From positions 1 to 64,000 of the forward strand of contig NC_014931.1 of the NCBI RefSeq assembly GCF_000184745.1: a stretch of DNA of 64,000 bases. Reading direction: 5' to 3'. Below the pieces are notes generated by a model that saw only the letters and a program-made list of their open reading frames with translations, was not told the origin of the DNA and ran no database searches. This document shows, in pieces, positions 1 through 64,000 of the stretch. The translations under genes were made by a program, and so were the position numbers. The DNA is from Variovorax paradoxus EPS. Lineage in GTDB: Bacteria > Pseudomonadota > Gammaproteobacteria > Burkholderiales > Burkholderiaceae_C. Numbering within the stretch: position 1 is the first letter of the stretch; each line of letters starts with the position of its first letter.

Positions 1-87
1 TAGAATGCCCGGCGCCTTCCAGCAGAGAATATCCACAATACCTATACCAAGAAATGCCCGAGGGTTCCACCACTTTTCAAAGCGCCC

Positions 88-1467
88 ATGTCGACTGACG
101 GCATCGGCGAAAGCCTCTGGCAGGCCTGCGTCGACCAGCTCGCGCAGGAGCTGTCCGAGCAGCAGTTCAACACCTGGATCAAGCCCCTGACCGCACAGGT
201 TGCCGACGACCTGTCGCGCATGACGGTGTTCGTGGCAAACCGCTTCAAGCTCGACTGGATCCGCGCCCAGTACGCCGGCAAGATCGCCGCCATGGCCGAG
301 AAGATGTACGGCCAGCCGGTGGCCGTCGAGTTAGCGCTTGCTCCTCGCGAAGCACCCGTCCGCTCTGCGCCCATCGCCGTGATGACCGAGACCGATGTGC
401 CGCGTGACGTGGCCGGTCCGGGCGAAGAGCCTGCCGCTGCCGGCTTCAAGAACCGCCTGAATTCAGGCCTCACTTTCGACACCCTTGTCGAAGGCACGGC
501 CAACCGCATGGCGCGCGCCGCCGCGATGCACGTGGCCGGCATGCCGGGTCACCTGTACAACCCGCTTTTCATCTACGGCGGCGTCGGCCTGGGCAAGACC
601 CACTTGATGCACGCTGTGGGCAACCGGCTGCTGGCCGATCGCCCCGATTCCAAAGTTCTCTACATCCACGCCGAGCAATTCGTCTCGGATGTGGTCAAGG
701 CCTATCAGCGCAAGACTTTCGATGAGTTCAAGGAGCGGTATCACTCGCTCGACCTGTTGCTGATCGACGATGTGCAGTTCTTCGCCAACAAGGACCGCAC
801 GCAGGAAGAATTCTTCAACGCGTTCGAGGCCCTGCTCGCCAAGAAGTCGCACATCGTGATGACCAGCGACACCTACCCCAAGGGCCTGGCCGACATCCAC
901 GAGCGACTGGTTTCACGCTTCGATTCCGGCCTCACGGTGGCCATCGAGCCGCCCGAGCTCGAGATGCGCGTGGCCATTCTTATCAACAAGGCGCGCGCCG
1001 AATCGGCCGAGATGCCGGAAGAGGTCGCTTTCTTCGTTGCCAAGAACGTGCGCTCCAACGTGCGCGAGCTCGAAGGGGCGCTGCGCAAGATCCTGGCTTA
1101 CTCGCGCTTCAACCAGAAGGAGATCTCGATCGCCCTGGCACGCGAGGCGCTGCGCGACCTGCTGTCGATCCAGAACCGGCAGATCTCGGTCGAGAATATC
1201 CAGAAGACGGTGGCCGACTACTACAAGATCAAGGTCGCCGACATGTACAGCAAGAAACGCCCGGCCAGCATTGCGCGGCCGCGGCAGATCGCGATGTACC
1301 TGGCCAAGGAGCTCACGCAAAAAAGCCTGCCGGAAATCGGCGAGCTGTTCGGCGGGCGCGACCACACGACGGTGCTGCACGCGGTGCGCAAGATCTCGGG
1401 CGAGCGCCAGCAGCTCACCGAGCTCAACCAGCAGCTGCACGTCCTCGAACAGACGCTCAAGGGCTGA
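88..1467 (+). CDS. dnaA: Chromosomal replication initiator DnaA
   Basis: A 459-residue initiator that binds DnaA boxes and melts the origin. The N-terminal DnaB-interacting domain I is followed by a variable linker (about 85-130). The AAA+ domain has Walker A GGVGLGKT at about 164-171 and Walker B LLLIDD at about 223-228. Domain IV carries the DNA-recognition signature [12 protein letters not shown] near 422. The length is normal for the family. Only 87 bases precede the ATG in this window; they contain one near-match DnaA box (29-37, one mismatch), which may serve autoregulation. dnaN follows after 88 bases on the same strand. Confidence 0.98.
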
Positions 1468-1555
1468 AGCCGGATGTCATCAGAAATGCCCCTCGCGACA
1501 GCGGAGAATGGCGTCTTACAAGCTGATTCAAAGAGATAGAGAAGAGGAAGAAGAC

Positions 1556-2662
1556 ATGATCGTTTTGAAGGCAACCCAAGACAAGGTTCTTGCAGCGCTG
1601 CAGTCGGTGTCGGGCATCGTCGAGCGGCGCCACACGCTGCCGATCCTGGCGAACGTGCTGATCCGCAAGACCGGCGGCCAGCTCCAGCTGACCACCAGCG
1701 ACCTCGAGATCCAGATCCGCACCACGGCCGAACTCGGCGGCGACGAAGGCAACTTCACCACCACCATCGGCGCGCGCAAGCTCATCGACATCCTGCGCAC
1801 CATGCCGGCCGACCAGACCGTGAGCCTCGAATCGAGCGCGAGCAAGCTGGTGCTCAAGGGCGGCAAGAGCCGTTTCACGCTGCAGTCGCTGCCCGCCGAA
1901 GACTTTCCGCTGGTGCAGGAAGCCGCCAATTTCGGCCCCGTGTTCAGCGTGCCGCAAAAGACGCTGAAGGACCTGCTCTCGCAGGTCTCGTTCGCGATGG
2001 CCGTGCATGACATCCGCTACTACCTGAACGGCATCCTGTTCGTTGCCGAAGGCAAGCAACTGAGCCTCGTGGCCACCGACGGCCACCGCCTGGCGTTCTC
2101 CTCGGCCATGCTCGACGTCGAAGTGCCTCGGCAAGAAGTGATCCTTCCGCGCAAGACGGTGCTCGAAATGCAGCGCCTCCTGTCCGACGCCGAAGGCGCC
2201 ATCGAGATGCAGTTCGCGAACAACCAGGCCAAGTTCAGCTTCGGCGGCATGGAGTTCGTCACCAAGCTGGTCGAGGGCAAGTTCCCCGACTACAACCGCG
2301 TGATCCCGAAGAACCACAAGAACACCGTCACGCTCGGCCGCGCGCCGCTCCTGGCCAGCCTGCAGCGCACCGCCATCCTGACCAGCGAGAAGTTCAAGGG
2401 CGTGCGCCTGAACATCGAGCCCGGCACGCTGCGCATCGCATCGAACAACGCCGAGCAGGAAGAAGCCCAGGACGAGCTCGACATCGACTACGGCGGCGAC
2501 GCCATCGAGATCGGCTTCAACGTCACCTACCTGATCGACGCGCTGTCCAACATGGACCAGGACATGGTCAAGCTGGACCTGGCCGACTCCAACAGCTCGG
2601 CCTTGTTAACCATCCCCGAGAACGCATCTTTCAAGTACGTCGTGATGCCGATGCGTATCTAG
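1556..2662 (+). CDS. dnaN: DNA polymerase III beta sliding clamp DnaN
   Basis: A 368-residue processivity clamp that encircles DNA and tethers Pol III. The start at 1556 (MIVLKATQDK) is supported by a purine-rich ribosome-binding site (AGAGGAAGAAGAC) just upstream and by the usual family length of about 366. The reading frame runs open much further upstream, to 1037 inside dnaA, but that part is a shadow of dnaA. The protein ends in the canonical clamp terminus VVMPMRI. It is co-oriented with dnaA and gyrB, and a short hairpin lies between it and gyrB. Confidence 0.97.
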   Translation: MIVLKATQDKVLAALQSVSGIVERRHTLPILANVLIRKTGGQLQLTTSDLEIQIRTTAELGGDEGNFTTTIGARKLIDILRTMPADQTVSLESSASKLVLKGGKSRFTLQSLPAEDFPLVQEAANFGPVFSVPQKTLKDLLSQVSFAMAVHDIRYYLNGILFVAEGKQLSLVATDGHRLAFSSAMLDVEVPRQEVILPRKTVLEMQRLLSDAEGAIEMQFANNQAKFSFGGMEFVTKLVEGKFPDYNRVIPKNHKNTVTLGRAPLLASLQRTAILTSEKFKGVRLNIEPGTLRIASNNAEQEEAQDELDIDYGGDAIEIGFNVTYLIDALSNMDQDMVKLDLADSNSSALLTIPENASFKYVVMPMRI

Positions 2663-2692
2663 CAGACGAACCACACAGCGCCTTGCGCAGAC

Positions 2693-2714
2693 AACCCGCG
2701 GCCCTCCGCGGGTT
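2693..2714 (+). terminator. Hairpin between dnaN and gyrB
   Basis: A perfect 9-bp stem (AACCCGCGG / CCGCGGGTT) with a 4-base loop lies 30 bases after the dnaN stop. It is followed by TGCGCTTTC rather than a clean T run, so it is at best a weak terminator or an mRNA 3'-end stabiliser before gyrB. Confidence 0.4.
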
Positions 2715-2740
2715 TGCGCTTTCAAGAGGCGGCGAATTGA

Positions 2741-5419
<2,679 letters not shown>

Positions 5420-5447
5420 GCGAGCGTCGCACGCATTTCCAGCGCAA

Positions 5448-5485
5448 TTGCCGTAATCCCCTGCCGGGGATTGCGGCAATTTTTA
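5448..5485 (+). terminator. Rho-independent terminator after gyrB
   Basis: A 13-bp stem (5448-5460 / 5467-5479, one G-U pair) with the six-base loop CTGCCG is followed by TTTTTATT. It begins 29 bases after the gyrB stop and closes the dnaA-dnaN-gyrB block. Confidence 0.85.
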
Positions 5486-6084
5486 TTGCGGCAACGCTTC
5501 GCTTAAGACGATCGGCAAATCGTCATTTATTGGGGAAATTTTCCCCGAGAATTTCAGCCCCCGGCCTTGGAATTGCATGACGGCATGTTCGCCAATTGCC
5601 AATGATCCGTAAAGCCAGATCGAGTTTGAGTTTTTGCCTTCATAAATTACAGGTAGATTTCGAATGCCGGCTCAATTCTTATTGGCTTTCCGCGGATAAC
5701 CGACAGCAGAATCCACGTAATTATTTCAGCAATGAAGCCAGTGTATGGTTTGGCATTCCTGGCTTTTCTGAGCGTCTTCTTCAACCATTCGGATTGGGTT
5801 TTCTGTAATTTTTCAGTTGCAGCGCAAAATACAAAAAACTCAACCGTGGCGAGCCTGTCTGATATTTTTCGCACAGTTTTTTATAGGGTGATCACCCTCG
5901 GCCTCAAGCTAAAAAGGATTGAAAGTTTTTCAATTTTTTGGAAATTCATTTCCGCACAAGCAGAGTCTCCCAAATGATCAGGCGCCCGGTTTCGATTACC
6001 GGCCATGTGCTTCTTTTACTTCTCGATTTTTATTGATCCGAGAAATTCGAATACACCGGTGCTGCAACCCGGCAAGCCACCACG
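5486..6084. other. AT-rich gene-free island downstream of gyrB
   Basis: About 600 bases of visibly lower GC than the rest of the window. I cannot support a gene here. Open frames at 5732-5977 (+, 81 residues) and 5647-5874 (-, GTG start, 75 residues) overlap each other, lack ribosome-binding sites and match no family I recognise. The stretch contains two perfect palindromes: GGGGAAA-T-TTTCCCC at 5532-5546 and the 14-mer AGGGTGATCACCCT at 5885-5898. It could be a decayed remnant of acquired DNA or a regulatory or nucleoid-binding region. Confidence 0.6.
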
Positions 6085-6729
6085 CTACTGGCAACCCAAC
6101 CGGAACCGCCTGTCGCGCGCTGCATGTCTTTCGCTGCGCAGCCGATCCTGCGAATACACGTCCTGCGGCTGCCGTGCGGCGGCATCGAGCCGTTTGACGG
6201 ATTCATCCAGCTGGCTGCATTCAGCCATCGCGCTGTCGACATTGCGAGCCACCTGCCGCTCGTATTGCTGTTGCTGCTCGGCGACAGCGGTGTTGTTTCG
6301 GTTCGAAGCCTCTCGTTCCGAGATGCTCATTCCATCCGCAATGTTCACGTCGCGACGGAGGCGAACCGTCGTGGCGCGTGAGCCCGGCGGACAGGGCCCG
6401 TCCGAATAAGCAGCCTTGCCCGAGGGCGTGAGGCACTTGGTCACCTCGAAAGTGTCGGGTGGGGCGGGGGCGAGAGATGGCGACGGCGGCACGGGCGCAG
6501 CACGGCCGATCGGCGCAGGTGGCGCTGTCGGGCGCTGTTGCGCAGGCTGGGAAGAAGCGCGCTGCGCCAGCAACCATTCCGCGCCCCGAAAGAGCAGGAA
6601 CACGAGCAACGCGGCGAGCGCCAGCCACAACGCCCAATGGCGATCCCGCTTCGGCCTCAAACCACGCTCCCATGCCGTCATCGCCTCTCGGCGTTCGGGC
6701 AGGGGGTCGTGGTCGTCGGTGCCGTTCAT
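6085..6729 (-). CDS. Membrane-anchored DUF4124-like protein
   Basis: A 214-residue protein from the ATG at 6729 (MNGTDDHDPLPERREAM). A cytoplasmic N-terminus of about 30 residues is followed by one transmembrane helix (WALWLALAALLVFLLF), a Pro/Ala-rich linker, and a short cysteine-containing module (KCLTPSGKAAYSDGPCPPGS). That module resembles the DUF4124 fold, in which a small peptide with two cysteines folds in the periplasm. A Gln/Arg-rich probable coiled coil follows. Its function is unknown. It lies alone between the AT-rich island and another small membrane protein gene. Confidence 0.75.
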   Translation of the reverse strand: MNGTDDHDPLPERREAMTAWERGLRPKRDRHWALWLALAALLVFLLFRGAEWLLAQRASSQPAQQRPTAPPAPIGRAAPVPPSPSLAPAPPDTFEVTKCLTPSGKAAYSDGPCPPGSRATTVRLRRDVNIADGMSISEREASNRNNTAVAEQQQQYERQVARNVDSAMAECSQLDESVKRLDAAARQPQDVYSQDRLRSERHAARDRRFRLGCQ

Positions 6730-6778
6730 CGGAGACGCAGTATCTCCGCGAAGGCACAACAGGCGGGCGTCGGACCTG

Positions 6779-7039
6779 CTAGCTTTTCACGCGGCCAGGT
6801 TGCCCACGGCCTTGCATCGCAGCCGCCACACGCGCGATCCCGCCCGTCCCGCTCGCAGCCCGCCCGATCAACGCCCCGCCGGCCGCACCGGCCACCAAAC
6901 GCGCAATGAAAGACCGGCTGCGCCCCGAAATCAGCAGCAGCAACACACCCGCCCCGAGCACGGCCAGGTGCTCGCCCGGAAAGTCGGCCCGTTGGGCATC
7001 GACCCGCTTGAATTCATTGATCGTCGACTGGATGGTCAT
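6779..7039 (-). CDS. Small glycine-rich membrane protein
   Basis: An 86-residue protein from the ATG at 7039 (MTIQSTINEF), chosen because AAGGAGCT precedes it at good spacing. One clear hydrophobic helix (LAVLGAGVLLLLISG) is followed by a second weakly hydrophobic, Gly/Ala-rich segment (LVAGAAGGALIGRAAS) of glycine-zipper type. I do not recognise the family. It is probably an inner-membrane protein. It sits 49 bases upstream of the DUF4124-like gene on the same strand and may be co-transcribed with it. Confidence 0.65.
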   Translation of the reverse strand: MTIQSTINEFKRVDAQRADFPGEHLAVLGAGVLLLLISGRSRSFIARLVAGAAGGALIGRAASGTGGIARVAAAMQGRGQPGRVKS

Positions 7040-7209
7040 TCGAAAGCTCCTTCTGTAGTCATGCCTCGTTGTTAGCCGGCGCCGCCGTGCACCGCTGTAG
7101 GCGCGAACCATGCACCCGTGCGGGCCGGCCTCAAAAGCGTTGCGTCTCAGGGTTTCCGTGAGGTCGGGGTCCGGAAACGGCCGCGATGCCCGTCACACAG
7201 CCGTCATCA

Positions 7210-7226
7210 GCTATTAAAACAATAGC
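7210..7226. repeat. GCTATT-AAAAC-AATAGC palindrome
   Basis: A perfect 6-bp inverted repeat with a 5-base A-rich loop. It is a member of a short palindrome family seen at five places in this window (also 8584-8602, 21384-21398, 52253-52279 and, imperfectly, 56704-56720). Here it lies in the 298-base gap between the small membrane protein gene and the first of two tandem paralogues; I see nothing else definable in that gap. Confidence 0.75.
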
Positions 7227-7337
7227 GTTCAACTTCGATTCGAGGATCGTTCCTCGTAAACGCTATATCTAGCCCGACTCTTGCTAAGCAAAATCCTCGA
7301 CGGATTTCACGTCATGCAAGATCGAGGACAACAAGCA

Positions 7338-7856
7338 ATGAACCCTATGCGTCTCCGGCGGCCACTGGCCGCTTTGGTACTGGGCGGTACAGCAGCATTC
7401 CTCGGCGCCGTCTTGCCGGCGCACGCTTTCTCGAACCCGCCCATCCAGGTGGCGCAAGGCGTCGAGTACATGTGCGGCGGCGCAGCCAAGGGCGAGGCCG
7501 AGTTCATGGAAATGGTGGCGCCGCGCTGGGCCGCGACGATCGAGCTGGGCGTGAGCGACGGCAAGGGCGCGCAGTTCGCGGGCTTCCCGGCCAAGGCCTC
7601 GGTCGAGATCCGCCAGAAATACACCGGCCAGACGGTGATGGATGTGCAAACGCAGGCGCCCTACATGCTTGCGCGCCTCGACCCGGGTGCCTACGACGTG
7701 AACGTCACGCTGGGTGGGCTCACGCTGACGCAGACGCTGATCGTGATTGCCGGCGTGCCGGGCCGCGCCTCCTTCCTCTGGCCGTCGAACTTCGACATGG
7801 CCTCGGTCACGCCGCCGATGCCGCAGGCGCTGGCGCAGACCTCCGCCGCTCGCTGA
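7338..7856 (+). CDS. Exported small Ig-like/carboxypeptidase-regulatory-like protein, copy A
   Basis: A 172-residue protein from the ATG at 7338, with GAGGA nine bases upstream. A signal peptide ends at LPAHA, and the mature protein begins FSNPPIQVAQGVEYM. The body looks like a small beta-sandwich of the carboxypeptidase regulatory type: a VEIRQK strand, then LARLDPGAYDVNVTLGG, the typical G-x-Y turn of such domains. Function unknown. The next gene is a clear paralogue, so the two arose by tandem duplication. One cysteine (YMCGG) is unique to this copy. Confidence 0.8.
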   Translation: MNPMRLRRPLAALVLGGTAAFLGAVLPAHAFSNPPIQVAQGVEYMCGGAAKGEAEFMEMVAPRWAATIELGVSDGKGAQFAGFPAKASVEIRQKYTGQTVMDVQTQAPYMLARLDPGAYDVNVTLGGLTLTQTLIVIAGVPGRASFLWPSNFDMASVTPPMPQALAQTSAAR

Positions 7857-7993
7857 GCCCCAGCATCGGCCGCACGACGGCCGCATGCCCGGCCTGTGGT
7901 GGCCATCGACAGGTCAGTCAGCCTTTTCTAAGTCGTTCGCCGCACATTGGCGGCGTGGCTCTCGCCATCACGACCTGGAAAGGATTCAAGACC

Positions 7994-8494
7994 ATGACCT
8001 CCCGTTTTTCTTCCTCTTCTTCTTCGCGCATGCGGCCGCTGGCGGCCGCCATGCTGTGCGGCGCTGTCCTGCTGGGGGCGCTGTCGTCGGCGCACGCGGC
8101 GGTGAATCCGCCGATCTACATGACGCACGGCGTCGAATACATGAGCGGCGGCATCGGCAGCGACGAAGCGCAGTTGATGGAAACGGTGTCGCCTCGCTGG
8201 CCCGCGACCTTCGAATTCGCGGTCAAGGACCACAAGGGCAGCGCCGATTTCGCAGCCGGCGTGCACATCACGGTGCGCGACAGCAGCGGCACCAAGCTGC
8301 TGGACAACGTGGTGTCGGGCGGCCCGTTCATGGTGGCGCGGCTGGAGCCGGGCACCTACGAGGTCGAGGCGCGCATCGGCAGCCAGACGCTCAAGCAATC
8401 GCTCACTGTGCCGCACGGCGCCTCCGCCAAGGCCATCTTCGAATGGCCGGCAGGCACCGACATGGCCTCGGCCGGCACGCGCACGGTGCAGTGA
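7994..8494 (+). CDS. Exported small Ig-like/carboxypeptidase-regulatory-like protein, copy B
   Basis: A 166-residue protein from the ATG at 7994. It has a Ser-rich N-terminus, then a signal peptide ending SSAHA. The mature part aligns along its whole length with the preceding gene: NPPIYMTHGVEYMSGG against NPPIQVAQGVEYMCGG, SPRWPATFEF against APRWAATIEL, and VARLEPGTYEVEARIG against LARLDPGAYDVNVTLG. It is probably periplasmic or outer-membrane associated. The 137-base spacer from copy A allows separate transcription. Confidence 0.8.
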   Translation: MTSRFSSSSSSRMRPLAAAMLCGAVLLGALSSAHAAVNPPIYMTHGVEYMSGGIGSDEAQLMETVSPRWPATFEFAVKDHKGSADFAAGVHITVRDSSGTKLLDNVVSGGPFMVARLEPGTYEVEARIGSQTLKQSLTVPHGASAKAIFEWPAGTDMASAGTRTVQ

Positions 8495-8583
8495 CGCGGC
8501 GGCGGCGGTTGCCGGTGCAGCTTGCCGGCGTCGCGGAAATCTGACGCTCCTCAAGCCACGGCGCCCGCTATCCGGGCGTCGCG

Positions 8584-8602
8584 CGCTATAGAAAAAATAG
8601 CG
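8584..8602. repeat. CGCTAT...ATAGCG palindrome
   Basis: A 6-bp inverted repeat (8584-8589 / 8597-8602) around the A-rich loop AGAAAAA. Same family as 7210-7226. It lies 65 bases upstream of the metallophosphoesterase start. Confidence 0.7.
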
Positions 8603-8666
8603 AATGCGGCGCCTTGGGGCGTCTTGAATGCGCGGCATGCGCCTTGCAGGTGGTGTATCCCGGGCA

Positions 8667-9875
8667 ATGCCCGAACCCATTGCCCCGATGCCGATCCGCC
8701 CCCTGAGCGCCCTGACCGCGCTGTTGCACGTCTACATCGCGCTGCGCCTCGTGCCCGCGCTGGCCACGCTCACGCCCGCATGGCCGCTGGCGCTGGTGCT
8801 GCTCGCGGTGTCGGCGCTCACGATCCCGCTGCCTTTCGTCTCGCGCCGCATTGCGTCCAATGCCTCGATGGGCGAGGTGCTCAAGTGGGTCGGGCTGATC
8901 AGCATGGGCTGGTTCTCGTCGATGTTCGTGCTGACGCTGCTGCGCGATGCCGGCCTGCTGCTCGCCTGGCTGGCGGGCGCGCTGGGCCTTGTGCAGGTGC
9001 GCTGGAATGCGCTCTTGCCGTGGAGCGCGCTGGCGGTGCTGGCGATGGCCACGGGCACATCGCTTGTCGGCTTCCTCAACGCGCGGCGCACGGCGAGCGT
9101 GAAACGCGTGGAGGTGCCGATCCGCGGGCTGCCGGCGGCGCTCGAGGGCTTCACGATCGCGCAACTGAGCGACATCCACGTCGGGCCGACGATCAGGAGC
9201 GCCTACATCCAGCGCATCGTCGATGCGGTGAACCGGCTGGGCGCCGACGCGATCGCGATCACCGGCGACCTCGTGGACGGCACCGTGCCCGAATTGCGCG
9301 AGCACATCGCGCCGCTCGCGGGACTGCGCGCGCGGCACGGCACCTTCGTGGTCACGGGCAACCACGAGTACTACGCGGGCGCGCATGCGTGGATCGACGA
9401 GCTGCGCCGGCTCGGCCTCAAGGTGCTGCTCAACGAGCACGTGGTGCTGCAGACGCGCAATGTGCGCGGCGCGCAGACCGATGAAGAACTCTTCGAAAGC
9501 GCGCTGGTGCTGGCCGGCGTGACCGACTTCACCGCCGGGCACTTCGACGCGGCGCATGCGAGCGACCCGCACCTGGCGCTGTTCGATGCGCCGCCGCTGG
9601 TGCACACGCGTGTGCTGCTGGCGCACCAGCCGCGCAGCGCGACGGTGGCGGCTGCGGCGGGCTACCAGCTTCAGCTGTCGGGCCACACGCATGGCGGCCA
9701 GTTCTTTCCCTGGAACCTGTTCGTGCCGATGCAGCAGCCCTTCACGGCGGGCCTGCACCGGCTGCACGACATGTGGATCTATGTGAGCCGGGGCACCGGC
9801 TACTGGGGGCCGCCGAAGCGCTTTGGCGCGCCTTCGGAAATCACGCTGCTGACCTTGGTGCCGGCCCGGCCCTGA
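8667..9875 (+). CDS. Membrane-anchored metallophosphoesterase (YkuE/YaeI-like)
   Basis: A 402-residue protein from the ATG at 8667; 8628 and 8688 are alternatives and none has a good ribosome-binding site. The N-terminal half holds about four hydrophobic helices. The C-terminal half is a calcineurin-like phosphoesterase with the full set of metal ligands: QLSDIHVG, GDLVDG, GNHEYY, LAHQPR and GHTHGGQ. Relatives hydrolyse phosphodiesters or pyrophosphates, in some cases in lipid A metabolism. The substrate here is unknown. Confidence 0.85.
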   Translation: MPEPIAPMPIRPLSALTALLHVYIALRLVPALATLTPAWPLALVLLAVSALTIPLPFVSRRIASNASMGEVLKWVGLISMGWFSSMFVLTLLRDAGLLLAWLAGALGLVQVRWNALLPWSALAVLAMATGTSLVGFLNARRTASVKRVEVPIRGLPAALEGFTIAQLSDIHVGPTIRSAYIQRIVDAVNRLGADAIAITGDLVDGTVPELREHIAPLAGLRARHGTFVVTGNHEYYAGAHAWIDELRRLGLKVLLNEHVVLQTRNVRGAQTDEELFESALVLAGVTDFTAGHFDAAHASDPHLALFDAPPLVHTRVLLAHQPRSATVAAAAGYQLQLSGHTHGGQFFPWNLFVPMQQPFTAGLHRLHDMWIYVSRGTGYWGPPKRFGAPSEITLLTLVPARP

Positions 9876-9894
9876 GCCGGCCCTTTTCTTTTTT
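9860..9894 (+). terminator. Probable terminator after the metallophosphoesterase gene
   Basis: GCCGGC pairs with GCCGGC (9860-9865 / 9876-9881) around a 10-base loop that contains the stop codon, followed by a T-rich tail (TTTTCTTTTTT). The stem is short, so confidence is moderate. The convergent phasin gene ends at 9894. Confidence 0.45.
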
Positions 9895-10391
9895 CAGGAT
9901 TGCAGTTCGGCCAGCCGGCGGGCGTTGGACGTGGCTGCGGCATGGATCGGCTTGAGGCCTTCGCGCGCGATGCGGACGGCAACGCCGGAAAGCTGGCTGG
10001 CCGCGTTCGCCGTGCGGGCCGCCGTCTGCACGAACGCATCACCGCGCGCGGCCGCTTGTGCGGGGGTGACGCTGCCGGCCATCGAGAAGAAGGCCGTCGT
10101 GCCCTGGAGCCACTGCTGCAGCGCCTTGTTGGCCAGCGAGAAATGGCTGCTGTGCCACTGCTTGACCATCGCCATGCCCGATTCGCTCGCCGCGGCGAGC
10201 TTCTCGTGCCCCATGAGCTGGAATTCCGCCAGGTCGGCCGCGCTGGGCGTGAGGCCGGCCTTGGCGATGCGCTCGGTCCGCATGCGGATCACCGAGCCGG
10301 AGGACAGCAGCATCTCGTTGGTCTTGAGGGCCAGGTCGAGCCACTGCATGAGCGGATTGGCCAGACGGGCGGTGGAACTGAGAGATGACAT
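9894..10391 (-). CDS. Phasin-like polyhydroxyalkanoate granule protein
   Basis: A 165-residue, Ala-rich, all-helical protein without signal peptide or membrane helix. The N-terminus (NPLMQWLDLALKTNEMLLSSG) and amphipathic helices (SGMAMVKQWHSSHFSLANKA) have the character of PHA-granule phasins, which coat cytoplasmic polyester granules. Assignment is by overall composition and pattern, not a diagnostic motif. Monocistronic, convergent with the metallophosphoesterase gene. Confidence 0.6.
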   Translation of the reverse strand: MSSLSSTARLANPLMQWLDLALKTNEMLLSSGSVIRMRTERIAKAGLTPSAADLAEFQLMGHEKLAAASESGMAMVKQWHSSHFSLANKALQQWLQGTTAFFSMAGSVTPAQAAARGDAFVQTAARTANAASQLSGVAVRIAREGLKPIHAAATSNARRLAELQS

Positions 10392-10593
10392 GTGAGGGGC
10401 CGATGCGTGGGGGAGGAGAACCCACTATAGGCCTCGACCGTTTCGAATTGCTGCGGCGCAGCAATTTCAAACTGCATTCTTGTTGAACAAGTCCTACCTT
10501 CGGATGTGGAAATTACGTGCAGACGGCATCGGTGCCCTGCGCTGGAAAGTAAACATGCGTTTTCTTCCGTTATCCGCACTGGACACCCATCAC

Positions 10594-11169
10594 ATGAAAT
10601 CACATCCTTGCGCGCCCCTTCGGGCCGCCGTGTTCGCAGGCCTTTTCGGCTTGCTGGGCACGGCGGCCCATGCTTTTGGCGACGACACCCGCGGCTTCTA
10701 CCTCGACGGCGGCCATGCGCGCCACGGAGAGAAGGGCGACACCAACTCGGTCAGCGTCGGCATGACGGTGCCGTGGTCGTTCAACGAGAGGCGACCGGGA
10801 AGTCCGTTCTCCTCGTACCTCGACTTCTACATAAGCAACTGGCATGCGCGTCCCTTGGACGACGGCCCGCGCAATTTCGTCCAGATCGGCGCGATCTACA
10901 CCTTGCGCTACCGCTTCGGCGACGGCGCGTCGCCCTGGTTCGCCGAAGGCGGCGTCGGCGCGACCTTGATGGACCATGTCTACCGCACGCCCGACCGCAG
11001 CTTCAGCACGGCCTTCCAGTTCACCGAGGTGCTAGGCATCGGGCGCAGCTTCGGCGACAACGGAGCGCATGAAGTCTCGCTGCGGGTGCAACACGTTTCG
11101 AATGGCGGCATCAAGAAGCCCAACCCGGGCGAGACCTTCCTGCGCCTGCGCTACACCTATCACTTCTAG
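10594..11169 (+). CDS. pagL: Acyloxyacyl hydrolase / lipid A 3-O-deacylase (PagL family)
   Basis: A 191-residue outer-membrane enzyme predicted to remove the 3-O-linked acyl chain of lipid A. The start at 10594 gives a clean signal peptide (MKSHPCAPLRAAVFAGLFGL... ending TAAHA); an ATG at 10555 would add 13 residues. The beta-barrel strands are amphipathic and the protein ends in the outer-membrane signature YTYHF. The PagL catalytic pattern HxSN...E is present: H167 and S169 in QHVSNGG, E180 in PNPGE. It ends two bases from the end of the convergent ybhN. Confidence 0.85.
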   Translation: MKSHPCAPLRAAVFAGLFGLLGTAAHAFGDDTRGFYLDGGHARHGEKGDTNSVSVGMTVPWSFNERRPGSPFSSYLDFYISNWHARPLDDGPRNFVQIGAIYTLRYRFGDGASPWFAEGGVGATLMDHVYRTPDRSFSTAFQFTEVLGIGRSFGDNGAHEVSLRVQHVSNGGIKKPNPGETFLRLRYTYHF

Positions 11170-11170
11170 G

Positions 11171-12163
11171 CTAGGCGCCCGGGGCGCGACCAGGCAAGCG
11201 ACGAGGGCGGCTGCGGCGCATGCGCATCTCGGTGACGAGGTAGGCGCACAGCGCGACCGCCAGCGGCAGCAGGTAATACAGGCCGCGATAGGCCAGCAGC
11301 GCACCCAGCAGCGTCGTCTCGGCCACTTGGTAGGACAGCAGCGCGACGAACACCGCTTCCAGCACGCCGAGCCCCGCCGGCACGTGCGTGACGACGCCAG
11401 CCACCGCCGCCACCAGCAGCACCGCGAGCACATGCGGATAGCCGACCTGGCCCTGCAGCAGCAGCCAGATCACCCCGCCCATCAGCGACCAGTTCAGGCA
11501 CGACATCGCGAGCTGCAGCAGCGCCATCGCGAGCCCCGGCGTCTTGAACGTGTGGCCGCGCACACGCCACACGCGTCCCGCCGAAAACGCACACAGCGCG
11601 AGGTAGCCCACCGACAGCGCCAGCAGCACAGCGCCGAGCACGCGCAGCCCGCCGCTGCCGATCTTCCATTCGGGCGGCAGTGCCATAGGCCAGAAGAAGA
11701 AAGCCGCGCCGGCCACCACCAGGTAGCCCAGCCAGTTGGTCAGCATGCTGAAGCCCAGCACGCGGGTGATGGTCGCGTTGCCGAGACCCAGGCGCGAATA
11801 GAGCCGGTAGCGAAACGCCACGCCGCCGACCAGCGAACCGAAGTTCAGGTTGAAGGCATAGCTGATGAAGGTCACGCCCATCACCGTGCCGGCGCCGAGC
11901 TTGTGCCGCGTGAGGTGGCGGCCGAGCAGGTCGTAGGTGCTGTAGAGCACGAAGCTGCTTGCGGCCAATGCGCCGGCTGCGAGCAGCGTCGTCGCGGGCA
12001 GCGCGCGAATCGCCTGGAACACCTCGCTCCAGTCGATGGCCCGTGCCTGGGTCACCAGCAGCCAGGCGACGAGCCCGAAGAATCCCCAAACGACCACCCG
12101 GCGGGCCCAGGGCCACCAGGACTGGCGAGCGAGGGCCATCGTCGTGCTCATGCTCTTGCTCAC
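11171..12163 (-). CDS. ybhN: YbhN/UPF0104 membrane protein (lysylphosphatidylglycerol synthetase-like TM domain)
   Basis: A 330-residue polytopic inner-membrane protein with about eight hydrophobic helices and the family block NFGSLVGGVAFRYRL. A GTG at 12163 begins four bases after the clsB stop; an ATG at 12151 is the alternative start. Related proteins are the membrane half of MprF-type lipid flippases. It is the last gene of ybhP-clsB-ybhN, an arrangement also found in E. coli, which points to a role in anionic phospholipid handling. Confidence 0.85.
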   Translation of the reverse strand: MSKSMSTTMALARQSWWPWARRVVVWGFFGLVAWLLVTQARAIDWSEVFQAIRALPATTLLAAGALAASSFVLYSTYDLLGRHLTRHKLGAGTVMGVTFISYAFNLNFGSLVGGVAFRYRLYSRLGLGNATITRVLGFSMLTNWLGYLVVAGAAFFFWPMALPPEWKIGSGGLRVLGAVLLALSVGYLALCAFSAGRVWRVRGHTFKTPGLAMALLQLAMSCLNWSLMGGVIWLLLQGQVGYPHVLAVLLVAAVAGVVTHVPAGLGVLEAVFVALLSYQVAETTLLGALLAYRGLYYLLPLAVALCAYLVTEMRMRRSRPRRLPGRAPGA

Positions 12164-12167
12164 GGAC

Positions 12168-13439
12168 TCATGCCGCTTCCGTCGGCGTCGCGCCGCCGGT
12201 GTTGTTGCTGTTCTTCTCGTTCTTCTGCCGCTCGGCCAGATCGGTCGCCTCGGCCGGCGTCAGGCGCGGCACGTGGCGCGGCAGGCGGTCCAGCCACGCG
12301 GGATACCAACGCAGGAAGTGAAAGATGAAGAAGCTGCGCACCAGCCGCCATCCGCTCCACTCGCTCGCGAGGTCTGTCGTTTCGATGCGCTTGCAGCTCT
12401 CCTGCATAAGCTGGTCCATGCGCTTCCACAGCACCTCGTTGAAGGCCTTGTCGCGCACCACCACGTTGGCTTCGAGATTGAGCGACAGGCTCAGCGGATC
12501 GAGATTGCTCGAGCCGACCGTGCTCCAGCGGTCGTCCATCAGCGCGACCTTGCCGTGCAGCGGCCGGTCGCAGTACTCGTAGATGCGCACGCCCGCGTGC
12601 AGCAGGTGGTGGTACAGCATGCTCGCGGCCGTCTTCACGATCGGCATGTCGGGCTCGCCCTGCAGGATGAGCCGCACATCGACGCCGCGGCGCGCGGCGC
12701 GGCGCAGTTCCTTGATGAGCCGGTAGCCCGGAAAGAAATACGCGTTGGCGATCACGATGCGCTCGCGCGCCGCGCGGATCGCGGCGCGGTAGTGGCGCTC
12801 GATGTCGTTGGTGTGGCGGCGGTTGTCGCGCGTGACGAACATCGCGTCGGCTTCGCCAGCCGTGAGTTGCCGCACCGGCGGCGCCTGCTTGAGCCGGCGG
12901 CGGAACCACCCCGCGCCCTTGCCGCCGACGGCGATGGCGCGCAGCACGAACTGGTGGATCTCCGCGACGATCGGGCCCGCGAGTTCCACCGCCCAGTCCT
13001 GCTTGGCCTTCGGACCGAAGTCGAGCAGGTGGTCCGCGGAATAGTTGATGCCGCCGACGAAGGCGCGTTCGCCGTCGACCACCACGATCTTGCGGTGCAT
13101 GCGGCGGAACACGTTGAGCCGCTGTCCCATGAAACGATGGCCGGGGTCGAACACCCGCACCTTCACACCGACCGAGGTAAGGCCCTCGATGAACTCGCGC
13201 GAAAGGTCGGGCGAGCCGAAGCCGTCGATCATCAGGTCGACCTTGGCGCCGCGCTGCGCTGCTTCGCGCAGTGCCGCGTGCAGCCCGAGGCCGACCTTGT
13301 CCTCGAACAGGATGAAGGTCTCGACGATCACTTCGCGCTCTGCCGCGCGGATCGCATCGAACACGCGCGGAAAGAATTCCTCGCCGTTCTCGAGCAGCTC
13401 GATGCGGTTCCCGCCGACCCAATGGTTGCCGTGGCTCAT
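12168..13439 (-). CDS. clsB: Cardiolipin synthase B (phospholipase D family)
   Basis: A 423-residue phospholipase D superfamily enzyme with two HxK...D catalytic motifs: H115/K117/D122 (HRKIVVVDGE) and H295/K297/D302 (LHGKVALMDD), each followed by the usual GG/GSSN segment. ClsB enzymes make cardiolipin from two phosphatidyl donors at the inner membrane. There is no N-terminal membrane helix, as in the ClsB subclass and unlike ClsA. It starts 13 bases after ybhP and is followed four bases later by ybhN. Confidence 0.92.
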   Translation of the reverse strand: MSHGNHWVGGNRIELLENGEEFFPRVFDAIRAAEREVIVETFILFEDKVGLGLHAALREAAQRGAKVDLMIDGFGSPDLSREFIEGLTSVGVKVRVFDPGHRFMGQRLNVFRRMHRKIVVVDGERAFVGGINYSADHLLDFGPKAKQDWAVELAGPIVAEIHQFVLRAIAVGGKGAGWFRRRLKQAPPVRQLTAGEADAMFVTRDNRRHTNDIERHYRAAIRAARERIVIANAYFFPGYRLIKELRRAARRGVDVRLILQGEPDMPIVKTAASMLYHHLLHAGVRIYEYCDRPLHGKVALMDDRWSTVGSSNLDPLSLSLNLEANVVVRDKAFNEVLWKRMDQLMQESCKRIETTDLASEWSGWRLVRSFFIFHFLRWYPAWLDRLPRHVPRLTPAEATDLAERQKNEKNSNNTGGATPTEAA

Positions 13440-13452
13440 GGTGCGACCCGCT

Positions 13453-14241
13453 TCAAAGATCGATGTCCGCTACCAGCGGCGCGTGGTCCGACAGGTGCGA
13501 CCAAGGCCGGCGCGGCAGCACCACCGGCGCGTGCACGCCGGCGTTGCGCACATAGATGCGGTCCAGCGGCAGCAGGGGAAAACGCGAGGGAAAGGTCCTG
13601 GCGGCGCGACCATTCGCATGCACGAACACCTCGCGCAAGTCAGCGCCTTTTTCCAGCACCTCGTGCGCGCGGCCGCGCCAGTCGTTGAAGTCGCCCGCGA
13701 CGATCAGCGGCGCATCGGCCGGCACTTCGTCGCGCACGATGTGGCAGAGCAGTTCGAGCTGCTGCTGGCGATGCGCTTCGGCCAGCCCCAGGTGCGCGCA
13801 GATCACATGCACGTCGACCGTGCGGCCCGGCAGGCGCAGCACGCAGTGCAGGAGGCCGCGCTTCTCGGGGCCGCTCACCGACACATCGTGGTTGCGGAAA
13901 TGCACGATCGGAAACTTCGACAGCACCGCGTTGCCGTGGTGGCCCTTCGGGTACACGGCGTTGCGGCCATAGGCGAACTGCGGCCACATGGTGTCGGCCA
14001 GGAATTCGTAGTGCGGCGCATCCGGCCAATTGCTCACCTTGCGCGAATGGCGCGAATGCGTGCCCAGCACTTCCTGCAGGAAGACCACGTCGGCGCCGAC
14101 CGTGCGCACCGCGTCGCGCAATTCGGGAAGGATGAACTTGCGGTTGAGCGCGGTGAAGCCCTTGTGGGTGTTCACCGTCATGACCTTCAGCGAGGTCGGT
14201 GCGGGCGCGGCGGCCACGGTTGGTATCGGGGAGGAAGACAT
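13453..14241 (-). CDS. ybhP: Endonuclease/exonuclease/phosphatase family protein YbhP
   Basis: A 262-residue protein from the ATG at 14241 ([13 protein letters not shown]). It has the DNase I-like fold with MTVNTHKG, a metal-binding LQEV, GDFNDW and the terminal [10 protein letters not shown]. YbhP proteins sit beside ClsB and are thought to be phosphodiesterases acting on lipid head groups or nucleic acid; the true substrate is unknown. First gene of the ybhP-clsB-ybhN operon. The open frame extends upstream to 14424, but that part is repeat-derived and unlikely to be coding. Confidence 0.88.
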
Positions 14242-14266
14242 CGATTCTGGCGTTGTACGTTGCCGC

Positions 14267-14392
14267 GCCGGGCCTGCCTGTAGGAACGCGCCACCTTCTT
14301 CCGTGCCTTTCGCGCGCGGGCGGCGGGCTCCTACAGCCGGGCCTGCCCCACCCCGACACGCCCGGCGCGAAGCGCCTCCTACGGTCATTTCA
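14267..14392. repeat. REP-like GTAGGA repeat cluster
   Basis: A direct repeat GCCGGGCCTGCC occurs at 14267-14278 and 14336-14347. An inverted pair CTGTAGGA (14278-14285) / TCCTACAG (14329-14336) sits between, and a third TCCTAC lies at 14387-14392. This arrangement resembles the extragenic GTAGGAGC-type repeats common in proteobacteria. It fills the gap between the ybhP start and the next, divergent gene. Confidence 0.6.
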
Positions 14393-14460
14393 GGGCTGCG
14401 AAAAGGCGGCCCAAGGTTCTCCATCCATCACTCTTACGAGACAAGCAAAAGGAACTCACC

Positions 14461-14895
14461 ATGAAGCAGCAGACCACTATTTTTAAGGGCACGGTGCTCG
14501 CCGTGCTGATGGCCGCGGCCGGCGGCGCGATGGCCCAGGCGACGTCGATTCCCGCACAGCCCGATCCGTCGGTGGGCGGCCAGGCCAGCACGATGACGCC
14601 GGCCGGCGTGGCCAATCCGCCGCAGCGCCCCGACAACTCGATGCCCGCCTCCCGCGAGGCCGTGAAGGCGGAGGCACGCGTGCAGAACCGCAACAACGCC
14701 AACAGCATGGTGCCCAAGGGCGAAGCGACGACCACGGTCAACCACCAGCCCAACGCAATGCCGCGGCCGACCGGGGAGCAGTCGCGTGCTGAAGTGAGCC
14801 AGCAGGCCCGCAAGGTCAAGCCGCAATTCGGCGAGAAGGGCGAGCGCCCGGAAGTGCCGACCAATCCAACGGAAAAGACCGGCACGCCGAAGTAA
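14461..14895 (+). CDS. Exported low-complexity protein of unknown function
   Basis: A 144-residue protein with AAAGGAAC upstream of its ATG. The signal peptide ends GGAMA, before QATSIPAQP. The mature part is hydrophilic, rich in Pro, Asn, Ala and Glu, with no predicted fold and no family I recognise. It is probably an intrinsically disordered periplasmic protein. A strong bidirectional terminator follows. Confidence 0.75.
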   Translation: MKQQTTIFKGTVLAVLMAAAGGAMAQATSIPAQPDPSVGGQASTMTPAGVANPPQRPDNSMPASREAVKAEARVQNRNNANSMVPKGEATTTVNHQPNAMPRPTGEQSRAEVSQQARKVKPQFGEKGERPEVPTNPTEKTGTPK

Positions 14896-14919
14896 GCAGG
14901 CGGCCCACCTGAACGGAAA

Positions 14920-14955
14920 AAGCCCGCAGCGCGCAAGGCGCTGCGGGCTTTTTTT
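14920..14955. terminator. Bidirectional terminator
   Basis: A perfect 13-bp stem (14920-14932 / 14938-14950) with loop GCAAG is flanked by AAAAA on the left and TTTTTTT on the right. It can therefore end transcription of both the exported-protein gene (+) and the Spy-like gene (-). Confidence 0.9.
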
Positions 14956-14985
14956 CAGAGGCCGCCGTCACCGGCGGCCGGCTGT

Positions 14986-15564
14986 TCAGCTCTTGACGGG
15001 TGCGGCGTCGCGCTGGCCATCATGGCCGCGGTGACCGCCATGACCACGGTGGCCGTGACCGCCGGCATGCACCGTTTCGGCATCGAAGGTCTTCTTCTGG
15101 TCAGCCGACAGCGCCGCGTAGAAGGTCTTCGTGGCTTCGGCGCGCTTGGCGAACATCGCGCTGCGCTCGGCCTGGCGGGTCTGCATGCGTTCCAGGCGCT
15201 CGGGCGTGGTCAGCTTGGCGAACTCGGCGCGGTCCATGCGCTGCGGGCGGGCACCGGCCGGCGGCTGGTTGGCCGTGGTGTAGGTGGTCCACGCGCTTTC
15301 CTGGGCTGCCGTTAGCTTGAGCTTGTCCTTCAGCGCGGCGAGGCGCTTGGCACGGTGCTCCTTCATGCGCTCCATGCGCTGGGCCGGGTCCATGCGCTTG
15401 TGTTGCGCCTTGGGGGCGGCGGTGGTGTCGGCCTGGGCCACGGCAGCGGCGGGCGCCGCGGGCGTGGTGGTTGCGGCCGGCGCTTGAGCGAAGGCACCCG
15501 AAGAGGCGAGGGCTGCGGAGCCCAGGAGGCTGGCCCAGACGATGCGTTGGCGAAGAGAAATCAT
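14986..15564 (-). CDS. Spy/CpxP-like periplasmic LTxxQ protein
   Basis: A 192-residue protein from the ATG at 15564, with AGGAAG upstream. A signal peptide ends GAFAQA. A helical body follows with two LTxxQ/LSADQ-type repeats (KLTAAQESAW, LSADQKKTF) and many Arg/Met/Gln residues, as in the Spy/CpxP family of ATP-independent periplasmic chaperones. The C-terminus is strongly His/Gly-rich (HAGGHGHRGHGGHRGH) and probably binds metal. Envelope- or metal-stress regulation is plausible, but no operator is visible. Confidence 0.8.
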   Translation of the reverse strand: MISLRQRIVWASLLGSAALASSGAFAQAPAATTTPAAPAAAVAQADTTAAPKAQHKRMDPAQRMERMKEHRAKRLAALKDKLKLTAAQESAWTTYTTANQPPAGARPQRMDRAEFAKLTTPERLERMQTRQAERSAMFAKRAEATKTFYAALSADQKKTFDAETVHAGGHGHRGHGGHRGHDGQRDAAPVKS

Positions 15565-15716
15565 GAGAAGTGCTTCCTTTCGAAGAAGCCCGCCACCGAG
15601 GGGCAGCAGGTGAAGCGAAGTGTGGAAGACCTCTGTATCGCCTCCGTTAGCCCGGCGTGAGCTTGCGTAAAGAATGATGAATCGCACGCGCGCATCGCTG
15701 CGGTGTGCGATGCCGC

Positions 15717-16790
15717 TTATTTGGGCCGCGGCTGCTTCAGGCCCCGGTCCGGCGACTGCAGCTTTCCGGCGCGCAGTTCGCCGACCGCGCGGGCGACGGC
15801 ACGCGCGACATTGCGCACTTCTTCCTGCACGTCGGTGTCTTCATCGAGCGCATCGTGGCTGGTGGCATACGGTTCGTAGTAGCCGATGTAGCGGTCCAGC
15901 CGCGCTTGCGCGCCCGCGTCGACAAGCCCCATCCAGTCGAGCCAGTCGGTGAGGTTGCGGCGCACGCTCTCGACGCCGGCCACGTCGCCGTGTACCACCA
16001 CGCCATAGACGCGGCCCTCCAGGTGCTTGGGATAGCCCCAGCCCTGGAGCTCGAGCGCCTTGGCTTCTTCGGGCTTCTTGCCGTGCGTGCTCGTGGGGTC
16101 GGGGTTGCCGCCGTCCGCACAGACGAGGCGATCGATCATCAGCTTGAGGGGACTGGTGGCCTGGTACCAGTGCGTGGGCGTGAGCAGGATCACGCCGTGC
16201 GCAGCAACCCAGCGTTCGTAGATCTCGTTCATCCAGTCGCCGGTCTGGCGCAGCGAATGGTTGGGATAGCAGCTGCAGGGCCAGTGGCACAACGGCATGG
16301 CGGTGGAAACGCAGGCCTTGCAGGGGTGGATGTGCCGGCCGTATTCCGAGGTGAGATGGCTCAGGTCGAGCACGTCGGCTTCGACGCCGCTGCCTTCGAG
16401 CACTTCGCGCGCCAGTTCGGTCAGGCGCCATGTCTTGGAGATTTCGCCGGGACAGGTGCCGTCGTTGCGCGGCGAGCCGTTCACCAGCAGCACGCGCGAA
16501 CGCGTCTGCGGCTGGCCCCAGACAGCCTGAGCTGCATCGATGCGCGCCTTGGCTTCGAGCCAGTCCACCGACAAGTCGTAGTCGGGGTCCGCATAGCCGG
16601 GCCCGGCCTTGCGCGTGACCGGCGCCTTGCGGCCTTCCTGGTACGCCTCCCACGCAATCAGTTCGATGCGCTGGAGCGAATCGGACTCGGCCTTGAACGC
16701 CGGGTCCTGGAACGGCTGCATGAAGCGGTCGTGGAACTGGGCGCGCTGCAGCGTCTCGGGCGCCTGTCCTTTGCGGATCGTGGGGGACAT
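15717..16790 (-). CDS. NADPH-dependent FMN reductase / flavodoxin-fold protein
   Basis: A 357-residue protein with a central flavodoxin-like FMN domain (VLLVNGSPRNDGTCPGE, then a PTHWYQATSPLKLMIDR quinone-reductase-type segment). A cysteine cluster (HPCKACVSTAMPLCHWPCSCYP) suggests an iron-sulfur or zinc site, as in iron-sulfur flavoproteins. The roughly 95-residue N-terminal extension and the C-terminal helical tail are longer than in simple WrbA-type enzymes. The substrate is unknown. Monocistronic. Confidence 0.75.
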   Translation of the reverse strand: MSPTIRKGQAPETLQRAQFHDRFMQPFQDPAFKAESDSLQRIELIAWEAYQEGRKAPVTRKAGPGYADPDYDLSVDWLEAKARIDAAQAVWGQPQTRSRVLLVNGSPRNDGTCPGEISKTWRLTELAREVLEGSGVEADVLDLSHLTSEYGRHIHPCKACVSTAMPLCHWPCSCYPNHSLRQTGDWMNEIYERWVAAHGVILLTPTHWYQATSPLKLMIDRLVCADGGNPDPTSTHGKKPEEAKALELQGWGYPKHLEGRVYGVVVHGDVAGVESVRRNLTDWLDWMGLVDAGAQARLDRYIGYYEPYATSHDALDEDTDVQEEVRNVARAVARAVGELRAGKLQSPDRGLKQPRPK

Positions 16791-16879
16791 GGCCGGAATC
16801 TATGCGGCCGCGCGCCGGCACAGAACCACGCGCGATGCCGACTTCCGGTAGGCGCGCGACTACAGATCAGCTCCGCAGC

Positions 16880-17767
16880 TCAGCCGAGCTGGCCGTTCTG
16901 GAAATCGTGCACGGCCTGTTTCACTTCCTCCTGCGTGTTCATCACGAACGGCCCGTACTGCGCGATGGGTTCGTGCAGCGGCCGGCCCGCGATGAGCAGC
17001 GCGCGCGCCGGGCTGTGGTTGGTCGCGCCCGCGCGCAGCACCACGCCGTCGCTGCCGACGTCGTTGGCGAGGATCGCCATGCGGCGCGTCGGCACTTCGC
17101 TCCCGGCGATCCAGAGCGATTCGCGGAACACGTAGACCAGCACGTTGTGGTCCGCCGGCAGCGGCTGCGCGAATTCGGCGCCGGGCGGCAGCGTGAGGTC
17201 CAGGTAGAGCGGCTCGGTGTGCGCGCGCAGCACCGCGCCTTCGATGCCGTGGCTGGTGCCGGCGATCACCCGCACGTGCACGCCTTCGGCGGTGGTGTAT
17301 TCGGGAATCTCCTCGCTCTGGATGTCGCGATACCAAGGCTCGCGCATCTTGTCCTTGGCCGGCAGGTTGAGCCAGAGCTGAAAGCCTTCCATGAGGCCTT
17401 CTTCCTGCTCGGGCAGCTCGCTGTGCACGAGGCCGCGGCCGGCGGTCATCCACTGCACCCCGCCGTTTTCGAGCAGGCCTTCGTGGCCGGCGCTGTCGCG
17501 GTGTCGCATGCGGCCCGCGATCATGTAGGTGACGGTTTCGAAGCCCCGGTGCGGATGGTTCGGAAAGCCGCCGATGTAGTCGCCCGGGTTGTCGCTGCCG
17601 AAGGCATCGAGCATCAGGTACGGATCGAGCCGTTTCTGCAGCGGCTGCTGCAGCACGCGGGTGAGCTTGACGCCGTCGCCGTCGCTGGTGGAGACACCGG
17701 CCACGATGTGGTCGAGGCCGCGGGGCGTGGCAACGGGTTCGGTGGGGTGGTTGGCGTTCTTGGTCAT
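16880..17767 (-). CDS. Pirin family protein
   Basis: A 295-residue bicupin. The metal-binding pirin signature is present: HPHRGFETVTY, then HSELPE supplying the third His and the Glu. The C-terminal cupin contains the pirin C-terminal motif region (AGRPLHEPIAQYGPFVMNT). Bacterial pirins act as quercetin 2,3-dioxygenases or redox-sensing partners. The ATG at 17767 is preferred; 17776 (MGR) is possible. It lies 97 bases downstream of the carotenoid oxygenase gene on the same strand and may be co-transcribed. Confidence 0.88.
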   Translation of the reverse strand: MTKNANHPTEPVATPRGLDHIVAGVSTSDGDGVKLTRVLQQPLQKRLDPYLMLDAFGSDNPGDYIGGFPNHPHRGFETVTYMIAGRMRHRDSAGHEGLLENGGVQWMTAGRGLVHSELPEQEEGLMEGFQLWLNLPAKDKMREPWYRDIQSEEIPEYTTAEGVHVRVIAGTSHGIEGAVLRAHTEPLYLDLTLPPGAEFAQPLPADHNVLVYVFRESLWIAGSEVPTRRMAILANDVGSDGVVLRAGATNHSPARALLIAGRPLHEPIAQYGPFVMNTQEEVKQAVHDFQNGQLG

Positions 17768-17864
17768 GCGACCCATGGTGTCACTAACCCGCCGACCGCA
17801 CCACCGGTGGGGATGAGCGCGGGCTCCGCGCGAACGATCGAGGGCGCAAGGCCCGCCGCCTGCT

Positions 17865-19295
17865 TCACGTGCGCTCTTCTGTGTGTTCTTCTCCGAACCA
17901 GTTGCCATGGAAGCCGACCGGCACGCGGTGCGGCAGCGACACCGTGCAGACCGGGCCCTTCGCGAGCGCGCGGGCATCGAAGATCACGAGGTCGCTGGTG
18001 TTGGTCGCGCTGCGCCACACGGTCGCGAGCAGCCAGCCGTCGCCTTCTTCCGCATCGGGCGAGCGGGGGACGAAAACGCCTTCGGACACCACTTCGGGCG
18101 CGGGGAACATGTACATGTCGCGCTCGGTCCCGGGTTTGGCGTGGTCGATGTGAGCCAGGCCGGCGTAGAGACGCGGCGGCCCGCCGGGCGTCGTTTCCGC
18201 ATGGCACGTGTACCAGCCGTGGCGGTAGGGCAGGCCGGCGAAGCGGTCGTCGATGCGCGGGAATTCGCCCGGGACGTCCGAAATCCGCGTCTGCGTGAAT
18301 TCGCGCGACGGGTTCGACAGGTCGAACTGCCAGCGCACCAGCCAGCTCTGCGGCGTGATCTCGCTGGCGGGCGAGCCGTCGGGCTTCGGAAAGAGGGGCG
18401 GCGTCGCGAACTGCATCACGTCGGCGAACAGGCTGCCGTCGGCCTCCCAGGCGTTCATGACGTGGAACGCATAGCAGCTCGGGCCGCGCCACCAGACGAT
18501 GTCGGCCGTGCTGCCGTCGCGCGGCATCAGGCCGACGCGGGTGCCGTACTCGGGTTCCCAGGCGTAGGGCGGTCGGCCGCTCTGGGCGCGCTCCATGCTG
18601 GCGGTGAGCGGCATGATGGGGAACATCACATGGCGGTCGGTCGCCATGAAGTCGTGGACCATGCTGGCGTAGGGCGCCTCGAAATGTTCGAAGCGCGTGA
18701 CGCGGCCCTCGGGCGAGATCACGCCGAAGCTCATGCCGTTGGACAGCTTCGCCGGCGTGCCGTAGCCGAAGAACAGCAACTCGCCGGTGCGCGGATCGGT
18801 CTTCGGGTGGGCGGTGAAGGCGCCGCTCAGCGCGCCGTCGAAATCGGTGGCGCCGAGGGTGGCGAGCGTGGGCAGCTCGAAGCCGATCGGCAGATGCGCC
18901 TCCTCGAGCGCGAGCAGCCGGCCGGCATGGGCGATGACGTTGGTGTTGCCCGTGCCGTCGTGCTGCGGTGGCGGTCCGTCGCTGACCCTCGCCTTCTGGA
19001 AGCTGCTGGTCAGGTCCCGCCCTTCGGTGGCGGCGCGCCAGAGATCGGTGCGCAGCCAGCGGTTGCGGTAGTGCACCTGCCCGTCGGCCAGGGTGAACGA
19101 ATGCAGCATGCCGTCGCCCGCGAACCAGTGCGCCTTGGGGTCGGGCACCACCGGGTTCGGGCCGTTGCGCACCAGCGTGCCCCGAAGGCCTTCGGGCAAG
19201 ACGCCTTGCAGCGGCAGCGGCCCGAGTTCCGTTTCGAAGTCGATCGGCGCCATGTTGGGCGGCGGGGCGTTGCGAGGCAGGGTGACGTCGTTCAT
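17865..19295 (-). CDS. Carotenoid cleavage oxygenase family protein
   Basis: A 476-residue protein from the ATG at 19295, chosen because AGGAG lies six bases upstream; a TTG at 19313 also opens the frame. This seven-bladed propeller family uses four His to hold Fe(II), and all four positions are visible: FTAHPKTDP, MVHDFMATDRH, CYAFHVMNAWE and GFHGNWF near the C-terminus. Bacterial members cleave carotenoids or stilbene-type aromatics (lignostilbene dioxygenases); the sequence alone does not decide which. No carotenoid biosynthesis gene is nearby. Confidence 0.88.
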   Translation of the reverse strand: MNDVTLPRNAPPPNMAPIDFETELGPLPLQGVLPEGLRGTLVRNGPNPVVPDPKAHWFAGDGMLHSFTLADGQVHYRNRWLRTDLWRAATEGRDLTSSFQKARVSDGPPPQHDGTGNTNVIAHAGRLLALEEAHLPIGFELPTLATLGATDFDGALSGAFTAHPKTDPRTGELLFFGYGTPAKLSNGMSFGVISPEGRVTRFEHFEAPYASMVHDFMATDRHVMFPIMPLTASMERAQSGRPPYAWEPEYGTRVGLMPRDGSTADIVWWRGPSCYAFHVMNAWEADGSLFADVMQFATPPLFPKPDGSPASEITPQSWLVRWQFDLSNPSREFTQTRISDVPGEFPRIDDRFAGLPYRHGWYTCHAETTPGGPPRLYAGLAHIDHAKPGTERDMYMFPAPEVVSEGVFVPRSPDAEEGDGWLLATVWRSATNTSDLVIFDARALAKGPVCTVSLPHRVPVGFHGNWFGEEHTEERT

Positions 19296-19405
19296 CGGGG
19301 CTCCTGGGTTCAAGGGAAGATCGCCCGATATCTTGCGGCATCCGCGCCCGGCTTCGAACCCCGCAAAACAGCCAGGAAAAAAGCCGGCCGTCCGGGGATG
19401 AGCCC

Positions 19406-20197
19406 TTACCTAGGCCACTGCTGGCGTTGCCAGTAGCGGTATTGCCAATGCGTTTGAAAGCCGGCGCGCCGATAGAGCGACAGCGCCGGATGATTCTGCG
19501 CATCGACCTGCAGGAACACGCGCTCGAACCCCTTCGTCAGTGCCCCTTGAGCGAGCCCCGCCAGCACGCGCCCCGCGAGGCCCCGGCCCCGGTGCGCCTT
19601 GTCGGTCCGCATGCCGTGCACGCTGGCCCAGCCATGTCTGAAAGCCATCGCGCCCGCGGCCACCGTGCGGCCGTTCTCGCGCACGCTCGCATAGAGCGAG
19701 CCCTTGGCGCGGGCCAGTGCGCGCACGCGATGCGCGCCGTCCACCGGATCGAATCCCTCGCCGAGGAACAGCGCCGCCCAGGCGTCGTCGGGTGCGCGGT
19801 CGACATCGGCCAGTGCGCCGGCACCCGCACCCGCACCGGTTCCCGCAGCCGCGACCTGCCGCATCTGCCGCGCCGTTCCGATCTGCACGCAGGTGGGGTG
19901 GTCTTCGACGTAGTGCCGCCGCTCCAGCTCGGCCCGCAAGCTGTCGAAGCAGTCGGCGTCAGCCAGCCGCAGCGCGGGCACGACCTGGCGGCTGTCGTAG
20001 CGGTCCTCGATGCGATCCAGCGTGCCGGCATCCACCGCGCTGCGGTGCAGGGGAACCGCCGACCTCGCGCGCTTGACGGTGCCGCCGTCGAAGGGCAGCA
20101 GCCAGCCGTCGAGTTCTTCGGACGCCTCGGGCGACACCGCCGCGACGGTGGCGCGCTCGATGGCTTCGATGTCGGCAACGCTCGGCATTGAGCTCAT
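19406..20197 (-). CDS. GNAT family N-acetyltransferase
   Basis: A 263-residue protein from the ATG at 20197, which overlaps the upstream stop as ATGA and is probably translationally coupled. The acetyl-CoA-binding segment is HRGRGLAGRVLAGLAQGALTKG, followed by VDAQNHPALSLYRRAGF, both typical of GNATs. The N-terminal half is a divergent, possibly degenerate second GNAT-like domain containing an Ala/Gly low-complexity run. Last gene of the exosortase operon; its substrate is unknown. Confidence 0.82.
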   Translation of the reverse strand: MSSMPSVADIEAIERATVAAVSPEASEELDGWLLPFDGGTVKRARSAVPLHRSAVDAGTLDRIEDRYDSRQVVPALRLADADCFDSLRAELERRHYVEDHPTCVQIGTARQMRQVAAAGTGAGAGAGALADVDRAPDDAWAALFLGEGFDPVDGAHRVRALARAKGSLYASVRENGRTVAAGAMAFRHGWASVHGMRTDKAHRGRGLAGRVLAGLAQGALTKGFERVFLQVDAQNHPALSLYRRAGFQTHWQYRYWQRQQWPR

Positions 20198-21462
20198 TGT
20201 GTGTTGGCCTCCGGGGCGATGTACTTGGCCGCCGCCACGCTCTTGAGCAGCGCCTCCCGCTGATTGCGGCTGATGCCGCGCACGCTGTCGGCGACCCACT
20301 TGGTGCGGTCGGGGTCGATCTGTCCGTCGCGCCGCCATTGCTCGAGCACGGCCTGCGGCTTGTGCAGCATCGCGGCGAGCCACACGGCCTGTGCGGGCTC
20401 CAGCGTGCGCGCGCTGCGCTTGAAGTAGCGCCGCGCCGCCGCCTCGGCGCCGCAGAGGGTGCCGCCCCAGGGCGCGTTGTCGAGATACAGCTGCAGGATG
20501 CGGGCCTTGCCCAGCGTCTGTTCCATCTCGACCGCATAGAGCATTTCGCGCAGCTTGCGCTCGGCCGTGCGGTCGCTGCCGGTCACCAGCAGCTTGGCGA
20601 GCTGCTGCGTGAGCGTGCTGCCGCCGCGCTTGGTCTGGCCTTCCTTCTGGTTGTTGTCGATCGACGCGAGGATCTCGGTGATGTCGTAGCCCGCGTGCGT
20701 GAAGAAGCGCTGGTCTTCGGCCGCGATGACGGCGCGCGCCAGCCAGCTGTCGTTGGCCAGCTTGGCGGACGGGCCGCAGCTGGTGCGCGCTCCGAGCATC
20801 GTCTCGGTGCCGAGGCCCTCGACGGTGAACTGGCTGATGACGGGCTGCACCGAGAACGTGGCTTCGGGCAGCACCAGTTGCGCGCTCACGGCGAGCGTGC
20901 CGCCGATGCGCGCGCGCTGCAGCTCGGGCAGCGCGGGCACCAGCACCGCGTACCAGCGCGCGATCGGCGCGTCCTGGACCTTGGCGCTCAAGTGCAGGTT
21001 CTTGGGGGCGAGCCGGCCTTCCCATGTGCCCTGGAGCATCTCCGTCTCGGTGGTCCCGGGCGTGGCTTCGAAGGTGCCGGTCAGCGTGTTGCCGTCGCGG
21101 CGCACGGTGGCGACCAGGCGCTCCACCTTGATCGGCTGCGTGCCGAGCGCCGGCACTTCGACGCTGCAGGGCTCGCAGCGCAGCTCCTGCAGGCCGGCCG
21201 CCTCTTTCCAGCTGAAGCGCACGGTGCCGAAACGGGTGTCGAGCGAATGGCCGTCCAGTCGCGGTGCGAACCAGGGCGAGGTGGCCAGGCGCATCGCCGT
21301 CGGGACACCGATCTCGAAGTTGAGCGGACCCGCCTTCACCGGCGTGCTCCATTCGCCCGCCGCCGGTGCCAGCGCGATCTTGACTATCAAAAAGATAGCT
21401 ACAAGCGCTGTCAACACAAGGGCCAGCAGCCCGAAAAGCACAAATCGCAGGGTCTTCTTCAC
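20194..21462 (-). CDS. GT51 peptidoglycan glycosyltransferase (MtgA-like, long N-terminus)
   Basis: A 422-residue protein from a GTG at 21462. One N-terminal membrane helix, then about 200 residues with no recognised domain, then a lipid II transglycosylase domain with all catalytic blocks: EDQRFFTHAG (catalytic Glu about 249), RGGSTLTQQLAK, and RKLREMLYAVEMEQTLGKAR...YLDNAPWG. There is no transpeptidase domain. Ordinary MtgA proteins are about 240 residues, so the inserted periplasmic region is unusual. It starts 10 bases after the exosortase-associated gene. A palindromic repeat encodes part of the membrane helix. Confidence 0.85.
   Translation of the reverse strand: MKKTLRFVLFGLLALVLTALVAIFLIVKIALAPAAGEWSTPVKAGPLNFEIGVPTAMRLATSPWFAPRLDGHSLDTRFGTVRFSWKEAAGLQELRCEPCSVEVPALGTQPIKVERLVATVRRDGNTLTGTFEATPGTTETEMLQGTWEGRLAPKNLHLSAKVQDAPIARWYAVLVPALPELQRARIGGTLAVSAQLVLPEATFSVQPVISQFTVEGLGTETMLGARTSCGPSAKLANDSWLARAVIAAEDQRFFTHAGYDITEILASIDNNQKEGQTKRGGSTLTQQLAKLLVTGSDRTAERKLREMLYAVEMEQTLGKARILQLYLDNAPWGGTLCGAEAAARRYFKRSARTLEPAQAVWLAAMLHKPQAVLEQWRRDGQIDPDRTKWVADSVRGISRNQREALLKSVAAAKYIAPEANTQ
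21384..21398. repeat. CTATC-AAAAA-GATAG palindrome inside a coding region
   Basis: A perfect 5-bp inverted repeat with an AAAAA loop. Same family as 7210-7226, but placed within the GT51 gene. On the coding strand it supplies codons for residues about 22-27 (AIFLIV) of the membrane anchor. Confidence 0.6.
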
Positions 21463-21472
21463 AAACACGTTC

Positions 21473-22042
21473 TCACATCGGTCTCGCCACCGTGACGGCT
21501 TGCCACGGACCGGTCGACTGTCCACTGGCCGCCGACCAATACCAGGCTGAAGTGTCGGTGAAAGCCGTGCCTTGGGCATCGACGATGCGCTCGCAAACGC
21601 GGATCTTTTGCGCACCGTGCCGTTGCGCAACAAAACAGCGCCACAAACGCGCCTGTGCATCGCGTTCGAGGCGCGCCTGTTCGATGCGGTAGCCGAGCGC
21701 GCGGTAGCAGTCCGCGGCCGGATGGAGCATGCGGGTGGGCTGCTTCACCTCGCGCATCACGAGCGTCTGGGTGCCGTCGGTCATGCGACCGATGGCGCCG
21801 GGGAAGCGGTCGGCGAAGCGCTGCTCGACTTCGCTCAATGCGAGCGGGCGCAATGGAACGCCGTCCCACTGGCTCGGCCACTCGTGCGATGCGGCCATCG
21901 CTTCAGGGGCAGCCGGTGCCCGCAGCGCCCCAGCAGTCGACCAAAGCATGCACAGCAGCATCGCCAGCGCGAAGGCTGTCTTGTGGCCGATGCGGTTGAT
22001 GAAATGGTTGGCGAACCAGCGCTCAAAGAACGGTGTCGACAT
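21473..22042 (-). CDS. Exosortase-associated exported protein
   Basis: A 189-residue protein whose start overlaps the exosortase gene by 20 bases. One N-terminal hydrophobic helix (TAFALAMLLCMLWSTAG) is followed by a periplasmic domain. That domain contains HPAADCYRALGYRI, VCERIVDAQGTAFTDTSAWYW and GPWQAVTV. Small proteins of this kind accompany exosortases (compare EpsI), but I do not recognise the exact family. Its position strongly implies a role in exosortase processing or anchoring. Confidence 0.7.
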   Translation of the reverse strand: MSTPFFERWFANHFINRIGHKTAFALAMLLCMLWSTAGALRAPAAPEAMAASHEWPSQWDGVPLRPLALSEVEQRFADRFPGAIGRMTDGTQTLVMREVKQPTRMLHPAADCYRALGYRIEQARLERDAQARLWRCFVAQRHGAQKIRVCERIVDAQGTAFTDTSAWYWSAASGQSTGPWQAVTVARPM

Positions 22043-22952
22043 GGCGGGCTCCTTGCGTGGTGATCAGGCCCGGAACGGGGTGGTCGGCGGGTTCCGGCAC
22101 GGCGCGCGCAGGCACCATCAGGCGGCCGATGCAGCCGCACACGGCCGCCAGCACGACGAGGCCCAGCGCGTTGTGCGCCCACGGCGCCAGCGCGTGGCCC
22201 GCGCCTTCGAAAGCGATCAGCACGCTGTTGCGCACGACGTTTCCGGCCAGTACCAGCACGCCGACCATCGGCAGGCGCCGCAGGAACGCCTTGTCGCTGC
22301 GGCGCGCCCACAGCGCGACGGCACAGGCGGTGAAGTAGCCCAGCCACACCATCTGCACGCCGGAGCAGGGCGCATCGACGATCACCAGGCGGCCATCCAC
22401 CATCAGGCTCGTGCCTTCGCGCGCCACGTCGAAGCCCGGCGCGAGCAGCCAGCGGCTGGCCTCGGCCGTCACCACGCGCAGCGGATAGCCGGCGTAGAAC
22501 TGCAGCGATGACAACAGCGGCAGCGCGAGCACCGCGAGACCCGTCACCGGCAGCGCGGCGACGCGCCTCGGCAGAAAAGCCAGCAGGCCGCAGGCCAGTG
22601 CCAGCACCGCCACCAGTCCCGCTGCCAGCGGCGGCAGCGCCGGCACGACGCCGAGCCCCGAGCGCAGTACCGTGGCGAGCACGGTGCCTGCCCCCGCGAG
22701 CGCCAGCCAGCCCAGTCGCGGGGATGCGCGCAACTCACGCCGGCATTGCCAGGCCAATGCAGCCAGTGCGACCAATGCCACGAGGCCCAGCGGATCGTCG
22801 GAGCCGTCGCGCATACGCTGGACCATCCACGCCCAGGTGGGCGCGAGCGCGGCGAACTGCAGCCCGAGCCAGCCGGCGGCCGGCGTGCGGTCGATGTGAA
22901 TGCCCCAATCCACGATGCGCGGATGACGGTGGGCGAGCGTTGCCAGAGACAT
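22023..22952 (-). CDS. Exosortase (PEP-CTERM transpeptidase-like)
   Basis: A 309-residue integral membrane protein with about eight hydrophobic helices. The exosortase catalytic residues are present: Cys196 in VDAPCSGVQM, Arg241 in NVVRNSVLI and His260 in APWAHNALGL. Exosortases cut PEP-CTERM tails during export and pass the protein to a surface anchor. The gene directly upstream, 18 bases away, encodes a protein with a PEP-CTERM tail, so this looks like a dedicated one-target system, perhaps of the Burkholderiales XrtQ type (subtype not verified). Confidence 0.88.
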   Translation of the reverse strand: MSLATLAHRHPRIVDWGIHIDRTPAAGWLGLQFAALAPTWAWMVQRMRDGSDDPLGLVALVALAALAWQCRRELRASPRLGWLALAGAGTVLATVLRSGLGVVPALPPLAAGLVAVLALACGLLAFLPRRVAALPVTGLAVLALPLLSSLQFYAGYPLRVVTAEASRWLLAPGFDVAREGTSLMVDGRLVIVDAPCSGVQMVWLGYFTACAVALWARRSDKAFLRRLPMVGVLVLAGNVVRNSVLIAFEGAGHALAPWAHNALGLVVLAAVCGCIGRLMVPARAVPEPADHPVPGLITTQGARHVDTVL

Positions 22953-22970
22953 GTTGTTCTTCCCGCGGCT

Positions 22971-25040
22971 TCAGGAGGTGAACCGGCGCGCGTCGTTGCG
23001 GCGCGCACGGCGGCGCAGCATAGCGAGCATCGACAGCACGACGGCGAGGGCGCCGAGCGTTTCGGGCTCGGGCGTGCTGGGCACCTCGGCACCCAATGCC
23101 GGGCCGGCCAGGTCGCTCACGCCTTGCGGCATCGGCAGCGGCTGGTTCACATCCACGCTGTTCTGCGGCGCCGCGTTGCGCACCACCTTGTCGACCGCGA
23201 TGAAGCTCGTGTACTGCGTGAGCAGGCTGTACTTCAGGCCCAGTTCGGTGATGCGCTCCTTGAAGGCCGCGCTGCCTTCGAGCGATTCCTGGTCGCTCAG
23301 GCTCTGGATGCGATGGCGTGCCCACAGCGTGCGCAGCGCGGCGGTGTCCAGGCGCGTGCGGTCGTCGATGCGCACTTCCTGGCGGTACGGGCCGCTGGCG
23401 CTCCGGCCTTCGATGATCACGCGGCCTTTGGCCTCGCCACGCCACTTGCCGAACACGATCACCGGGCGTTCGCCGAGCACGTCGGGCAGGGCTTGCGGTT
23501 CCACGTCGTACACATCGAGGCCGCCGAAGGTGGCCTTCACGCTGGTGAGCACCGGCGACTCCACCATGCGGCGAAAGCGCGCGGCCTGCTCGGGCGCCTG
23601 CACCGGGTCGGTGATGATGAACGGCTCGCCCATGCCGGCACGTGCGATGCCTTCCATCAGGCTGCGGTTCACCGAAGAGCCGATGCCGAAGGCGAACACG
23701 TTGGCTTTGGAGAGGTTGCTGCGCACCAGGTCGAAGGCTTCGCGCTCGACCGTCACGTAGCCGTCGGTCACCACGACCACGGTGCGCGACACGTTCTCTT
23801 CTTTCGGTTCGGCATAGACGCGCTTCAACGCCGGAATCAGTTCGGTGCTGCCGCTGCCGCTGTAGTTCTTGATCGTCGCGAGCGCCTGCTCGATGTTGGC
23901 GCGCGTGGCCGGCACCGACTTCGGCGAGAGCATCTTGTTGCTGCCCGAGAACAGCAGCACGTTGAAGGTGTCGCTCGGGCGCAGGCCGCCGATCAGGCGT
24001 TCGAGCACTGTCTTGGCCGTGTCGAGCGGAAAGCCGTGCATCGAGCCCGAGATGTCGACCACGAAGATGTAGTCGCGCGGAGAGATCGCGCTGGCGGCCA
24101 CGGCTTTCGGAGGCTCGACCATTGCGAGGAAGAAGTTCTCCGCGTTCTCACCTTGGCCCTTGTAGAGCATCAGGCCCGATTCGATTTTTTCGCCCGCGAG
24201 GCGGTAGTCGAGCACGAAGTCGCGGTTGTCGGCAGGGCGCCCATCGGCTGCGAGAGCGATGTCGGCGTGCTGGTCCTCGTCGCTCTTCTTCACGTCGATG
24301 GCGTGGGTGGTGGAGCGCACTTCCTTCAGGCCCATCGGCGTGTCGATGGTGGCCTTCAGCTTGAAGCTGGTGCTCGGCGCGGCGCCTGCGTGCAGCGTGG
24401 GTTGTGCAGCCCACTTGGCTTGCGCGTTCTCCGATTGCGGGCTGTTGTAGCGGGGGCCGACCACGGTCGGGAACACGAACTCGTAGTTGCCCGATTGCGG
24501 CACCAGCAGTTCGGTGTAGCGCAGCTCCACTTTCACGTCGTCGCCCGGCAGGATGTTGGCGACGTTCATCAGGAACACATTGGGCAGGTGCTGCTCGAGC
24601 AGCGCGGCGGTCTTGCCTTCTTTCTTGGCGGTGTCGTATTCGATCTGCGCCTGTTGCTTCTCGCGGATCTGCGCGGTGATCAGGCGATCGGCCAACCGGA
24701 CGTTGAGGCCGCTCACGGCAGCCTTGGTCGAACCGGGGAACACGTACTTGGCCTCGATCGCGCGCTGGCCTTCGTTGCGGTAGGTCTGCGTGACCGTGAC
24801 ATCGGCGATCACGCCCGAGATCTTGACGGCGACCTCGGTGCCCTTGAGCGGCAGGCGATCGACCGAAGGGTCGTCGCTCTTGACGAAGAAGTACGGGCTT
24901 TCTGTCTTGAGTCTTGGCCCGGCGGGCGCTTCTTGCGCATGCACCGGGCGCACGCCCATGGCGATGAAGCCCGCGGTCGCCAGGCTCACGGTGGCGAGCC
25001 AGAGCCAGCGGCCGGGACGTGGGGTGGTGGTGGCATCCAT
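22971..25040 (-). CDS. VIT and VWA domain surface protein with PEP-CTERM sorting signal
   Basis: A 689-residue protein from the ATG at 25040. Signal peptide ends RPVHAQ. A vault/inter-alpha-trypsin (VIT) domain at about 55-180 includes the family blocks VTQTYRNEGQRAIEAKYVFP and REKQQAQIEYDTAK. A von Willebrand A domain at about 320-500 has the MIDAS motif DISGSM (329-334). The last 33 residues are a PEP-CTERM signal: PEPETLG, a hydrophobic helix, then RRRARR. It is predicted to be exported, processed by the adjacent exosortase and held at the cell surface, where VIT/VWA modules usually mediate adhesion. First gene of the operon. Confidence 0.92.
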   Translation of the reverse strand: MDATTTPRPGRWLWLATVSLATAGFIAMGVRPVHAQEAPAGPRLKTESPYFFVKSDDPSVDRLPLKGTEVAVKISGVIADVTVTQTYRNEGQRAIEAKYVFPGSTKAAVSGLNVRLADRLITAQIREKQQAQIEYDTAKKEGKTAALLEQHLPNVFLMNVANILPGDDVKVELRYTELLVPQSGNYEFVFPTVVGPRYNSPQSENAQAKWAAQPTLHAGAAPSTSFKLKATIDTPMGLKEVRSTTHAIDVKKSDEDQHADIALAADGRPADNRDFVLDYRLAGEKIESGLMLYKGQGENAENFFLAMVEPPKAVAASAISPRDYIFVVDISGSMHGFPLDTAKTVLERLIGGLRPSDTFNVLLFSGSNKMLSPKSVPATRANIEQALATIKNYSGSGSTELIPALKRVYAEPKEENVSRTVVVVTDGYVTVEREAFDLVRSNLSKANVFAFGIGSSVNRSLMEGIARAGMGEPFIITDPVQAPEQAARFRRMVESPVLTSVKATFGGLDVYDVEPQALPDVLGERPVIVFGKWRGEAKGRVIIEGRSASGPYRQEVRIDDRTRLDTAALRTLWARHRIQSLSDQESLEGSAAFKERITELGLKYSLLTQYTSFIAVDKVVRNAAPQNSVDVNQPLPMPQGVSDLAGPALGAEVPSTPEPETLGALAVVLSMLAMLRRRARRNDARRFTS

Positions 25041-25147
25041 GGCGGGGGTCCTTGTCCGTGCGAACTTGCACAGCCGCAACTTTCTCTGCCGCACGAGAAG
25101 GCAGTTGGAAGGCTTCTTGAAGTCGCCCGCCACGAACGCCGCGCTGT

Positions 25148-25163
25148 GTGAAGCCTGTGTGAA
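25148..25163 (-). promoter_or_regulatory. Candidate CreB-binding direct repeat (cre-tag)
   Basis: On the minus strand this reads TTCAC-ACAGGC-TTCAC, an exact match to the E. coli CreB target TTCAC-N6-TTCAC. It lies in the 204-base gap between the divergent VIT/VWA and creD genes, 108 bases upstream of the former and 82 bases upstream of the latter. A half-matching partner reads TTCAC-ACAAGC-TTCGG on the plus strand at 25182-25197. CreB and CreC are encoded 7 kb away in the same window. Confidence 0.7.
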
Positions 25164-25244
25164 GTGACCCGGCACCGGTGCTTCACACAAGCTTCGGGTC
25201 GCGCAGGGAGCATCACCGCTTCGCTACAGACGAGGAGAAAAACC

Positions 25245-26708
25245 ATGCTTCAGTTTCTGAAGGCACTTCAGACATCCGTGCTGGCCAAGGTGGCCGGCCT
25301 GTTCTTCCTGACGCTGCTGCTTTGCATTCCGCTCGCGGAGATCGACTCGATCAACAACGCACGCGGCGAGAGCCAGCGCGAAGCCGCCCAGGAACTCGCC
25401 GCCACCTATGCCAGCAGCCAGACCATGATCGGCCCGCTGTTGCTGGTGCCTTATGTCGAGCGCTGGATGGAGCCGCTGCGCGATGCGCAAGGCAAAGTGA
25501 TCGGCCAGGAGCAGCGCAGCAAGGAAATGGTCCACGCGGTGTTTCCCGACAAGCTGCACATCGAAGGCTCGATGACGCCGCAGGAGCGGTATCGCGGCAT
25601 CTTCAAGATTCCGTTCTACACACTCAACGCCACGCTGACCGGCGGCTTCACAGCCTTCGACCCCAAGGTCCTGCCTCACAGCGAGAACGATTCGAAGATC
25701 GAGTTCAAGGCGCCTTTCATCGCCTTCAACGTGAGCGACCTGCGCGGCCTCGACGGTTCGCCGGCGCTGGTGATGGGCGGCGAGGCACTGCGTTTCAAGC
25801 AGCGCGTGCCGGGCCTTGCCGACAACGCCTGGTTCGCCGATGGCATCCACGCACCGGTCACCGGCGCCGCACTCGCTGCATGGCAGGCCAACACGCCACT
25901 CACCTTCGAGATGAAGCTCGGCCTCGTCGGCCAGGACACCCTCGCGATCGCGCCCATCGCCGACGACACCACCGCACACCTCACCTCGCCCTGGGCGCAC
26001 CCCAGCTTCGGTGGCCGCTTTCTCGCGGCGCAGCGCAACGTGACGCCGCAGGGCTTCGATGCGCAATGGCGCATCTCGTCGCTGGTGACCTCGGCGCGCG
26101 AACAGGTGCGCGCCGGACTCTCCGGCCGCGTCGATGGCAACGATGCAGCCGCAGTGGCGACGGCGAGCAGCGCGCGCCCGCAACGCAACCTCGGCCCGCT
26201 GCAGACCTTCGACGTGTCGCTCGCGCAGCCGATCAACGTCTATTCGATGAGCACGCGCGCCGGCAAGTACGGCATGCTCTTCATCGGCCTGGTGCTGATG
26301 GCGGCCTTCATGTTCGAGCTCTTCCGCAAGCTGCGCCTGCACCCGATCCAGTACGGCCTGGTCGGCCTTTCGATCGCGCTGTTCTTCCTTTTGCTGCTCG
26401 CGCTGTCCGAGAAGTTCGCGTTCTGGATCGCCTATGCGGCTGCAGCCAGCGCCAGCGTTGCACTGCTCGCCGTGTACTTCAGCGCCGTGCTCGGCGGCTG
26501 GAAACGCGGCCTGTCGTTCGGTGCCTTCATCGCGCTGTTGTACGGCGCGCTCTATGGGCTGCTCGCCTCCGAAAGCAATGCGCTGCTGCTCGGCGCGCTG
26601 CTGATCTTCGGCATGCTGGCCACGCTGATGCTGGTGACGCGCAAGGTCGACTGGTATGCACTGTCGCGCCGCGCGGAACCCATAGCACCTGTTGCACAAG
26701 GCGCATGA
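25245..26708 (+). CDS. creD: Cell envelope integrity inner membrane protein CreD
   Basis: A 487-residue protein from the ATG at 25245, which has CGAGGAG upstream. An N-terminal membrane helix (VAGLFFLTLLLCIPLAEI), a large periplasmic region of about 320 residues (YVERWMEPLRDAQGK..., with the CreD block VTPQGFDAQWRISSL), and about six closely spaced C-terminal helices match CreD. CreD is the hallmark CreB-regulated gene, linked to envelope integrity and beta-lactam response. The candidate cre-tag upstream fits. Its stop overlaps the next start as ATGA. Confidence 0.92.
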   Translation: MLQFLKALQTSVLAKVAGLFFLTLLLCIPLAEIDSINNARGESQREAAQELAATYASSQTMIGPLLLVPYVERWMEPLRDAQGKVIGQEQRSKEMVHAVFPDKLHIEGSMTPQERYRGIFKIPFYTLNATLTGGFTAFDPKVLPHSENDSKIEFKAPFIAFNVSDLRGLDGSPALVMGGEALRFKQRVPGLADNAWFADGIHAPVTGAALAAWQANTPLTFEMKLGLVGQDTLAIAPIADDTTAHLTSPWAHPSFGGRFLAAQRNVTPQGFDAQWRISSLVTSAREQVRAGLSGRVDGNDAAAVATASSARPQRNLGPLQTFDVSLAQPINVYSMSTRAGKYGMLFIGLVLMAAFMFELFRKLRLHPIQYGLVGLSIALFFLLLLALSEKFAFWIAYAAAASASVALLAVYFSAVLGGWKRGLSFGAFIALLYGALYGLLASESNALLLGALLIFGMLATLMLVTRKVDWYALSRRAEPIAPVAQGA

Positions 26709-27997
26709 AACTCCTGCGATCCGCGCTCGGCGCCCTGGGCTGGCTGGCCCTGGCAGCGCTGTGGTTCTGGGCCTGGCACCTGAAGGACCCGCATCTGCGC
26801 TTCATGCGCGCATGGGAGTTGCCGACGTTGTTGGGTGCGCTGGGCGTGGGCGCGGTGATTGCATGGCGCTTCGGGCGTCGCGCGCTACGGCCCGTGTCGC
26901 TCGGCCTGGTGTTCGCGGCGCTGCTCACGGCCCTCGGCAACGAAGCGGCGAGCCTGCATCACCGTGCCGCAGTGCCCGCCTCATCCGGCCCCTTGGCGCA
27001 GATGCTCGGCGCGCACTTCATCGTCGGCTACGACGATGCGAAGGACCTGCACGAGCTCGCCCGCAAGGGCTTGATCGGCGGCGTGTTCATCACGGGCCGC
27101 AATGTGAAGGGACGCACGGCCATCGAACTGCGCAAGGAGATCGATGACCTGCAGGCCCTGCGCCGCGAAGCCGGCCTGCCTCCGCTGATCGTCGCGACAG
27201 ATCAGGAGGGCGGCGCCGTGTCCCGCCTCTCGCCGCTGATCGAACGGCAGCCCGGCCTCTCCACGCTCATCGACGCCGACGTGCCCGAAGCCGAACTCGC
27301 GCAGCGAGCGCATGCGTACGGCGCGCAGCAAGGCCGCTCGCTCGCCGCGCTCGGCATCACGCTCAACTTCAGCCCCGTGGTCGATCTGCGTACCGGCCGC
27401 GAGCCGGGTCGATGGGATCTGCACACCCGCATCGACGAGCGCGCCATCTCGGCCGACCCCGCACTCACCACGCAGGTGGCGCTCGCTTACGAGCAAGGCC
27501 TCGAATCGGCTGGCGTGCGCGGCACGCTCAAGCACTTTCCCGGACTCGGCGGCGTGACCGAAGACACGCATCACTTCGCCGCAACGCTGCGCACGCCAGT
27601 CGCCCGACTTGCAACACATGACTGGAAGCCGTTTCAAGACGTGTCGAGAAACTCGAGCGCCGCGATCATGCTCGGCCATGTGGTCGTTCCGGAACTCGAC
27701 GCCGTCTATCCGGTCTCTTTCTCGCGCAAAATCGTGCAGCAGCTGATTCGCGGCGAGTGGGGCTACCAGGGCCTGCTCGTCACCGACGATCTGACGATGG
27801 GCGCGGCCTACAACCGCGGGCTGTGCGATGCCACGGTCCGCGCCCTCGATGCCGGTGTGGACCTGGTGTTGATCGCCTTCGACCACGACAAGTATTTCGA
27901 CGCCATGCATTGCGCGCAGCAGGCCGCGCAGCGCGGCGCACTCGACTTGCCGATGCTGGAACGCAGCGGTGCCCGCCGGCTCCAACCCCTTCGCTAG
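26705..27997 (+). CDS. Membrane-anchored GH3 beta-N-acetylhexosaminidase-like protein
   Basis: A 430-residue protein overlapping creD by four bases. Three hydrophobic helices in the first 80 residues are followed by a glycoside hydrolase family 3 domain: ATDQEGGAVSRL, NFSPVVDLR, KHFPGLGGVTEDTHH and the nucleophile segment TDDLTMGA. NagZ-type enzymes with this core remove GlcNAc from anhydro-muropeptides in the cytoplasm. Here the membrane anchor should place the catalytic domain in the periplasm. Coupling to creD suggests cell-wall turnover under envelope stress. Confidence 0.82.
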   Translation: MKLLRSALGALGWLALAALWFWAWHLKDPHLRFMRAWELPTLLGALGVGAVIAWRFGRRALRPVSLGLVFAALLTALGNEAASLHHRAAVPASSGPLAQMLGAHFIVGYDDAKDLHELARKGLIGGVFITGRNVKGRTAIELRKEIDDLQALRREAGLPPLIVATDQEGGAVSRLSPLIERQPGLSTLIDADVPEAELAQRAHAYGAQQGRSLAALGITLNFSPVVDLRTGREPGRWDLHTRIDERAISADPALTTQVALAYEQGLESAGVRGTLKHFPGLGGVTEDTHHFAATLRTPVARLATHDWKPFQDVSRNSSAAIMLGHVVVPELDAVYPVSFSRKIVQQLIRGEWGYQGLLVTDDLTMGAAYNRGLCDATVRALDAGVDLVLIAFDHDKYFDAMHCAQQAAQRGALDLPMLERSGARRLQPLR

Positions 27998-28008
27998 CCA
28001 CTTTCTCT

Positions 28009-30411
28009 ATGTTCAAACGTTCAAGCCCCTCCCGACCCGACGACGGCGCCACGCCGGACGAACGCAACGCCCGCTGGAGACTCATCGGCAAATGGAGCGC
28101 CATCGTGGTGGGCTCCGGCGCACTGGTGGTGCTGGTCGCATCCATCGTCGCGGTGGTTGCCATCTATCCGAAGCTGCCCGACATCTCCGAACTTGCCGAC
28201 TACCGGCCCAAGCTGCCGCTGCGCGTGTATTCCACCGAAGGCACATTGATCGGAGAGTTCGGCGAAGAGCGCCGCAACCTCACGCCCTTTGCGAGCATTC
28301 CCAAGGTCATGAAAGACGCGGTACTCGCCGTGGAAGACGCCCGCTTCTACGACCACGGCGGCGTCGACTACAAGGGCTTCGTGCGCGCCGCGGTGGCCAG
28401 CCTGAAGGGCGGCAGGAAGCAGGGCGCCTCGACCATCACCATGCAGGTGGCGCGCAACGTCTATCTGAGCTCGGAGCGCACGCTGAGCCGCAAGACCTAC
28501 GAGATCATGCTGGCCTTCCGGCTCGAGCAGCAGCTCACGAAGGACCAGATCCTCGAGATCTACCTGAACCAGATTTATCTCGGCAACCGCGCCTACGGTT
28601 TTGCCGCTGCGTCGGAAGCGTATTTCGGCAAGCCCCTGCAGAACGTGACGATCGCCGAAGCCGCGATGCTCGCCGGCCTGCCCAAGGCCCCCGGCGCGAA
28701 CAACCCGGTGGCCAACCCGCGCCGTGCGCGCGCACGCCAGCTCTACGTGATCGACCGCATGCAGGAGACCGGCTTCATCACCGCCGAACAGGCAGCCGAA
28801 GCCAAGAAGGAAGAACTGCACCTGCGCGACGCGGCCGACCCGAACCGCCTGCATGCCGAGTACGTCGCCGAAACCGTGCGGCAGATGATGTACACGCAGT
28901 ACGGCGACAGCATCTACACCAGCGGCATGAAGGTCTACACCTCGCTGGTCGCGGCCGACCAGGCGGCTGCCTACAAGTCGCTGCGCAAGGGCATCATGGA
29001 TTACGAGCGCCGCCAGGTTTATCGCGGGCCCGAGAAGTTCGTCGACCTGCCGACCGAGCAGAAGGAAGTCGATGAGGCCGTGGACGACGCACTCGCCGAA
29101 CATCCCGACAACGGCGATGTGATCGCTGCCGTCGTGCTCGATGCCAACGCGAAAGAAATCAGCGCCGTGCGCGCCAACGGCGAAGCGATCCAGATCACCG
29201 GCGAGGGCTTGAAGCCCGCGCAGTCGGGCCTCGCGGCCAAGGCACCGCCCAACATCAAGATCCGCCGCGGTGCGGTGATCCGCATGGCGAAGACGCCGAA
29301 GGGCACCTGGGAGATCACGCAGCTGCCCGAAGTGGAAGGCGCCTTCATCGCGATGGACCCGCGCAGCGGCGCGATCAAGGCGCTGGTGGGCGGTTTCGAT
29401 TTCGGCAAGAACAAGTTCAACCACGTCACGCAGGCCTGGCGCCAGCCGGGTTCGAGCTTCAAGCCGTTCATCTATTCGGCCGCGCTCGAAAAGGGCTTCA
29501 CCCCCGCCACGGTGGTGAACGATGCGCCGCTGTATTTCGATGCTGCCGCCAACGGTGGCCAGCCGTGGGAGCCGAAGAATTTCGAAGGCACCTACGAAGG
29601 CCCGATGCCGCTGCGCACCGCGTTGATGAAATCGAAGAACCTGGTGACGCTGCGCGTGCTGCAGTCGATCGGCGCGCCCTATGCGCAGGACTGGGTCACC
29701 AAGTTCGGCTTCGACAAGGACAAGCAGCCCGCCAACCTGCCGATGGGCCTGGGCGCCGGTTCGGTCACGCCGATGCAGATGGCCGTGGGCTATTCGGTGT
29801 TCGCCAACGGCGGCTACCGCGTCAATCCGTACCTGGTCACCCGCATCACCGACATGAAGGACAAGGTCATCATGGAAACCGAGCCGCCGGTGCTCGACGA
29901 AGCACGGCGCGCCATCCCCGCGCGCAATGCCTTCGTCATGGATTCGCTGCTGCAAAGCGTGGTGAAGGGCGGCACCGCGTTCAAGGCGCACCAGGCCCTG
30001 AAGCGCGACGACCTCTATGGCAAGACCGGCACCACCAACGATTCCTTCGACACCTGGTTCGCGGGTTTCCAGCCCACGCGCGTTGGCATCGCATGGATCG
30101 GCTACGACACGCCGCGCCAGCTCGGCGTGCGCGGCGAAACCGGCGGCAGCCTGAGCCTGCCGATCTGGATCGGCTACATGCAGTCGGCGCTGCAGGGCGT
30201 GCCGGTCACGCAGCCGACTGCACCGCCGGGCGTGGTGAGCATCGACGGCGAGTGGTACTTCGACGACTTCACGCCGGGGCACAACGTGGCGAGCCTGGGC
30301 CTGGAGAACGCCGAGCAGGCACCACCGCCGGTCGAAGAGCTCACCGGCGCGCCGATCGGGGCACCGCCTCCGCCTGAAGAGCGCAACCGCATCCTCGATT
30401 TCTTCAGGTAA
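28009..30411 (+). CDS. mrcA: Penicillin-binding protein 1A (bifunctional GT51/transpeptidase)
   Basis: An 800-residue class A PBP from the ATG at 28009, 11 bases after the GH3 gene. An N-terminal membrane helix (about 31-52) precedes the GT51 domain: catalytic E110 in EDARFYDHGG, then GASTITMQVARN and RKTYEIMLAFRLEQQLTK. An OB-like insert typical of PBP1A follows. The transpeptidase domain has SSFK (S482, K485), SKN and KTG (K672). It builds and cross-links peptidoglycan. Linked to creD and the GH3 gene, and closed by a terminator. Confidence 0.95.
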   Translation: MFKRSSPSRPDDGATPDERNARWRLIGKWSAIVVGSGALVVLVASIVAVVAIYPKLPDISELADYRPKLPLRVYSTEGTLIGEFGEERRNLTPFASIPKVMKDAVLAVEDARFYDHGGVDYKGFVRAAVASLKGGRKQGASTITMQVARNVYLSSERTLSRKTYEIMLAFRLEQQLTKDQILEIYLNQIYLGNRAYGFAAASEAYFGKPLQNVTIAEAAMLAGLPKAPGANNPVANPRRARARQLYVIDRMQETGFITAEQAAEAKKEELHLRDAADPNRLHAEYVAETVRQMMYTQYGDSIYTSGMKVYTSLVAADQAAAYKSLRKGIMDYERRQVYRGPEKFVDLPTEQKEVDEAVDDALAEHPDNGDVIAAVVLDANAKEISAVRANGEAIQITGEGLKPAQSGLAAKAPPNIKIRRGAVIRMAKTPKGTWEITQLPEVEGAFIAMDPRSGAIKALVGGFDFGKNKFNHVTQAWRQPGSSFKPFIYSAALEKGFTPATVVNDAPLYFDAAANGGQPWEPKNFEGTYEGPMPLRTALMKSKNLVTLRVLQSIGAPYAQDWVTKFGFDKDKQPANLPMGLGAGSVTPMQMAVGYSVFANGGYRVNPYLVTRITDMKDKVIMETEPPVLDEARRAIPARNAFVMDSLLQSVVKGGTAFKAHQALKRDDLYGKTGTTNDSFDTWFAGFQPTRVGIAWIGYDTPRQLGVRGETGGSLSLPIWIGYMQSALQGVPVTQPTAPPGVVSIDGEWYFDDFTPGHNVASLGLENAEQAPPPVEELTGAPIGAPPPPEERNRILDFFR

Positions 30412-30424
30412 ACGCTGATCGAAG

Positions 30425-30466
30425 GGGACGGCACCGGGTCTCTACACTCGGTGCCGTCCCTTTTTT
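30425..30466 (+). terminator. Rho-independent terminator after mrcA
   Basis: A perfect 12-bp stem (GGGACGGCACCG / CGGTGCCGTCCC) with a 12-base loop and a TTTTTT tail, 14 bases after the stop. Confidence 0.9.
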
Positions 30467-30488
30467 CTTTGGCCGAACGCATTCATTC

Positions 30489-31094
30489 ATGGAAATCCTC
30501 ACGCTGGTGGCGCTGCTTCTTGTCGGCGCCTACATCCTCAAGTCCAGAGACCAGCGCCAGCGCATCGCGCTGCTGGGAAGCCACCTCGGCCAGTACCAGA
30601 TCGAGAAGCTCATGGAGAGCCTGACCCAGGGCTATCTGCGTTGCCTCGGCGAAGACGACCCCGAGCGCCGCCAGCAGATCTGGAGCCTGCTCGACACCAC
30701 CGAGGAAAAGCTCTCGTCTCAGTTCGACAGCTTCGCCGCTGGCTTCGCGCGCCTTCCCGAAGCGGACACGCGCGTGAGCAAGCTGCCCATCGCCATTCCG
30801 TACGCACACAAGCTCTTTCCGTCCACGACCTTCGATCTGCGCGAAGCGCTGAACATCCACGCACGCGGCATCGCCGGCGTGATGAAAAACGCATCGAGTC
30901 GTCCGGCCAAGTCCAAGGCCTTCACCATGTCTGCCGAGTTGTTCCTGATGCAGCACACCTGCCACTGGTTCTGCAAATCGAAGACGGTGGCGTCGGCGCG
31001 CATGCTGGCGCGGCACCAGACGTCGTACGAGCAACTGCTCGATGCGGTGAGCCCCGAGACACGCCGCGCCTACGGCACGCTGACGGGTCAGTGA
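30489..31094 (+). CDS. Single-pass membrane protein of unknown function
   Basis: A 201-residue protein. One N-terminal transmembrane helix (ILTLVALLLVGAYIL) is followed by a soluble helical domain with two notable His/Cys segments (LREALNIHARGIAG and LMQHTCHWFCKSKT), which could bind metal or heme. I do not recognise the family. It follows the mrcA terminator and overlaps the 3' end of creC by seven bases on the opposite strand. Confidence 0.75.
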   Translation: MEILTLVALLLVGAYILKSRDQRQRIALLGSHLGQYQIEKLMESLTQGYLRCLGEDDPERRQQIWSLLDTTEEKLSSQFDSFAAGFARLPEADTRVSKLPIAIPYAHKLFPSTTFDLREALNIHARGIAGVMKNASSRPAKSKAFTMSAELFLMQHTCHWFCKSKTVASARMLARHQTSYEQLLDAVSPETRRAYGTLTGQ

Positions 31095-32527
31095 TGTGAC
31101 AACAGCGGCAGCGTGAGCGTGGCCACCGCGCCGCCGCGCGTCGCATTGCCGAGCTCGATGCGCCCTCGGTGCAGCGAGGCGATTTCCTTCACGAACGCGA
31201 GCCCCAGCCCCGTGCTTTTCTTCTGGCTGTGCGGCCGCGCGAGCGAATAGAACTTCTGGAAGACTTTTTCCTGCGCGTAGTCCGGAATGCCCGGGCCATG
31301 GTCGCGCACGGTCACGCGTGCGAGCTTCGACGTGGTCTCCAGCGTCAGCAGCACCTCGCTGTCGGGCGGTGAAAAATCGATCGCGTTGTCCAACAGATTG
31401 CTGATCGCGCGGCGCAACAAGAACGGGTCGCCCTCGGTGCTGGCTTCGGTGCGGATGTTCACCAGCAGGCGAATGTTCCGCTTGGCCGCCGCGGGCTGCG
31501 CGCTGATGGCGATGTCGTCGATCAGCGAAGCCAGCGGCACCGGCTCGGTGCGCTCCAGCGCGCGCCGCGTTTCGAGCGCGGTGAGCTCCATCATGCGATC
31601 GACGATTTCCTGGATGCGCTGCGTCTCGCGCTCGATGTTCTTCAGGAACCGCTCGCGCTCCGCATGCGGCATCGACGGCTCCTGCAGCAGCTCGGCTGCG
31701 CCGCGGATCGCCGAAAGTGGACTTTTCACTTCGTGCGTGAAGGTCTGCACGTAGTCGGCGACGTAGTTGCGGCCCGTCAGTGCATCGCGCATTTCGCTGA
31801 AGCCGGTGCGCACCGCATCGACCGCGCGCCGCGCCATGCGCGAAAAGCTCAGGGTGCGCTGCGCGCGCACCCAGGTCCAGTAGTCCGAGATCAGCCCGAA
31901 GGGCCGCACCAGCCAGACCGAGACGATCACCGCCAGCAGCAACAGCGCGAGGCCCGAACCCACGCCCACCCACAGCGTGCGGGCGCGCGCGTCTTCCACG
32001 AACTGGCCGAAGCTCTGCACCGGCTTGCCGACGCTGACCATGCCGACGATCTCGTTGTTCCAGCGAATGGGCGCGCCCACGTACATCACCGAAGTGCGCG
32101 GATCGCCGTCGACATCGCGCGAGGTGCGCGCGCCATAAAGGCCGGCGAGCGTGCGGCTCACGTCGCTCCATTGCGAGTAGTCGGCGCCCAGGTGCCTGCC
32201 GAGCGAATCGAACATCACGCGGCCGCTGCGGTCGGTGACGTACACGCGCAGTTCCACCTGGCTCTTGTGCAGGTTGTAGATCTGCGCGGAGAACTCGCGC
32301 GCGTAGACGGTGCGGAACAGGGGCTCCAGTCGCCCGGTGTTGATGGCGCCCGCGATCACGTCCTGCTCGACCAGGCTGGCCATGAGCTGCGAGGTCTCGA
32401 CCAGCGACTCTTCGGCTGATTCGCGGTAGCGCGGATCGATGTCCGACACCACGCGGTAGAGCAGAAAGGCGATGCCCGCCGTGTAGATCAGCAGGATGCC
32501 GATGAAGATCCGCGTGCGTCTTGTCAC
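31088..32527 (-). CDS. creC: Two-component sensor histidine kinase CreC
   Basis: A 479-residue protein starting at a GTG (32527) that overlaps the creB stop as GTGA. First membrane helix IFIGILLIYTAGIAFLLY, a periplasmic sensor region of about 170 residues with the CreC-type block YVGAPIRWNNEIVGMVSVGKP, a second helix, then HAMP-like, dimerisation and ATPase domains. The phosphoacceptor His lies in FTHEVKSPLSAIRG; the N box is LLDNAIDFS; the G boxes include DHGPGIP and STGLGLAFVKEI. It phosphorylates CreB. Its 3' end overlaps the convergent gene by seven bases. Confidence 0.9.
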   Translation of the reverse strand: MTRRTRIFIGILLIYTAGIAFLLYRVVSDIDPRYRESAEESLVETSQLMASLVEQDVIAGAINTGRLEPLFRTVYAREFSAQIYNLHKSQVELRVYVTDRSGRVMFDSLGRHLGADYSQWSDVSRTLAGLYGARTSRDVDGDPRTSVMYVGAPIRWNNEIVGMVSVGKPVQSFGQFVEDARARTLWVGVGSGLALLLLAVIVSVWLVRPFGLISDYWTWVRAQRTLSFSRMARRAVDAVRTGFSEMRDALTGRNYVADYVQTFTHEVKSPLSAIRGAAELLQEPSMPHAERERFLKNIERETQRIQEIVDRMMELTALETRRALERTEPVPLASLIDDIAISAQPAAAKRNIRLLVNIRTEASTEGDPFLLRRAISNLLDNAIDFSPPDSEVLLTLETTSKLARVTVRDHGPGIPDYAQEKVFQKFYSLARPHSQKKSTGLGLAFVKEIASLHRGRIELGNATRGGAVATLTLPLLSHH

Positions 32528-33318
32528 GAAGCCTTGGCTGGCAATTCTTCGTTCAGGGCATAGCCGGTGCCGCGCAGCGTGCGGATCGGCTCCACATCGG
32601 GCGCCACCGCCTTGAGCTTGGCGCGCAGGGTCTTGATGTGCGCATCGACCGTGCGGTCGAAGCTGTCGCTCGCGTCGTCCCAAACGTGTTCCAGCAATTC
32701 GTCGCGGGTGAAGACGCGGCCCGGCCGCTGCACCAGCAGCCGCAGCAAGCCGTATTCGTAGCGCGAGAGCTCCAGAAGCCGGCCGTAATAGCGGATCTGC
32801 ATGCGCTCGTTGTCGAGCGCGAAGGGCATTGGCGGGGTCTGTGGGGCCGTTGGCGGCGCCGGCGGCGAAATTTGAGGGGGTACCCCGTTTCCGGGCCCTG
32901 CGGCCGTTCCGGGGCCTCCAGGGCTGTTGCGCGTGCTGCGCCGCAGGATCGTTCGGACCCGCGCGACCAGTTCGCGCGGCGAAAACGGCTTGGCGATGTA
33001 GTCGTCGGCGCCCAGTTCCAGGCCCACCACGCGGTCGATTTCGTCGCTGCGCGCCGTGAGAAACAGCATCGGGACCTCCGGCCCGCCCTGCGACTGGTTC
33101 AGCGCTCTCAGGCGCTTGAAGAGCTCGAAACCGTTGAGATCGGGCAGCCCGATGTCCAGGATGGCCAGCGCGGGCGGCTCCTCTGCGAACTGCGCGATGG
33201 CCTCTTCGGCGGTGGCGCACCAGACCGGCGTGAAGCCATCGCTCTTCAGGACGTATTGCAGCGTGTCGGCGATGCCCGATTCGTCTTCGGCGATCAGGAT
33301 CCGGGGTTTGAAGCTCAT
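32524..33318 (-). CDS. creB: Two-component response regulator CreB
   Basis: A 264-residue OmpR-class regulator. The receiver domain has the acidic pair ED in LIAEDESG, phosphoacceptor D55 in LAILDIGLPD and Lys in YIAKPFSPRE. The winged-helix domain ends RTLRGTGYAL. The two are joined by an unusually long Pro/Gly-rich linker of about 45 residues (STRNSPGGPGTAAGPG...), absent from the E. coli protein. First gene of creBC. Its probable target repeat is upstream of creD. The origin-like region starts about 100 bases upstream. Confidence 0.9.
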   Translation of the reverse strand: MSFKPRILIAEDESGIADTLQYVLKSDGFTPVWCATAEEAIAQFAEEPPALAILDIGLPDLNGFELFKRLRALNQSQGGPEVPMLFLTARSDEIDRVVGLELGADDYIAKPFSPRELVARVRTILRRSTRNSPGGPGTAAGPGNGVPPQISPPAPPTAPQTPPMPFALDNERMQIRYYGRLLELSRYEYGLLRLLVQRPGRVFTRDELLEHVWDDASDSFDRTVDAHIKTLRAKLKAVAPDVEPIRTLRGTGYALNEELPAKAS

Positions 33319-33608
33319 CCTCGAATGTTAGCGAGGGCAAAGAAGGACGGCGGGCCCGCTTTCCCGTCCGAGGCGCCGGAGACCGGCGCGGCCTTTCGCG
33401 GCCTTTTTTTTGGCGCGGCGCTCTTTCTGTCTTCTATTTCTTATTCTTCTTATTCAAATTAGTAGTAGTAGATAAGGGAAGCACTCTTCTGTGGACAGGG
33501 CACTTTTTTCCTTATGCGACAACGACTTGTCATTGCTCTGTCACTGTGCGCAGCCGTGCTTCCGGGATGTACCCGCAAAAGGGACAACATCGGGTAACCC
33601 GTCGGCCC

Positions 33609-33617
33609 TGTGGATAA
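33609..33617 (-). promoter_or_regulatory. DnaA box (perfect)
   Basis: TGTGGATAA, the exact reverse complement of the consensus TTATCCACA, within the origin-like region. Confidence 0.75.
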
Positions 33618-33785
33618 CCCATGGCTTGTGCCAGAACTCTCCCCAGAGTTGTCCTTTGACAGGCCCCGGAAAATCTGCGAAAGGCGGTTTTCGGTCGGAA
33701 AAATCCAGTGCCTCTTATTTGGGCAATATGTAGATTTCCCTTTTAAATCAACCACTTGCCACGCCCCTACACAGAAGTGCCGACG

Positions 33786-33794
33786 TTATCCACA
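33786..33794 (+). promoter_or_regulatory. DnaA box (perfect)
   Basis: TTATCCACA, exact consensus, 94 bases upstream of the TerB-like gene. It faces the box at 33609-33617. Confidence 0.75.
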
Positions 33795-33887
33795 GAGTTG
33801 CCCAAGTTTTGCGGGGACAACGCGCGAGGAACCTTCGAGCCGGTGGGCAACCCAACGCCGTCCTTCACATTGCAAAAAATTTCGAAC

Positions 33888-34832
33888 ATGACACCTTCAG
33901 AAACCAAGGCCATCGTGACCCTGAGCCTGCTGGCTGCCTTTGTCGACGGCGAGAAACACGAGCGCGAGCGCGCCGAGATCAAGCGCATTGCGGAGGGCCT
34001 GTCGCAAGCCGACGGGTTGAACCTGCCGACGCTCTACCAGGACGTGCTGATGAAGCGCGTGTCGCTGGCCTCGGTGGCGGGTGAGCTGACCAGCAGCGAA
34101 TCGAAGCAACTCGCCTATGAAATGGCGGTGTGCGTGTGCGACGCCGATGGCGCGCAATCGGAAGCGGAGCGCATGTTCCTCGCGGATGTGCGCACCTCGC
34201 TCGGTCTGGATGCCTCGGCGGCGCGGTTTTCAGAGCAGGCGGAAGAAATTGCCGCGGTGCCTGTCGCGGCTGCAGCGGGAACTGCCGTGGCTTCGGTTGC
34301 CGCGCCCAACGTGCCGGACAGCGCCGAGCTCGACAAGTCGATCCTCAACGCCTCCATCCTCAACGGCGCGCTCGAGCTCTTGCCCGAGACGCTCTCGACC
34401 ATGGCGATCATTCCGCTGCAGATGAAGCTGGTCTACCGCATCGGCCAGGCGCACGGTTACCAGCTCGACAGCGGCCACATCAAGGATTTCCTCGCCACCG
34501 TGGGTGTGGGCCTGACCTCGCAGTACCTGGAGCAAGCCGGGCGCAAGCTGCTCGGCGGTCTGCTCGGAAAGATGGGCGGCGGCCTGCTGCGCGGGCTGGG
34601 CAACCAGGCCGTGAGTTCGGGCATGAGCTTCGCGTCGACCTACGCCCTCGGCCATGTGGCCAAGCGCTATTACGGCGGCGGGCGCACCCTCTCGACGCAG
34701 ATGCTCAAGGATGCGTTTTCGGGCGTGGTGAAGGAAGGGCAGAGCCTGCAGACGCAATATCTGCCGGCCATTCAAGAGAAGGCCCGCACGCTGGATGCGG
34801 GCAAGGTGCTGTCGTTGGTGCGCGGCGCCTGA
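33888..34832 (+). CDS. TerB-like / DUF697 (YcjF-like) protein
   Basis: A 314-residue protein from the ATG at 33888 (MTPSETKAIVTLSLLAAFVDGEKHERE). The N-terminal 130 residues resemble the helical TerB domain with its acidic DGE...ERAEI pattern. A Val/Ala linker follows. The C-terminal part (MKLVYRIGQAHGYQLDSGHIKDF and a Gly-rich amphipathic region) resembles DUF697, found in membrane-associated stress proteins. The function is unknown. It is the first gene to the right of the origin-like region and abuts cueR tail to tail with one base between. Confidence 0.75.
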   Translation: MTPSETKAIVTLSLLAAFVDGEKHERERAEIKRIAEGLSQADGLNLPTLYQDVLMKRVSLASVAGELTSSESKQLAYEMAVCVCDADGAQSEAERMFLADVRTSLGLDASAARFSEQAEEIAAVPVAAAAGTAVASVAAPNVPDSAELDKSILNASILNGALELLPETLSTMAIIPLQMKLVYRIGQAHGYQLDSGHIKDFLATVGVGLTSQYLEQAGRKLLGGLLGKMGGGLLRGLGNQAVSSGMSFASTYALGHVAKRYYGGGRTLSTQMLKDAFSGVVKEGQSLQTQYLPAIQEKARTLDAGKVLSLVRGA

Positions 34833-34833
34833 T

Positions 34834-35235
34834 CTAGGCTTTGCCCAGGTCGTCGAGGATCGGGCAGTCCGGGCGCGCATCGCCGTGACAGCAATGCACG
34901 AGGTGCGCGAGCGTGTTGCGCATCGACTGCATGTCCGCGATGCGCTGCTCCAGTTCTCCCAGGTGCTTTTCCGCAACCCGCTTGACGCTCGAACTCGCGC
35001 GCCGGCGGTTGTGCCAGAGGCCCACCAGCTCGGCGATTTCTTCCATTGAAAAACCGAGGTCGCGCGAGCGCTTGATGAAGCGCAGCGTGTGCACGTCGGC
35101 CTCGCTGTATTGCCGGTAACCGCTGTCGGTGCGCGCCACCGCCGGCAAAAGGCCCAGCCCCTCGTAGTGCCGGACCATGCGCGCCGACACGCCAGAGAGG
35201 CGTGCGGCTTCGCCGATGGCGACCTGGACCGTCAT
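34834..35235 (-). CDS. cueR: Cu(I)-responsive MerR-family regulator CueR
   Basis: A 133-residue protein with an N-terminal MerR winged helix (IGEAARLSGVSARMVRHYEGLGLL), a long dimerisation helix and the CueR metal loop with C116 and C124 (CCHGDARPDCPIL), spaced exactly eight apart as in E. coli CueR. It activates copper efflux genes by untwisting promoters with a long spacer. The ATG overlaps the copZ stop (ATGA). A matching promoter lies upstream of the divergent copA. Confidence 0.93.
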   Translation of the reverse strand: MTVQVAIGEAARLSGVSARMVRHYEGLGLLPAVARTDSGYRQYSEADVHTLRFIKRSRDLGFSMEEIAELVGLWHNRRRASSSVKRVAEKHLGELEQRIADMQSMRNTLAHLVHCCHGDARPDCPILDDLGKA

Positions 35236-35426
35236 TGAACGGCGTAGCCCGCGTTCTCGATCGCGGCCACGATGTCCTTGCGCGGCTGTTCGCTCAGCAC
35301 GTCGACATGGCCCGTTTCAAGATCGACCGTGACCTGCGCTTCGGGATCGACCGTCTGCACCGCGTTCTGCACCGCGTTCACGCAATGGCCGCAGCTCATG
35401 CCCGACACCTGGAATTTCTGGCTCAT
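35232..35426 (-). CDS. copZ: Copper chaperone CopZ (HMA domain)
   Basis: A 64-residue ferredoxin-like heavy-metal-associated protein. The metal site is MSCGHC (residues 10-15) in VSGMSCGHCVNAVQ, in the usual loop-1 position. It delivers Cu(I) to CopA. GGAGC precedes the ATG. First gene of copZ-cueR, divergent from copA. A consensus-like -35 element TTGACA (35505-35500, minus strand) lies upstream, though a matching -10 is not clear. Confidence 0.92.
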   Translation of the reverse strand: MSQKFQVSGMSCGHCVNAVQNAVQTVDPEAQVTVDLETGHVDVLSEQPRKDIVAAIENAGYAVQ

Positions 35427-35536
35427 CGTTCTGGCTCCTTCTTTGGTGGATGAATGAATGATTGAATCAAATGAGCCGCCAGTTTGAACCCTCTCACGAT
35501 GTCAACGTCCAGCGAAGGGGCACTTCTAATCCGGCC

Positions 35537-35567
35537 TTGACCTTGCCATGGTGTGAGGCTTTAGTCT
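35537..35567 (+). promoter_or_regulatory. CueR-type promoter of copA
   Basis: -35 TTGACC (35537-35542) and a weak -10 TAGTCT (35562-35567) are separated by 19 bases, the long spacer characteristic of MerR-family targets. Between them lies an imperfect dyad, CCTTGCCA / TGGTGTGAGG (35541-35558). The -10 ends only seven bases before the copA ATG, so the transcript would be leaderless. Confidence 0.7.
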
Positions 35568-35574
35568 CCGGCAC

Positions 35575-37827
35575 ATGGAAACCTTGCAGCAACATCCTTC
35601 GGCCGCCACTGCCAACGCCACCACGCTGGACCTCTCGGTCGGCGGCATGACCTGCGCTTCGTGCGTCATGCGCGTGGAGCGCGCCTTGAAGAACGTGCCC
35701 GGCGTGCAGGCCGTCAGCGTGAACCTCGCGACCGAGTCGGCCCGCGTGGTGACCACCGATGCCGAAGACATGGACGCGCGCTTGCGCCGCGCCGTGCGGG
35801 CTGCGGGCTACGAACCGCGTGCCGCAAGCAGCGCGGCCGACGAAGCGGCCGCACTGTCACCGTGGCACGGCGTCGGTCCGGTGGCCATCGGCCTCGCACT
35901 GTCGATTCCGCTGCTGGCACCCATGCTCGGCGACCCCTTCGGGCAAGACTGGATGCTGCCGCCCTGGCTGCAATTGCTGCTGGCGGCACCGGTTCAGTTC
36001 TGGCTCGGTGCGCGGTTCTATCGCGCGGGCTGGCACGCAGCGAAGGCCCGCACCGGCAACATGGACCTGCTGGTGGCGCTCGGCACCAGCGCAGCGTTCG
36101 GCCTGTCCCTGTGGCTGTGGTGGCGCTCGGCGACGGGTGAGCACGCGGGTCATGGCGAAATGCCGCACCTGTACTTCGAAGCAGCCGCCGTGGTGATCAC
36201 GCTGGTGCTGCTCGGCAAGTGGCTCGAGGCGCGTGCCAAGCGCCAGGCGACCTCCGCGATTCGGGCGCTGCAGCAACTGCGGCCCGAGGTCGCGCACCTG
36301 GTCGGCGCGCGCGGTGAAAGCGATGTGCCGCTCGCCGAGGTGATGGTGGGCGACCGCCTCGCCGTTCGTCCCGGCGAACGCGTGCCGGCCGATGCGCGCG
36401 TGATCGAAGGACAGTCCGAAGTCGACGAATCGATGCTCACCGGCGAACCGCTGCCAGTGGCCAAGGGACCCGGCGATGCATTGACGGGCGGCGCGGTCAA
36501 CGGCGATGGCCGGATGGTGATCGAGGTGAGCGCGATCGGTGCCGAGAGCGTGCTGGCGCGGATCATCCGTCTGGTCGAGGACGCACAGGCTGCCAAGGCG
36601 CCGATCCAGCGGCTGGTGGACAAGGTGGCGGCCGTGTTCGTGCCCGTGGTGCTGGTGATTGCGCTACTCACGCTGGCGGGTTGGCTGATCGCCGGTGCCG
36701 GCATCGAAACCGCGCTGATCTACGCCGTCGCTGTGCTGGTGATCGCGTGTCCCTGTGCGCTGGGCCTCGCCACGCCGGTCGCGGTGATGGCCGGCACCGG
36801 CGTGGCCGCGCGGCACGGCATCCTGATCAAGGACGCGCGTTCGCTGGAGATCGCGCACCGCGTCGACACCGTGGCCTTCGACAAGACCGGCACGCTGACT
36901 CTGGGCCGGCCCGTGCTTACCGCGTTGCTGCCGGTGGCAAGCATCGAGGCCACGGAAAACCAGCTGCTCGCCACCGCCGCCAGTCTTCAAGGCGGCAGCG
37001 AACACCCGCTCGCACGCGCCGTGCTCGCGGCCGCAGTGCAACGCGGCGTGCAGGCGCCGCCCCTGGGCGCGATGCAGGCCATGCCGGGCCGTGGTGTTCG
37101 CGGCGAAGTGAACGGTGCCACCTGGGCCATCGCGAGCCTGCGCTGGTGCCGGGAGCTCGATGCGATGCCCGCGGAAGCCGAGGTCGAGAGCCTGCAGGCG
37201 CAAGGCGCCACGGTGTCGGCGCTGTTGCGTTTCGACGAAGCAGGCGCCGCGCATGTGCAGGCCTTGCTGGCCTTCGCCGACGAACCCAAGCCGCAGGCCG
37301 CTGAAGCCATTCGCACGCTGCGTGCGCGAGGCTTGCGCGTGGTGATGATCTCGGGCGACAACCTGCGCGCGGCGCAAGCCATGGCGGCGCGGCTCGGCAT
37401 TGCGATCGAGGATGTGCGTGCCGATGTGTTGCCGGCCGACAAGGCCGCGCAGGTCAGCGCGTTGCGTCGCGACGGCCATGTCGTGGCGATGGTCGGCGAT
37501 GGCGCGAACGACGCGCCCGCGCTCGCCGCGGCCGACGTGGGCATCGCGATGGCGCCCTCGGGCGGCGGCACCGACGTGGCGATGGAAGCGGCCGGCATCA
37601 CGCTGATGCGCGGCGACCTCGCGCTGGTGGCGCAGGCGTTCGAACTGTCTGCCCGCACGGTCGCGAAGATCCGGCAAAACCTGTTCTGGGCCTTTGCCTA
37701 CAACGTGGCCGGCATCCCGCTCGCGGCCTTCGGCTTGCTGAGCCCGGTAGTCGCAGGTGCCGCGATGGCGCTGTCGAGCGTTAGCGTGATGGCGAATGCG
37801 TTGCTGTTGCGCCGATGGAAGCCCTGA
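35575..37827 (+). CDS. copA: Cu(I)-translocating P1B-type ATPase CopA
   Basis: A 750-residue copper exporter. A single N-terminal HMA domain has MTCASC (25-30). Eight membrane helices follow, with the P1B CPC motif (C392-P-C394). The phosphorylation site is DKTGTLT (D436), with GSEHPLARA (HP locus) and [10 protein letters not shown] in the hinge. It pumps cytoplasmic Cu(I) to the periplasm. It is divergent from copZ-cueR and controlled by the promoter immediately upstream. No ribosome-binding site precedes the ATG. A long inverted repeat follows the gene. Confidence 0.96.
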
Positions 37828-37853
37828 TACGAATTGGCGATCAATTCACAAGA

Positions 37854-37917
37854 ACCGTTCGGGCTGAGCTTGTCGAAGCCTTGCGCGGCGCTTCGACAAG
37901 CTCAGCGTGAGCGGTTT
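37854..37917. terminator. Long inverted repeat acting as bidirectional terminator
   Basis: Arms at 37854-37878 and 37891-37915 share a perfect core of 17 bp (GCTGAGCTTGTCGAAGC) and an outer part with a G-U pair and two mismatches. A short TTTT follows. The CTTCGACAAGCTCAGC arm is a widespread proteobacterial extragenic repeat. It sits between convergent copA and a GNAT gene. Confidence 0.75.
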
Positions 37918-37952
37918 TATCTTTTCGAACGCCTTGGTATGGGCCGTTTTCT

Positions 37953-38435
37953 TCAGTCGAACAGCAGCGCCATCATGTGATCGTCGATGGCCTCCGCGTC
38001 GCTGGCTCGTTTGTAGAACTTGCGCAGCGTGCCTTCGCGCTGGAAGCCCAGCTTCTCGTAGAAGCGCAGGCCCGGGGCGTTGTCGCTTTCGACGCAGAGC
38101 TCGATGCGCTTGACGCCGGCCGCTTTCAGCTCGTCGATGGCCTGGCTCACCATCGCGAGCGCCACGCCTTTGCCGTGCAGCGTGGGATCGACGGCCAGCG
38201 TGCCCAGGCTCGCCACATGCTGCACCCGACCGGGATAACGCGTCGCGCGGTAGAAGCCGGCGACGCGCCCATCCAGTTCATAGACGAAGAAGCGCCGGCT
38301 CTCGAGCATTTCCTGATAGATGGGCCGAAATTCTTCGAGCGGCATCGGGTCGTAGCCGAGGTAGGGCACGACCTTCTCGTGCATGTAGAGCGTGAAGACC
38401 GCATGGAGGTCTTCGAGGGTGGCGAGCCTGCGCAT
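37953..38435 (-). CDS. GNAT family N-acetyltransferase
   Basis: A 160-residue protein with the GNAT acetyl-CoA loop VDPTLHGKGVALAMVSQAIDEL and the following VESDNAPGLRFYEKLGFQREG, typical of the family. The substrate is unknown; aminoglycoside, protein N-terminal and small-amine acetylases share these features. Monocistronic. It ends downstream of the long inverted-repeat terminator. Confidence 0.85.
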   Translation of the reverse strand: MRRLATLEDLHAVFTLYMHEKVVPYLGYDPMPLEEFRPIYQEMLESRRFFVYELDGRVAGFYRATRYPGRVQHVASLGTLAVDPTLHGKGVALAMVSQAIDELKAAGVKRIELCVESDNAPGLRFYEKLGFQREGTLRKFYKRASDAEAIDDHMMALLFD

Positions 38436-38483
38436 TGGTGAAAGTCCCGGAGCGATGGAAGCGCCGAGCTTAGCGACTGCGCC

Positions 38484-39611
38484 TCAGGCCAGGAGCGCCA
38501 CCGAGAACGCCAGCAGTGCGCATTGCGCGCACCAGGCCCATCGCAGGCGGATGCGCGAATCCAGCACCGCACCGATGGTCCAGAAACCCGCGATGGCCAA
38601 TGCAAGGAGTTCGAGGCCCGTGCGGAACACGAGGTCGTCCGCGCCCCACAGGAAAGCAAGCGTCACGCCGATCCATCCGATGAAGTGGATCGACGCCGAG
38701 ACGACCTGCACACGCGTCAGCGCCGGATCGTGGATGTGCATCGCCTCATCGAGCGAGAACGGCGCTTCCGGGAAACGTGCCGCCACATCGGCCGGCCGCC
38801 AGCCCGGCGGCTTGAACCACACCGCGAGCTTGTCGCGCCACCTGCGCGTGTGCCAGCTGTCGCGCACGAGCGGCACATACGGCCCGAGGATCGCCCGCAC
38901 CGGATCGAAGCTCGCGAGCGCCTTGCGCGTGCCGTAGACAGCGCGTTCGTTCTCTTCGGCGAAGGTGCCGAACATGCGGTCCCACACCACGAGCATGCCG
39001 CCGTAGTTGCGGTCCACGTACCCATCGTTCACCGCGTGGTGCACGCGATGGTTCGAGGGCGAAGAGAACACGCGGTCGAACCAGCCGAGCTTGCCGATGT
39101 GCTCGGTGTGGATCCAGAACTGGTAGACCAGCACGATGAGCCCCGCGATGCCGAACTGCTCGGGCGGCACGCCGACGACCGCCATCGGCAGGTAGAAGGC
39201 CCAGCCGAGAAAAGCGACCATGCTCTCCTGCCGCAACGCGGTCGAGAAGTTGAACTGCTGGCTCTGGTGGTGCACCGAGTGCGCGGCCCAGAACACCGCC
39301 GACTCGTGCCCCGCGCGGTGCAGCCAGTAGTCGCAGAAGTCGAACAGGAGCACCGCGACGATCCAGCCGATGGCGCTGTTCCAGAAGGCGGGCCGCGTCC
39401 AGATCGCAACCAGCGGATAGACCATCGCGTAGAGGCCGATCTGGAAGAGCTGCGTGCACACCGCGAGCGCCTGGCTCAACAGGCCCTGGCTCAGGCTACC
39501 GAGCGTGTCGCTGAAGCGGTAGGTGTTGCGGCGCTTGAACCAGCCCCATGCGAATTCGCACGCCATGAGCAGCGCGAACACGGGCACGACGAGAACGACC
39601 AGCCGATGCAC
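38484..39611 (-). CDS. Sterol desaturase / fatty acid hydroxylase superfamily protein
   Basis: A 375-residue membrane protein starting at a GTG. At least six hydrophobic helices carry the three His boxes that hold the di-iron centre: DYWLHRAGHE (HxxxH), HSVHHQ (HxxHH) and NHRVHH (HxxHH). Such enzymes hydroxylate or desaturate lipid chains. It starts 36 bases after the ketosynthase gene and is the last gene of a four-gene lipid-type cluster, so its substrate may be an acyl chain made by the cluster. Confidence 0.85.
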   Translation of the reverse strand: MHRLVVLVVPVFALLMACEFAWGWFKRRNTYRFSDTLGSLSQGLLSQALAVCTQLFQIGLYAMVYPLVAIWTRPAFWNSAIGWIVAVLLFDFCDYWLHRAGHESAVFWAAHSVHHQSQQFNFSTALRQESMVAFLGWAFYLPMAVVGVPPEQFGIAGLIVLVYQFWIHTEHIGKLGWFDRVFSSPSNHRVHHAVNDGYVDRNYGGMLVVWDRMFGTFAEENERAVYGTRKALASFDPVRAILGPYVPLVRDSWHTRRWRDKLAVWFKPPGWRPADVAARFPEAPFSLDEAMHIHDPALTRVQVVSASIHFIGWIGVTLAFLWGADDLVFRTGLELLALAIAGFWTIGAVLDSRIRLRWAWCAQCALLAFSVALLA

Positions 39612-39646
39612 CGCGTCTCGTTTTTCAGCAAGCCTTCAGCGAATCT

Positions 39647-40948
39647 TCAGCGATCCGTCGCGCCCGATGCATCCGAAGAGAGACCCGCCACGATCACCGC
39701 GTTGGTGCCGCCGAAAGCGAAGGAGTTGGAGAGCGCATAGCGGATGCCCTTGGCTTCGCGCGCTTCGCCGCGCACGAAGTCGAGATCGAAAGCGGCATCG
39801 GGCACCTGCAGGTTGGCGATGGGTGGCAGCGCTTCGCGCGCCAGTGCGCGCAGCGCGGCAATGAGCTCGATGGCGCCGCCGCCGCCGAGCACGTGGCCGT
39901 GAATCGCCTTGGTGGCGCTCACCGGCGTGGCATTGCCGAACACCTCGCGGATCGATGCAGCCTCGGCCGCATCGCCGGCCGACGTGGCGGTGCCGTGCGC
40001 GTTGATGTGGCCGATGTCCGAGGCCTTGATGCCGGCATCGCGCAACGCGGCGCGCATCGCGCGCACCTGGCCCGCGCTGTCGGGGTTCGTGATGTGAGTA
40101 CCGTCGCAGTTGGTGGCGTAGCCGGCGAGCACGAAGGGCGCAGCGTTCGCGCCGCGCGCCCGTGCATGCGCTTCGGATTCGATCACCAGCGCGGCAGCGC
40201 CTTCACCGATCGCAAAGCCCGCGCGGTCGCCGGAGAAAGGCCGGCAAGCGGAGGAGGGCGCATCGGCCGGCGGCGGCGCCATCACGCGCATCGCGTGCCA
40301 GCTGGCCATCACGCCGGGCGTGAGCATCGCGTCGTGGCCTCCGACGATGGCAACGTCGATCCAGCCGCCGCGAATTGCACGCATCGCTTCGCCGATGGCC
40401 ACAGCCGAGGAGGCGCAGGCACACGCATAGGCGATGGCCGAGCCGCGTGCGCCGAAGCGCAGTGCGAGTTCCGCGACGGCCGCGTTCGGCATCACGGTAA
40501 GCACGGTCGTCGGGCGCATGCGCTTCTGCTCGCCGTAGAGCGCGCTGGTCGTGGTGTCGAAGGCGCCAGCGCCCGCAAGTCCGCTGCCCCAGAAGATGCC
40601 CAGGCGTTCGGGGTCGACGCTGTCGGCACCGAGTCCCGCCTGCGTGGCCGCGTCCTGTGCGGCGGCGAGCGCCATCGCCGTGCCACGGTCGAGCGGCAGG
40701 CGCGAGGTGCTGCGCACGCCGTTGGAATCGAAATCGCAGGCAGCCACGGCGAGCGACATCGGGTCCATGCCCTTGATCTCGAGCGTCTGCGCACGCACGG
40801 CCGAGCGGCCTGCGAACAGCGCATCGTCGAAGGCTTCCACGGTGCGGCCGATGGGCGTGACGAAGCCCATGCCGCTCACGCGCACAGGTGCGGATGCCGC
40901 ACGCGCTGCAGACGCAGCCAGCACGGCGTGCGCGGCACCGCTGCTCAT
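39647..40948 (-). CDS. Beta-ketoacyl-ACP synthase (FabF-like)
   Basis: A 433-residue condensing enzyme. The catalytic triad is intact: C178 in YACACASS, H318 in HINAHGTAT and H352 in KAIHGHVLGG; the C-terminal NSFAFGGTNA block is present. It extends an acyl chain on the acyl carrier protein encoded immediately upstream, with which it overlaps by four bases (ATGA). The N-terminal 20 residues are Ala/Ser-rich. It is not part of a fab operon, so it is likely specialised. Confidence 0.92.
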   Translation of the reverse strand: MSSGAAHAVLAASAARAASAPVRVSGMGFVTPIGRTVEAFDDALFAGRSAVRAQTLEIKGMDPMSLAVAACDFDSNGVRSTSRLPLDRGTAMALAAAQDAATQAGLGADSVDPERLGIFWGSGLAGAGAFDTTTSALYGEQKRMRPTTVLTVMPNAAVAELALRFGARGSAIAYACACASSAVAIGEAMRAIRGGWIDVAIVGGHDAMLTPGVMASWHAMRVMAPPPADAPSSACRPFSGDRAGFAIGEGAAALVIESEAHARARGANAAPFVLAGYATNCDGTHITNPDSAGQVRAMRAALRDAGIKASDIGHINAHGTATSAGDAAEAASIREVFGNATPVSATKAIHGHVLGGGGAIELIAALRALAREALPPIANLQVPDAAFDLDFVRGEAREAKGIRYALSNSFAFGGTNAVIVAGLSSDASGATDR

Positions 40949-41229
40949 GCGTGGGCCACCTCAGCCGCAGGTGCAACCACGCCGCTGCTCTCGGTATCGA
41001 TCACCTCGCACAGGCGCTGCAGCGTGATGCCGGCTTCGCGCGGGTCGAGCCGGTCCTCGGGAATGCGCAGATGGAAGGCGTCTTCCACCGCGAAGACGAA
41101 CTCCATCAGCGCGAGCGAATCGAGGCCGAGGTCGGTCAGCACGGTGGCGGGCGAGATGGCGCTGCGGTCGACCTTGAAGTCGGTCTCCAGGATCGTCGCG
41201 ATGCTGTTGAAGGTGGGCGAGGAGAACAT
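40945..41229 (-). CDS. Acyl carrier protein
   Basis: A 94-residue carrier protein from the ATG at 41229. The phosphopantetheine attachment Ser is S38 in DLGLDSLALMEF. The helical pattern fits ACPs, with a short C-terminal Ala/Val extension. Translationally coupled to the ketosynthase gene. The divergence from housekeeping AcpP (DSLALMEF rather than DSLDTVEL) supports a dedicated carrier. Confidence 0.9.
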   Translation of the reverse strand: MFSSPTFNSIATILETDFKVDRSAISPATVLTDLGLDSLALMEFVFAVEDAFHLRIPEDRLDPREAGITLQRLCEVIDTESSGVVAPAAEVAHA

Positions 41230-41267
41230 GGGCTGTGTTCCTTTCAGGTGTGTTCGTTCGTGCGAAC

Positions 41268-42128
41268 TCATGCGTACAGGGGATGCGCGGGCATCGTGCC
41301 GTGTGCGACCGCATCGGCGAACGACACGGTTTCGCGCACGACCTGCTGGCGGTCGTTGTCGATCGTGATCATGTGGTAGCTGTTGGCCACGACCACGGTG
41401 CGGAATGCGCGGCAGCGCAGGCCGCGCGCGAGGATGCCCAGGTTGGCCACGCTGGCCACCTCGTCCTGCTGGGCATGCAGCGCGAGCACGTTGTCGCACT
41501 GCACGGCGTTCAGGTTGCGCCGCACATGGCGAATCAACCGGTCGTGTTCGCGCAGATGATCCACGCCGAGCACCGAGCAGCCCGCGCGCGAGATCTTGCG
41601 GTGGCGCAGTTCGCGCTCGATCCAGGCGCGCACGCGTTCGTTCTTCACACCGTAGGGCGGCCGCTCGCGGTATTGCCAGAGGCGCCCGAGCGGCGTGTAG
41701 AAGGCGAGCGGCAGCAGGAACTGCGTGCGCGGAATCGCCCAGCCGTCGAAGCGCAGCGTGGTCGACATGAGCACCAGCGCATCGACATCGCGGCCGCAGC
41801 GGATGGCCGCGCCCAGCGCGAGCGAGGAGCCGGCGGAGATGCCGACCAGCATCACGCGGTCGTGCTGCTTGCGCAGCGCCTTCACCTGGGCCTGGATGGC
41901 GTCGAGCCAGCGTTCGTACGGCGCGGCTCGCTGCATTGGCGCGTTGGCATCGAAGGAGTAGCCATCGATCGACAGCGGATGGGCCGCATACCCCCGGGCG
42001 CGCAATGCCGATTGCACGGTCAGCAGCTCGTCAGGCGTGCTGCATAAACCATGCAGGAGGACCACCGCGGTGCGTTGCACCTCGGGGGGAACCAGACTCA
42101 GCTCATCGGAGGCGTCACGTGCGCTCAT
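41268..42128 (-). CDS. Alpha/beta hydrolase (carboxylesterase/thioesterase-like)
   Basis: A 286-residue protein with nucleophile S98 in VGISAGSS, oxyanion segment VLLHGLCSTPDE, an acid in HAQQDEVAS and the His in NSYHMITID. No signal peptide. First gene of the hydrolase-ACP-KS-hydroxylase cluster; it could release or transfer the acyl product. Divergent from a two-component system across a 138-base gap. Confidence 0.85.
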   Translation of the reverse strand: MSARDASDELSLVPPEVQRTAVVLLHGLCSTPDELLTVQSALRARGYAAHPLSIDGYSFDANAPMQRAAPYERWLDAIQAQVKALRKQHDRVMLVGISAGSSLALGAAIRCGRDVDALVLMSTTLRFDGWAIPRTQFLLPLAFYTPLGRLWQYRERPPYGVKNERVRAWIERELRHRKISRAGCSVLGVDHLREHDRLIRHVRRNLNAVQCDNVLALHAQQDEVASVANLGILARGLRCRAFRTVVVANSYHMITIDNDRQQVVRETVSFADAVAHGTMPAHPLYA

Positions 42129-42266
42129 CGTGTGGCGCCGGCCATGAAAATGGCCCGTGTTTCATGCTGCTGTCGTATGCTCATGCAACGACTATCGTGT
42201 GGAGCTACTGACCGGCCCCTGACCCATCCATTCAGCAACTCTTCACACTTCCACACCCCCACCACC

Positions 42267-42956
42267 ATGCGAATCCTGCTTGTCGAAGATGACGCTGTAC
42301 TGCGCGATGTGATGCTGCGCAGCCTGGCGGACGCGGGCCACCGGGTCGACGTATCGACCAACGTCGAAGACGCCGACCATCTCTGGCGCGTGCAACCCTT
42401 CGATGCAGTGCTGCTCGACCTGAACCTGCCGGCGACCGCGAGCCCCACGAGCGGTCTTGCAAGCGGCCTCACCGCATTGCGGCAGGCACGTGCGCGCGGC
42501 GACCGCACACCGGTGCTCGTGCTCACCGCGCGCGGTCGCACCGAAGAGCGCATCGCGGGTCTCGATGCAGGTGCCGACGACTACCTGGGCAAGCCCTTCG
42601 ATCTCGCCGAAGTCGAAGCGCGCCTGCGTGCGCTGGTGCGCCGTGCGAAAGGCACCGAAGACATCGTGCTGCTCGGCCAGCTCAAGCTCGATCGCAAGGC
42701 GCGCCGCTTCTCCACCGCGGGCGGTCCGCTCGACCTGCCCGCGCGCGAGTTCGAGGTGCTGTGGGAACTGATGAGCCCGCCCGGCCGCACGGTCAGCAAG
42801 CGTGCGCTGTCCGACAAGCTCTCCAGCTTCGATGAGTCGCTGGGCGACAACGCGCTCGAAGCCTTCATCTCTCGCCTGCGCAAGAAGCTGCTGGGCACGG
42901 GTGCGAGCATCCGCACGCTGCGCGGCATCGGCTATCTGCTCGAAGCCGAGGTGTGA
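42267..42956 (+). CDS. OmpR-family response regulator (QseB/TctD-like)
   Basis: A 229-residue protein from the ATG at 42267 (MRILLVEDD). Receiver domain with the acidic patch EDD, phosphoacceptor Asp in VLLDLNLP and Lys in YLGKPFDL. A short insertion, ATASPTSGLASG, follows the phosphorylation loop. The winged helix ends TLRGIGYLL. It overlaps the kinase start as GTGA. It is divergent from the lipid-type cluster and may control it. Confidence 0.88.
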   Translation: MRILLVEDDAVLRDVMLRSLADAGHRVDVSTNVEDADHLWRVQPFDAVLLDLNLPATASPTSGLASGLTALRQARARGDRTPVLVLTARGRTEERIAGLDAGADDYLGKPFDLAEVEARLRALVRRAKGTEDIVLLGQLKLDRKARRFSTAGGPLDLPAREFEVLWELMSPPGRTVSKRALSDKLSSFDESLGDNALEAFISRLRKKLLGTGASIRTLRGIGYLLEAEV

Positions 42957-44332
42957 CGGACAGCACTGCTGCCCCGATCGCGCCGTCGCTCACGCGGCGG
43001 GTCCTTCGCAACGTGCTGGTGCCGCTGGCACTCACGTGGATGCTCGGTGCGGTGATCGCGCTGGTCATTGCCAACTACTTTTCCGAACGGGCCTTCGATC
43101 GCGGCATGCTCGACGATGCGTACGCGCTGTCGGCCAATGTGCAGGCGGGCGAGCGGGGCATCGAGTTGCTGCTCACGCCGCGCGAAGTGGCCACGGTGCT
43201 GTTCGACCAGGTCGACAAGATCTACTTCTCGGTTCAGCGGCTCGACGGCACGCTGATCTCCGGCGAATCGGATCTGCAGGCGCCGCTGCCCGTGAACGGC
43301 GCGCGCTACCGTTTCTCCGACGTGACCTACCAGGGCAAGGCGATGCGCGCGGTGACGCTCGATCACGACGCCGAGCCCGGCATCGCCATGCCCTACCGCG
43401 TGGTGATCGCGCAGACCACGCTGAGCCGCACCGCGCTCGTGCGGCAACTGCTCGGCTTTGCATTGGCGCCGCAGATCCTGCTGCTGGTGCTGCTGGCCGT
43501 GTGGCTCTGGTACGGCATTCGCAGCGACCTGCGCCCGCTCGGCGACCTGCAGCGTGCGCTCGACCGGCGCGACGTGCGCGATCTGTCTCCGGTGGTGGTG
43601 GCGCAGACCTCGCGCGAACTGCAGCGCCTGGGCAACGCGGTCAATTCGCTGTTCGAGCGGCTGGGCCACAGCGTGCAGGCGCAGCGTGAGTTCGTGGGCA
43701 ACGTGGCGCATGAGTTGCGCACGCCGCTCGCGGGCATCCGTGCGCTGGCCGAGTACGGTCTCGCGCAGCACGACACCACCGTCTGGCGCGAGCAGCTCGA
43801 GCGCGTGTCGGAACGCCAGGCGCGCGCGAGCCACCTGATCGACCAACTGCTCGCGCTTGCCTTGGCGGAAGAAGCGCGCACCAGCCTCGCTCGCGCGCCG
43901 GTGCGTCTCGATGTGCTGGCCGAGCAAACGGTGCTGCGGCATCTCGCGCGTGCGGATGCGCGGGGCGTGGACCTCGGCGCACGCGGCCTCGATGACGGCG
44001 TGGTCGTGATGGCGAACGAAGCGCTGGTCGAAGGCATCCTCGACAACCTGATCGACAACGCGCTGCGCTATGGCGGCCGCACGATCACGGTGGAGCTTGC
44101 GGGGCGCACGCTGAGCGTGATCGACGACGGGCCCGGCATTCCGCTCGAGGCACAGCGCGACCTGATGCAGCGCTGGGCGCAGGGCCCTGCCGGTGAGAAG
44201 CTGGGGCAGGGCTCGGGGCTGGGGCTGTCGATCGTGTCGCGCTATGCGGAGTTGCTGGGTGCCGAGCTGCGGCTCGAAGCGGCCGAGCCTGTGGGCTTGC
44301 GCGTGAGCGTCGCGTTCGGCGAGGTGGCCTAG
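42953..44332 (+). CDS. Sensor histidine kinase (TctE/QseC-like)
   Basis: A 459-residue protein with a GTG start. Two membrane helices (VLVPLALTWMLGAVIALVI and ILLLVLLAVWLWYGI) flank a periplasmic domain of about 115 residues of the two-component sensor N-terminal type. The phosphoacceptor His is in NVAHELRTPLAG; N box NLIDNALRYGG; G boxes DDGPGIP and GSGLGLSIV. Partner of the preceding regulator. Confidence 0.88.
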   Translation: MTDSTAAPIAPSLTRRVLRNVLVPLALTWMLGAVIALVIANYFSERAFDRGMLDDAYALSANVQAGERGIELLLTPREVATVLFDQVDKIYFSVQRLDGTLISGESDLQAPLPVNGARYRFSDVTYQGKAMRAVTLDHDAEPGIAMPYRVVIAQTTLSRTALVRQLLGFALAPQILLLVLLAVWLWYGIRSDLRPLGDLQRALDRRDVRDLSPVVVAQTSRELQRLGNAVNSLFERLGHSVQAQREFVGNVAHELRTPLAGIRALAEYGLAQHDTTVWREQLERVSERQARASHLIDQLLALALAEEARTSLARAPVRLDVLAEQTVLRHLARADARGVDLGARGLDDGVVVMANEALVEGILDNLIDNALRYGGRTITVELAGRTLSVIDDGPGIPLEAQRDLMQRWAQGPAGEKLGQGSGLGLSIVSRYAELLGAELRLEAAEPVGLRVSVAFGEVA

Positions 44333-44344
44333 CGCTGGCTTGCT

Positions 44345-44457
44345 CCTTCCCCTCCCGGGGGAAGGCTGGGATGGGGGCAGGCCTTCGATTGGGCGCCGAG
44401 TTTCTCGCGGAGGCCGTCGTCCCCCACCCCGACCCTCCCCGGAAGGGGAGGGAGAAA
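44345..44457. repeat. C/G-rich hairpin repeat pair
   Basis: Two hairpins, CCTTCCCC / GGGGAAGG (44345-44352 / 44358-44365) and CCCTCCCC / GGGGAGGG (44433-44440 / 44445-44452), followed by AGAAAAA. The outer halves are inverted copies (GGGATGGGGG against CCCCACCCC). It separates the convergent kinase and VOC genes and probably terminates both. The pattern resembles known extragenic repeats. Confidence 0.6.
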
Positions 44458-44463
44458 AACCGG

Positions 44464-45213
44464 CTACAGCGGCGTGCCTTGGTGAAACACCATGCGCCAT
44501 CTGCCGCGCCGCAGTCGCCACAGTGAGCTGCGAAGCGAATCGGCTGCAGCACGCTCCGGTATCGCGGCACGGTGCGCGCGGTAGGTGACCAGCGCGATGT
44601 CGGGCGCCATGCGCTGCACCCGGAATTCCGACATCGTTCGCTCCGAGAAGGCTTCGTCGCGCAGCGCGTCGATGATCGCGGACCGCGTCCATTCCATGCC
44701 CGACACACCAAGCTCGCGGAAGTCGTCGTCGAGCAGTTCTTCGATTTGCGCAGCACTCGCTCGCACCTCGCGCAGATGCAGGGCGCCTTCGAGTTTCAGC
44801 AGCAGCGCGTCGAGGTTTTCGGCCGGCGCGGCTTCATAGAGCTCGAGCGGAAGGCCGTCGGGATCGGCGAAGAAAGTGGAGCGCCGGCCGGTGTATTCGT
44901 CGACGCGCAGCGGCTCCACCGCGATGCCTTGCGCCGCGAGTTCATCGGCGGCGGCCTGCACATCGTGCACTTCGAAGGACAGGTGCCGCAGCCCCTGCGC
45001 CTCGGGCCGCGTGGCGCGCGCGGGTGCTTCGGGAAACGAGAACAGCTCGATCTGCGACCCGTCGGGCAGCGCGAGATCGAGCTTGTACGAAGCGCGCGCG
45101 GCGCGGTAGTTTTCGGCGACGACGCGCAGGCCGAGCACCTCGGCGTAGAAGCGCCTGGAGCGTGCGTAGTCGGCGCAGATGATCGCGACGTGGTGAATGC
45201 GGGCGAACTGCAT
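44464..45213 (-). CDS. VOC/glyoxalase-like protein fused to a DUF4440 domain
   Basis: A 249-residue protein from the ATG at 45213. The first 130 residues are a vicinal-oxygen-chelate domain of the YaeR/GloA2 type (HHVAIICADYARSRRFYAEVLGL..., RHLSFEVHD, FADPDGLPLELYEA) with its His and Glu metal ligands. The last 110 residues are a DUF4440/SnoaL-like domain (REVRASAAQIEELLDDDFRELG..., ending RRGRWRMVFHQGTPL). This is one polypeptide, not two genes. Third gene of ridA-GNAT-VOC, five bases after the GNAT. Confidence 0.85.
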   Translation of the reverse strand: MQFARIHHVAIICADYARSRRFYAEVLGLRVVAENYRAARASYKLDLALPDGSQIELFSFPEAPARATRPEAQGLRHLSFEVHDVQAAADELAAQGIAVEPLRVDEYTGRRSTFFADPDGLPLELYEAAPAENLDALLLKLEGALHLREVRASAAQIEELLDDDFRELGVSGMEWTRSAIIDALRDEAFSERTMSEFRVQRMAPDIALVTYRAHRAAIPERAAADSLRSSLWRLRRGRWRMVFHQGTPL

Positions 45214-45218
45214 GGCTG

Positions 45219-45695
45219 TCAATCCTTCGTCTTGTTCAACGGCTTGCGAAGGAAGACGCGTGTGCGCTCCGCCAGCACGAGGCGCCTGTATTCGACATAG
45301 CCGATGCGTTCGTAGAGCGCGCGGTTCTCGGTCATCTTCTCGTTGGTGAAGAGGTAGATCGAATCGTGGCCTTGCCGCAGCGCCTCGCGTTCCGCAAGCT
45401 CGAGCAGGGCGCGGCCGACGCCGGTGCCCTGGTGCGCGGGCCGCACTGCAATCACGTCGACGAGAAAGCCTTCGTCGGTGATGTCGAGCACCAGCGCGGC
45501 AATGACTTCGTCCTGCTGCGTGGCGACCCAGACCTGCGCGTTCGCAATGGCGGCGCCATAGTCCCTGGTCATCGGAATCGGCGTGAGGCCGAGGCGCGGG
45601 ATGTAGTGGCGGAAGGCCTCGATGGCGCAGGCGGCGACCGATGCCGCATCGCTCGCATCGGCCCGTCTCAGCACCCAAGGCGCGGCGCTGCTCAC
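45219..45695 (-). CDS. GNAT family N-acetyltransferase
   Basis: A 158-residue protein with a GTG start at 45695 that overlaps the ridA-family stop as GTGA. The acetyl-CoA loop is VRPAHQGTGVGRALLELAE, then NEKMTENRALYERIGYVEYRR. Its position between a RidA-type deaminase and a VOC enzyme suggests a small detoxification or metabolite-repair operon. The substrate is unknown. Confidence 0.85.
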   Translation of the reverse strand: MSSAAPWVLRRADASDAASVAACAIEAFRHYIPRLGLTPIPMTRDYGAAIANAQVWVATQQDEVIAALVLDITDEGFLVDVIAVRPAHQGTGVGRALLELAEREALRQGHDSIYLFTNEKMTENRALYERIGYVEYRRLVLAERTRVFLRKPLNKTKD

Positions 45696-46177
45696 GCGTC
45701 GAACTCCACCTCGCCCTCGATCTCGACCGGGATGTTGAACGGCAATTCCGCCATGCCCACCGCGCTGCGTGCATGGGCGCCGACATCGGGCCCGAAGAGG
45801 TCGAGGATGAGGTCCGAGAAGCCGTTGATCACCGCCGGTTGCTTGTCGAAGCCGGGCGCCGACGCGACCATGCCGAAAACGCGCGTCCAGGCGGTGATGC
45901 GGTCGAGGTCGCCGAGGGCGCGTTGCAAGCTGCCGAGCATCGCGAGGGCCGTGAGGCGTGCGGCCGCATAGCCTTGGTCGACGCTCACCTCGCGCCCGAG
46001 CTTGCCGAGCGGCGAGGCGATGCTGCCATCGGCGTTGAGCGGGCCGTGGCCCGAGACGATCGCGCGTCGGCCGATGAGCCGCACGAACTGGAAAGGCAGC
46101 ACGACGCCGGGTGGCGGCGTCACGGTCGGGGGAAGAACGAGGCCGAGTGCGGCCAGTCGTTGCGCGATGCGGGCCAT
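45692..46177 (-). CDS. RidA/YjgF family protein
   Basis: A 161-residue protein with the YjgF/chorismate-mutase-like fold: GHGPLNADGSIASPLGKLG, the conserved ALAMLGSLQRALGDLDRI helix, and ELPFNIPVEIEGEVEF at the C-terminus. Members deaminate reactive enamines/imines or have related roles. The catalytic Arg of true RidA (R105 in many members) is not obvious, so it may be a non-archetypal Rid subfamily. First gene of the operon. Confidence 0.82.
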   Translation of the reverse strand: MARIAQRLAALGLVLPPTVTPPPGVVLPFQFVRLIGRRAIVSGHGPLNADGSIASPLGKLGREVSVDQGYAAARLTALAMLGSLQRALGDLDRITAWTRVFGMVASAPGFDKQPAVINGFSDLILDLFGPDVGAHARSAVGMAELPFNIPVEIEGEVEFDA

Positions 46178-46246
46178 GGCATTTCTCTCCTGTGGCTGGA
46201 GGCGGGGACGTGAAAAGTCCGCCGCATCTTGCCATGGCCGAGGGTG

Positions 46247-47350
46247 TCAGCCGAGTGCCGGATAGTCCGTGTAGCCCTTCGCGCCGCCGCCGTACATCGT
46301 GGCCTTGTCGAGCTCGTTCAGCGGTGCGTTTTCGCGCAGGCGCCGCACGAGGTCGGGGTTCGAGATGAAGGGCTTGCCGAAGGCCACGAGGTCGTCGCCT
46401 TCCTTCACGGCTTCGTCGGCCAGCGGCTTGTCGTAGCCGTTGTTGACCATCCATGCGCCCTTGCCGCCGGCTTCGCGGTACGCGGCCTTGAGGGCTTCGT
46501 AGTCGAAGGGACGGTCCTCGATCTCGCGCGGGCCGCCGGTGGCGCCTTCGATGATGTGGATGTAGGCGAGGTTCAGTTGCGCGAGTTGCTTGACCACGTA
46601 GGTGAAGAGCGGCTGCGGGTCGCTGTCGTGCACGTCGTTGGCGGGCGTGACGGGAGACAGGCGGATGCCGGTCTTGCCGCCGCCGACCGCGTCGACCACG
46701 GCACGCGTCACTTCGAGCAAGAGGCGCGCGCGGTTCTGGATGGAGCCGCCGTAGTCGTCGGTGCGCTTGTTGCTGCCGTCCTTCAGGAACTGGTCGAGCA
46801 GGTAGCCGTTGGCGCCGTGCACCTCGACCCCGTCGAAGCCGGCGGTTTCCACCGCGCTGCGCGCCGCGACCGCATAGGCGTGGACGATGCCCGGCAGTTC
46901 AGCCGCATCGAGCGCGCGCGGCTCGGAGGTCTCGACGAAGGTCGGCACGCCGTCCTTGATGAGCACCGTCTTGGTCTTGGCGGTGATGGCCGAGGGGGCG
47001 ACAGGCTTACCGCCATCGGGTTGCAGTTCGGTGTGCGAGACGCGGCCGACGTGCCAGAGCTGCACGACGATCTTGCCGCCCTTGGCATGCACCGCTTCGG
47101 TCACGCGCTTCCACGAATCGAGTTGTTCGGTGCCGTAGAGGCCGGGCACGTCGGAATAGCCCTGGCCCTGGTGGCTGATGGCCGTCGCTTCGGTGATCAG
47201 CAGGCCGGCGGTGGCGCGCTGTGCGTAGTAGGTGACGGCCAGATCGGGCGGCACGGCATTGGGCGAACGGTTGCGCGTCAGCGGCGCCATCACGATGCGG
47301 TTGGCGAGCTTCAGGTCGCCGGCCTGTACGGGGTCGAAAAGGGTGGACAT
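46247..47350 (-). CDS. nemA: Alkene reductase (Old Yellow Enzyme family)
   Basis: A 367-residue FMN-dependent ene reductase. The TIM barrel has the N-terminal FMN block NRIVMAPLTRNRS, the substrate-binding pair HGAN (in VEVHGANGYLLDQF) and the proton-donor Tyr in RTDDYGGSIQNR. It reduces activated C=C bonds such as N-ethylmaleimide or nitrate esters with NAD(P)H. Monocistronic in appearance. The subtype name is inferred from overall similarity. Confidence 0.9.
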   Translation of the reverse strand: MSTLFDPVQAGDLKLANRIVMAPLTRNRSPNAVPPDLAVTYYAQRATAGLLITEATAISHQGQGYSDVPGLYGTEQLDSWKRVTEAVHAKGGKIVVQLWHVGRVSHTELQPDGGKPVAPSAITAKTKTVLIKDGVPTFVETSEPRALDAAELPGIVHAYAVAARSAVETAGFDGVEVHGANGYLLDQFLKDGSNKRTDDYGGSIQNRARLLLEVTRAVVDAVGGGKTGIRLSPVTPANDVHDSDPQPLFTYVVKQLAQLNLAYIHIIEGATGGPREIEDRPFDYEALKAAYREAGGKGAWMVNNGYDKPLADEAVKEGDDLVAFGKPFISNPDLVRRLRENAPLNELDKATMYGGGAKGYTDYPALG

Positions 47351-47446
47351 CGTGGATGAGGGAGCAGAGTTGAAACAGGCGCAAGGCTAAGCGCCCGGCC
47401 TCAACCCTGCTGTCGCACGGTTGTCCCGATTGGTGTTATTGCGTCG

Positions 47447-49276
47447 TCAGCTCACGAGGGCGAGCAGCGCGGCGCTCACGCGCAGCGGCACCGCGAGCAG
47501 GATCTGCCCCATGCCCTTGCCGAGCGGGTCGTTGCGCAGCGACGCCATGCCGCCGCCGCCCAGCGCCTCTTCGCAGACGAAGTTGAAGGCATCGATGCCG
47601 GGCACTTCGTAGCGCGTGACGCGGCCCTTGACGAGGTGCGCGAGCCATTCGGCCACGCGCGCTTCGGTGAGCTGGTCGCGCAAGAGCGGCAAGAGGGCAG
47701 GGTGGCGCGCGATGACGCCGATGTTCGAGGTGTCGCCCTTGTCGCCGCTGCGGGCCCAGGCGAGGCGGATAAGGGGCACTTCGACGGTGTCTGCTGCCTC
47801 GGGTGCCGCTTCGTGTGGCGTGGCGCCGGCGGGCCGGGGCGCGGGCATGTCGGCCGCTGCGGGCGCGAGGGTGCGCGGCACATCGATGCGTTGCCCGTCG
47901 ACGTTCACGCTGGCCTGGACCTGCGACTTGTCGAGCAGGAAGGCGTACTGCTGGATCGACGGCGACACCGACGCCCGCCCGCCGCCCGCGCCCGTGGTGC
48001 CTGGCGACCACGAGGTGCCGGCCGGCGCGACCTCGCGCGCGAACAGCTCGAGCGCCTCCTTGCGCGGATGCGTCACTGCGAGCCGCAGCACCACCTCGCG
48101 CGTCTGCAGCACCTGTGCATTCGCATGCGGGCCGTAGCAGGACTCGGCGCCCAGCATCTCGATGTGCGTGGCGCTGTAGGGACCGAAGCCGAACTGGGCG
48201 AAGAGTTCGCTGGTGCGCGCGAGGATCGCTTCGCCCGTGCGCCGCGCCTTCGCGGCTGCATCGAAGCCCACGATGGTGAGCTGCGCCGCGGTCTTGAAGC
48301 CGTCGACATACGTGGCGCTCACCTTGTAGGTCGTGGTCGGCGCACGGCCGCGCGCGCCGTGCACGCGCACGCGGTGCTCGCCGGCCTGCTCGATGCGCAC
48401 CTGCGTGAAGTCGGCCGTCACGTCGGGCAGCAGGTACGCCGCGGGGTCGCCGATTTCATAGAGCATCTGCTCGCCCACCACCGCGGGCACGAGCTTGCCG
48501 CCGGTGCCCGCGGGCTTGGTGACGACGAAGCTGCCGTCCGCGCTGCATTCGACGATCGGATAGCCGATATGCGGCCAGTCGGGCACCGTGTCCCAGTCTG
48601 TGTGCAGGCCGCCGGTCGCCTGGCAGCCGCATTCGATGATGTGGCCCGCAAGGCTGCCGGCGGCGAGCAGGTCGTGGTCGCCGGGCTGCCATTTGAATTC
48701 GTGCATCAGCACGCCGAGCGTGACGGCCGAGTCCACGCAGCGGCCGGTGATGACGACCTGCGCGCCCGCGTCGAGCGCCGCCTGGATCGGCCGTGCGCCG
48801 AGGTACGCATTGGCGGTGAGCACGCGTTCGGGCAGCGCCGCGCCGCTCTGCAGTTCGCGCACCGGCGGCTGGGCCTGGCGAAGTTGCGGCAGCAGCGCGG
48901 AGACGTCGTCGCCGCTCACCACCGCGATCTTCAGTTCGATGCCTTGCTCTTTCGCGAGCGCCGCCAATGCGTCGGCGCAGCCTTGGGGATTCACGCCGCC
49001 CGCGTTGCTCACCACGCGAATGCCTTGTTTCACGACATCCCTGAGCACCGACTTCATCGCGACCGAAACGAAGTCGGTCGCATAGCCGAGCTCCGGCTTC
49101 TTGAGCCGCGCGCCCGCGAGGATCGACATCGTGAGTTCGGCGAGGTAGTCGAACACGAGGTAGTCGATCTTCCCGCTGGCCACGAGCTGCGGCGCGCCCA
49201 CGCTGCTGTCGCCCCAGAAGCCCGAGGCGCCGCCGATACGGACGATGCGTTCGTTGGTGTTGCTGCTGTCTTTCAT
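47447..49276 (-). CDS. atuA: AtuA-like acyclic terpene utilization protein (DUF1446)
   Basis: A 609-residue protein from the ATG at 49276, overlapping the enoyl-CoA hydratase stop (ATGA). The DUF1446 domain (about 12-460) contains the blocks RIGGASGFWGDS, GRCVDSAVTLG and GTGGKLVPAVVGEQMLYE. A C-terminal AtuA-like ferredoxin-fold domain follows (IRLAWARSGDKGDTSNIGVIAR). AtuA is needed for growth on citronellol/geraniol in Pseudomonas, but its chemistry is unknown. No geranyl-CoA carboxylase is in view. Confidence 0.85.
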   Translation of the reverse strand: MKDSSNTNERIVRIGGASGFWGDSSVGAPQLVASGKIDYLVFDYLAELTMSILAGARLKKPELGYATDFVSVAMKSVLRDVVKQGIRVVSNAGGVNPQGCADALAALAKEQGIELKIAVVSGDDVSALLPQLRQAQPPVRELQSGAALPERVLTANAYLGARPIQAALDAGAQVVITGRCVDSAVTLGVLMHEFKWQPGDHDLLAAGSLAGHIIECGCQATGGLHTDWDTVPDWPHIGYPIVECSADGSFVVTKPAGTGGKLVPAVVGEQMLYEIGDPAAYLLPDVTADFTQVRIEQAGEHRVRVHGARGRAPTTTYKVSATYVDGFKTAAQLTIVGFDAAAKARRTGEAILARTSELFAQFGFGPYSATHIEMLGAESCYGPHANAQVLQTREVVLRLAVTHPRKEALELFAREVAPAGTSWSPGTTGAGGGRASVSPSIQQYAFLLDKSQVQASVNVDGQRIDVPRTLAPAAADMPAPRPAGATPHEAAPEAADTVEVPLIRLAWARSGDKGDTSNIGVIARHPALLPLLRDQLTEARVAEWLAHLVKGRVTRYEVPGIDAFNFVCEEALGGGGMASLRNDPLGKGMGQILLAVPLRVSAALLALVS

Positions 49277-50055
49277 CGGCCGCTCCACTGCGGCTTGCGC
49301 TTTTCGCGGAAGGCGAGCTGTCCCTCGGCTGCATCCTCGGTGAGCGCGAAGAGACCGATCTGGCTTTCGGTGAACGCCATCGATTCCTCGAAAGCCATCG
49401 CCTCGATCTTCTTCATCGTGTAGAGGCCACGGCGGATGGCGGCGGGCGATTTGTCGAGCATGCGGCCGAGCAGCCAATCGATGCTCTCGTCCACGTCGTC
49501 GCTCGTGCGGTTGATCAGTCCATGTTCCAGCGCTTGCGCAGCGGTGATGGGCTCGCCGGTGATGCACATTTCGGCCAGCACGCGGCGCGGCAGCAGGCCG
49601 TCGAGCACGCTGAGCACTTGCGCGGGAAAGAGGCCGACCTTCACCTCAGGCAGGCCGAACACGGCGCTGCTGCTGGCCACCGCCATGTCGCACATCGCCA
49701 TGATCCCCATGCCGCCGGCCATGCATGCGCCGTTGACGCGCGCGATGAGCGGCACCGTCGATTGCCGCGCCTGGCGAAAGAGGTTGGCGAAGCCCTGGTA
49801 GGGCTCGGCGTAGTCGAACTTGAAAGAGGTGCCGCTTTGCAGGTCGGCGCCCGCGCAGAAGGCGCGCGTGCCGGTGCCGGTGATGACGACCGCGCGCACG
49901 GCAGCGTCGGCGTTGGCGCGCGCGAGGGCATCGGACAGGCGCGCGAGCACGGCGGCATTGATCGCATTGCGCCGCTCCTCGCGGTCGATGGTGAGCCACA
50001 TCACGGGCCCGCGCATCTCTTCGCGCAGTTCGATGGTGGAAGAGGTTTCGGCCAT
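49273..50055 (-). CDS. Enoyl-CoA hydratase/isomerase family protein
   Basis: A 260-residue crotonase-fold enzyme. The oxyanion hole is formed by AFCAGADLQ and GACMAGGMGIMAMCD. One catalytic Glu is in LPEVKVGLFP. Coupled to atuA, it resembles the isohexenylglutaconyl-CoA hydratase role in the Atu/Liu pathway, or a general methylglutaconyl-CoA hydratase. Confidence 0.85.
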   Translation of the reverse strand: MAETSSTIELREEMRGPVMWLTIDREERRNAINAAVLARLSDALARANADAAVRAVVITGTGTRAFCAGADLQSGTSFKFDYAEPYQGFANLFRQARQSTVPLIARVNGACMAGGMGIMAMCDMAVASSSAVFGLPEVKVGLFPAQVLSVLDGLLPRRVLAEMCITGEPITAAQALEHGLINRTSDDVDESIDWLLGRMLDKSPAAIRRGLYTMKKIEAMAFEESMAFTESQIGLFALTEDAAEGQLAFREKRKPQWSGR

Positions 50056-50104
50056 GGCGCTGGGTTCCTTCGGTGTCTGGAGTTGCTGCCCCTAGCGTGA
50101 CGCG

Positions 50105-50129
50105 AAAAAAAAGCCGCATCGTGCGGCTT
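50105..50129 (-). terminator. Terminator for the GST gene
   Basis: An 8-bp stem (50111-50118 / 50122-50129) with loop TCG, followed on the minus strand by TTTTTTTT. It lies 74 bases past the GST stop. Confidence 0.75.
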
Positions 50130-50202
50130 GTGGCTGAAGCGGGCCGGGTTTTCCCTGGGGGCTGGTAAGGCCGGCCGCTTCGCTGCTTCTGTGAGCTTCG
50201 GT

Positions 50203-50811
50203 TTACTTTAGCAGGCCTTCGGCCTTCATCGCTTCCTGCACTGCGGGACGCGCCGCCACGCGCGCATGCCAGGCCTGCACGTTGGCGAAGGCCGAGATGT
50301 CGACGCCGGTCGGCTTGGTCCAGTTGGTCACGGTGAACAGGTAGCCGTCGGCCACGCTGAAGTGCTCGCCCATCAGGTACTGCTTGTCGGCGAGCTGGCC
50401 GTCGAGCCATTCGTAGCGCGACTTGAGCTTGTCCTTGAAGATGGTCTTGGCTTCCTCGGGCATGTTCGGGTTGAACAGCGGGCTGTAGCCCTTGTGCATC
50501 TCGGTGCCGATGAAGGTGAGCCACTCCTGCAGGCGATAGCGCTGCAGCGTGCCGTTGGCCGGCGCGAGGTTCTTGGTGGGGGCGAGGTCGGCGATATATT
50601 GCACGATGGCCGGGCCTTCGCGCAGGCGCGTGCCGTCGTCCAGTTCGAGCATCGGCACGTAGCCCAGCGGGTTGATGCCGTAGTAGTCGGTGCCGTCCTG
50701 CAGCTTGTGGCTCTTGGTGCTGGCCATCACCGGTTCGAAGGCAAGGCCCGCTTCGTGCAGCGCGATGTGGGGCGAAAGGGAACAGGCACCGGGCGAGTAA
50801 TACAGCTTCAT
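50203..50811 (-). CDS. gstA: Beta-class glutathione S-transferase
   Basis: A 202-residue GST from the ATG at 50811. The thioredoxin-like domain opens MKLYYSPGACSLSPHIAL, with the beta-class catalytic Cys10, a cis-Pro in YVPML and the glutathione-binding LREGPAIVQYI. The C-terminal domain is all helical with the N-capping box SVADGYLFT. It conjugates glutathione to electrophiles. Monocistronic with a clear terminator. Confidence 0.93.
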   Translation of the reverse strand: MKLYYSPGACSLSPHIALHEAGLAFEPVMASTKSHKLQDGTDYYGINPLGYVPMLELDDGTRLREGPAIVQYIADLAPTKNLAPANGTLQRYRLQEWLTFIGTEMHKGYSPLFNPNMPEEAKTIFKDKLKSRYEWLDGQLADKQYLMGEHFSVADGYLFTVTNWTKPTGVDISAFANVQAWHARVAARPAVQEAMKAEGLLK

Positions 50812-51013
50812 TCGAAATGACTCCAATGGAAATGGATGTGTTGGATGTGGATGGCGAGGTTGATCTTTATGGGAAACCGCCGGGGATGCTAGCGGGTTTG
50901 GCGGCATCGCGTTTTTGTCCTACGGTGGCTTGGGGCCCGTGACTATCAAGGCGGCGAAGCGCGCTTTCTAAGCTCCCCGCACGGTGGGCGAGGCCCGCTG
51001 CAAGGAGTTTCGG

Positions 51014-51199
51014 ATGTTGAAGTACGCGATCATTTTTGCGGTCATTTCTCTGGTGGCCGGCCTGCTCGGCTTCGGTGGCGTGGCTGCGGGTGCGGCCGGT
51101 ATCGCCAAGCTGCTGTTCGGCCTGTTCCTCGTGCTGGCGGTGCTCTTCGTGGTGCTCGCAGCGCTGGGCGTGGGCGCGGTGAAAAAGGCGCTGGACTGA
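51014..51199 (+). CDS. DUF1328 (YtjA) small membrane protein
   Basis: A 61-residue protein from the ATG at 51014, with AAGGAG six bases upstream. Two hydrophobic helices carry the DUF1328 pattern: [20 protein letters not shown]..., [20 protein letters not shown]. These stress-induced inner-membrane proteins have no known activity. Its stop overlaps the start of a tiny ORF (TGATG). Confidence 0.88.
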
Positions 51200-51345
51200 T
51201 GCAGCGTCCGAGGACGAAGTGGCCGCAGGCGCGGTCGCTCGACATGCTGCTGCAGAGCCCCGCGCACCGCGTGATGCGGGTGCTGCTCGTGACGCAAACA
51301 CACTGGCAATTGCCTGAACACCGCTCGCGGCGACGACGGGCCTGA
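51199..51345 (+). CDS. Tiny basic ORF coupled to the DUF1328 gene
   Basis: A 48-codon frame whose ATG shares a base with the preceding stop (TGATG): [19 protein letters not shown]..., ending EHRSRRRRA. It is Arg-rich with a short amphipathic stretch (RVMRVLLVTQTHW). The coupling and its fit between two genes argue for translation. No family is recognised, so it may be fortuitous. Confidence 0.35.
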   Translation: MQRPRTKWPQARSLDMLLQSPAHRVMRVLLVTQTHWQLPEHRSRRRRA

Positions 51346-51357
51346 AAAAAGAACCCC

Positions 51358-52245
51358 ATGCACATCTCCCACATCGACGCGCAACTCGACTACGAGGTGA
51401 CGGCGCCCGCGCACATGCTGCTCAACATCGAGGCCGCGCGGTCGGGCGCACAAGCGGTGGTCGAGGAGACACTGACCATCGAGCCGCCGACCGAGATGCA
51501 GGTGTTCTGCGACGAGGGCAGCGGCAATCGCTTCATCCGCTTCGATGCGAAGCCCGGGTCGCTGAAGATCGGCTACAGGGCGACGGTGCAGCGCTCGCAC
51601 GTGCACGTGCCGCCGGACCTCTGCGAGGTGCCGGTCAACGAAGTGCCCGACGAGGTGCTGCATTACATGATGCCGACGCGCTACTGCGAGTCGGACCTGA
51701 TGTCGCGCTGCGCGCAGCAGCTCTTCGGCGAACTGCCGCCGGGCATCGGGCGCGTGCAGGCGATCGTCGACTGGATTCACGACAGCATCGCCTACGAGCC
51801 CGGCAGCACCGACTCGACCACGACCGCGCGTGAGGTGTTCGTGGAACGCGCGGGCGTGTGCCGCGACTTCGCGCACCTGGGCATCACCTTCTGCCGTGCC
51901 CTCAACATTCCGGCGCGGCTGGTGGTGGGCTATGTGTGGTTCGACGAGCCGCCGCAGGATTTCCATGCGGTGTTCGAAGCCTGGCTCGGTGGGCAGTGGG
52001 TGCTGTTCGATCCGACCCGCATGGCGCCGGTCGACCGGCTGGTGCGCGTAGGCACCGGGCGCGACGCGAAGGACGTGGCCTTCTGCACGATCTTCGGCGC
52101 GGTGCGCATGACGGACAAGAAGCTCGTGGTGCGCGAGCTGCAGGACGAAAGCGTTCCACCGCCTGCCGCACCGGCCCCGAGCGGCGCGCTGGTCGGCATC
52201 GAAAAGCCGGTGCCGGTAACCCAACTGGCCGAAACCACCGCCTGA
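51358..52245 (+). CDS. Transglutaminase-like cysteine protease-fold protein
   Basis: A 295-residue protein with a bacterial transglutaminase N-terminal domain (about 1-120) and a transglutaminase-like core. The Cys-His-Asp triad is clear: Cys in ERAGVCRDFAHLG, His in DFHAVFEAWLG and Asp in LFDPTRMAP. No signal peptide. Proteins of this family act as proteases or peptide cyclases on unknown substrates. The Pro/Ala-rich C-terminus is probably disordered. Confidence 0.87.
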   Translation: MHISHIDAQLDYEVTAPAHMLLNIEAARSGAQAVVEETLTIEPPTEMQVFCDEGSGNRFIRFDAKPGSLKIGYRATVQRSHVHVPPDLCEVPVNEVPDEVLHYMMPTRYCESDLMSRCAQQLFGELPPGIGRVQAIVDWIHDSIAYEPGSTDSTTTAREVFVERAGVCRDFAHLGITFCRALNIPARLVVGYVWFDEPPQDFHAVFEAWLGGQWVLFDPTRMAPVDRLVRVGTGRDAKDVAFCTIFGAVRMTDKKLVVRELQDESVPPPAAPAPSGALVGIEKPVPVTQLAETTA

Positions 52246-52252
52246 CAACGAT

Positions 52253-52279
52253 AGTTTGCTATTAAATACATAGCAAACT
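52253..52279. repeat. AGTTTGCTAT...ATAGCAAACT inverted repeat
   Basis: A perfect 10-bp stem with a 7-base loop, the longest member of the GCTAT palindrome family. It lies 7 bases after the transglutaminase gene and may end its transcript. In the rest of the 176-base gap before mnmG I see a probable -10 element TAAAAT (52364-52369) but no clear -35. Confidence 0.75.
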
Positions 52280-52421
52280 GTCAAGCACCCACGGGCGGAA
52301 GCGGGCGGTTTGGTATCGCCCTCTAGCTTGCCCACACAACGGGCGCAAGACGGTGCCGCCGATTAAAATTGGCGCCCCTTTTGCGCAGCGCACGCGTCCC
52401 AGTAGTGCGCCCCCTTTTCAA

Positions 52422-54380
52422 ATGCTGTACCCCGAAGAATTCGATGTGATCGTCGTCGGCGGTGGCCATGCCGGCACCGAAGCCGCGCTCGCCGCCGCGC
52501 GCATGGGCGCCAAGACGCTGCTGCTCTCCCACAACATCGAGACGCTGGGGCAGATGAGCTGCAACCCGTCGATCGGCGGCATCGGCAAGGGACACCTCGT
52601 GAAAGAGGTCGATGCGCTCGGCGGTGCGATGGCGATTGCCACCGACGAAGCCGGCATCCAGTTCCGCATTCTCAATTCGAGCAAAGGACCGGCGGTGCGC
52701 GCGACCCGCGCCCAGGCCGACCGCGTGCTGTACAAGGCCGCGATTCGCCATCGCCTCGAGAACCAGCCGAATCTCAGCCTCTTTCAGCAAGCGGTCGACG
52801 ACCTGATGGTGGAGGGCGATCGCGTGGTCGGCGCCGTCACCCAGGTGGGCATCGCTTTCCGCGCTCGCACCGTGGTGCTGACGGCGGGCACTTTCCTCGA
52901 TGGCCGCATCCACGTCGGCCTCGACAACTACCAGGCCGGACGCGCCGGTGACCCGCCGGCGATCAGCCTGTCGGCGCGCCTGAAGGAATTGAAGCTGCCG
53001 CAAGGCCGGCTCAAGACCGGCACGCCGCCGCGGCTCGATGGCCGCAGCATCGACTTTTCGAAGTGCACCGAACAACCCGGCGACGGCATGCCGGGTGGGG
53101 CAGGGCCGATGCCTGTGTTCAGCTTCATGGGCCGTGCCGACATGCATCCGCGCCAGATGGCCTGCTGGATCACCCATACCAACGCGCGCACCCACGACAT
53201 TATTCGCTCCGGCTTCGACCGCAGCCCGATGTTCACCGGCAAGATCGACGGCGTCGGGCCGCGCTACTGCCCGAGCGTCGAGGACAAGATCAACCGCTTT
53301 GCCGACAAGGAAAGCCACCAGATCTTTCTCGAGCCCGAAGGCCTGACGACCAACGAGTACTACCCGAATGGGATCTCGACCAGCCTGCCATTCGACATCC
53401 AGTACCAACTGGTGCGCTCGATGCCCGGGCTGGAGAACGCGCACATCCTGCGGCCAGGCTATGCGATCGAGTACGACTACTTCGATCCACGCGAACTCAA
53501 GAGCAGCTTCGAGACCCGCTCGGTGAAGGGCCTGTTCTTCGCCGGGCAGATCAATGGCACAACCGGCTACGAAGAAGCTGCGGCCCAAGGCTTGTTTGCC
53601 GGTATCAATGCCGCACTGCAATGCCGTGGAGAAGACGCCTGGCTGCCGCGCCGCGACGAAGCCTATCTGGGCGTGCTGGTCGATGACCTGATTACCAAGG
53701 GTGTGACCGAGCCGTACCGCATGTTCACCAGCCGCGCCGAGTTCCGGCTTCAGCTGCGCGAGGACAACGCCGACATGCGCCTGACCGAAGCAGGGCGCAA
53801 GCTGGGGCTGGTGGACGATGCGCGCTGGGATGCTTTCAGCCGAAAGCGCGACGCTGTTTCACGTGAAACAGAGCGGCTCAAGTCGATCTGGGTGAACCCG
53901 CGCAACCTGCCAGCCGCCGAGTCCGAGCGCGTGCTGGGCAAGGCCATCGAGCACGAATACAACCTGGCCGACCTTCTGCGCCGGCCCGATGTGAACTACG
54001 AAACACTGATGTCGCTGGACGGCGGGAAGTACAGCGCCAGTTCGGCACTGAGCGAAACCGAGATCGAACAGATCGAGATCTCTGCCAAGTACTCCGGCTA
54101 CATCGAGCGCCAGCATGACGAGGTGGAGCGCGCCGCTCACTTCGAAAACCTGCGTCTGCCTGCGGATTTCGACTATGGGCAAGTCAAGGCATTGAGCTTC
54201 GAAGTGCGCCAGAAGCTGGACAAGCATCGCCCCGAAACGCTGGGCTTGGCCTCGCGCATTTCCGGTGTGACGCCCGCGGCCATCTCGCTTTTGATGATCC
54301 ATTTACGCAAGGGCGGGCACAAAGCCTTCGCCCGTGACGCCGCCACGGAAGCAGCCGCCGAGCCGCAGTCCGCCGAATGA
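52422..54380 (+). CDS. mnmG: tRNA uridine-5-carboxymethylaminomethyl modification enzyme MnmG
   Basis: A 652-residue FAD enzyme from the ATG at 52422 (MLYPEEFDV). The dinucleotide-binding motif is [21 protein letters not shown]; MnmG signatures [17 protein letters not shown] and GTPPRLDGR follow. The C-terminal helical domain binds MnmE. It forms cmnm5U34 in tRNA. The stop overlaps rsmG (ATGA). A perfect parS site lies within the coding sequence. Confidence 0.97.
53855..53870. promoter_or_regulatory. parS centromere site (perfect palindrome)
   Basis: TGTTTCACGTGAAACA, the exact 16-bp ParB-binding consensus, within mnmG and 3.4 kb from parB. Confidence 0.92.
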
Positions 54381-55018
54381 GCGCGCCCATCGATACGCTG
54401 CGCGCTGGCGCAGGAGCGCTTGGGGTCACGTTGTCCGACCGGCAGGGCGAGCAGTTGCTGGCCTACGGCACGCTGATGCTCAAGTGGAACAAGGTCTACA
54501 ACCTGACGGCGGTGCGCGATCCGGCCGGGGTGATGACGCACCATCTGCTCGACAGCCTGGCGGTCATCGCACCGCTGCAGCGGCAATATCCGGAGCAGGG
54601 CAGGTTGCTCGATGTGGGTTCGGGTGCTGGGTTGCCGGGCGTGATCATCGCGATCATGCGGCCCGACATTGACGTGAGTTGCCTGGATGCCGTAGCCAAG
54701 AAGGCAGCCTTCGTTCAGCAAGTAGCTGTCGAACTGGAGCTGCCCAATCTCCGCGGACTGCATGCCCGGGTCGAATTGCTGGAAGGCAGCTACAACGTCA
54801 TCAGCTCGCGGGCCTTCGCTTCGCTACCGGATTTCTTCAATGGCTCGAAGCATTTGCTGCCAGCGGACGGTGTTTGGCTTGCCATGAAGGGCAAGATGCC
54901 CGGCGACGAACTCGCTGTTCTGCCTCCAGAAGTGGCTGTGTTTCACGTGGAACAACTGACGGTTCCAGGCCTCGACGCCGAGCGCTGCATCGTCTGGGCG
55001 CGAAAAGCATCCGTCTGA
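54377..55018 (+). CDS. rsmG: 16S rRNA (guanine527-N7)-methyltransferase RsmG
   Basis: A 213-residue SAM-dependent methyltransferase: [20 protein letters not shown] (motif I), [16 protein letters not shown] and the active-site region [13 protein letters not shown]. Coupled to mnmG by a four-base overlap. It contains a second, near-perfect parS site. Loss in other bacteria causes low-level streptomycin resistance. Confidence 0.95.
54939..54954. promoter_or_regulatory. Near-perfect parS site
   Basis: TGTTTCACGTGGAACA, one base off the palindromic consensus, within rsmG and 1.1 kb from the first site. Confidence 0.8.
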
Positions 55019-55132
55019 TTCCGTAAAAGATGCGCCGCCGCCGGCAAAAGCCGGCGCCCGAACGGCCCTCCGCGCGCTGGCCTCGCTTAGACTCGACGCC
55101 TCCCCTTGGCTCTCTTCTTCGAGGCAAATTCC

Positions 55133-55747
55133 ATGTTTGGCATCGCTGACTACGGCGCATTTGTCGTCGCCATCATCCTGTTCCTCCTGATTCCCGGCCC
55201 GGGCAATCTGGCGCTGATCACCTCGACCAGCAAAGGCGGAATTCGCGGTGGATTGGCAGCGACGACGGGTCTGATCGTCGGCGACCAGTGCCTTTTGTGG
55301 GCCGCGGTGGCGGGCGTGTCGGCGGTTTTGGCCGCTTACCCGACCGCATTCAAAGCGGTGCAATGGCTGGGCGCCGCCTATCTGGCGTGGCTCGGCTTCA
55401 AGATGCTGCTCGCCAAGCCGGGCTCGGCCCCGATCCTCAACATCAAGCCGGGTCACTTTTTCCGCCAGGCGTTCATGATCACCTTGCTGAACCCGAAGGC
55501 CATCGTCTTCTACATGGCGTTCTTCCCGCTGTTCGTCGATCCGGCACGGCATCAAGGCCTGATCACTTTCGGCGCGATGGCAGTCACGATTGCAGCGCTG
55601 ACTTTCCTCTACGGCCTGACCTCGACGCTGCTCACGCACTTCCTTGCCGAGCGCATCCGTGCCAATCGCCGCATCTCCGGCACGCTCGAAAAGCTGGCCG
55701 GCGTTTTCCTGATCGCCTTTGGCGTCAAGCTCGCGATCTCGCGCTGA
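55133..55747 (+). CDS. LysE/RhtB family amino-acid exporter
   Basis: A 204-residue inner-membrane protein from the ATG at 55133. Six hydrophobic helices, with the LysE pattern IPGPGNLALITSTSKGGIRGGLAATTG and NPKAIVFYMAFFP. It exports amino acids or homoserine lactone-like compounds; the substrate is unknown. It lies between rsmG and parA on the same strand. A CGCCGGC-AAAA-GCCGGCG hairpin (55039-55056) precedes it. Confidence 0.9.
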   Translation: MFGIADYGAFVVAIILFLLIPGPGNLALITSTSKGGIRGGLAATTGLIVGDQCLLWAAVAGVSAVLAAYPTAFKAVQWLGAAYLAWLGFKMLLAKPGSAPILNIKPGHFFRQAFMITLLNPKAIVFYMAFFPLFVDPARHQGLITFGAMAVTIAALTFLYGLTSTLLTHFLAERIRANRRISGTLEKLAGVFLIAFGVKLAISR

Positions 55748-55765
55748 CCGATTCTCTGAACTGAC

Positions 55766-56680
55766 ATGGCCAAGATTTTCTGTATTGCCAACCAAAAGGG
55801 CGGCGTCGGCAAGACCACCACCACCGTCAACCTCGCCGCCGGACTGGCCAAGGTGGGGCAGCGGGTGCTGATGATCGACCTCGATCCCCAGGGCAATGCG
55901 ACCATGGGTTCGGGCATCGACAAGCGCGAGCTGGAGTTGACGGTGTACGACGTGTTGCTCGAATCGGCTTCCGTTGCCGAGGCGCGCGTCAAGGCCGACA
56001 AGCTGGTGGAAGGCGGTTGCGGCTACGACGTGCTGGGCGCCAACCGCGAACTGGCCGGCGCCGAAGTGGAAATGGTGGCGCTCGACCGCCGCGAAAAACG
56101 CCTCCGCACCGCATTGGCGGCCGTCGGTGCCGAGTACGACTTCGTGCTGATCGACTGCCCGCCGAGCCTGAGCCTGCTCACGCTCAACGGCCTGTGCGCC
56201 GCCCACGGCGTGATCGTTCCGATGCAGTGCGAGTACTTCGCGCTCGAAGGGCTGACCGATCTGGTCAACACCATCAAGCAGGTGCACGCCAACCTCAACA
56301 AGAACCTGCAGATCATCGGCCTGCTGCGCGTGATGTTCGATCCGCGCATCACGCTGCAGCAGCATGTGAGCGAGCAGCTCAAGTCCCACTTCGGCGACAA
56401 GGTGTTCGACACGGTGATCCCGCGCAATGTGCGGCTGGCCGAGGCGCCGAGCTACGGCCTGCCGGGCGTGGTGTTCGATCCGGCTGCACGGGGCAGCCAG
56501 GCGTTCATTGCTTTTGCGCAGGAGTTGGTCGAGAAATTGCCGCCTGCGAGCGCGTTCGCTTCTGGTGCTGTCGCGCCGCCGATCGCCCCGGTCGACCGCA
56601 TGGCGCCTGACCTCGCCATTCCCGAGGACGTGCTGGCACCCGCGCCTGCATCCGATGCCACCCCTGAAAAAAGCCTCTGA
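55766..56680 (+). CDS. parA: Chromosome-partitioning ATPase ParA (Soj)
   Basis: A 304-residue protein with the deviant Walker A KGGVGKTT (11-18), IDLDPQGNAT and IDCPPSLSLLT. No N-terminal DNA-binding extension, as in chromosomal ParA. The C-terminal tail of about 40 residues is Pro/Ala-rich and longer than usual. It works with ParB and the parS sites 1-2 kb upstream to move the origins. A hydrolase gene separates it from parB. Confidence 0.96.
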   Translation: MAKIFCIANQKGGVGKTTTTVNLAAGLAKVGQRVLMIDLDPQGNATMGSGIDKRELELTVYDVLLESASVAEARVKADKLVEGGCGYDVLGANRELAGAEVEMVALDRREKRLRTALAAVGAEYDFVLIDCPPSLSLLTLNGLCAAHGVIVPMQCEYFALEGLTDLVNTIKQVHANLNKNLQIIGLLRVMFDPRITLQQHVSEQLKSHFGDKVFDTVIPRNVRLAEAPSYGLPGVVFDPAARGSQAFIAFAQELVEKLPPASAFASGAVAPPIAPVDRMAPDLAIPEDVLAPAPASDATPEKSL

Positions 56681-56703
56681 CGCCTGCCCCGAATCGGCAC
56701 GGC

Positions 56704-56720
56704 GCTATCAAGTTCGTAGC
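56704..56720. repeat. Imperfect GCTA...TAGC palindrome
   Basis: A GCTA / TAGC pair around a 9-base centre, a degenerate member of the GCTAT family. It ends two bases before the hydrolase ATG and so may affect its translation. Confidence 0.4.
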
Positions 56721-56722
56721 AA

Positions 56723-57268
56723 ATGACAGTTTCCCGCATCCTGCTGCTGCCGGGTTGGCAGAACAGCGGCCCCGGCCATTGGCAGACCATTTGGGAGTCG
56801 ATCCATGGCGATCGCCGTGTCGAGCAACACGACTGGATGCGCCCGCTGCGCGGTGACTGGTCTGCGCGACTTGAAGAAGAAGTGCTGGCGGCCCCCGGGC
56901 CGGTGGCCTTTGCGGCGCACAGCCTCGGCTGCATCCTCGTCGCGGCCTGGGCCGCGCATTCGCGCAACACGCACAAAGTAGCCGGCGCATTGCTGGTGGC
57001 GCCTGGCGATGTGGAGCGTGAGGATCTTCGGCAACTGATTCCGGGCTGGGCGCCGATCGTGCGCCAGCCGCTGCCTTTCTCCTCGGTGCTGATCGCCGCG
57101 AACGACGACCCTTACTGCGAAGCCTCGCGCTCGCGGCAACTGGCCAAGGACTGGGGCGCACGCTTCATCGACGCCGGCAAGGGCGGCCACCTGAACGCCG
57201 AATCCGGCCTGGGCGACTGGCCCGAAGGCCGGCAACTTCTGAACGACATTTCGAAAGACAAGAACTGA
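56723..57268 (+). CDS. RBBP9/YdeN-type alpha/beta hydrolase
   Basis: A 181-residue serine hydrolase: LLPGWQNSGPGHWQ, nucleophile Ser in FAAHSLGC, Asp in AANDDPYC and His in GGHLNAESGLGDWPEG, all family landmarks. The stop overlaps the parB start (TGATG). A role in partitioning is not known; it is probably a passenger of the operon. The start lies directly after a degenerate palindrome. Confidence 0.9.
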   Translation: MTVSRILLLPGWQNSGPGHWQTIWESIHGDRRVEQHDWMRPLRGDWSARLEEEVLAAPGPVAFAAHSLGCILVAAWAAHSRNTHKVAGALLVAPGDVEREDLRQLIPGWAPIVRQPLPFSSVLIAANDDPYCEASRSRQLAKDWGARFIDAGKGGHLNAESGLGDWPEGRQLLNDISKDKN

Positions 57269-58209
57269 TGGCGACCAAGAAACCCAAGGGCCTCGGCCGC
57301 GGCCTCGAAGCGCTGCTCGGCCCGACGGCCGCACCCGCCGCCGACCACGGCAACTCGGGAACGGAAGAGGGCGCCGCGCCGCCGAACCCGACCACGCTGA
57401 TGCTCGACCAGATGGTGGCCGGCGTCTACCAGCCGCGCACGCGCATGGACGAAGGCGCGCTCTACGAGTTGGCCGAGAGCATCAAGGTGCAGGGCATCAT
57501 GCAGCCGATCCTGGTGCGCCGGCTCGATGCCGAATCGGCGGCCGCCAAGAACGCCGAGTACGAAATCATCGCGGGCGAACGGCGCTTCCGAGCCGCCAAG
57601 CTGGCGGGCCTGGAGAGCGTGCCGGTGCTGGTGCGCGACGTGCCCAACGAGGCCGCAGCGGCGATGTCGCTGATCGAGAACATCCAGCGTGAAGACCTCA
57701 ACCCGCTCGAAGAGGCTCAAGGCCTGCAACGCCTGGTCGCCGAGTTTGGGCTCACTCACGAAATGGCGGCGCAGGCCGTGGGCCGCTCGCGCAGCGCGGC
57801 CAGCAACCTGTTGCGCCTCTTGAACCTGGCCGAACCCGCGCAGCAGATGCTGATGGCCGGAGACATCGACATGGGCCACGCCCGCGCGCTGCTCTCCTTG
57901 GACCGCGGCACGCAGATCACGGCCGCCAACCAGATTGCCGCCAAGAAGATGTCGGTGCGCGAGACCGAGGCGCTGGTGAAGAAGCTCGCCGCCGAGTTCA
58001 CCTTGACGCCGTCCCGCCGCGGCAACAGCGGCGAGAAGTCGCGCGATCTGCAGCGAGTGGAAGAAGAGCTGGCCGACCTGCTCACCGCCGAGGTCGAGGT
58101 GCGCATCAAGAAGCGCACGAAGCGCGGCGAAAGCGGCGAGCTCGCGATCCATTTCGGCTCCATCGAAGCGCTGAACGGATTGATCGAACGCATCCGCCGA
58201 ACGGCCTAG
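57268..58209 (+). CDS. parB: Chromosome-partitioning protein ParB (Spo0J)
   Basis: A 313-residue protein. N-terminal ParA-interacting segment KKPKGLGRGLEALLG, ParB/Srx CTPase domain with GERRFRAAKLAG and IENIQREDLNPLEEA, a helix-turn-helix (MAAQAVGRSRSAASNLLRLL) and a C-terminal dimerisation domain. It loads at parS and spreads along DNA. Confidence 0.97.
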   Translation: MATKKPKGLGRGLEALLGPTAAPAADHGNSGTEEGAAPPNPTTLMLDQMVAGVYQPRTRMDEGALYELAESIKVQGIMQPILVRRLDAESAAAKNAEYEIIAGERRFRAAKLAGLESVPVLVRDVPNEAAAAMSLIENIQREDLNPLEEAQGLQRLVAEFGLTHEMAAQAVGRSRSAASNLLRLLNLAEPAQQMLMAGDIDMGHARALLSLDRGTQITAANQIAAKKMSVRETEALVKKLAAEFTLTPSRRGNSGEKSRDLQRVEEELADLLTAEVEVRIKKRTKRGESGELAIHFGSIEALNGLIERIRRTA

Positions 58210-58239
58210 TTTTGAAATCGGGATGGGTCGTTCGTTCGA

Positions 58240-58269
58240 TTGATAACTGCAATCCTTTGCGCGTATCCT
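58240..58269 (+). promoter_or_regulatory. Candidate promoter of the CsgG-like gene
   Basis: TTGATA (58240-58245) and TATCCT (58264-58269) with an 18-base spacer, 61 bases upstream of the start codon. Confidence 0.4.
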
Positions 58270-58329
58270 CGGCTGAATTTGTTAACTAATGTCTCTGACA
58301 ATATCTCTGAAACAAGAGGGAGCCCGATC

Positions 58330-59223
58330 ATGAAGTTCACCCAATTCCCACTCGCGGCCATCGCCGTCGGCGCGCTTCTCCTCACCGGTTGCGCCGCCAC
58401 CGACATGCAGATGGGCAGCCAGTCGGCCAAGACCATGGCCACCGGCAGCGCCGCCGGTTCGGCCACCGCCGGCGAGAGCAGCCAGCTCGAGCGCTGCGAA
58501 TCGCCGCTCGGCACGGTGTCGCTGATCGAGAACCAGAGCGCGGGCTGGTACACCATCCTCACCGGCGAATACCGCCTGCCGCCTACTGCAAATCTGTTGC
58601 GTTTGCTGGTGCAGCAGTCGAACTGCTTCATCGTGGTCGAGCGCGGCGCGGCCGGCATGAACGCCATGACGCGCGAGCGCGCACTGCAGCAGTCGGGTGA
58701 AATGCGCGGCGGCAGCAATTTCGGCCGCGGCCAAATGGTCGCTTCCGACTACGGCCTGTCCCCCGAGATCGTGTTCAGCAACAGCGATGCCGGCGGCATC
58801 GGCGGCGCACTCGGCGGCTTGGTGGGTGGCGGCCGTGGCCGTGCGCTCGCAGCCATCGGCGGCAGCATGCAGACCAAGGAAGCCAGCGCGCTCCTGACCC
58901 TCATCGACAACCGCTCGGGCGTGCAGGTTGCAGCCTCCGAAGGCAGCGCCTCCAAGACCGACTTCGGCGCCTTCGGTGGACTGGCCGGGCGCAGCGGCGC
59001 CGGTGGCCTCGGCGGCTACACCAACACGGCGCAGGGCAAGGTGATTGCTGCCGCGTTCATGGACGCCTTCAACCAGATGGTTCGTTCGCTGCGCAACTAC
59101 AAGGCGCAGACGGTGCGTGGCCAGGGCCTCGGCGGCGGCGGCCGTCTCGGCGTCGATGGCGGTGCGGCACCTTCGCAGACTTATGTGCCGCCAGAGCAGG
59201 CGCCGGCGCGTCGCCGCAAGTAA
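58330..59223 (+). CDS. CsgG-like outer-membrane lipoprotein
   Basis: A 297-residue protein from the ATG at 58330, with AGAGGGAG upstream. Lipobox LLTGC puts the lipidated Cys at 21. A CsgG-like domain (about 75-260) includes a QQSNCFIVVERGAAGMNAMTRE stretch and an amphipathic C-terminal region, and there are several Gly-rich runs. CsgG family proteins form secretion pores or bind LPS. No curli genes are nearby, so the client is unknown. Confidence 0.8.
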   Translation: MKFTQFPLAAIAVGALLLTGCAATDMQMGSQSAKTMATGSAAGSATAGESSQLERCESPLGTVSLIENQSAGWYTILTGEYRLPPTANLLRLLVQQSNCFIVVERGAAGMNAMTRERALQQSGEMRGGSNFGRGQMVASDYGLSPEIVFSNSDAGGIGGALGGLVGGGRGRALAAIGGSMQTKEASALLTLIDNRSGVQVAASEGSASKTDFGAFGGLAGRSGAGGLGGYTNTAQGKVIAAAFMDAFNQMVRSLRNYKAQTVRGQGLGGGGRLGVDGGAAPSQTYVPPEQAPARRRK

Positions 59224-59250
59224 GCAAGGACAGTCGGCCTTTGGGCCACT

Positions 59251-59287
59251 AAAAAGCCCGGCGCTCTCGCGAGCCGCCGGGCTTTTT
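59251..59287. terminator. Bidirectional terminator
   Basis: A perfect 13-bp stem, AAAAAGCCCGGCG / CGCCGGGCTTTTT, with an 11-base loop, between the convergent CsgG-like and FAD-oxidase genes. Confidence 0.9.
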
Positions 59288-59306
59288 CATGTGTGACCGG
59301 GATCGA

Positions 59307-60731
59307 TCAGAGGCTGAAGATCTTCCCCGGATTCATGATGTTCTTCGGGTCGAGCGCACGCTTGATCGTGCGCATCATGTCGATGGCGCCGACACCCGCC
59401 TCGGTCACCAGGAAGTCCATCTTGTGCAGCCCCACGCCGTGCTCGCCGGTGCAGGTGCCTTCGAGCGCCAGCGCGCGCGTCACGAGGGCGTGGTTCAGCG
59501 CTTCGGCCTTCACGCGCTCTTCGGGGACATTCGGGTCCAGCAGATAGCCGAAGTGGAAATTGCCGTCGCCCACGTGGCCGACGAGGAAGTAGGGGATGCC
59601 GCTCGCATCGGCCTCGGCCACCGAATCGAGCAGGCAATCGGCCAGGCGCGAGATCGGCACGCAGGTGTCGGTCGAGATCACGCGGCAGCCCGGCCGCGAC
59701 TGCACCGCAGCGAAATAACTGTTGTGCCGCGCAGTCCACAGGCGCGTGCGTTCTTCCGGCGTGCTGGCCCATTCGAAAGCGTTGCCGCCATGGCCGCTCG
59801 CGAGTTCCTGCACCGTCTCGGCCTGCTCTTTCACGCCGGCGGGCGAGCCGTGGAATTCCATCAGCAGCATCGGCTCTTCGCGCAGGTTCAGCTTGGCGTA
59901 GGCGTTCACCATGCGCACCGTGTTCACGTCGATCAGTTCCACGCGCGCAATCGGCACGCCGAGCTGGATCGTCTCGATGGTGGTGCGCACCGCGGCCTCG
60001 ATGCTCGGGAACGAGCAGATGGCGGCCGACACGGCTTCGGGCAGCGGGTAGATGCGCAGCGTGACCTCGGTGACCACGCCCAGCGTGCCTTCGCTGCCCA
60101 CCATGAGGCGCGTGAGGTCGTAGCCGGCCGAAGACTTCTTCGCGCGCGTGCCGGTGCGGATGACTTCACCCGCGGCCGTCACCACTTCGAGCGCCAGCAC
60201 GTTCTCGCGCATCGTGCCGTAGCGCACCGCGTTCGTGCCGCTCGCGCGCGTGGCCGTCATGCCGCCGATGGAAGCGTCCGCGCCCGGATCGATGGGGAAG
60301 AACAGGCCCGTGCTCTTGATCTCTTCGTTCAGTTGCTTCCTCGTCACGCCCGGCTGCACCGTCACAGTGAGGTCGTCGGCGTTGATCGACAGCACCTTGT
60401 TCATGCGCGACACGTCGATGCTGATGCCGCCCTGCACCGCGAGCAGGTGGCCTTCGAGCGAGGAGCCGACGCCGAAGGGAATGACCGGCACGCTGTGCTC
60501 GCTCGCGAGCTTCACGGCATCGGCCACGTCCTGCGTGCTCTCGGCGAACACCACGGCCGAGGGCGGCGGTGCATCGAACGAAGACTCGTCGCGCCCGTGT
60601 TGCGTGCGCACCGCCATCGCCGTGGAACAGTTGGCGCCGAAGCGTGCCTTCAGCCCGTCGATGAGGCTGGCTGGGACGTCGCGCAGATGAAGCGCCGGCA
60701 TCAGGTGCGAGGTTTGGGTCGGGGCGTTCAT
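59307..60731 (-). CDS. FAD-linked D-lactate dehydrogenase/glycolate oxidase family protein
   Basis: A 474-residue protein from the ATG at 60731, with AGGAG upstream. The FAD-binding PCMH domain has PFGVGSSLEGH, DPGADASIGGMTATRASGT and GSEGTLGVVTEVTL. The C-terminal oxidase domain carries the metal/substrate histidines in GHVGDGNFH and TCTGEHGVGLHK. It resembles cytochrome-type D-lactate dehydrogenases (LDHD). Monocistronic. Confidence 0.88.
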   Translation of the reverse strand: MNAPTQTSHLMPALHLRDVPASLIDGLKARFGANCSTAMAVRTQHGRDESSFDAPPPSAVVFAESTQDVADAVKLASEHSVPVIPFGVGSSLEGHLLAVQGGISIDVSRMNKVLSINADDLTVTVQPGVTRKQLNEEIKSTGLFFPIDPGADASIGGMTATRASGTNAVRYGTMRENVLALEVVTAAGEVIRTGTRAKKSSAGYDLTRLMVGSEGTLGVVTEVTLRIYPLPEAVSAAICSFPSIEAAVRTTIETIQLGVPIARVELIDVNTVRMVNAYAKLNLREEPMLLMEFHGSPAGVKEQAETVQELASGHGGNAFEWASTPEERTRLWTARHNSYFAAVQSRPGCRVISTDTCVPISRLADCLLDSVAEADASGIPYFLVGHVGDGNFHFGYLLDPNVPEERVKAEALNHALVTRALALEGTCTGEHGVGLHKMDFLVTEAGVGAIDMMRTIKRALDPKNIMNPGKIFSL

Positions 60732-60810
60732 CGGACTTCTCCTGAGGGGCAATGAGGGCAGGGGGGAAGGCCATTTTACGGAGCGAGCACCATAATGCGC
60801 TTCGGAAAAA

Positions 60811-61314
60811 ATGATGAACCCCACGACCCTCAGCGCCCTCGCGGCCTTCCCCGCGCAACTGGAGGCCCACTACGCCGCCGTTCCCGAAGCCTTCAGGCAT
60901 TGGGTGCCGCCTTCGTGGGAGGGCGTGCCCAGCGAGGCCTTCACCGCCATCGAGCAGCTCTGCCATGTGCGCGACATCGAGATCGAGGGCTACCACGTGC
61001 GCTTTCGCCGCACGCTCTCGGAAGATCGCCCGACGCTGGCCTCGATCGACAGCGAACCGCTCGCCATCGAGCGCAACTACGGCGCCGCCGATGCGAAGCA
61101 GGTGCTGGCCGATTTCCGTCTCGCACGCGTGCAGACGATGGAGATCGTCTCGAGCCTGACCGACGCGCAACTCGCGCGCACGGCCGTCTTCGAAGGCTAC
61201 GGCCCGCTCACCATGCGAAGCCTCATCCACTATCTCTGCAGCCACGACCAGCAGCATCTGGCAGGTCTGCAATGGCTGGCCGGCAAGATCGACGCATCGA
61301 CCGTCCCCGCATAA
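60811..61314 (+). CDS. DinB family protein
   Basis: A 167-residue four-helix protein. The three metal-binding His of the DinB/YfiT fold are visible in EQLCHVRDIE and CSHDQQHLAG. Relatives include bacillithiol and mycothiol S-transferases; here the thiol partner is unknown. The ATG is either 60811 or 60814. The next gene starts 14 bases after the stop. Confidence 0.85.
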   Translation: MMNPTTLSALAAFPAQLEAHYAAVPEAFRHWVPPSWEGVPSEAFTAIEQLCHVRDIEIEGYHVRFRRTLSEDRPTLASIDSEPLAIERNYGAADAKQVLADFRLARVQTMEIVSSLTDAQLARTAVFEGYGPLTMRSLIHYLCSHDQQHLAGLQWLAGKIDASTVPA

Positions 61315-61328
61315 CCAGGAGCGCGCCC

Positions 61329-61931
61329 ATGGGCAACCGACTTTCCCAGATCGCCACCCGCACCGGCGACGACGGCACCACCGGCCTCGGCGACAACACC
61401 CGCGTGCCCAAGGACCATCTGCGCGTGCATGCGATGGGCGACGTGGACGAGCTCAACTCGCAGATCGGCGTGCTGCTCTGCGAACCCATGCCCGAGGCCG
61501 TGCGCGAGCTGCTGGTCGATGTGCAGCACCAGCTCTTCAACCTCGGCGGCGAACTCTCGATGCCCGGTTTCACGTTGCTCAAGCCCGAAGCGCTGCTGCA
61601 GCTGGACAACGCGCTGGCCGATCACAACGCCGCCTTGCCGCGCCTGGCCGAATTCATCCTGCCCGCCGGCACGCGCGCCGCCTCGCTCGCGCACGTGTGC
61701 CGCACGGTGGCGCGGCGGGCCGAGCGCGCAGTGGTGGCGCTCGGTGCCACCGCGGAACTCAACGACGCATTGCGCCAGTACCTCAACCGGCTCAGCGACC
61801 TGCTCTTCGTGCTCGCGCGCGTGCTCAACCGCATGGATGGCGGCGACGACGTGTACTGGAAGAGCGAGCGCATGGCGCGCGCGGCCGCTGATGCGAATGT
61901 CGCCAACGACGAAGAAGGAAGCCCGTCATGA
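61329..61931 (+). CDS. PduO-type cob(I)yrinic acid a,c-diamide adenosyltransferase
   Basis: A 200-residue adenosyltransferase. The ATP-binding motif TRTGDDGTTGLGDN is at the N-terminus; the family signatures VCRTVARRAERAVVAL and LNRLSDLLFVLARVLN follow. It makes the 5'-deoxyadenosyl form of cobalamin. The stop overlaps the next start (ATGA). It lies downstream of dinB, probably co-transcribed. Confidence 0.93.
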   Translation: MGNRLSQIATRTGDDGTTGLGDNTRVPKDHLRVHAMGDVDELNSQIGVLLCEPMPEAVRELLVDVQHQLFNLGGELSMPGFTLLKPEALLQLDNALADHNAALPRLAEFILPAGTRAASLAHVCRTVARRAERAVVALGATAELNDALRQYLNRLSDLLFVLARVLNRMDGGDDVYWKSERMARAAADANVANDEEGSPS

Positions 61932-62278
61932 AGATGCCCACGCACACCATTGCGCTTGCAGCAGCGTTCCTCCTGCTGCCGACTGCAGCCGTCCACGCGC
62001 AGAGCGCAGACAACCCGCCCAAGGCAGAGCGTGCACACACGCTCAAGCCGCCGCCGCGAAACAGCAAGGTGGTGAACGGTGTCCAGCGCGGAACCAACGC
62101 CGCCGGGCGTGGCATCGACCGCGCGGAAGACGCGACGCGGCGCGGCGTCAACAACGTGTCGGCCCGCGCGAGCCGGCCGGTGCGCAATGTGGGCGAGGCC
62201 TTCGGGCGCAAGCTCGCGCCGGGCTCCAGCGGCCGTGCGGCACCGCCGCCGGTGGGGCCACAGGGCAACGCGCCCTGA
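61928..62278 (+). CDS. Small exported protein of unknown function
   Basis: A 116-residue protein overlapping the adenosyltransferase gene by four bases. A signal peptide ends AVHAQ. The mature part is basic, with Arg-rich helical repeats (RGIDRAEDATRRGVNNVSARA). No recognised domain. Translational coupling suggests a real gene. Confidence 0.7.
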   Translation: MKMPTHTIALAAAFLLLPTAAVHAQSADNPPKAERAHTLKPPPRNSKVVNGVQRGTNAAGRGIDRAEDATRRGVNNVSARASRPVRNVGEAFGRKLAPGSSGRAAPPPVGPQGNAP

Positions 62279-62302
62279 TCGAAGAGGCCTCTGTTCGGGG
62301 CG

Positions 62303-62398
62303 GCGCTCACGCCGACGGTGGGCTCTGTTTCGCGAATGTCCCCCGCCTTCGGCTCCTCCTTGATTTCGCGAAACAGAGCCCACCGTCGGCGCGAGCGC
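62303..62398. repeat. Long perfect inverted repeat
   Basis: Arms 62310-62336 and 62365-62391 are perfectly complementary over 27 bases. Beyond a single A/C mismatch the stem extends another 6 bp (62303-62308 / 62393-62398). The loop is 28 bases. It lies between convergent genes. It reads as protein-like text on both strands, which inflates the open frames around it, but it is almost certainly an extragenic repeat or terminator. Confidence 0.85.
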
Positions 62399-62470
62399 TT
62401 TCAGGGCAGTTGTTGATTCGCTGTTCATCCAGACCGTGCCCACCTGCTGCAGGCGGCCGTCTGAGCCTCT

Positions 62471-63109
62471 TCAGCGCCAGCCCGCAGCCTTGAACTGGTC
62501 TGCGAGCAGCTGCGCGACCTTCGCGTAGCCCTGTGCATTGGCGTGGATGCGGTCCGAGCGCAGCGACGCATCCGACAGCACGCTCGAATACACATTGGCG
62601 ACGAGCAGCGCCTGCCCCGACTTCGCGACCTCTTCGTAGAACGGCGCATCGCTGAGCGAGCCGACGAACGCACGCATCGCATCGGGCGCAGGCGTCGCCA
62701 ACAGCGCGACATGCGGCGTGTGCTCGCGCGCCTCTTTCACGAGCGCCGCGATGTTGTCGCGCGTGGCCGAGGCCGACACGCCGCGCAGCATGTCGTTGCC
62801 GCCGATGCCGATCAGGATCCCGTCGTAGCTGCCTGCGGCCAGCAGCGACGGCAGGCGCTGCAATGCGCCGGCCGAGGTGTCGCCGTTGACGCCCGCATTC
62901 TCGACCTGCCAGCCGGTGATCTCGCCCAGCTTCACGGGCCATGACGCGTCGGGCGATGCGCCATAGCCGAAGGTCAGGCTGTCGCCGATGGCCAGCACGC
63001 GGGCATCGGATTTGAGCGCAGCGGTGGAGGGCTTGCGCTTGCCGCAGGCGGCCAGCGCGGCCGCGGCCGGCACGCCGCACATCAGTTGGAGGAGGTGTCG
63101 TCGATTCAT
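62471..63109 (-). CDS. Lipoprotein SGNH esterase (TesA-like arylesterase)
   Basis: A 212-residue protein. The signal peptide has a lipobox-like end (ALAAC, Cys22). The SGNH blocks are complete: S44 in AIGDSLTFG, Gly in NAGVNGDTSAG, Asn in GIGGNDMLRG, and D/H in SDRIHANAQGY. It is a periplasmic esterase or lysophospholipase. Monocistronic. Confidence 0.88.
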   Translation of the reverse strand: MNRRHLLQLMCGVPAAAALAACGKRKPSTAALKSDARVLAIGDSLTFGYGASPDASWPVKLGEITGWQVENAGVNGDTSAGALQRLPSLLAAGSYDGILIGIGGNDMLRGVSASATRDNIAALVKEAREHTPHVALLATPAPDAMRAFVGSLSDAPFYEEVAKSGQALLVANVYSSVLSDASLRSDRIHANAQGYAKVAQLLADQFKAAGWR

Positions 63110-63179
63110 GAAGCGCGCAGCTTAAACGCGGCTGGTGCGTGCGCCGGCATTGACCCTTCGCCAGCCCAGAGAGCAGGCC

Positions 63180-63596
63180 CTAGCTCAGGTGCGCCCGGCG
63201 CAACGCCGTCCGCATCGTCTTCTGCAGCGCCGGCCCGCCTTTCTCCAGCGCCGCAGCGGGGGCGCCGCTCTCCTTGGTCGCCGGCGTGTACTTGCGCCCC
63301 CAGATGCCGATCTGCGTCACCACCGGCAGCAGGTCGATGCCCATCGGCGTGAGGCTGTAGATGGCCTTCTGCTTGTGGGTCGGGTCGTCGGTCTTGCTGA
63401 GCACGCCGTACTCGACGAGCTTGCCCAGGCGCTCGGTCAGGATGTTCGAGGAGATGCCTTCCTCGGACTGCAGGAACTCCCTGAAATGCCGCTTGCCGGC
63501 AAACATCATGTCGCGAACGATCAGGAGGCTCCAGCGGTCGCCGAAGACTTCGAGCGCGAGGTTGATCGGGCAGAGCGATTTCTGGGCGGTGGCCAT
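63180..63596 (-). CDS. HxlR-family transcriptional regulator
   Basis: A 138-residue winged-helix protein from the ATG at 63596 (MATAQKSLCPINLAL). The frame is open to 63674, but that start lies inside the promoter -35. The HxlR core is LEVFGDRWSLLIVRDM, FREFLQSEEGISSNILTERLGKL and YSLTPMGIDLLPV. The N-terminal Cys is a common redox sensor in the family. It is divergent from a reductase gene that it probably controls. Confidence 0.9.
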   Translation of the reverse strand: MATAQKSLCPINLALEVFGDRWSLLIVRDMMFAGKRHFREFLQSEEGISSNILTERLGKLVEYGVLSKTDDPTHKQKAIYSLTPMGIDLLPVVTQIGIWGRKYTPATKESGAPAAALEKGGPALQKTMRTALRRAHLS

Positions 63597-63620
63597 CGGA
63601 GCTTCCGGTGCAGTTGAAAA

Positions 63621-63674
63621 ACTGCTTGCATTTTCGCATCGGTTTAAGAATACTGCGGACTGCTTGCATTTCAA
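63621..63674. promoter_or_regulatory. Overlapping divergent promoters with a direct-repeat operator
   Basis: ACTGCTTGCATTT occurs twice (63621-63633 and 63659-63671). Plus-strand promoter: TTGCAT (63626-63631), 17 bases, AATACT (63649-63654). Minus-strand promoter: TTGAAA (63674-63669), 16 bases, TATTCT (63652-63647). The two -10 elements overlap and each repeat copy covers one -35. Confidence 0.65.
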
Positions 63675-63711
63675 GAGCAGTTATTCCAGCCGACCCTTAA
63701 GGAGAGCCACC

Positions 63712-64000
63712 ATGCGAAAGCTCATATTGCAGATGCAGATGTCCGTCGATGGCTACGTCTCGCCGGCCAACGGCAACATCGATTGGCAGGTCTGGGGTTG
63801 GGGCGATCGCTGGGCCTGGGACGACAAGTTGAAGGCGTACTTCAACGCTGTCTTCGAAGGCGTCGACACCATCCTGCTCAGCCGCAAGATCGTGGAGGAA
63901 GGCTACCTCGATCACTGGGGCCGCGCGGCGAAGAACTATCCGGCCAACCCGCAGTTCGCCTTCGCGCAGAAGGTGGTCGATGCACAGAAGGTCGTGCTCA
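63712..64000 (+). CDS. Dihydrofolate reductase (RibD C-terminal) family protein, partial
   Basis: The window ends within this gene; 96 codons are visible. It has AAGGAGA upstream of the ATG at 63712. The sequence MRKLILQMQMSVDGYVS..., then FEGVDTILLSRKIVEEGY, matches the RibD-C/DHFR-like fold of NADPH-dependent reductases. It is divergent from the hxlR-type gene, which probably regulates it. Confidence 0.85.
   Translation, partial: MRKLILQMQMSVDGYVSPANGNIDWQVWGWGDRWAWDDKLKAYFNAVFEGVDTILLSRKIVEEGYLDHWGRAAKNYPANPQFAFAQKVVDAQKVVL

Follow-up and report, generated by a model that had tools for sequence, protein, structure and literature searches.

In the window, that is, the whole 64,000-nucleotide stretch of Variovorax paradoxus EPS DNA analyzed here, two divergent promoters activated by CreB would drive an exosortase Q (XrtQ) operon on one side and creD, a GH3-family gene and a PBP1A gene on the other, with the two-component system CreBC as the dedicated regulator. 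We give this reading, which is built on sequence comparison, a probability of about 0.85. At the level of the bacterial family, the exosortase-Q operon and a wall-related gene set seem to have CreBC as their dedicated regulator; in Variovorax and its relatives it appears to switch on, via conserved repeats, a surface-anchoring operon with one target. The boxes with their orientation and spacing, the gene order, the co-occurrence of genes and the domains are read directly from the sequences.

Genes of the exosortase operon

The operon lies on the minus strand. Its first gene (22971–25040, ATG at 25040) encodes a VIT/VWA protein with a MIDAS motif and an STPEP...RRR C-terminal signal, presumably the sole target of XrtQ. 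The signal combines a PEP motif, a hydrophobic stretch and a basic tail, and in 56 of 59 VIT/VWA proteins PEP falls inside the C-terminal 45 residues. It stays under the Pfam PF07589 cut-off (17.8 versus 20.7 bits), and the protein is the top match of the genome to that model, but 13 of 14 control genomes also score at that threshold. XrtQ itself (22023–22952) scores 404.7 bits with NF012182, whose cut-off is 270, and is the only exosortase of the genome above the Pfam cut-off. Its CSG motif, which we take to be the conserved active-site cysteine motif of exosortases, is found in 58 of the 59 de-duplicated XrtQ proteins. The XrtQ partner (21473–22042), consisting of one N-terminal helix and a beta-rich domain, aligns with the exosortase T model over the C-terminal portion of that model; a fold search with the partner gave zero matches at E ≤ 0.001. 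Next comes a membrane-anchored GT51 peptidoglycan transglycosylase with an N-terminal beta-rich domain (20194–21468, predicted start codon), recognized by Pfam Transgly at 3.6e-45 and by fold matches to 3nb6 and 2oqo at E 9.5e-11; EDxxFxxHxG, presumably the GT51 transglycosylase motif, is present in 55 of 57 proteins. This gene content (VIT/VWA, XrtQ, GT51) agrees with the surface display system with a built-in transglycosylase proposed in an earlier, sequence-only reading of the window. That reading had also placed a GNAT acetyltransferase in the operon; it is indeed the last gene here (19406–20197), but it is accessory, being found in 30 of 106 loci.

A conserved box facing the VIT/VWA gene

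The gap between the divergent creD (ATG at 25245) and VIT/VWA genes spans 204 bp and contains, on the minus strand at 25148–25163, the exact CreB-type box TTCACACAGGCTTCAC, which is the distal element facing VIT/VWA. The sequence-only reading had located it correctly, and it is the single exact TTCAC-N6-TTCAC match in the window. In half-site and spacing it is identical to the published cre/blr tag (PMC4689548). Taken by itself, its occurrence could be due to chance: shuffled windows hold a mean of 0.12 exact boxes, with at least one in 11 of 100, and the genome contains three exact matches versus three for the reversed control pattern, which is no excess over chance; owing to this equality the genome-wide count was dropped as evidence. 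The comparison covered 115 loci (the window and 114 others), of which 106 were usable, five having been dropped for lack of a VIT match and four because the VIT start was unmatched. The exact box is located upstream of VIT/VWA in 104 of the 106 loci (57 of 59 after de-duplication), so that the loss of the repeat from relatives with the same synteny, which would have refuted the sequence-only reading on its own terms, is not observed. It faces VIT/VWA in every one of the 104, and an exact box in the opposite orientation was found in none of the 106 usable loci. Alternative half-site spacings occur in two loci at most each, except for 17, which reflects the tandem 11-bp steps (106 loci). In the de-duplicated loci there is little information outside the motif, save at the bases that immediately flank it and at the TTC positions further downstream. 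Position, orientation and conservation exceed chance, and hence the box, although weak alone, becomes convincing through comparison; a match kept in 57 of 59 de-duplicated loci with a single orientation and a single spacing already refutes the chance explanation, to which we attach practically no weight.

Since the tag is classically associated with creD as its target (PMC4689548), and creD starts across the same gap, the box might serve creD alone, the VIT/VWA operon being an unregulated neighbour. This is very improbable, because the exact box faces VIT/VWA wherever it occurs, loci without creD included, and because creD has a separate box facing it. In four genomes creB lies at a distance of 46 kb or on a separate contig, and the box is exact in three of them (L054, L059, L060) and has one mismatch in the fourth (L063). 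In G508, a genome of another family, the gene order is creB-creC-box-VIT-xrtQ.

Putative promoter layout on both sides of the gap

Downstream of the exact box, degenerate proximal half-sites follow one another in 11-bp steps (25097–25121, minus strand, with TTC from 25121, 25110 and 25099), and 12 bp past the last TTC lies GAAAGT (25079–25084, minus strand), the putative −10 hexamer of the VIT/VWA operon. TTC-N8-TTC is found downstream of the exact box in 55 of 57 de-duplicated loci, as opposed to 0.65 in base shuffles, and NANNNT at N12 in 53 of 55. On the plus strand, the degenerate CreB-type box TTCACACAAGCTTCGG (25182–25197) faces creD; it has two mismatches to TTCAC-N6-TTCAC and is weaker than the VIT/VWA box. 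GAGCAT (25208–25213, plus strand), located 12 bp past its TTC, would be the −10 hexamer of creD. TTCAY-N6-TTC is kept in 20 of 22 de-duplicated creD loci, and all 20 de-duplicated loci with the TTC pair have NANNNT at N12. In loci without creD the layout shared by both sides (TTC-N8-TTC-N12-NANNNT) is kept facing PBP1A in nine of ten, in its strict form in four, although five of the ten have identical or almost identical stretches there and hence are not independent. The degenerate creD-facing box, the proximal TTC repeats and the −10-like hexamers had been overlooked in the sequence-only reading.

Both putative promoters share the layout TTC-N8-TTC-N12-NANNNT, which is the one expected of an activator site placed ahead of a −10 element and which lets CreB targets be predicted in further genomes. 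The proposal that CreBC controls both sides of the gap gains sequence support from a facing TTC-type box with 12-bp spacing on each side, but the exact box belongs to the exosortase side, creD having a separate, degenerate one. CreB might instead mainly repress, or merely tune a promoter driven otherwise. In Stenotrophomonas maltophilia, inactivation of creBC raised the creD transcript 3.8-fold (PMC4689548), so that the sign of control may differ; here, however, the repeats stop 12 bp ahead of a weak NANNNT with no usual −35, a disposition that suggests activation and makes repression or tuning rather unlikely.

XrtQ tracks CreB and not CreD

The response regulator gene creB (32524–33318, minus strand) scores 304.6 bits with NF008296 (cut-off 273, also exceeded by E. 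coli CreB) and adjoins creC (31088–32527, minus strand), whose product is a histidine kinase with HisKA and HATPase_c domains. The end of creC is about 5.9 kb and creB 7.4–8.2 kb from the box, so that the 7 kb first given for creBC was a fair estimate. On the plus strand, creD (25245–26708; NF008712, 475.8 bits, cut-off 275; Pfam CreD) is overlapped at its end by the start of a GH3-family glycoside hydrolase gene (26705–27997, Pfam Glyco_hydro_3), followed by a PBP1A-type class A penicillin-binding protein gene (28009–30411).

XrtQ and CreB occur together in 34 of 36 XrtQ genomes (p 1.4e-16, in a test that ignores relatedness), whereas no association of XrtQ with CreD was detected among 200 genomes of the family (14 of 36, p 0.23, in the same kind of test). 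Moreover, creB-creC is directly upstream of and colinear with the exosortase operon in many loci. The creD gene is missing from the whole genome in many genera, and 43 of the 106 loci have creBC without creD in the stretch examined, the exact box being kept in loci without creD. Thus the link runs from CreBC to the exosortase operon, with creD as a divergent neighbour, and on this comparison the constant partner of the operon is CreBC rather than creD. The comparison supports the sequence-only proposal and makes it more precise. Genome G104, which is 76% complete, has XrtQ and no CreB was found in it; in G146 the CreB family search gave no match, yet its XrtQ locus encodes CreB.

OmpR/PhoB-type regulators in general use 11-bp direct repeats. 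Another regulator of this class could consequently bind the repeats in place of CreB, and the distant XrtQ-like loci L188 and L189 are near a different two-component pair, with CreB matches of 37% and 34%. Nevertheless, neither of these two loci shows a box when one mismatch is allowed, the half-site and spacing are those of the cre/blr tag, XrtQ tracks CreB, and creB-creC is colinear and adjacent as described. A regulator other than CreB is therefore improbable.

Other boxes in the genome and in relatives

The second exact box of the genome is located ahead of an alpha-2-macroglobulin/PBP1C operon; two of seven alpha-2-macroglobulin loci (L194, L195) have no box at one mismatch or less. The third, at 3969922, precedes an FAD-dependent, geranylgeranyl-reductase-like gene and was rejected as a target, having no NANNNT at N12; it is kept in one more Variovorax genome (L173), likewise without NANNNT at N12. 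In relatives, boxes are also found ahead of creD. Among the genus-wide box sites, 6 of 42 are ahead of none of the query genes (G575:C603 left out). From 63 family-wide sites, 20 regions were selected non-randomly, and for 11 of these the gene that follows the box could be named. Six belong to the wall or macroglobulin group: alpha-2-macroglobulin (L160), MurA-like (L161, L167), VanW-like (L162), GT51 (L171) and PBP1A-type (L177). The other five are not wall genes: secretin-like (L164), calcium-repeat protein (L165), acetoacetate-decarboxylase-like (L169), DJ-1-like (L176) and the FAD gene (L173).

Proposed model

CreB binding, activation, the stimulus, anchoring and function are what we infer from these observations. 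In the model, the gap 25041–25244 comprises two divergent CreB-activated promoters. Phosphorylated CreB would bind the direct repeats of TTC-type half-sites in 11-bp steps and, once bound, would bring RNA polymerase to a weak −10 element lacking the usual −35. One promoter would give rise to the VIT/VWA-xrtQ-partner-GT51-(GNAT) transcript and the opposite one to creD-GH3-PBP1A. XrtQ would process the PEP-type signal at the C terminus of its sole target, the VIT/VWA protein, and GT51 would add glycan strands during the anchoring of the surface protein by XrtQ.

More tentatively, and with somewhat less than even probability, CreBC in the Burkholderiaceae (GTDB) could be a wall-breach regulator of two modules that combine a guard with a builder: alpha-2-macroglobulin with PBP1C, and the VIT/VWA protein that the exosortase would anchor, a relative of the inter-alpha-trypsin inhibitor heavy chains, with a GT51 of its own. 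Many genera would have lost creD and kept CreBC for the exosortase module, which would replace the sortase-anchored VIT/VWA systems and their two-component pair.

Control of a surface-protein operon by CreBC would tie surface display to wall repair. The targets of CreBC and the role of CreD are poorly known to date; in a study of PBP4 loss and CreBC in Pseudomonas aeruginosa, the mechanism underlying the effect is termed uncertain (PMC2654508). Conserved targets in which a peptidoglycan synthase is coupled with a surface or periplasmic protein would provide CreBC with a testable physiological meaning, and exosortase Q would gain a regulator and a promoter, together with a likely stress under which its function can be sought.

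Comparison with known systems

With the CreBC/BlrAB regulon of E. coli, Aeromonas, P. aeruginosa and S. maltophilia, the system shares a CreB above the cut-off, the TTCAC-N6-TTCAC tag and creD as a target; it differs in that an exosortase operon, rather than creD, has the stronger, constant box and in that many genera have no creD. Among the matches listed in a literature search, none joins an exosortase with CreBC or creD. By its score, the XrtQ of the window belongs to exosortase Q (NF012182); the line of that model names no regulator, promoter or GT51 gene, whereas the window locus has a GT51 gene together with a proposed regulator and promoter.

TIGR03785, TIGR03787 and TIGR03788 together represent the proteobacterial dedicated (class GN) sortase system. 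Its VIT/VWA target is of the same superfamily and it has its own response regulator model, TIGR03787. However, the window VIT/VWA protein is under the TIGR03788 cut-off (426.6 versus 551.65 bits), CreB is far under that of TIGR03787 (130.8 versus 335.7 bits), and an exosortase and a PEP-type signal replace the sortase and its signal.

The PEP-CTERM/exosortase systems under PrsK control likewise couple an exosortase system to a two-component system, and an RpoN-dependent PEP-CTERM gene has already been published (PMC9850573); here, in contrast, the regulator is CreBC and a single exosortase would act on a single target. Finally, the bacterial alpha-2-macroglobulin/PBP1C operon, for which joint defence and repair has been proposed (PMC4498604), unites a protein resembling a plasma inhibitor with a peptidoglycan synthase and has the same box in the same genome, while the window operon carries VIT/VWA, GT51 and exosortase instead.

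The divergent operons and their intergenic gap

The minus-strand gene set of the window encodes a VIT/VWA protein, exosortase Q (XrtQ), the XrtQ partner protein, a GT51 membrane-anchored peptidoglycan transglycosylase and a GNAT protein, and the plus-strand set consists of creD, GH3 and PBP1A, beyond which creC and creB lie on the minus strand. In both operons the genes overlap or are separated by at most 20 bp. XrtQ is the only exosortase above cut-off in the whole genome. The VIT/VWA protein carries an STPEP...RRR signal at its C-terminus, and this tail is the best PEP-CTERM match of the genome, yet under cut-off; its relatives by sequence among solved structures include PARP4 and the inter-alpha-trypsin inhibitor heavy chains. 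The transglycosylase part of the predicted GT51 model (protein at 20194-21468) matches solved transglycosylases, and is preceded by a beta-rich N-terminal domain of about 180 residues with no Pfam match, in which C98 and C101 (numbering of alignment A1) are invariant. CreB (32524-33318) is longer than its model (264 versus 228 residues), and a long linker rich in proline and glycine joins its receiver and DNA-binding domains.

The exact TTCAC-N6-TTCAC repeat that the sequence-only reading had placed between the divergent creD and VIT/VWA genes was confirmed at 25148-25163 (minus strand). The repeat alone is weak evidence, since 11 of 100 shuffled windows contained at least one and its count in the 6.55-Mb genome, three, equals that of the reversed control pattern. 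Within the 204 bp of the gap there is, in addition, an inverted repeat of 15 nt (93% complementary) that involves a second, degenerate box, TTCACACAAGCTTCGG (25182-25197, plus strand). In this inverted arrangement the exact box is directed toward VIT/VWA and the degenerate one toward creD.

Conservation of the box at exosortase Q loci

Absence of the repeat from relatives would have spoken against its proposed role; it was found to be conserved. From 114 XrtQ neighbourhoods (34 and 80 loci from two partly overlapping genome sets) plus the window, 106 loci were usable, and 104 of them have the exact box upstream of VIT/VWA, always directed toward that gene and in none of the 106 in the opposite orientation. 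The close XrtQ matches come from Variovorax. After removal of near-identical upstream regions the box was still present in 57 of 59 loci. The two loci without it, L063 and L064, have one mismatch each. Spacing 17, that is, two tandem 11-bp steps, occurs in 11 loci, and any other alternative spacing in two at most. The extended consensus is roughly AC-TTCAC-RCMGRC-TTCAC-ACA, and past the first flanking bases the information content falls near background, except for weaker peaks at downstream TTC positions.

CreB is the constant partner

creD is not a constant partner of exosortase Q loci. Within the stretch covered at the 106 loci, creBC accompanies creD in 50 and stands without it in 43, creD alone is found in six and neither in seven; many loci show the colinear order creB-creC-VIT-xrtQ-partner-GT51. 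Among 200 family genomes 36 carry XrtQ (33 above cut-off and three fragmentary or sub-threshold, G148, G118 and G027; two weak matches are excluded), and CreB is above cut-off in 34 of the 36 (p 1.4e-16) and CreD in 14 (p 0.23), both p values being uncorrected for relatedness. The genomes missing from the CreB count are G104, which is 76% complete, and G146, whose locus L050 encodes a CreB 63% identical to that of the window. XrtQ is present in 21 of the 22 CreB-positive, CreD-negative genomes; the remaining one, G129, lacks an XrtQ match and has the order creBC-box-GT51. Four genomes (G005, G091, G193 and G188) have no creBC within about 7 kb upstream of xrtQ, creB being on another contig or 46 kb away; the box is kept in all four, three copies being exact and the fourth carrying one mismatch. 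XrtQ passes its cut-off in only two of 369 genomes sampled across the class: the genome of the window itself and G508, which belongs to a different family and has the order creB-creC-box-VIT-xrtQ.

Other arrangements were seen. At L171:4809-8591 creB-creC-box-GT51 occurs with VIT/VWA and xrtQ absent nearby; the GT51 gene may have become a CreBC target before the exosortase did. L188:9093-15375 and L189:1531-8304 hold distant XrtQ-like genes (33% and 30%) and a partner protein near a different OmpR-type two-component pair, with no box in either interval.

Promoter layout

Of 57 de-duplicated loci, 55 have TTC-N8-TTC in the stretch from the box to VIT/VWA, versus 0.65 in simple base shuffles, and in 53 of those 55 NANNNT, a putative −10 hexamer pattern, stands 12 bp after the final TTC. 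The creD-facing TTCAY-N6-TTC is present in 20 of 22 de-duplicated creD loci, all 20 having NANNNT at 12 bp (55 of 57 before de-duplication). In ten loci creD is missing and PBP1A adjoins VIT/VWA; nine of these have a layout of this kind directed toward PBP1A, four in the strict TTCAY form and five in a loose form, the latter closely alike. The putative −10 elements of the window lie at 25084-25079 (minus strand, VIT/VWA side) and 25208-25213 (plus strand, creD side). The simplest reading of this layout is that CreB bound to the repeats would replace a −35 element and activate transcription.

Other candidate targets

Another of the three exact boxes in the genome, at 6507805, lies upstream of a 2006-residue alpha-2-macroglobulin and PBP1C (L069:1463-10021, genome about 6499262-6507820), an operon placed 42 kb from the contig end. 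Close relatives of this alpha-2-macroglobulin occur in seven of 200 family genomes, five of the seven loci having the box (L190-L192, L069 and L193), and three genomes of two other genera (G159; G174 and G062; loci L190-L192) have the order creBC-box-creD-alpha-2-macroglobulin-PBP1C. By eye and unscored, a NANNNT hexamer follows a third TTC or CTC at the promoters of alpha-2-macroglobulin in L069, L230, L242 and L193 and of creD in L197, L198, L190 and L191, and none does so at L196.

Across 31 Variovorax genomes TTCAC-N6-TTCACAC gave 42 sites in 28 genomes versus one for the control. Of the 41 sites whose regions were examined, 27 precede VIT/VWA, seven alpha-2-macroglobulin and six none of the query genes, and one is at L224 (creD and xrtQ, with a collapsed VIT/VWA gene). 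Family-wide, TTCACRCNGNCTTCAC occurs 63 times, in 53 of the 200 genomes, versus seven for the control; in 20 chosen regions the following gene was identified in 11, six being peptidoglycan or macroglobulin genes and five neither.

At L224:1-1520 (G587, Variovorax) the promoter and a diverged xrtQ (46%) are kept, and the VIT/VWA gene is collapsed to a short frame with signal peptide and basic tail, as if the middle had been deleted. An exact box upstream of a geranylgeranyl-reductase-like FAD protein (L068:10023-11334, genome about 3969922) recurs in one further Variovorax (L173), with NANNNT absent at N12 in both. Two XrtQ-positive genomes have an exact box ahead of a MurA-like gene (L161:6020-7403, L167:8384-9812) that scores above the subfamily cut-off and under that of the murA equivalog; it may be a stress paralogue.

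Proposed mechanism and known systems

The sequence-only reading had CreBC controlling both operons. We consider the following chain likely: wall damage would activate CreC, and phosphorylated CreB would switch on both operons. The wall would be repaired and turned over with the products of creD-GH3-PBP1A. From the exosortase operon the VIT/VWA protein would be made and then processed via XrtQ, and GT51 would add glycan strands.

CreBC is a known two-component system, and the cre/blr tag and creD control are already described (PMC4689548). In a search that left subscription journals mostly outside, no literature was found joining exosortase with XrtQ or combining exosortase, VIT domain and von Willebrand, and none of the matches listed had exosortase together with CreBC or creD; because of that coverage, the failure to find a conserved exosortase target described is not proof of novelty. 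In P. aeruginosa, loss of PBP4 is reported to activate CreBC and cefoxitin to induce creD (PMC2654508). The sign of control may differ from activation here, since in S. maltophilia the creD transcript is reported to rise instead when creBC is inactivated (PMC4689548). For alpha-2-macroglobulin and PBP1C a joint role in defence and repair has been proposed (PMC4498604), and we infer that this idea could extend to the VIT/VWA protein and GT51.
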